From positions 1 to 22,607 of IMG/VR virus record IMGVR_UViG_3300032240_001691: DNA of 22,607 nt; one strand, 5' to 3'. This document shows, piece after piece, positions 1 to 22,607 of this stretch; the stretch's first letter is position 1; each line of letters opens with the position of its first letter. Position numbers and translations under genes: made by a program. A model generated the notes under the pieces. It saw only the letters and a program-made list of their open reading frames with translations, searched no databases and had not been told where the DNA came from. Origin of the DNA: a virus.

Positions 1-240
1 GCAATTTCTACATAAACCATTAGAACCTCTTTTAATAGGTCTGCCTTTTGAGTTTAAAGTATCAAATTCGCCATTACAATTAGAGCAGTTTGGCATTAAG
101 ACTTTATCTTTTTTGATATAAGTTACTCTTGTTTTTTGATAACAACCATTACATCTATCTTTTGAATGATATCTCTTTATATGATCGAATACATATAAAC
201 AATCAATACAAAAAGTGCTTTTACTCTCTTTAGTAGCCAT
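1..240 (-). CDS. Double zinc-ribbon protein, C-terminus beyond the window
   Basis: The minus-strand frame opens at ATG 240 and is still open at base 1, so 80 residues are visible and the C-terminus is missing. Four CxxC pairs are evenly placed, at C11/C14, C30/C33, C52/C55 and C77/C80; the last cysteine is encoded by the first three bases of the window. This pattern fits two tandem four-cysteine zinc ribbons, with basic linkers (K43-K46, K65-R71) that could contact nucleic acid. I do not recognise the family. A zinc-ribbon regulator or the zinc-binding front of a nuclease or homing-type protein are both possible. The gene diverges from the rightward small-gene cluster across a 230-bp gap. The start follows an A-rich leader without a Shine-Dalgarno sequence, as elsewhere in the window. 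Confidence 0.8.
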   Translation of the reverse strand, partial: MATKESKSTFCIDCLYVFDHIKRYHSKDRCNGCYQKTRVTYIKKDKVLMPNCSNCNGEFDTLNSKGRPIKRGSNGLCRNC

Positions 241-283
241 ATTGTTTATATAATATAAGTGGATGTAAGTTTTCTTATAAAAG

Positions 284-317
284 AAAAACCTCTACTTCTC
301 GAAAGGTAGAGGTTTTT
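284..317. terminator. Bidirectional intrinsic terminator-like hairpin
   Basis: Bases 284-295 pair perfectly with 306-317 (12 bp, core CCTCTAC/GTAGAGG) around a 10-nt loop, with T-runs leaving the stem on both strands. It is a strong intrinsic-terminator signature. Its place is odd: it lies between two divergent genes, so neither neighbouring coding transcript would reach it in the expected direction. It could end a short transcript made inside this gap or block read-through. Confidence 0.7.
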
Positions 318-344
318 TATGAAACAAGCACATTAGAATGCTGA

Positions 345-404
345 ATGTTGATGGTTCAATTAAAAGGCAATTCAATAGATATATGATATATTTACCATCA
401 ACAT
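345..404. other. 11-bp inverted repeat in divergent intergenic gap
   Basis: ATGTTGATGGT at 345-355 is exactly complementary to ACCATCAACAT at 394-404, enclosing 38 bases. The enclosed part contains a TTCAAT direct repeat and an AT-rich near-palindrome (ATATATGATATAT). No T-run follows either arm, so it is not a simple terminator. It could be the stem of a small RNA ended by the neighbouring hairpin, or a protein-binding operator between the divergent genes. The rest of 241-469 shows nothing else I can name. Confidence 0.45.
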
Positions 405-431
405 AATTTATATAAAAAAGATTAAAAAAGT

Positions 432-462
432 TTTGTTAGTTTATAAAAAAGATGTATTTTTG
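432..462 (+). promoter_or_regulatory. Bacteroidota-type promoter
   Basis: TTTG at 432-435 and TATTTTTG at 455-462, 19 bases apart, match the TTTG / TAnnTTTG pair used by the primary sigma factor of Bacteroidota. Transcription would begin within about ten bases of the ATG at 470. The assignment rests on the motif and spacing alone. Confidence 0.5.
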
Positions 463-469
463 TTTTATT

Positions 470-700
470 ATGAATAGTCCGCAAGCATTAATAGGTCTTT
501 TAAGAAGACATGATAAAGGTATAAGTCTTACAGATGGTGAGATATTATATTGTTTAAGCGAAATAGAAAGGTATATTGTAGCAACTAATAATGATATATT
601 TAAAGACCTTATAGAAGATAGATTTTTAATAAAACTATTAGAATTCAAGAACTTTCTTTTAAGTGAAAAGAGGTCAAGGATTATTAGTAAGATATTATAA
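470..700 (+). CDS. Small hypothetical protein (76 aa)
   Basis: This is the first gene of the rightward small-gene cluster. The product is about 76 residues, mostly helical by eye, with a basic C-terminus (EKRSRIISKIL). I do not recognise a family. An in-frame ATG also exists at 452, but the likely promoter -7 box (455-462) lies downstream of it, so the ATG at 470 is preferred and would give an almost leaderless mRNA. A gap of more than 500 bases without any ORF follows. Small proteins of this kind in phage early regions often act on host processes, but nothing in the sequence shows a specific role. Confidence 0.6.
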   Translation: MNSPQALIGLLRRHDKGISLTDGEILYCLSEIERYIVATNNDIFKDLIEDRFLIKLLEFKNFLLSEKRSRIISKIL

Positions 701-1150
701 GAGCATAGAAAGTTCTACAACCTCATATTATAGGAAGTAATATAGACCTTTTATATTCTATATTCAAGCCTTCATCTCTCTAACCACCTTTCTTAACTAT
801 GGTCCAACCGTGAGTTCATATTCAGTTGATTTCTCGGGTTGTGAATTTAGACACAGCGCCCTATTGAATATTAGTGAAACTTACCTAAGATATTATCTTT
901 AAGGATTTTGTAGGACTTATTTTTGTTTATCTTCCTGATGCTTTAGTCTCGGTTACTACTTACGCACAAAACCGACATTACTGCTAATTTATCTCTGGCT
1001 GACCAGGCATGGACTTCACCGTAGTTACTTGATACCATGAACCTTTCATCTATATTATAAACTATATTTACCTCTTAATTGCCCGTAGTATGTTGCCGTT
1101 ATTCTTGTGATTGCTTGTTATTGCCTTAATATTTATATTATATGTATTAA
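701..1150. ncRNA. Candidate structured non-coding RNA, strand unknown
   Basis: No convincing ORF is present on either strand. Composition differs from the flanks: bases 961-1020 hold 28 G+C in 60, against 16 in 60 at 1861-1920. Several local helices can be drawn: 805-809 with 837-841 continued by 812-814 with 833-835; 884-886 and 887-892 with 896-904; 949-954 with 970-975; 995-998 with 1003-1006; and 1008-1012 with 1035-1039. Near 1079-1124 the pattern (A/G)TTGC recurs four times. High G+C islands with local pairing in an AT-rich phage genome often mark RNA genes. I could not match tRNA, tmRNA, RNase P RNA or a convincing group I intron. It could be a large phage RNA of the GOLLD or ROOL kind, or something new. 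Confidence 0.35.
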
Positions 1151-1209
1151 CCTAAAAAAGTTTATTTTAGAAAAGATGGATTGTTTATGGTACTTTAAAT
1201 TAAACTTCT

Positions 1210-1217
1210 TATATTTG
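1210..1217 (+). promoter_or_regulatory. TAnnTTTG promoter -7 box
   Basis: TATATTTG fits the Bacteroidota -7 element exactly and lies 26 bases before the ATG at 1244. No good TTG box stands at the usual spacing (the nearest TTG, 1181-1183, is too far upstream), so this is the weaker of the two host-type promoter candidates. Confidence 0.4.
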
Positions 1218-1243
1218 TATAAATAAAACTAAAAAAATATATT

Positions 1244-1465
1244 ATGATTATTAAAGAACAAAAAGAACAAAGAGGTTTTGAGGTTTTTATCGTTAAAGGT
1301 AATGATAAAGATATTCAACAACATTTTTACAATGCTTATCCTAAAAAAACAATCTCTATTTTAGAACACCTTAATAACAAAGGCACATTTGAGGTTATGA
1401 TTCTACCAGAAGAATTGATTGATGAAGAAGAAGATGATAATTTTCAATACGCAGAAAGAGATTAA
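1244..1465 (+). CDS. Small acidic hypothetical protein (73 aa)
   Basis: A 73-residue product that begins with a charged segment (KEQKEQR), continues with a mixed alpha/beta middle and ends in a strongly acidic tail (IDEEEDDNFQYAERD). I do not recognise the family. It has its own candidate -7 box at 1210-1217 and is followed after 30 bases by the next small gene, so it probably heads the rightward unit 1244-2266. Acidic phage proteins of this size sometimes mimic nucleic acid or bind host proteins; that is only a general possibility here. Confidence 0.65.
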   Translation: MIIKEQKEQRGFEVFIVKGNDKDIQQHFYNAYPKKTISILEHLNNKGTFEVMILPEELIDEEEDDNFQYAERD

Positions 1466-1495
1466 ACTAAATAGGTATTAAAGAATATAATATAT

Positions 1496-1657
1496 ATGGA
1501 AAAGGCAGAACAACTAACAGATGAACAACTATGGCTTCTTTGTTTAGAAGAAGAAAAGAAAAAGAAAATAACAACAGCGCCAGATAACTACCGTGATAAA
1601 GCGGTTGATTATGAATTCTGGGGTATGATGTATGAAAAAAGTAAAGATTTAAAATGA
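1496..1657 (+). CDS. Small charged hypothetical protein (53 aa)
   Basis: ATG 1496 to TGA 1657 encodes 53 residues. The first part reads MEKAEQLTDEQLWLLCLEEE and is followed by a lysine cluster (KKKK, residues 21-24); the C-terminal half carries an aromatic segment with YEFWGMMYE. The stop overlaps the next start as ATGA (1654-1657), typical of translational coupling, which strongly supports it as a real gene despite its size. No family is recognised. It is probably co-transcribed with the genes on either side. Confidence 0.6.
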   Translation: MEKAEQLTDEQLWLLCLEEEKKKKITTAPDNYRDKAVDYEFWGMMYEKSKDLK

Positions 1658-1869
1658 CAACAAGAGATATTACACACAAAGACATCGCCATTTTGATTTT
1701 TAGCCTGTTTAAGCCGGCTATCTTTCACGATCCGATGATTTATAAACTAATTCCGCACGAAGCCCAGAAGAACTTTGGCATAGAAAATATGACAGAAAAA
1801 GACATACAATTCGTTAAAGATATTTTAATAGCAATTGATAATATAGATGGTAACGGATATGACTTTTAA
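1654..1869 (+). CDS. Small hypothetical protein (71 aa)
   Basis: A 71-residue product coupled to the preceding gene through an ATGA overlap and overlapping the following gene at its own end. The N-terminal half contains a hydrophobic stretch (IAILIFSLFKPAIF, about residues 11-24) that is short for a membrane span and may be a buried helix. The C-terminal half is helical and charged (TEKDIQFVKDILIAIDNID). I do not recognise it. The tight packing indicates that genes 1496-2266 are one translationally linked group. Confidence 0.6.
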   Translation: MTTRDITHKDIAILIFSLFKPAIFHDPMIYKLIPHEAQKNFGIENMTEKDIQFVKDILIAIDNIDGNGYDF

Positions 1870-2266
1870 GAAACCTTTAACAGATGAACAGCTTAATGTA
1901 ATACTACCTATACTAATTAAGGTCTTAAATAAAACTTCACCTATAAAAACTATAACTGCTGATAAAATAGTTACAGGTATGAATAAGATTAGAATTGAAG
2001 ATGGTAAATTTAAGTCTGTATTTACAGAAATATTGCTAAGAAAGTTAGCAAACTACATTAGAACTAATGGTATTTTGCCTTTAATAGCAGACCACAAAGG
2101 TTATTATTTATCAGATGATATAAGAGATATAGACGCTCAAATACAATCGTTACAAGATAGAATAGCAGGTATGAATAATGCTATTCACGGTCTTAAAAAC
2201 TATAAATCACAATTGCTATTTAAGGCAGAGTCTATTGACCCGTTTGGCATAGAAGATTGGTTATAG
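1859..2266 (+). CDS. Winged-helix-like plus coiled-coil protein
   Basis: About 135 residues from ATG 1859; an in-frame ATG at 1847 would add four residues and is equally possible. The N-terminal 90 residues are helical and end in a basic segment that leads to a likely wing (GILPLIADHKGYYLSDD). A C-terminal coiled coil follows (about residues 95-125, DIDAQIQSLQDRIAGMNNAI). Small phage proteins with a wing ending in GYYL and then a helix rich in L and R are common and are usually treated as winged helix-turn-helix proteins, so DNA binding or regulation is plausible. Family identity is inferred by pattern only. It is the last gene of the rightward cluster, and its stop lies two bases from the stop of the convergent structural block. 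Confidence 0.7.
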   Translation: MTFKKPLTDEQLNVILPILIKVLNKTSPIKTITADKIVTGMNKIRIEDGKFKSVFTEILLRKLANYIRTNGILPLIADHKGYYLSDDIRDIDAQIQSLQDRIAGMNNAIHGLKNYKSQLLFKAESIDPFGIEDWL

Positions 2267-2268
2267 TT

Positions 2269-2520
2269 TCACTTAACTCGCTTGTTAAGCTCTTTAATCT
2301 CTCTTGTTAAATCTACAACTGCTGCTTTTAGCTCATCAAACTTATCTGTAATATTAGCATACTTATTAACATGGTCGTTTTTAAGTATGTCTAATTGATT
2401 TTTTGTCGTGTAAGATAAATCTTTTACAGACTTTAGTTCAGACATTGTTGCTTTAAGAAAATATCCTATTATTCCAAGCATAATACCGCCAATAGCAGTT
2501 AGTATATTAATCATTTCCAT
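2269..2520 (-). CDS. Membrane-anchored coiled-coil protein, possible lysis accessory
   Basis: An 83-residue product with one N-terminal hydrophobic segment (about residues 4-23, ILTAIGGIMLGIIGYFL), then a long charged helix with heptad-like spacing (about 27-82, ending DLTREIKELNKRVK). This gives a one-span protein with a soluble coiled coil. Small proteins of this build occur as holin-like or lysis-accessory proteins, or as virion-linked membrane proteins, but no endolysin is present in the window to support lysis. It is the last leftward gene of the structural block; its start overlaps the end of the 40-residue gene by 14 bases. Confidence 0.7.
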   Translation of the reverse strand: MEMINILTAIGGIMLGIIGYFLKATMSELKSVKDLSYTTKNQLDILKNDHVNKYANITDKFDELKAAVVDLTREIKELNKRVK

Positions 2521-2629
2521 TCTTTTTAACTTCTTTTTTGTCTGCGCTCATTAACTCGAGCAACAATCTCTTATTTTTAGAAAGATATACCTTCTTTTTA
2601 ACTTCTTTTATTTCAATTTTATCTTTCAT
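2507..2629 (-). CDS. 40-residue lysine-rich peptide
   Basis: ATG at 2629 to TAA at 2507 encodes about 40 residues, highly basic, with the motif KEVKK present twice (residues 9-13 and 33-37). The gene sits one base after the stop of the connector gene and its 3' end overlaps the next start by 14 bases, so it fits the tightly packed leftward unit. No family is recognised. The alternative, that it is only untranslated spacer, cannot be excluded because the peptide is short and of low complexity. Confidence 0.45.
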   Translation of the reverse strand: MKDKIEIKEVKKKVYLSKNKRLLLELMSADKKEVKKNGND

Positions 2630-2630
2630 A

Positions 2631-3200
2631 TTAATAATTTAAGAAATCATTAGGGTCTATATTATCTATATTAGGCAAAGGCGCTCTATACATTCTACCT
2701 GTAGTGTATATACCTGAGTTATAATTAGTTTTATTAGGCTTAATATCGAATGGTTTACCTGGCTCAATAGTGTAGAATTCAGGAAATAAAGCAGGATTAT
2801 TTTTAATGTAATCTCTACATCTTTCTGAATAAAACTCAGCATTGTTTCTTACTTGCGTCATCAACCATTGTAAGTCTTCAACCGTAGATGGCTGTGAACT
2901 ATCAGTGTTCTTTGTAGCAACTGCTTTATTAGTTAAATGAAAATTAATGAAAGGTAAGGCGTGATATACGCACCATTCTGCTTGAGCTGGCTGAACATAA
3001 TCTTTAATCAAAGTTCTATATTGGCTTACAAAGTTAGGACAATCAGTTACTAATTTATTATAAAGGTGAGAACCTAATGTAGATTGTATATTTAGGTCTT
3101 GAGCTTTAATGATAAATTTAAGTATCAAATCGGCATCAACATTTTGGTCTATTACGGTGTATTTATACACATATTCTGATGTTATAAAAATTGATTTCAT
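2631..3200 (-). CDS. Head-tail connector-like protein (DUF6712-like)
   Basis: 189 residues. The N-terminal 110 residues are helical and include the pattern IQSTLGSHLYNKL (about residues 38-50), then a segment with a conserved-looking tryptophan (QPAQAEWCVYHALPFINF). These features resemble the DUF6712 family of Bacteroidota phages, which takes the place of the head-completion or connector protein next to the portal. The C-terminal third is proline, tyrosine and asparagine rich and probably extended. Its ATG overlaps the portal stop by one base (TAATG), so the two are translationally coupled, which supports a role at the portal vertex. Family assignment is from memory of sequence pattern. Confidence 0.6.
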   Translation of the reverse strand: MKSIFITSEYVYKYTVIDQNVDADLILKFIIKAQDLNIQSTLGSHLYNKLVTDCPNFVSQYRTLIKDYVQPAQAEWCVYHALPFINFHLTNKAVATKNTDSSQPSTVEDLQWLMTQVRNNAEFYSERCRDYIKNNPALFPEFYTIEPGKPFDIKPNKTNYNSGIYTTGRMYRAPLPNIDNIDPNDFLNY

Positions 3201-4312
3201 TATGCACCTTCATTAATTTTTTGTATGTCTAATTCATATTTGTTAAGCACTAATTTAGTTTGTGAGCCATTAAACTTTAATAATCTATTAAATTCACCTG
3301 CTACTATATCTTGTTTAGGCGCAACATACATAGATTGAAATATCTCTAACGATTCTAAGACTACTGACTTTTGACCTAATTCACCAGGTGTTGATATACC
3401 AAACAAACCTGGATTAGTTACAGAGTGTCCTGTTAAAATACCTTGTGTGATTTCACCATTAAGTTGTATAAATCTTTCATCTGAATTATTTAATTGAACT
3501 GGCGTAATCTCTGCTGCTCTATCTTTACCATCAGCGAATAGGAACATCACCGTCTCACCTTTAGCGCCTCTAAAGTCATGTTTAAGTTGTCTAACAACAT
3601 CTTTCATCTCATCATCTGAAGGCACACCGTTATTGAAATTAATAATCATTGAAGGCATAAAACCGTTTTGAACTTGATTTAAGTGAAAAGAAGCAATTTC
3701 CCATTCTAATGATATCCAAGGCACACAACTAATATATTCTGGCATACCATAATACTCAGTTCCTGGTCTGTATTCTTTAACATACATAATTTGATTAGCA
3801 GTAGGATTTTTAGGATTATAAGCAGGATACTTCTCAGGTCCGAACTTTCTTAAATTAGACCAGTCGTTAGAATAAAATACTGATTTACCATCTTCACTTA
3901 AACGCACTTTATTTACAGGTATATAATTTACCTCAGCAATCTTAGTCTTATCTTTTGAGTAAATAATCTCTAAAGCAAAGGCGCCAAATAATTCTAAATC
4001 ATAAGCCGCTCTAAAAGCAATCTCGTTTAGATTCATTTCATTATAAGGATTTGCTAATAATTGAGCCGCTATGCCATCTACACTTGTGATATCAAAGCCA
4101 TTACCAGCAATCATCGTTGCTTTTCTTTTTACAATTGCGTTGTGTTTAGCACTTCTATTCATCAATGTAATTAAATAGTCAGGATAAAGATTATCTTCAC
4201 CATAACTTACATAACCTGCTCTTGTAACTCTTTCAGTATAAATAGGCAGAGATTCTGTTATATTATTGAAACTGCTAAAAGCGAATTGTAATACATTCTT
4301 TTCGTTTTCCAT
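3200..4312 (-). CDS. Phage portal protein
   Basis: 370 residues, at the short end for portals. The portal forms the dodecameric ring at one capsid vertex through which DNA is packaged and ejected. Supporting features are the early segment YGEDNLYPDYL (37-47), the conserved loop EYYGMPEYI (about 186-194) followed by WISLEWEIASFHLNQVQNGF, the strand SMIINFNNG (221-229), and the late segment LTGHSVTNPGLFGIST before a C-terminal helix. The YYGxPxY loop is characteristic of HK97/PBSX-type portals. It lies downstream of two small genes in the unit starting at 4980 and is coupled to the connector gene. The usual neighbour, terminase, is not in the window. Confidence 0.85.
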   Translation of the reverse strand: MENEKNVLQFAFSSFNNITESLPIYTERVTRAGYVSYGEDNLYPDYLITLMNRSAKHNAIVKRKATMIAGNGFDITSVDGIAAQLLANPYNEMNLNEIAFRAAYDLELFGAFALEIIYSKDKTKIAEVNYIPVNKVRLSEDGKSVFYSNDWSNLRKFGPEKYPAYNPKNPTANQIMYVKEYRPGTEYYGMPEYISCVPWISLEWEIASFHLNQVQNGFMPSMIINFNNGVPSDDEMKDVVRQLKHDFRGAKGETVMFLFADGKDRAAEITPVQLNNSDERFIQLNGEITQGILTGHSVTNPGLFGISTPGELGQKSVVLESLEIFQSMYVAPKQDIVAGEFNRLLKFNGSQTKLVLNKYELDIQKINEGA

Positions 4313-4326
4313 ATTGTTTTATTATT

Positions 4327-4776
4327 TTATAATTCAGTAAATGCTTTTATAGTATCGCTATCAGATGCTGTAAAACTTATCGGGTCTAACTGAGGATGAA
4401 CATAACTAAAGTCAGGTCCTACTATTTGTAAAATGCCTGATTCAGCCAAGAAATTAGCCTGTGATAAATTCAAATTGTGCTGATTAGGCATTTGATATAC
4501 TTTAAAGTCATATTGACCTGGTCGAGCATTTATTACAACTGATGAAGTTAAACTTACCGTTGGTCCTATTGATATAGTGAACGCATCATAGTAAGGTGAA
4601 TCACTATAATCATCTGGCGAAAATACAATCTCTTCAAAAGTATCTCTATTAGTAATCTTCCAAGTATAAAACTCTGTAGGCGCATATGCTGGATGAGTAT
4701 ATGGGTCTCTGAATGGTGTATGTTCTGCCAATGTTAGCACTACTCGGCTTGATTGCGTAGTTGATATATAAATCAT
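4327..4776 (-). CDS. Beta-rich structural protein of unknown function
   Basis: 149 residues with alternating hydrophobic strands, several prolines and tyrosines and no clear membrane segment. It reads as one or two beta-sandwich domains (strands such as SRVVLTLAEH, EFYTWKITNR, VSLTSSVVINA, GQYDFKVYQM). The pattern VINARPGQYDFKVYQ recalls an Ig-like or decoration-type fold, but I recognise no family. It is packed between the 66-residue gene and the portal gene, with gaps of 3 and 14 bases, in a block of virion genes, so a minor head, neck or decoration protein is the most reasonable guess. Confidence 0.7.
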   Translation of the reverse strand: MIYISTTQSSRVVLTLAEHTPFRDPYTHPAYAPTEFYTWKITNRDTFEEIVFSPDDYSDSPYYDAFTISIGPTVSLTSSVVINARPGQYDFKVYQMPNQHNLNLSQANFLAESGILQIVGPDFSYVHPQLDPISFTASDSDTIKAFTEL

Positions 4777-4779
4777 TTA

Positions 4780-4980
4780 TTATATTTCTTTTTTAATCTC
4801 TTCAATCTTTTGTTTTAAACCTTTAACTGGTTCTTCAACAATAACATCAAAAAACTCAGGCTCTATAGCAAATAAATGACGATATAAACCTTCATCTATG
4901 AATTTACCCATAACGCTATTATTGATGAAAGGCACATATATGTATGTTTCTTCTAAATCTTTCTTTAATTTTAGTTGCAT
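4780..4980 (-). CDS. Small hypothetical protein (66 aa) heading the portal unit
   Basis: 66 residues: a beta-like N-terminal part (LKLKKDLEETYIYVPF), a central helix-turn region, and a charged C-terminal helix (VKGLKQKIEEIKKEI). The family is unknown to me. The gene follows a promoter-like box (GTATATTAT, 20 bases upstream of the ATG) and a strong leftward terminator, so it is probably the first gene of the unit that continues through the portal and connector. Small proteins directly ahead of portals often contribute to head assembly or the neck; this is context only. Confidence 0.65.
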   Translation of the reverse strand: MQLKLKKDLEETYIYVPFINNSVMGKFIDEGLYRHLFAIEPEFFDVIVEEPVKGLKQKIEEIKKEI

Positions 4981-5000
4981 TATCTTTACTTTAATTTGTT

Positions 5001-5028
5001 ATAATATACTTTTATGCCTCTTTTTCTA
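5001..5028 (-). promoter_or_regulatory. Phage promoter-like motif, site A (portal unit)
   Basis: Reading leftward, TTTAGAAAAAG is followed by GTATATTAT (bases 5009 to 5001), with 20 bases between the box and the ATG at 4980. The box and its spacing recur at two other gene starts (11890 and 19823). The site stands just after a leftward terminator, as expected of a promoter restarting transcription. Confidence 0.5.
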
Positions 5029-5041
5029 AATCTTTATAAAT

Positions 5042-5069
5042 AAAAAAAGCCTCACTGCTTGGTGAGGCT
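5042..5069 (-). terminator. Leftward intrinsic terminator after the tail-tube gene
   Basis: AGCCTCAC (5048-5055) pairs with GTGAGGCT (5062-5069) around a 6-base loop, and on the minus strand the stem is followed by seven T (5048 down to 5042). It lies 58 bases after the stop of the gene at 5127 and would end the capsid/tail-tube transcript. A-rich flanks on both sides mean it may also work rightward. Confidence 0.85.
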
Positions 5070-5126
5070 AAAAAAGGTGAATATGATATGTCCTTTTTTT
5101 AAATCATTCCGTAGTGATTGAGCTTA

Positions 5127-5663
5127 TTAAGCTGGGAATGTATTATTAATTACAGAAAGTGCTGCAGATGCTGCTACTTCATAAGCTGGAGATGATTCTT
5201 TTGTCATAAAAGTAATCACAGAACCGTTTAAGTCACCATAAGCCTTACCTAAGTTAGGTGTAGCTGCAGTTACTCTTACTGGATTTTGAAAGCCCATTAA
5301 GTGGTATTTACCTCTTTGGTCTTTTACTATTACTCTCCATTTACCTTGACCTAACAATAAGATTTTATTTCTTAAAGCCGCTTCAATTTTGTAAAGTGTA
5401 ATTGTTAATGTTTGCTCGTAAAAAGAAGTTCCATTTTCAATAGAGAATTGTCCGTTTTCAGTATATGAAGCAGTTTCAATCTCTTGTTGGAAAGTATAGA
5501 AAGATACGGTAGCACCTGAGAAAGTGCCGATAATGTTGTCTGTTCCTAAAACATAAGTCATAGAACCACTATTCCATTCACCAATATAAACCTCTGCTAC
5601 GCCACCGATATTATCACGACATCCTAAAGAATATCCTGATGTTAAAACACAAGTTGTTGCCAT
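5127..5663 (-). CDS. Probable major tail tube protein
   Basis: 178 residues, beta-rich with a small-residue C-terminus. It starts with a glycine- and cysteine-containing segment (MATTCVLTSGYSLGCRDNIG), contains an extended central hairpin region, and closes with a GKAYGDLNGSVITFMTKE segment. The segment in which a dipping strand (GKAYGDLNG) leads to a final hydrophobic strand (SVITFMTKE) is common in tube-like proteins of Bacteroidota phages. Position directly after the capsid gene, its own terminator and a size near 180 residues fit an abundant virion protein. A decoration or other head protein is the alternative. The 79-base leader after the capsid gene contains a GTAA-loop hairpin. Confidence 0.5.
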   Translation of the reverse strand: MATTCVLTSGYSLGCRDNIGGVAEVYIGEWNSGSMTYVLGTDNIIGTFSGATVSFYTFQQEIETASYTENGQFSIENGTSFYEQTLTITLYKIEAALRNKILLLGQGKWRVIVKDQRGKYHLMGFQNPVRVTAATPNLGKAYGDLNGSVITFMTKESSPAYEVAASAALSVINNTFPA

Positions 5664-5693
5664 TTTATTTTGTTTAATTTTTTTTAGATTATA

Positions 5694-5715
5694 GGAGGCA
5701 GATTACTCTACCTCC
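5694..5715 (-). other. Hairpin with GUAA tetraloop between capsid and tail-tube genes
   Basis: On the leftward transcript GGAGGTAGA pairs with TCTGCCTCC (nine pairs, one G-U) around GTAA, a GNRA-type tetraloop. No T-run follows, so it is not a standard terminator. It may protect or define the end of a processed mRNA, or set the relative amounts of capsid and tube protein. Confidence 0.5.
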
Positions 5716-5742
5716 ATTTAATCTTATATTTTTGTTCTATGA

Positions 5743-6711
5743 TTATGATTGTTTAACAACCGCATATTGAGGGAAAGCGATTTGAGCGCCTACTTTCAAT
5801 TTAGCACGGAAGTAAGTAATATTATCACGGATGTCATACCAGAATTGGAAGCCATCACCATTTCTTGCTTCACCGAATGAATCAGTTCCAAAGTAAAGGT
5901 TAGAAGATGGAGTTAATACCATAATATCAGTTGCGTTAAGACCTCTTGTAGCAACAACTCTTACGTTTGTATTAGTGTAATTGTCTAATACCCAAGTGTG
6001 AGCTTTTTGTCCTTCGTATTGTACGAAATAGTTACCTTGTCTTAAAGCATTCATTAATACTCTAAAGTTAGCGTGAGACATAAACAAAGTTAAATCTTCA
6101 GCACCTAATACATCATTAGGAATTTGAGCAATCATATTATCAACTACGTTAAGAGCATTTGATAATGTTAAAGCACCAGAAGCTGTAGCAGCAACCGTAG
6201 ATGAAGTAGCAGAAGTGTATAACAAAGTATCTAAGATACCTGAAGCTAATGCTAAGTTACCAGAACCTGAACCAGGAATCAAAGCTCTTACTGATGGAGA
6301 TGATTTCCAGAACATATCTTCTACTAATTGTCCGATTTTTTCTACTTTATTAGAAAGGTATAATGTGTTAAACACCTCAGGTGCAAACTCATTGTATCCG
6401 CCTTCTTTAGCAAGTTTACCGATCCAGTATTGTTCAAACTCATCAACACAAACTGACTCTTCAATTTTGATTGGAGATACGGTGATGTTTCTTTGTGATA
6501 AAGTTGTTGAACCAGCAGGACTGATTGATCCACAGCCACCAGCAGCAGCTGTTAAAGTGTTAGTTAAGATGTTGATACTATCAGCATATTTAATACCACT
6601 TTGAATTGAAATATAGTCAAAAGTAGTTCCTACTAATACTGACTCTTTCAATAAAATACCTGATAATTGGTCAGTGTATTTAGTTAAATTTGATAAATTT
6701 AATGTTGCCAT
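5743..6711 (-). CDS. Major capsid protein, HK97-fold type
   Basis: 322 residues. The protein forms the icosahedral shell. The N-terminal region (about 1-45) is followed by a strand-rich part with SQRNITVSPIKIEESVCVDE (around 72-91). A helical segment next carries the usual long helix and P domain (EFAPEVFNTLYLSNKVEKIGQLVEDMFW). The C-terminal part has LTLFMSHANFRVLMNAL (about 206-222) and ends AFPQYAVVKQS. This arrangement, with MSxANFR in the A domain, is typical of capsid proteins in Bacteroidota phages. It is preceded on the transcript by the scaffold-like gene and followed by the tube-like gene, the expected neighbours. There is no sign of an N-terminal prodomain, consistent with a separate scaffold. 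Confidence 0.85.
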   Translation of the reverse strand: MATLNLSNLTKYTDQLSGILLKESVLVGTTFDYISIQSGIKYADSINILTNTLTAAAGGCGSISPAGSTTLSQRNITVSPIKIEESVCVDEFEQYWIGKLAKEGGYNEFAPEVFNTLYLSNKVEKIGQLVEDMFWKSSPSVRALIPGSGSGNLALASGILDTLLYTSATSSTVAATASGALTLSNALNVVDNMIAQIPNDVLGAEDLTLFMSHANFRVLMNALRQGNYFVQYEGQKAHTWVLDNYTNTNVRVVATRGLNATDIMVLTPSSNLYFGTDSFGEARNGDGFQFWYDIRDNITYFRAKLKVGAQIAFPQYAVVKQS

Positions 6712-6748
6712 TTTTTATATTTTATTTTTTGTTGGTTTTATTACCTAA

Positions 6749-7369
6749 TTATTTTCTGCTTGCTCTTGCTCTTTCACGAATAGACATAATATCTACCGCT
6801 CCTGAACCTTCTTTCTTTTCTTCAACTGATTTAAACTCAGTTGGTTCAATAGAGATAGATTTTACAGATGGTTCACCAGATACTCTTGATAACTCTTGAG
6901 CCATAGTGTTGTTTGTTTTACTCATTTCTTCAAGCATTGATTCGCATTTAGCAATTCTTGCTTCCATTTCAGCTATTTTAGCTTCGTTACCACCTTCTTT
7001 TTTAGTTTCTTCAGGTGTTTCAGCTTCGTTAGGGTTAGCTTCAGGGTCCATAGTAGCATCAGGTAGTGGTGCTTCTTTTGCTGCTTCAGTCTCAACCTCA
7101 GGTGCTGGTGCTTCAACATTTACAATGCCTTCAACAACACCATTAGCAACCGTGATTTTATCACCGCTATCTAATGTATAATCGCCATCAGCAAGTGGAA
7201 TGTTATTACCAGATGAGTCCATTGTAAACACTTCTGAACCTACTTCTAATTCGTCGTCAGGTGAACTAATCATCATATCACCAGCTTTAACTTGAGCAAA
7301 TTTAACTTCGCTTGTAATCAAAGATTTCAACTGCGACTTAATGTTTTCAATTAGTTTAGTTTTATCCAT
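6749..7369 (-). CDS. Scaffold-like protein with beta domain and coiled coil
   Basis: 206 residues directly upstream of the capsid gene. Residues 1-25 are a short helix; 30-85 form a small beta domain with the pattern LEVGSEVFTMDSSGNNIPLA, then GDYTLDSGDKITVANGVV; 86-128 are acidic, alanine- and proline-rich and probably disordered; 129-162 are a coiled coil (IAEMEARIAKCESMLEEMSK); the tail is basic (IRERARASRK). Acidic linker, coiled coil and basic C-terminus are the usual design of capsid scaffolds, whose tail contacts the shell. The beta domain with DGDYxLxDGxxIxV spacing is common in this position in Bacteroidota phages. A decoration function for the N-terminal domain is possible. Confidence 0.7.
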   Translation of the reverse strand: MDKTKLIENIKSQLKSLITSEVKFAQVKAGDMMISSPDDELEVGSEVFTMDSSGNNIPLADGDYTLDSGDKITVANGVVEGIVNVEAPAPEVETEAAKEAPLPDATMDPEANPNEAETPEETKKEGGNEAKIAEMEARIAKCESMLEEMSKTNNTMAQELSRVSGEPSVKSISIEPTEFKSVEEKKEGSGAVDIMSIRERARASRK

Positions 7370-7385
7370 TTTAATTATTTGTTTT

Positions 7386-7426
7386 TTTATATACTATAAT
7401 AGAGATATAGCATTACTTTTTCTAAA
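7386..7426 (-). promoter_or_regulatory. Variant promoter-like motif, site B (capsid unit)
   Basis: Leftward, TTTAGAAAAAGTAAT lies upstream of GTATATA (bases 7394 to 7388), which is 18 bases before the ATG at 7369. The upstream element is shared exactly with site A and the AGTAAT with sites C and D, but about ten extra bases separate the two parts. It occupies the 67-base gap before the scaffold/capsid pair. Confidence 0.35.
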
Positions 7427-7436
7427 TTTGTAGAAA

Positions 7437-7805
7437 TTATTTTAAGTTTCTTAGTTTGTAAAGCGTAGAATACAAGAGTTCTTCTAATGAATCTATTTGA
7501 TTTTGAATATAAGTATCAGGAAATGCCTTTCTTAAATCAGTTGTTTTACCACATATAGCAACAAAATAATTGATTGTATTTTCATTAGTAGTATAATCTA
7601 CATAAGAGTATGAACCATATTTACCTATGATGCCATATTTACCTTGATAACTTTCAGTTAGACCATCTATAATCTCTACTACTTCATCATAGTAATTACC
7701 TAAAGTCATATGCTCTGAAAAAGATTTAGTCTGTCTGTGAAAGATTTGTGCTTGTATTGAACTTGATAATAACAAGGACATTAATTGTGCGAATTGTTCG
7801 TTCAT
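7437..7805 (-). CDS. DUF5856, Dps/ferritin-like protein
   Basis: 122 residues, helical. The N-terminal helices read IQAQIFHRQTKSFSEHMTL and YYDEVVEIIDGLTESYQGKYG, the signature of DUF5856, a phage family resembling half of a Dps four-helix protein. H23, H32, D47 and E51 fall where Dps proteins carry ferroxidase ligands: the H32-D47-E51 spacing (15 and 4) equals that of Dps H63-D78-E82, while H23-H32 is three residues shorter than the Dps pair. It sits between the protease and scaffold genes, nine bases after the protease gene ends. A virion or assembly role is likely from context; DNA protection or iron binding is a hypothesis. Members of this family occur in other phages, also usually among structural genes. 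Confidence 0.7.
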   Translation of the reverse strand: MNEQFAQLMSLLLSSSIQAQIFHRQTKSFSEHMTLGNYYDEVVEIIDGLTESYQGKYGIIGKYGSYSYVDYTTNENTINYFVAICGKTTDLRKAFPDTYIQNQIDSLEELLYSTLYKLRNLK

Positions 7806-7814
7806 AATATATTA

Positions 7815-9239
7815 TTAATTTTTATTTTCTATAATAGATGGTAGAATACCTTCCATCTTAAATTGATTTGAGTAAAATGAACCGCCTTCTTTATAACTTA
7901 CACTTTTATCTATAAGATATTTCCATATAGCCGCACCAACTGATGGTGTTTTACCTACTTCCCATTCGCCAAATTCATTTTGACCAGATGTTCTACAAAC
8001 AGCATCACCCTGAATAATAGAATTGAATACATCAGCATCAATATTCTCATATGTATAATAAGAACCGTCATTAAACTTAACAACTAACTCTTTTGTATCT
8101 TCAAAATACTTAACTCTATCTACATTAGATGAATCAGCAACAAATATTTTACTATATTCACTTTGAGTATTGTCTTTTATCTCACCTAACTGCTTTAATT
8201 TATTGTGAGCCCAACCTAAAGCCGCTTTACCACCCCAAGAATCATACATCAACTTACCGCAACCATCAGAATATGACTTTGAAGATGTTAAATCACCTTC
8301 GTGTCTTGATAAATAAGAATACATACGCTTAATTGTATCTAAAGAGATAGCTTCACCTTTAGCCAATTGATTTGCTCTTGCTTTACCTACAGCAGTGCCA
8401 CAAGAACCCCAACCATTCTTTTCAGTCCAGTCTAATACTCTTTTAGCATTGCCTTTAACGCCATCAGGATAGTCAGAATATGATTCTAACTTAACTTCTG
8501 ACTTCATCATAACACCTTTGCCGCCACATTTATGACATACATACGGGTCATTACCAGCATCTTTCATTTTCCACATCCAACCGCAATCTTGACAAACAAT
8601 TTCATCAACATAACCAGTTACATCAGCAAAGATTTGTATTAAATCTTCTTCTGTTAAATCATCAATAGTTGCTTCTCTTTGTAATGATACTAATTGTTGA
8701 CCTAATAAGCCTTCAATAGAAAAGCCAAACTTACCATTACCTTTAATCTCAGTTTCCCAGAAGTTTTTATCTTCTATCTTAACCATCATCATATAAGTTC
8801 CTACAGGCACTTCAATGCCAAACTTTCTACTTTTATCATAAACCTCATCACAAGTAATCCAATCTTCTAAGATAAAAGCATCAACCATTTGATTAGAATG
8901 GTCTATATTAATTCTTCTATTAGAACCATATTTGTTAAACTTCTCAACCATCTTAGCAATAGTCTCAGCAGAAAATACTACATAGTATTGACCGAACTTA
9001 TCATCTTCACGATAAATACGCATATTAGGAATAAGAGCAGGTCCTATAATTACTTGTTTGTCGCCAGTTTCTTTGAAAGACATTACGCTTTTATTAGAGA
9101 AAGCCATACCTTTAACCATTATTGCAGGATCTTGGACTAATGATACAAGTGAAATACCAGTCTCATCAAATTCATCAACCATTATCTCATAAACTGGTAG
9201 TTTATCTGGGTCTATTTTTTTTAATTTTCCTTTAGCCAT
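7815..9239 (-). CDS. XkdF-type prohead protease fused to zinc ribbon and KTSC domain
   Basis: 474 residues. Residues 15-215 match the XkdF-like S78-type phage serine protease: a FDETGISLVSLVQDPAI start, then candidate catalytic histidine H114 in NIDHSNQ and serine S174 in GKFGFSIEG. Residues 216-238 are a four-cysteine zinc ribbon (C216, C219, C235, C238). Residues 256-352 form a helical domain common in phage structural proteins (YSDYPDG, IKRMYSYLSRHE, SWGGKAALGWAHNKL). Residues 368-441 are a KTSC domain (SSNVDRVKYFEDTKELVVKF, then DGSYYTYENI). The first part would process capsid-related proteins; the rest may bind other virion components. Normal XkdF proteins are much shorter. The gene follows the tape measure by 17 bases. 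Confidence 0.8.
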   Translation of the reverse strand: MAKGKLKKIDPDKLPVYEIMVDEFDETGISLVSLVQDPAIMVKGMAFSNKSVMSFKETGDKQVIIGPALIPNMRIYREDDKFGQYYVVFSAETIAKMVEKFNKYGSNRRINIDHSNQMVDAFILEDWITCDEVYDKSRKFGIEVPVGTYMMMVKIEDKNFWETEIKGNGKFGFSIEGLLGQQLVSLQREATIDDLTEEDLIQIFADVTGYVDEIVCQDCGWMWKMKDAGNDPYVCHKCGGKGVMMKSEVKLESYSDYPDGVKGNAKRVLDWTEKNGWGSCGTAVGKARANQLAKGEAISLDTIKRMYSYLSRHEGDLTSSKSYSDGCGKLMYDSWGGKAALGWAHNKLKQLGEIKDNTQSEYSKIFVADSSNVDRVKYFEDTKELVVKFNDGSYYTYENIDADVFNSIIQGDAVCRTSGQNEFGEWEVGKTPSVGAAIWKYLIDKSVSYKEGGSFYSNQFKMEGILPSIIENKN

Positions 9240-9256
9240 TTTTTATATATTATTTT

Positions 9257-11890
9257 TTACGGACCTAACTTAGCACGTTGTTCGATTACTTGAACTTGGT
9301 CTTGCATATGAGTTATATCATGTTCAGTTACATATACTTTTACAGGTTTAGGCCCGCCAGGCATACCTACTGCTGTTTGTTGACCTAAGCCAAAGAATTG
9401 ATTTGGCTGAAAATTAGTAGGTGCTGATGTTGCTGCTGAGTTTGCTGCTGTAGCATCTGCTGTAGAACCACCATTACCACCTGTATCTGGTGATATACTA
9501 CCACCTTCAAATTTAGAAGCGGCAATTTTAGCAATGTTTGCTGCAGCAGTTACACCAGCAATAGCAGCATAAATACCAGCAGTTGCCGGGCCTAAAAGTG
9601 GCACAGGATTTTTCATACCATTAGCAAAAGCAGAAAGAACTGATTGAATACCAGTTACGGTTGCTATACCTAATTGAAGTGCTTTATTTGTATTGAATTG
9701 TTGTTTAGCGGCTTTTAATTCTTCTGCTGAACCTTTTGCTAAATTTCTTTTCTTAAAGGCAAAAAAAGCATCAGATAAACCTTGAATAGCCGCAAATCCT
9801 TTTTGTGCAACATCTAAATCTTGTTGAGCGGCTTTTATTCGAGCATCTTTTAATCTTTGGTCTGCTACTGCTTGTTGTTGTATGTTTAGTTGTCTATATC
9901 TTTCTTTAATTTCAGCTTTTTGAGCTTCAGTTAGTTCTGTATTAGATAATTCAAGAGCCATAGCAGCATCAAGTGCCAATTGTTCATCCATATCTAACCT
10001 CGTCAATTGGTCTCTTTGAGCTTGGTCTAACAAAAGAACGCCTTGAACTTTTTTATTATACTGGTCAATTTCAAACTGAGTTTTAGAAACAAGTAAGTTA
10101 GAATAGATGGAGTTATCTTCTAACTTCTTAGTATTATAGTCAGCATCTAATTGCTCGATAGCGGCATAAGCCTCGGCAGAAATCTTTTCTTGCTCATCAG
10201 CACTATCTTTAGCAGCTTTAATATCAATCTCTGCTTGGTCTTGAATCAACTTTCTTTTAGCAAGATATAATTCTTCATCACTTTGAGCTTTAATAATGGC
10301 AATATTATCTTTTGCTATTCTTGCTTTATCATCTAACTCAGCTTCTTTTTTATTGAATGATTCTTGTCTTTCTAATTGAGAAGCTTTTAATTGAATATCT
10401 AAAAGTTCTAATTGGTTTTTACTAATACCAAGCTTTTTAGAGTTCTCAGACTTAAATTTAAAGATGGCATTTTCAGCTTCTACTTCTTTATCAATACGAG
10501 TTTGTGTGCCTTTTTCAGTTTTAGCAACTTCAACAGCCCAGTAGTCTTCTTTTTCTTTTAATTGCTTTTGTAATAATTGAGTTTGCTTATCAGAAGCGGC
10601 TTTAGCAGCATCAACTGCTTTTTTATGAACCGTCTCGTCAATTAAAGATGCTTGTGTAGCAAAATATTGTTTAATCTCAACTTTAGATGCTTCTAATTTA
10701 CTAACATCTTGATTTAGTCTTTTACCATTAGCAATTTCAACATCAATTTTTCTAATTTCATCAGCCTCAGATAATTTTAATTGAGCCTTAGCTCTTTCAT
10801 TTTCATCTTTAATATTTTTAATCTTCCAACCTTCAAGTGTATCTGAAGTTTTTTTATTAAAATCAATAATAGCTTTTTGCTTTTCTAATTCTATTTGTTT
10901 TATAGAAGCAGCATTAGCAGCATAGTCTTTCTTTCTTTGTTCTAAATCTTTCTTTTGCTCATCAGTTAATTCACCACCAGCGGCTTCTAACTTTTTAAGA
11001 GCATCAATCTCAGTTTTTAGAGTTTCTTGAGTTTGAACTAATCTATTCTTTTCAATATCAAAAGATGATTTATTAAGGTCATCTTTTATACCGGCTTTTT
11101 TCTTGAATGCTGCGATTTCATCCTCAGTCATTCCTTCAACTAATTTAAGTAAATTCTTTTGAGCAGTTGCTGTAGCATCAATTTGTGCTCTTTGTTCTTC
11201 GCCATTCTTTTTAGCAGCAGCAGCATTATCTTCTAAAGCATGAGTTGTTAGACCTAACCAATCAGTAAGCATCTTAAAACCTTGTATAATAAGGTTAATA
11301 GGAACCATTAAAGCATCAAAAATCTTTTTAAGAATACCTAATTTATCTAATATAAGAATAACAACAGCTACAATAGCAATAATCGCAGCAGCAAGTAAGA
11401 ATATAGGATTTGTAAGTAAGGCTTTACCAACTGATAAAAATGTTGAACCTAATGTTTTAACACCATCAGCTAACATACCAAAAGCACCTTTAAGTCCAGA
11501 AAGACCTGTTATAAGCTTACCGTCTACAACTGGTGTAAAAGCATTTATTAAACCATTAGCACCTATTTTTGCTTTATCAAAATCAAGATCAAATAAAGAT
11601 TGTTTTAATAAACCAAATGAACCAGTTAATCTTTCAACTGCCGTTCCTTTTAATGAGGTAGTAGCATCGCGTATATCTTCTAACTTATCCTTTGTCTCGG
11701 CTAATTTAATAGAAGCTTTTGATGATGCTTGGCTTAATTTATCAAATTCAGCGCCAGAACCATCACCTAATTCTGCTTGTAAAGTTTGAATTTCTAATAA
11801 TGATTTTCTTAACTGGCCTAATGACTTGGCAGCATCTGCTGACTCAACAGCGGCGTTAATCTTTACTTGTATGTCTTCTTTATTAGCCAT
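9257..11890 (-). CDS. Tail tape-measure protein
   Basis: 877 residues, mostly long charged helices rich in K, E, Q and A (about 215-710). Hydrophobic parts are at 161-181 (TNPIFLLAAAIIAIVAVVIL) and near 735-800 (LGIATVTGIQSVLSAFANGM, then PATAGIYAAIAGVTAAANIA). The C-terminal 75 residues are glycine- and alanine-rich and end in a segment typical of Bacteroidota tape-measure proteins (KVYVTEHDITHMQDQ). Tape-measure proteins set tail length and are released at ejection; using about 1.5 angstrom per residue gives a tail near 130 nm, so long-tailed (siphovirus or myovirus). It is the first gene after site C. No frameshifted chaperone pair precedes it, which is unusual. Confidence 0.85.
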   Translation of the reverse strand: MANKEDIQVKINAAVESADAAKSLGQLRKSLLEIQTLQAELGDGSGAEFDKLSQASSKASIKLAETKDKLEDIRDATTSLKGTAVERLTGSFGLLKQSLFDLDFDKAKIGANGLINAFTPVVDGKLITGLSGLKGAFGMLADGVKTLGSTFLSVGKALLTNPIFLLAAAIIAIVAVVILILDKLGILKKIFDALMVPINLIIQGFKMLTDWLGLTTHALEDNAAAAKKNGEEQRAQIDATATAQKNLLKLVEGMTEDEIAAFKKKAGIKDDLNKSSFDIEKNRLVQTQETLKTEIDALKKLEAAGGELTDEQKKDLEQRKKDYAANAASIKQIELEKQKAIIDFNKKTSDTLEGWKIKNIKDENERAKAQLKLSEADEIRKIDVEIANGKRLNQDVSKLEASKVEIKQYFATQASLIDETVHKKAVDAAKAASDKQTQLLQKQLKEKEDYWAVEVAKTEKGTQTRIDKEVEAENAIFKFKSENSKKLGISKNQLELLDIQLKASQLERQESFNKKEAELDDKARIAKDNIAIIKAQSDEELYLAKRKLIQDQAEIDIKAAKDSADEQEKISAEAYAAIEQLDADYNTKKLEDNSIYSNLLVSKTQFEIDQYNKKVQGVLLLDQAQRDQLTRLDMDEQLALDAAMALELSNTELTEAQKAEIKERYRQLNIQQQAVADQRLKDARIKAAQQDLDVAQKGFAAIQGLSDAFFAFKKRNLAKGSAEELKAAKQQFNTNKALQLGIATVTGIQSVLSAFANGMKNPVPLLGPATAGIYAAIAGVTAAANIAKIAASKFEGGSISPDTGGNGGSTADATAANSAATSAPTNFQPNQFFGLGQQTAVGMPGGPKPVKVYVTEHDITHMQDQVQVIEQRAKLGP

Positions 11891-11910
11891 TTATTGATTT
11901 GATATTTTAT

Positions 11911-11938
11911 ATAATATACATTATTACTTATTTTCTAA
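11911..11938 (-). promoter_or_regulatory. Phage promoter-like motif, site C (tape-measure unit)
   Basis: Leftward, TTAGAAAATAAGTAAT runs into GTATATTAT (bases 11919 to 11911), with exactly 20 bases to the ATG at 11890. Box and spacing equal site A and nearly equal site D. The site overlaps the stop codon of the 36-residue ORF. Confidence 0.5.
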
Positions 11939-12034
11939 TAAGAATAGTTTTCTAATCTTTTCTTTTCTATGATGATGCCTATACATAGAAATTCGTAAGC
12001 CATTTATTATCATTTGTATTGTTTTCATATACAT
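11924..12034 (-). CDS. 36-residue basic peptide before the tape measure
   Basis: ATG 12034 starts six bases after the fibre gene stop and the frame runs to TAA 11924. The peptide is basic and histidine-rich in the middle (SMYRHHHRKEKIRKLF). A second ATG at 12028 is two codons further in. I recognise no family. The tight start just after a stop suggests coupled translation. Against it, the frame is short and overlaps the candidate promoter at 11911-11938, so it could be a chance ORF. Confidence 0.35.
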   Translation of the reverse strand: MYMKTIQMIINGLRISMYRHHHRKEKIRKLFLLENK

Positions 12035-12040
12035 TGTATC

Positions 12041-14746
12041 TTATACACCATACTTGGTTGCTATGTATGATTGTAAAGAAGTTTTATCGCTGTTTGATAA
12101 AGTTCCATCAAGACATATAACCTCAGCAACATTCATCTTAGGTGTACCGCCATAGGCATTCACATATCCACCAAGCACAATCATATCTCTGTTATAGCCA
12201 GTTGATGAGCTATATAAAACATTATTTTTACTTATAATCGCGCTGCCAAATGAACTGCTTGACGATACATACCAATTTGATGTTGTTGTAGGTCCTGTAA
12301 TTTCAATCATACCTAACACAAAACCATCAGTAACAACACTACCAGTATCTTGAAGAAGTGTATTTCCACCACCATTGTTTGTATAGAATGCCCAATAATT
12401 TGTATTACCAACATGAGCAAATAAACTTTCGTGAGTACCTGAACTTGGTGATGATGATGAACCATTATTACTATCAATTGACATAACATTATTGTCGCCA
12501 CTTGTGTTATACATTCTTGCAATAACTATTACGGTTTTACCAACTGATGAATAACCAGTCAAAGCAAACATACCTTGGTCACCACCTGAAGAACCTGCAT
12601 TAAAAGCAATTGCAGGATTGTTATTTAACACACTATCAGATGATATAAATCCATAAGTATATGAGTTGTAAGGCGCAAGAACTTTTGAGTTCAAACCTGT
12701 CCAACTAATAACATTAGCACCACTATAACCAACACCTGTTGAGGCATTCCACCAATCATTAAGATTTGATATAGAAGCAGGAGTCCAAGCACCGCCACCG
12801 CCTTTTGGCATAACAATAAATGGCGTTGCCTTAGTAATCCACATATTATCACCATCATAAGCACCATCAAGTGTAAATGAACCTGATAATCCTGAGCCGG
12901 TTGAGCCAATTATACCTAAATCAGTTGATATAATTTTATAATTTGAGTAAGTTCCTAACTTAAAACTATATGTCGCAGCATCAATCATCCATTTATATGT
13001 GCCGGTTGAAGCCGTGCCATATGAGTATTGAGTATCGCCAACAAGTTTAATTTTAATAACTGAAGCAGATGATAGGTTTTGATTAACTTGTCCTGATACT
13101 GAATAAGATGCAAATGAAGCACCTGAACCAGCAGGTCCTGTCGCACCAGTTGCACCATTAAGACCACTTGAACCTGAACTTCCTGATATACCTGATGAAC
13201 CACTTGAACCTGAACTTCCTGATATACCTGATGAACCACTTGAACCTGATGAACCTGAACTGCCTGATGAACCTGAACTACCTGATGAACCACTTGAACC
13301 ATTTGCTCCAGATGTTCCATTTTTACCATTAAAGCCCCAAGATACAGCCGATTGTAAGCCATATGTAAGTGTTCCATTACCTGATAAATAAGATACGCCT
13401 ATATCATACCAAGTTGATTGAGCAGTCATAGATGTTATAGTATAAATACCAACAATTCTTGCATCATAATATCCTGTTCTGCCTGTTATTTGTATATAAG
13501 TTGTTTGACCTGATGTAAATGCCGTATTCATAGCACTTAACCAAGATAAAGCAAAGAATTCGGTGGAGTTTGATATACTTATTTTTGTGATTGATGCTAT
13601 ATTTGTGCTGTCTGTTTTATAAAAGCCTGAGCCAGGGTCAGAGTATGAACCTGTGCCACCAAATGAATATATTATAGTCAAAGGCGCATCAGCACCTAAA
13701 GAACCTTGAGCACCTGATGAACCACTTGAACCAGAAGTTCCTGATGAACCTGATGAACCACTGATACCATTAGAACCTATTGTTCCATTTATACCTGATG
13801 AGCCGCTTGAACCAGAAGTTCCATTTGAACCTGACGAGCCAGCAATACTTGTTGTTCCACATATATAACCAGAGGCATCGGTTGCTAAAAATTGTCCTAT
13901 AATCGTGCTTCCTGCTGTGCCACCTGGAACTGCACCATAGTTTGATGTATAATAAGGTCTTATATTTACACCATTGAAGTAAATACCATAATCATCAACA
14001 TTAAATCTTGTTTTACCACCAGTTGCAAATGATAAATTAGGAAATAAGCCACCTGGTGAGCCTTGAAATATACCCATATCTGTTTTATTAGCAAATGAAT
14101 ACATTGGCTTTGACGCAGAACCAGCAGTTCCTGCTATAATTGAATAAGTTCCTGTGTTATTTCCAATCTTTAAGGTTTCTAATAGATTTTGACTTGAGTT
14201 TTTTATATTTATGCCATTCAATTCTATATTTGTTCCTGAGTTAGAAATAGCCATCCAAGATTTATCTGGTTCAAATCTTAAAATATAAGGCGACGCGACA
14301 TCATAAGCATAACCAACAACTCTTAAAATTGACTGAGTGGCTCCATTTTGAGTAGGATTAAATCCATCAACAGCACCTTTTGTATTAATGCCGCTTGTTG
14401 TAGCAGTCATTAAATAAATAGCAGCACCCTCTGTTAAATTACCATAACAATAACCACCAGAACCTATTTGACCTGGCGAGTAATAACCTTTTAAAAGGAT
14501 TTGTATTTCAGTTCCACTTTGAGTAGAACTTATTGTTGAAAATGTGCCTACTTCAAGAGCAACTCCTAACTGGTGGTCGCCATATGGATTTGAAGTTATA
14601 TCAGCGTCTGCTATAAACCAAGCGCCTTTTGTAACACCAGGTGTAACTGGGTCTTCTGATTTACAATAAATAACTTGTCCTACATTTACATTTTCACCTA
14701 TTACACCTAATACGGTTTCACCTACATATTGTCCTTGTTGTGCCAT
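12041..14746 (-). CDS. Collagen-like tail fibre with lectin-like C-terminal domain
   Basis: 901 residues. Residues 1-165 form a beta-rich domain (GVALEVGTFS, LLKGYYSPGQIG, GAAIYLMTA, and FEPDKSW at 158-164) likely to attach to the virion. Two glycine-every-third-residue stretches follow, at 303-350 and 474-541, mainly GSSG and GTSG with single GPAG, GATG and GINGT units, indicating a collagen-like triple helix. A beta-rich domain (about 351-470) lies between. The C-terminal domain (653-901) begins ISNLNDWWNASTGVGYSG and ends DKTSLQSYIATKYGV, a pattern of LamG/concanavalin-like lectins. This suggests a trimeric fibre that binds a surface sugar on the host. The gene is 20 bases from the hub gene and part of the same leftward unit. 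Confidence 0.8.
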   Translation of the reverse strand: MAQQGQYVGETVLGVIGENVNVGQVIYCKSEDPVTPGVTKGAWFIADADITSNPYGDHQLGVALEVGTFSTISSTQSGTEIQILLKGYYSPGQIGSGGYCYGNLTEGAAIYLMTATTSGINTKGAVDGFNPTQNGATQSILRVVGYAYDVASPYILRFEPDKSWMAISNSGTNIELNGINIKNSSQNLLETLKIGNNTGTYSIIAGTAGSASKPMYSFANKTDMGIFQGSPGGLFPNLSFATGGKTRFNVDDYGIYFNGVNIRPYYTSNYGAVPGGTAGSTIIGQFLATDASGYICGTTSIAGSSGSNGTSGSSGSSGINGTIGSNGISGSSGSSGTSGSSGSSGAQGSLGADAPLTIIYSFGGTGSYSDPGSGFYKTDSTNIASITKISISNSTEFFALSWLSAMNTAFTSGQTTYIQITGRTGYYDARIVGIYTITSMTAQSTWYDIGVSYLSGNGTLTYGLQSAVSWGFNGKNGTSGANGSSGSSGSSGSSGSSGSSGSSGSSGISGSSGSSGSSGISGSSGSSGLNGATGATGPAGSGASFASYSVSGQVNQNLSSASVIKIKLVGDTQYSYGTASTGTYKWMIDAATYSFKLGTYSNYKIISTDLGIIGSTGSGLSGSFTLDGAYDGDNMWITKATPFIVMPKGGGGAWTPASISNLNDWWNASTGVGYSGANVISWTGLNSKVLAPYNSYTYGFISSDSVLNNNPAIAFNAGSSGGDQGMFALTGYSSVGKTVIVIARMYNTSGDNNVMSIDSNNGSSSSPSSGTHESLFAHVGNTNYWAFYTNNGGGNTLLQDTGSVVTDGFVLGMIEITGPTTTSNWYVSSSSSFGSAIISKNNVLYSSSTGYNRDMIVLGGYVNAYGGTPKMNVAEVICLDGTLSNSDKTSLQSYIATKYGV
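13164..13235 (-). repeat. Two perfect 36-bp tandem copies in the collagen region
   Basis: Bases 13164-13199 and 13200-13235 are identical, with a 13-base partial third copy after them. Each unit encodes twelve residues of GSSG/GISG repeat. The exact identity shows a recent in-frame duplication and means that repeat number can change the length of this fibre segment. Confidence 0.9.
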
Positions 14747-14766
14747 ATATTTTTCTTTTTATTATT

Positions 14767-17700
14767 TTATATAAAAACCTGGTTTAAGTTTGTTGCTTGA
14801 GTTAGGTTTGTGATGTTTGTTGTTCCGGTCATCGTTACTGCTCCTGTTGTAACAAAAGCACCAGTCATAGTAGTGGTAGCACTAAATGTTGCCCTACCAG
14901 AAAAGTTTGATTGACTAATTACAGCTAAACTACCACCTTGAATAGTCATTTTATCTTTATTTACTAAGTGAGTATTAGGCGTATTCAAACTTACATTACT
15001 ACCTATCACATATGAGTCGTTAGAGTTTGTACCGGCTACAACATTATCGCCAAAAATTGATACATTACTTGACTTTACCGTGGAACCTGCGCCTTGAACA
15101 AAAACACCTTGTATAGCCGAGAAAGTTGACGAGCCAATTGTGTTACTATCACCAAATATAAGCACTTTAGTTGTTGCTGCTGAGCCAATTGAGAAGGTAG
15201 CAGTATCAACATTAGGCGCTGTTGCTTGAATTGTGTTATTATCGCCAAATAAATAAGTGCTTTCAACACCAGTTTGAATAGTATTAGTATCACCTACTAC
15301 TAAACCTGAACCAGCGTGTATATTATTATCACCTAATATGTATTTAGGTCTTAAATCTGTGCTTGGTAGAATAACATTATTATTACCAGCAATAACAGAA
15401 TTATCACTACTTGTATTTATGTCATTTGAGTTACCAATAATCATAGAGTTAGGTGATGATTGTTGATTATCACGACCTACAATTAAACCTGAGCCTATAT
15501 TGTTTCTACCAGCAATAATCGTTGTTGAGCCAAGTGATGTATTACCAGCAGTTGAGATACCACTTAACATAGGACCTCTTAAAGCCATAGTTGCTGATTG
15601 ACCTATATTACCTATACCAATTGATATATCACTAAGTGTTCTATAAGAACGAGGCACCGTAAGATATTGAGATTTAATAAGTTCTATTTTAACAAGCGAA
15701 TCTGTGCCTGGATCATAGTTCATAATCTTATTCACCTTAAAGTATTGGTCTTTGATGAATATATTATCACTAAACTTAAAGTCAGCAATATCAAATGGCT
15801 TTAAGTAAAACTCTGCTGTAATAATTCTTGAATCTCTATCACTTAATTCATTAATAAAGTTTTCCCAATAGATGTTATAAAGGTTATTATTAGTTACTAT
15901 CTTTTGAGGATAATAAACACCTGTTGTTTGACCAAAGTTTATATCATATACTGGCAGTTGCGGGTCGTTAACATGACCTAAATAAGGATAAGCTCTAAAG
16001 TAAGAACCTTCAAAGCACCAAGTTGAACTTTCATCAACACCTAATAAACCATCAAGAGGATAACAAGTACCGCCAACAGCATAACCTGAGCCAACATAAG
16101 AAAAAGGTATATCAATAACAATAGTTCTTTTATCAACTATCTCAACAACTTTAAAATTGCCTTGTAACATAGGTTTAAGAGCGCCACCATCATCTTGAGC
16201 GACTTTGATATAATCACCTACTCTAAACGAATGAAAAGCACCACCGAAGCCATATGAAGTTAATTTAATATAGCCATTATAAAAGCCTGGCGATGTATGA
16301 AATTGATAATCACCATAAATCCAAGTAGATTTAGTGAATGAATACTTACGAGTTAAAATTCTAACATTAGAATCAGTAAATGGTTGTGATTGGTCTTGTT
16401 GATTCTTAACAATCTTAGGTATAATCAATTGACTATATGCTGTTGAGTTAGGAACTCTTATCGCAACAACAGGTGTAGGTGAAAATATAAGTTCTATTTT
16501 CTTTTCACCAGTTGTGAAATCATTATCAATATAGTAATTATACTCACCGTAAGAAAGACCACCAGTTGTAGTAGTATAGTCGGAATTATAGAAGTCTTTA
16601 TCATCTTTATATTTGAATATAGTTTTTTTATTCTGTGTTTCACCTAAGATTTGTTCTTCAACCGTTGTATTCGTATTTAATTTACGAGTCCAGTCTTTAA
16701 TAGCACCGCCTTGATAATAATCATCACGAGGTTCTATAATAAGAGTATTAGCTCTATCTTTTGATGGCTCAACATATAAGTTAAACATCTTTATTATAGA
16801 ACTAACAAAGTCTTTCTTTTTTACATTTTTAGGTATAACAGAATTGTAAGGTATGCTTTCACCTGGGCTTATTATTTGTGATAAGTTATTAAATAATTGA
16901 TTACCGCCATTAAAAGTAACTAACGGATAATTTGTACCTGATGATACAGGCATTTGCCATGTTAAATATGTAGAACTACCTGATGTAATAGTAGTATCTA
17001 TCATACCATTTTGATATCTTAAAGTATTAGCAGGTACATTATAAGTTACTTGAACCCATAACCTTTCACCAGGATATAACTTTCTTGTATTAGAAGCAGT
17101 TGTACCATTTAGCATATCAGTAGCAATCTGACCGAACACTCTTTTACCACCAACAGGTGTATAACCACCGCCGAGTCCGCTATATTGAATGCCAGCTATA
17201 TCAGAAGCAATAAATCTTTTATAATCTGTTGAACCACCAATAGGTACTACATAGCCACCAGATACCGTAGCACCTGTAAATGGGTCTCTACTTCTTCTAA
17301 ATGAAATATGAGCCAAGTAATCAGTTGTACCAAAGCAATTAGCACGATAATCAATACCATAAGGAAATGTAATATCAAAATTACAAACAAACTGCTCTGA
17401 TATAAAATCAGAAGGCGCTAAATACCAATATGTAGAATTATTAGGTGAATAATTATCCCATATGTATAAGCCATCAGGATCGCCATAAGGTGTGCCTTCA
17501 TAATTAAAAGGTATATGCCAAGAACCTAAATTTACTGCATGTGGATTTGGCGAAGTTGTTGGTTGTCCGTGAGGTCCAGGTACTTGAATACTTCTTGCAG
17601 TATTTTTAGTAACTGCATTATAATAAGTTAAAGACTGAGTAAAGCCAACGGTAAATCTACCAGTAGAAGCCGTAATTGAATCTCTTAAAAAAGAAGTTTT

Positions 17701-18390
17701 GTTAAAAGGTATATAAAGGTTCTTAAACACATCACTATTTAAGAAGTTAGATTGATAGTTATAACCAGCATTAGAAAAGATTTTATCCCATATAAACCTT
17801 ACACTTGTAGAAGGAAACATATCTTTTGTATGTATTTGACAATCCCAAGATGAAGTCCAGCCAGTAATCTCACCTAAATCCCAATCTTGTCCATAATCAA
17901 TAAGAGGATAGTAATAACCATTATTCCAAGAGGCAGTCCAAGATTGAATTATATTGTCTTTATTCCAAATGTGATTTAATTCAGTATAATCATCATCGCT
18001 AATAAACTTATCACCTAATTGTTTATAGAAGTTATCATTATCAGCATAGATTACTACTTCATAATCACCTTGTTCTGTTTCTTTATTGATATAAACCTTA
18101 CGCAATTGTAAATAACCTTCAAATACAACAGCAGTATCAACTAAAATCCAGGCTTTTGTTTTCTTATTAGGATTAAACTGCGCTGGACTAACACCTAAAT
18201 CAGCAATATCACCGAAAGCGGCTCTGTTACCTCTTGTCTCAGGCAATCTAATAGTCTTACTAAATGATGAATTTCTTGCAGAGATATCAGAGATATCAGC
18301 AATGTTATAAGTGATACTTATTGGTTCTTCTTTGTAAGTATCTAATGAATACTTTGTTCCATTTAGGTCAATTAACAACTCAAATCTCAT
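14767..18390 (-). CDS. Tail hub/baseplate protein with C-terminal YadA-like beta-roll
   Basis: 1207 residues, the largest gene here. The N-terminus (MRFELLIDLNGTKYSL, then ISARNSSFSKTIRLPETRGN at about 37-56) is a pattern I associate with hub-type tail proteins of Bacteroidota phages, followed by about 850 residues of beta-rich, tyrosine- and asparagine-rich sequence. Residues about 955-1150 are a run of degenerate repeats with GNNN, GDNNTI and GDSNTIG units, like the left-handed beta-roll of YadA-type trimeric adhesin heads. The final 55 residues are threonine-rich and end in NQVFI. The hub would sit at the tail tip, and the beta-roll could form a trimeric tip or spike. Its start overlaps the upstream stop by one base (TAATG), so the two are coupled. 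Confidence 0.75.
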   Translation of the reverse strand: MRFELLIDLNGTKYSLDTYKEEPISITYNIADISDISARNSSFSKTIRLPETRGNRAAFGDIADLGVSPAQFNPNKKTKAWILVDTAVVFEGYLQLRKVYINKETEQGDYEVVIYADNDNFYKQLGDKFISDDDYTELNHIWNKDNIIQSWTASWNNGYYYPLIDYGQDWDLGEITGWTSSWDCQIHTKDMFPSTSVRFIWDKIFSNAGYNYQSNFLNSDVFKNLYIPFNKTSFLRDSITASTGRFTVGFTQSLTYYNAVTKNTARSIQVPGPHGQPTTSPNPHAVNLGSWHIPFNYEGTPYGDPDGLYIWDNYSPNNSTYWYLAPSDFISEQFVCNFDITFPYGIDYRANCFGTTDYLAHISFRRSRDPFTGATVSGGYVVPIGGSTDYKRFIASDIAGIQYSGLGGGYTPVGGKRVFGQIATDMLNGTTASNTRKLYPGERLWVQVTYNVPANTLRYQNGMIDTTITSGSSTYLTWQMPVSSGTNYPLVTFNGGNQLFNNLSQIISPGESIPYNSVIPKNVKKKDFVSSIIKMFNLYVEPSKDRANTLIIEPRDDYYQGGAIKDWTRKLNTNTTVEEQILGETQNKKTIFKYKDDKDFYNSDYTTTTGGLSYGEYNYYIDNDFTTGEKKIELIFSPTPVVAIRVPNSTAYSQLIIPKIVKNQQDQSQPFTDSNVRILTRKYSFTKSTWIYGDYQFHTSPGFYNGYIKLTSYGFGGAFHSFRVGDYIKVAQDDGGALKPMLQGNFKVVEIVDKRTIVIDIPFSYVGSGYAVGGTCYPLDGLLGVDESSTWCFEGSYFRAYPYLGHVNDPQLPVYDINFGQTTGVYYPQKIVTNNNLYNIYWENFINELSDRDSRIITAEFYLKPFDIADFKFSDNIFIKDQYFKVNKIMNYDPGTDSLVKIELIKSQYLTVPRSYRTLSDISIGIGNIGQSATMALRGPMLSGISTAGNTSLGSTTIIAGRNNIGSGLIVGRDNQQSSPNSMIIGNSNDINTSSDNSVIAGNNNVILPSTDLRPKYILGDNNIHAGSGLVVGDTNTIQTGVESTYLFGDNNTIQATAPNVDTATFSIGSAATTKVLIFGDSNTIGSSTFSAIQGVFVQGAGSTVKSSNVSIFGDNVVAGTNSNDSYVIGSNVSLNTPNTHLVNKDKMTIQGGSLAVISQSNFSGRATFSATTTMTGAFVTTGAVTMTGTTNITNLTQATNLNQVFI

Positions 18391-19823
18391 TATTCATTTT
18401 GTAAATTTATATCGTAAGCAAACTTGTAATTAAGAGTTAAATTAAATAATTGATTTCTTAAAGCAGTTTTTACTTCGTAAGTATTATCTGTTACTATTAT
18501 AGGTAGTTTAGTAGTGTTTGTTGTTGATAAGACAAATACATCTGGTGAAGTAAGTAACTCTTCTAACCAAGCAGCATCAGATTCTGTAATCCAGTTTGAC
18601 ACCATAGTCATTTTAATCTCTGCTTTTTGAGCTAATAAAGTTTTACCTCTATCACCTATTGTATAATCCCAGTTTAATATCTTTTCGTACTCAGTTCTTG
18701 TGATGTTAATAGTTCTCTTACTATCTAATGTAAATGAGAAGTAATCAAAACCACCAAGTCTATTTAAGAAAGCTACTCTTTGTTTATTATAGTTAGAACA
18801 TTGATTGTCTATTTTATAATATCTATATTCACTTACAACATATGAAGCATTAGCAACATAAACTCTGTAAGTATCAACATTTGTAAAACTAACACCTGTT
18901 AAATTAGCAGGACCAATACCAACTTCAAGTCTTCTATAAGTATTACCAGAACTAACCGTACCACAAGTATATGTTGTAATTAAAGTACCTGATGAATCAA
19001 AAGTATTTACATAAAGATTATAAGGTCCAAGTGGCGCAGTATTTAAAGACAAAGAAAGTGTTTCATAGTCATCTAATTGCATAGGCTTAGGAGTTCTTGA
19101 TGAATTATTATAACAATTTGTTAAGAACTTACCAGAACCTGATTGAGTTGCCATCAAATACTGAGTAAAGTCTTTTGTTCTTTCATCATATTGTCTTGTA
19201 GCATTCCAAGTATAATAACCACTTACGGTTCCTACAATTCTAAATAAGTCAGTTACATAACCACTTTCACCAGCAAGTAATGTAGTAGAGAATACTTTAT
19301 CTGTTTTAATTGAAGTTGTATTTACAATAGAAGTTACAGAACAAGTACCATCATATTGAGGATTGTAATTCTTATTATCTTTGTTAAGTGTAATCAAATC
19401 ACCAACAGCAAAATCGTGAGCTGTTGAAAAAGTAAGACCCATAAAACCACTTACTGAGATAGTATCTGTAAATTGTTTATTAGGATTGAATTCAAAGCCA
19501 TACTTCATTCTATAGTCAATAAGATTTGTCGCAGAAGTAGCCGAGAAGCCAACAATATAAGGATTTATAGCTGTTGTTAAGAAAGATTTAAGCGTTCTAT
19601 GAGGTGAGAATAGACCATCACCATTTACTGGCTTAGGTGGTACCTTATAAGTTCCTAATGTTGCGTATGAAGTAGATGTAAATGGCTCTATTCTATATTC
19701 TGGTCTAAAAATATACTTAAAATCTGTTAAGCCTGATGATGAAGAATTGATTCTAAACCATAAAGGCGCATTTATTGGCTCAAAAGCCGTTGGTGTTGTT
19801 AAAACTGATACTGATATAGCCAT
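18390..19823 (-). CDS. Distal tail/baseplate protein
   Basis: 477 residues. The N-terminal 110 residues are beta-rich (SVSVLTTPTAFEPINAPLWF). The central part carries strand repeats. The C-terminal part has FLNRLGGFDYFSFTLDSKR (about 353-371), the segment SNWITESDAAWLEELLTSPD, then VFVLSTTNTTKLPIIVTDNT, a sequence type I know from Bacteroidota phage and prophage baseplates. These are thought to build the ring that connects the tail tube to the hub; exact equivalence to a Dit protein is not proven. It is the first gene after site D and coupled to the hub gene. Confidence 0.7.
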   Translation of the reverse strand: MAISVSVLTTPTAFEPINAPLWFRINSSSSGLTDFKYIFRPEYRIEPFTSTSYATLGTYKVPPKPVNGDGLFSPHRTLKSFLTTAINPYIVGFSATSATNLIDYRMKYGFEFNPNKQFTDTISVSGFMGLTFSTAHDFAVGDLITLNKDNKNYNPQYDGTCSVTSIVNTTSIKTDKVFSTTLLAGESGYVTDLFRIVGTVSGYYTWNATRQYDERTKDFTQYLMATQSGSGKFLTNCYNNSSRTPKPMQLDDYETLSLSLNTAPLGPYNLYVNTFDSSGTLITTYTCGTVSSGNTYRRLEVGIGPANLTGVSFTNVDTYRVYVANASYVVSEYRYYKIDNQCSNYNKQRVAFLNRLGGFDYFSFTLDSKRTINITRTEYEKILNWDYTIGDRGKTLLAQKAEIKMTMVSNWITESDAAWLEELLTSPDVFVLSTTNTTKLPIIVTDNTYEVKTALRNQLFNLTLNYKFAYDINLQNE

Positions 19824-19845
19824 TATCCTTGATTATTTTCTTTTA

Positions 19846-19873
19846 ATAATATACTTTATTACTTTTTTTCTTA
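19846..19873 (-). promoter_or_regulatory. Phage promoter-like motif, site D (baseplate unit)
   Basis: Leftward, AAGAAAAAAAGTAATAAA leads into GTATATTAT (bases 19854 to 19846), with 22 bases to the ATG at 19823. It overlaps the last codon of the gp10-like gene. The nine-base box is identical to sites A and C. Confidence 0.5.
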
Positions 19874-20365
19874 TGGTGTCTCTATTAAAAAAACACCTTG
19901 AATCATTTTTCTCATATCTTCTACAGCAGCATCAGTCAATAACTTATCTTGTAATGACTTTAACTTTCTTAATGACTTTTTAATTACAAATGTAGGTTTG
20001 ATACCATTCTTACTTATACCTCTTGCTATTGCGAACGCCGTAGACTTCTGACTTTGAAATTTACCTGTCTTAGGATTTCTACCTTTGATGCCTTTTACAG
20101 ACATCCATTTTATAATAGCACCTGTTGGTGGTGGCTTAGCGCCTTTTCTTCTACCACCATCTACAACACCTAAATACTTTTCGCCTTTAATACCTACAGC
20201 AATTGAATCTAAAGTCTCAATCAACTCATAGTCAATACTCTTAGCAAGAGCACCTGTAGCTTCCTTACCAGCATCTTTAAGTTGCTGAACTATCTCTAAG
20301 CAAAGAGCTTCACCATATTTAGCCATGGCTTTACGCAAGGCATCCATTTTCATTGTATTATCCAT
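19871..20365 (-). CDS. HK97-gp10-like tail completion protein
   Basis: 164 residues. A helical N-terminal part (DALRKAMAKYGEALCLEIVQ) is followed by GALAKSIDYELIE, a sheet with YLGVVDGGRRKGAKPPPTGA (about 64-83), then AIIKWMSVKGIKGR and KSTAFAIARGISKNGIKPT. The GRRxGxxPPxxxIxxWxxxKGI plus AxAIARxIxxxGI pattern is characteristic of HK97 gp10-like proteins, which finish the tail top for joining to the head. Its start overlaps the HAD-like gene end by eight bases, so the two are coupled; another Met at residue 5 is an alternative start. It is far from the portal and tube genes, unlike the usual order. Confidence 0.75.
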   Translation of the reverse strand: MDNTMKMDALRKAMAKYGEALCLEIVQQLKDAGKEATGALAKSIDYELIETLDSIAVGIKGEKYLGVVDGGRRKGAKPPPTGAIIKWMSVKGIKGRNPKTGKFQSQKSTAFAIARGISKNGIKPTFVIKKSLRKLKSLQDKLLTDAAVEDMRKMIQGVFLIETP

Positions 20366-20813
20366 TAAATAAAATACCTTTTATACCAGCTTTATTCATA
20401 TCGTCAACAACTGATTTATTATTATCATAATGAGCATCAACGCCTAAACTTGTTGCTTTTTCGACCTTTGATTTGTTAGAGCCAGTAGCAAATATTCTAC
20501 TTGAAGGTATTAAATCTTTAAGAGCATCTATAATACCTAACTTAGATGAACGAGCAGATATAATATAAACCGTTTTACGCTCACTTATTAATCTTTTAAT
20601 AAGTTCTTTGCCTTTTGCTGTTGAAGCAGTATCATCATAATCAACTGATACTTTATTAGCATCTAAATTGACTATATCTTTAGGATTAGATGATACAATA
20701 GCAATTGCTTGACTTATTGCTTTTTGTTTACCATTAGGTCCTGTATAGCATTTACCAACATCACCATATTTCCAACCATCTTTACCGTTAATTTGACATC
20801 TTTTAATTGGCAT
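20358..20813 (-). CDS. HAD-like hydrolase with phage N-terminal domain
   Basis: 151 residues. Residues 1-40 hold a short phage-associated module (CQINGKDGWKYGDVGKCYTG, then KQKAISQAIAI) that I know from other phage structural-region proteins. Residues 53-151 look like a compact HAD phosphatase: motif I is D58-Y-D60-D-T62, motif II the serine in IISARS (S86), a likely lysine in the SNKSKVEK segment (K114, K116 or K119), and the acidic motif IV in AHYDNN (D130). No large cap domain is present, so a small phosphate substrate or a nucleic-acid end could be the target. It is coupled to the gp10-like gene among structural genes, which is an unusual place for a phosphatase. Confidence 0.7.
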   Translation of the reverse strand: MPIKRCQINGKDGWKYGDVGKCYTGPNGKQKAISQAIAIVSSNPKDIVNLDANKVSVDYDDTASTAKGKELIKRLISERKTVYIISARSSKLGIIDALKDLIPSSRIFATGSNKSKVEKATSLGVDAHYDNNKSVVDDMNKAGIKGILFNG

Positions 20814-20827
20814 TTTATTAATTATTT

Positions 20828-22607
20828 TTAATTTGTTCCTTGGAAGAAAATAACAGGATTAATACCAGTAGAATTTTGCTGACCTATTAATGAGGCTGTT
20901 AAAGAAACCGCTGGTGAAGCATATGATGAAACATAGGTATAACCATATGTATTATTATTTAAATTTGAGGCTAAAAATGGTAATGCGATGTTTGCTTGAG
21001 TTGTAGTAGTTGTTATTGCTCCTGTATTAGTATCACTTACTATACCCATCCAATACATAGTTCCAGAAGACATCGTGCCACTCTGTGTAAAAGTTTTAAT
21101 ACCAGTTGTCGCTTTTGATAAAGATGTGCTTTCTAAAATTTTATTAGTTGGAAGACCATCTACATCATCATAAATTAAAATCTTAGTATTAGTTGCAGCA
21201 ACAGCTGTTGTTACATTAATACTTAAACCAGTATATGTAAATGTTCTACCTGGAACATAAGGCATTAAATTAATTGTTCCTGCTGTATGAGTTGATGAAT
21301 TTAAACTACTTGAACCAATAACTGATATATTACTTATCAACCAAGATGAAGATGGAGCTTTTGCTCTTGCAAATACTGACGAGCCACCGGTACCAGAAAC
21401 ACCTGATGAACCGCTTGAACCTGATGAGCCATTAGCACCTGAACTACCTGATGAGCCTGATGAACCATTAACACCTGAACTACCTGATGAGCCTGATGAA
21501 CCGCTTGAACCTGATGAGCCTGATGAACCGCTTGAACCTGACGAACCAGATGTGCCGCTTGAACCTGAACTACCACTAATTCCTGAAGATCCTGAACTAC
21601 CACTAACTCCTGATGAACCTGATGAACCTGATGAACCAGCAGGACCAGTATCACCTTGTGGCCCAACATCACCTTTTGGTCCTGACAATTCTATAAATAA
21701 GAAATCGCCATCTAAAGTGTTAGAATATGTTGAACCTAAATATGGTGCCGTTAATGAACCTTTTATATCAAACCAATAAACTTGGTTTTTAGTTAAACCT
21801 TTTACTATAGTATTCATAGTAACTAATTCTTTAGGAACGCCATAAGAAGCATTACTATCAACAGGCTGTATATTTACATAAGATACGGTTGTACCTATAT
21901 TTGTTTGTGATCCGTTAGTAGGTGCTGAGCCAGTACCATATATTAGATAATACTGAGTCGTAAACACAGCAGGCGATGCGTTTTGAGTATTCAAGGCAAA
22001 TGTACCTGTAAAGTCAATAAAAACATCACCAACCGAAGTAGTTGAGAATGTTGAACCAAAACCATACCATATATTAGGAGTAGAATAAGGGTCGCTATTA
22101 TAGATTGTTTTTGTTGGTAGTGCTGTTTTAAGACTATTCATAGCAGTAGGCAACACCGTTTGACCTGATGTACCATTTATACCTGATGTACCGGCAGAAC
22201 CAGAAGTACCTGATGAGCCACTTGAACCTGATGTACCATTTACACCATTTGTTCCGTTAGCACCAGATGAACCACTTGTTCCATTTACACCAGATGAACC
22301 ACTTGTTCCATTTACACCAGATGAACCACTTGTTCCTGAATCAGCAGCAACAGCAACAAATATATTAGTATTATTTGTGAATGATACCGTCGAATTAATT
22401 AAAGTTACTGGCACAATCCAGTAATTATCAGCACCTGATACTAATGTAGGTGTACCACTAACATCCCAAGTTTGATATTGTGATGAATTTGTTTGATGTT
22501 GTATAACCAAATTAGAACCTTGTCTTATCAAGCCTAAAAATATATCAACATCTACATTATCTGTTGTTAAATGACTAATATGAATAGCAGTTGCTCCTGT
22601 TTGAGTA
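20828..22607 (-). CDS. Collagen-like fibre protein, N-terminus beyond the window
   Basis: The frame is open to the right edge: 25 codons upstream of TTG 22531 continue the same domain (ISHLTTDNVDVDIFLGL), so this gene is 5'-truncated rather than starting at TTG 22531. The visible part has a beta domain ending TNIFVAVAADS, a first collagen-like stretch (about 22158-22337; GSSG, GTSG, GVNG), a beta-rich spacer (WYGFGSTFSTTS), a second stretch (about 21385-21685) that begins with true collagen-like GPKGDVGPQGDTGPAG, and a C-terminal beta-sandwich-like domain (IYDDVDGLPTNKILESTS, then MYWMGIVSDTNTG). It would be a trimeric fibre, possibly with a binding tip. A 14-base gap separates it from the HAD-like gene. 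Confidence 0.8.
   Translation of the reverse strand, partial: TQTGATAIHISHLTTDNVDVDIFLGLIRQGSNLVIQHQTNSSQYQTWDVSGTPTLVSGADNYWIVPVTLINSTVSFTNNTNIFVAVAADSGTSGSSGVNGTSGSSGVNGTSGSSGANGTNGVNGTSGSSGSSGTSGSAGTSGINGTSGQTVLPTAMNSLKTALPTKTIYNSDPYSTPNIWYGFGSTFSTTSVGDVFIDFTGTFALNTQNASPAVFTTQYYLIYGTGSAPTNGSQTNIGTTVSYVNIQPVDSNASYGVPKELVTMNTIVKGLTKNQVYWFDIKGSLTAPYLGSTYSNTLDGDFLFIELSGPKGDVGPQGDTGPAGSSGSSGSSGVSGSSGSSGISGSSGSSGTSGSSGSSGSSGSSGSSGSSGSSGSSGVNGSSGSSGSSGANGSSGSSGSSGVSGTGGSSVFARAKAPSSSWLISNISVIGSSSLNSSTHTAGTINLMPYVPGRTFTYTGLSINVTTAVAATNTKILIYDDVDGLPTNKILESTSLSKATTGIKTFTQSGTMSSGTMYWMGIVSDTNTGAITTTTTQANIALPFLASNLNNNTYGYTYVSSYASPAVSLTASLIGQQNSTGINPVIFFQGTN
22262..22335 (-). repeat. 27-bp tandem repeat in second collagen gene
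   Basis: Bases 22262-22288 and 22289-22315 are identical and a 20-base third copy follows (22316-22335). Each unit encodes nine residues of the GTSGSSGVN type. As in the other fibre gene, exact copies indicate recent in-frame expansion. Confidence 0.85.

Follow-up and report, generated by a model that had tools for sequence, protein, structure and literature searches.

A probable gene for a structured non-coding RNA in a 22.6-kb phage record

The gene-free stretch near the start of the window (the whole 22,607-nucleotide stretch of DNA analysed here) very probably encodes a folded RNA of about 430 bases and no protein. Judged from sequence comparison, it is likely a structured non-coding RNA gene on the minus strand, reading from 1130 to 701. 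The initial annotation had proposed a large phage RNA at this place, matching no class familiar to it, and had named no strand. Such an RNA is now supported by homologues in two further phages, by double substitutions preserving base pairs and by a promoter-like element; no credible Rfam match was obtained for it, and the evidence favours the minus strand.

The window is a single linear IMG/VR virus record and derives from a phage. Its head and tail genes lie on the minus strand (portal gene at 4312-3200), while the small plus-strand genes form a short run at 452-2266. When ORFs of at least 60 amino acids on either strand are counted, 701-1243 is the sole gap of at least 250 nt in the 22.6-kb sequence, which bears out the absence of ORFs described earlier for 701-1150. 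The raised G+C content reported for the same region holds against the immediate neighbours (43% at 951-1050 versus 16-29% in nearby segments) but not against the window, since the whole gap (701-1243) has 31% G+C, a little less than the 33% averaged over the window. Elsewhere in the record, a perfect hairpin AAAAACCTCTACTTCTCGAAAGGTAGAGGTTTTT at 285-319 is likely a two-way terminator, and long collagen-like GSS repeats occur at 12041-14746 and 20828-22531, in two probable fibre proteins.

Relatives of the element were reached stepwise. The portal protein led to phage L006, patterns from the shared end led to L020, and a second pattern led to L161. The homologues are located at 5350-4881 (minus strand) of L020, a related phage, and at 967-1445 (plus strand) of L161, a 32.6-kb phage record. 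Window and L020 are 84% identical over 225 nt of the 3' domain and about 78% identical across the 5' part, and the L020 and L161 elements are 86% identical over 417 nt. The RNA would be about 430 nt long in the window and 470-480 nt in these relatives. A covariance model of the 3'-domain core matched the window, L020 and L161 only; L006 and a further locus, L172, gave no match to it. No homologues were found among INPHARED phages or PLSDB plasmids. In GTDB the 3' block had no exact counterpart and the 5' block had one match, which was coding and due to chance, and the model matched none of 395 GTDB genomes of one phylum in a search that had no positive control. Other pattern matches (L015-L019, L021-L027 and L214-L224) were dismissed as coding or chance.

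All six frames of the element contain stops. Most of the internal indels that separate L020 from L161 have 1-2 nt, which argues against a protein. Stop-free stretches of 53 codons, one in the window and one in L020, are not kept in L161, and no ORF conserved across the homologues, which the initial annotation had named as a sign against an RNA, was found on either strand. Conservation without an open frame is a mark of structured non-coding RNA.

Folded alone, the window sequence was no more stable than its dinucleotide shuffles (z 0.01 on the plus strand and +1.18 on the minus strand), so the five local helices drawn in the initial annotation, although drawable, are not evidence by themselves. 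Single sequences in general did not exceed shuffles in stability. Most of the particular helices drawn were not supported by the homologues either: 805-841 is not among the homologue-supported helices, 884-904 receives weak support, and 949-975, 995-1006 and 1008-1039 fall inside a domain without sequence conservation. RNAalifold analysis of L020 and L161 gave −65.6 kcal/mol on the strand equivalent to the window minus strand (z −4.05 against column shuffles, 0/60) and −48.3 kcal/mol on the opposite strand (z −3.07). The 3'-domain alignment of all three sequences gave z −3.06 (minus) and −4.44 (plus). With the window, whose central domain aligns poorly with L020 and L161, added to the full-length alignment, the values were −2.65 (minus, 1/60) and −1.90 (plus).

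Within the 3' domain, a set of five helices, chosen by eye from the alignment used to test it, was paired in 84 of 84 cells (100%) and contained four double substitutions, against none when the partners were slid by 1-3 columns. The full-length L020/L161 model, also derived from the alignment that tests it, held seven double substitutions versus 0-1 when slid. Loss of covariation among homologues had been proposed as a sign against an RNA; what was found are substitutions on both sides that keep the pairs, as in structured RNAs. Since the alignments are small, with at most three sequences, and substitutions are few because there are only three full-length homologues, this covariation is good and suggestive, not conclusive or statistical proof. 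Nested helices on the minus strand at 818-871 (865-871/818-824, 859-861/836-838 and 852-855/840-843) include three pairs with double substitutions. The long-range helix AGAAAG/CTTTCT (788-793 with 707-712) has one double substitution, being AGAGAG/CTCTCT in L020 and L161. The hairpin AATATAGA/TCTATATT (739-764) also pairs in the homologue alignment, and is uninformative on covariation because it is invariant.

On the minus strand, the putative RNA can be divided into a 5' leader (1067-1125), a central domain (943-1066) and a conserved 3' domain (701-923), the last predicted to hold the nested and long-range helices. The leader is near-invariant and carries GGCAAT-like repeats, seen on the strand presented here as the four (A/G)TTGC copies that had been noticed near 1079-1124, where they are indeed present, at irregular spacings (14, 18 and 10). 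Its segment ACGGGCAATTAAGAGGTAAA is identical in three phages and is the most conserved stretch of all; no covarying helix was found in the leader, which is probably single-stranded. The central domain varies in sequence and length, and ends in a conserved CCGAGACTAAA (943-953). Since the leader is conserved without a helix or a long complement, a contact site for a protein or RNP is its simplest reading. During infection the RNA may act in trans, its folded body serving as a scaffold or decoy for an RNP or a protein of host or phage and its leader as the site of contact, a mechanism that we put forward as speculative. A search for antisense pairing of the leader with genes of the same phage gave merely G-U-rich runs of 12-14 nt.

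Upstream of the leader, the minus strand carries a conserved promoter-like block, CCATAAACAATCCATCTTTTCTAAAA (1165-1190), found at the same place in L020 and L006; L172 has it as well, with one base inserted. It is followed after 17-18 nt by a TATA-like box, TACATATAATATAAA (1132-1146), conserved with L006 and L020. At the leader end in the window, L020 and L006, the consensus of the element is CCATAAAnAATCCAyCTTTTCTAAAA-N17-18-TAnATATAA. The block core occurs once in the window versus 0.04 times expected, and the same block precedes ORF starts by about 65-75 nt in L008 (twice), L010, L039 and L133. L161 has no recognisable copy, so that its promoter would differ or have been lost. This phage-type promoter (1190-1132) would belong to the RNA gene itself, with transcription starting just downstream of the TATA-like box, at about 1125-1131, and ending near 701. 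The RNA gene would thus point away from the gene at 1244 and towards the gene ending at 700. The genes that follow the block at L008 10783-10289, L010 4393-3947 and L039 2415-2925 encode proteins of about 150-170 amino acids without a credible Pfam family.

Given that an RNA exists, its assignment to the minus strand is highly likely, on the strength of the orientation of the promoter block, the predominance of purines over pyrimidines at four loci on that strand and the better full-length fold. The opposite view, that the structured RNA belongs, as a 3' UTR or a processed intergenic RNA, to a plus-strand transcript from the promoter that precedes the gene at 452-700, appears unlikely. It draws on the 3' alignment, which folds better on that strand (z −4.44), on a long-range 10-bp helix, AGUUCUACAA/UUGUAGGACU, that stays paired in all three phages through three one-sided G-U changes, and on the position of the element between two plus-orientation genes in the window, L020, L161 and L006. 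Those flanking genes, however, are not homologous, so a UTR role would need to be independent of them, and in L172 the promoter-leader cassette runs opposite to its neighbours. The full-length alignment folds better on the minus strand, and the conserved promoter points into the region on that strand.

An element acting as DNA, for example a replication origin or a packaging site with iteron-like TTGCC repeats and hairpins in single-stranded DNA, is improbable. The TTGC repeats at 1079-1124 do adjoin AT-rich DNA (1125-1240), and a long conserved non-coding DNA that is accessory to transcription units would fit this idea; but the repeats are irregularly spaced, L020 and L006 have fewer of them, several pairs switch between G-C or A-U and G-U, which RNA permits and DNA does not favour, and the promoter points into the element. 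Moreover, L007, of the same phage group, lacks the element at the corresponding place, as would hardly be the case for an essential origin. Even less credit can be given to the idea of a self-splicing intron that has decayed or been permuted, or of some other known ribozyme whose divergence would hide it from Rfam. It was suggested by GAGACTAAA (943-951 region) and AATAAGTCC, which resemble the R and S elements of group I introns, and by GIY-YIG genes, which are common around these loci, one of them directly following the RNA in L172. Yet by inspection neither L020 nor L161 keeps the R/S-like pairing, too few bases separate the two strings, no Rfam intron matched at E≤10 in the window, L020, L161, L006 or L172, and the RNA sits between genes with its own promoter.

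Comparison of the proposed minus-strand RNA with known classes gave no assignment. Nothing in the window reached Rfam gathering scores; the region itself had only a chance match at E=5, and at E≤10 neither it nor its homologues matched GOLLD or ROOL. A weak match to fungal SRP in L161 alone (21.7 bits versus a cut-off of 65) was judged to be chance. Neither ARAGORN nor Rfam found a tmRNA or tRNA, and ARAGORN found no tRNA genes in the window, L006, L020, L161 or L172, loci that are fragments. By Rfam and the other tests used, the predicted RNA is thus not a GOLLD, a ROOL, a group I intron or a tmRNA; it seems to work like none of the systems tested, while it resembles GOLLD and ROOL in kind. 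GOLLD is a large structured phage RNA, often longer than 800 nt, with a conserved 3' region and a less conserved remainder, and both GOLLD and ROOL assemble into RNA-only nanocages, as recent work showed (PMC12286853). The RNA described here is likewise large, structured and phage-borne with a better conserved 3' region; unlike GOLLD, it has about 430-480 nt, no tRNA gene in the loci searched and no match to the Rfam model of GOLLD (E≤10). With ROOL it has in common to be a phage-borne structured RNA without a known protein partner, but it lacks a tRNA island and does not match the Rfam model of ROOL (E≤10). No published account of it was found in the part of the literature searched, so that an earlier description is possible.

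The distribution of the element points to exchange between phages. The L020 phage is related to that of the window (its homologue of the window gene at 1654-1869 is 85% identical), while the L161 phage is distant, with a portal protein 32% and a next gene 28% identical to those of the window. The genes adjoining the element are not homologous between the phages. High identity of the RNA in a distant phage, next to differing genes, reads as horizontal exchange of an independent module, and from these sequences an accessory module passed between distantly related phages is the best reading. Apart from the RNA, and leaving aside the fibre-gene repeats and one short weaker stretch, the main high-identity segment common to the window and the L161 phage is the gene at 2269-2520. 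It encodes an 83-amino-acid protein with a probable membrane segment and coiled coil, 81% identical between the two phages, and by this comparison is a second recently exchanged gene. The putative RNA gene resembles accessory (moron) genes in having its own promoter and unrelated small flanking genes, in being present in some relatives only and in being common to distant phages, and differs from them in that its product would be an RNA and not a protein.

At the place corresponding to the element, L006 has an ORF-poor stretch (3640-4141). There, as in L172 (7580-8060), the promoter block and leader of the window are followed by an ORF-poor body. Compared with L020, this shared part is 83% identical over 99 nt in L006 and 74% over 99 nt in L172, while neither body aligns with the RNA type of the window. 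The L006 body folds better than shuffles on the RNA-equivalent strand (z −2.45) and the L172 body on both strands (z −1.63 and −2.44). Since the L172 cassette has such an inverted orientation and a possible 56-amino-acid ORF inside, it is perhaps not an RNA gene; a protein gene follows the block in L008, L010 and L039. A shared block and leader with non-aligning bodies are cautiously read as a promoter-leader unit with exchangeable bodies. It is conceivable, though we hold this tentatively, that a common slot takes up exchangeable, mutually unrelated large structured RNAs, all driven by one promoter and one GGCAAT leader. The body types of the window/L020/L161, of L006 and of L172 might then form a new class of modular phage RNA, a suggestion that is just as tentative. 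Genes of GIY-YIG type lie near the slot in L172 (7229-7579), L020 (5452-5955) and L006 (3110-3475 and 4454-4801); Pfam confirms the L172 gene only, the L020 and L006 genes being assigned by sequence likeness.

An RNA gene unrelated to GOLLD and ROOL, and short enough for synthesis, would offer a new test case for large phage RNAs, the more useful for its visible promoter and its exchange between distant phages. If the modular reading is true, promoter and leader could be used to find RNAs missed by searches with body sequences. A second small hairpin, with core AATTAAAAGGCAATTCAATAGA, was observed in the next intergenic region of the window (347-404). A counterpart of this core, AATTAAACGGCGATCTAATAGA, lies within another stem in L006 and L007, and a looser GGCAAT version occurs in L020. 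In the window and in L006, the core word of the hairpin is the same as the leader word of the same phage (AAGGCAAT and ACGGCGAT).
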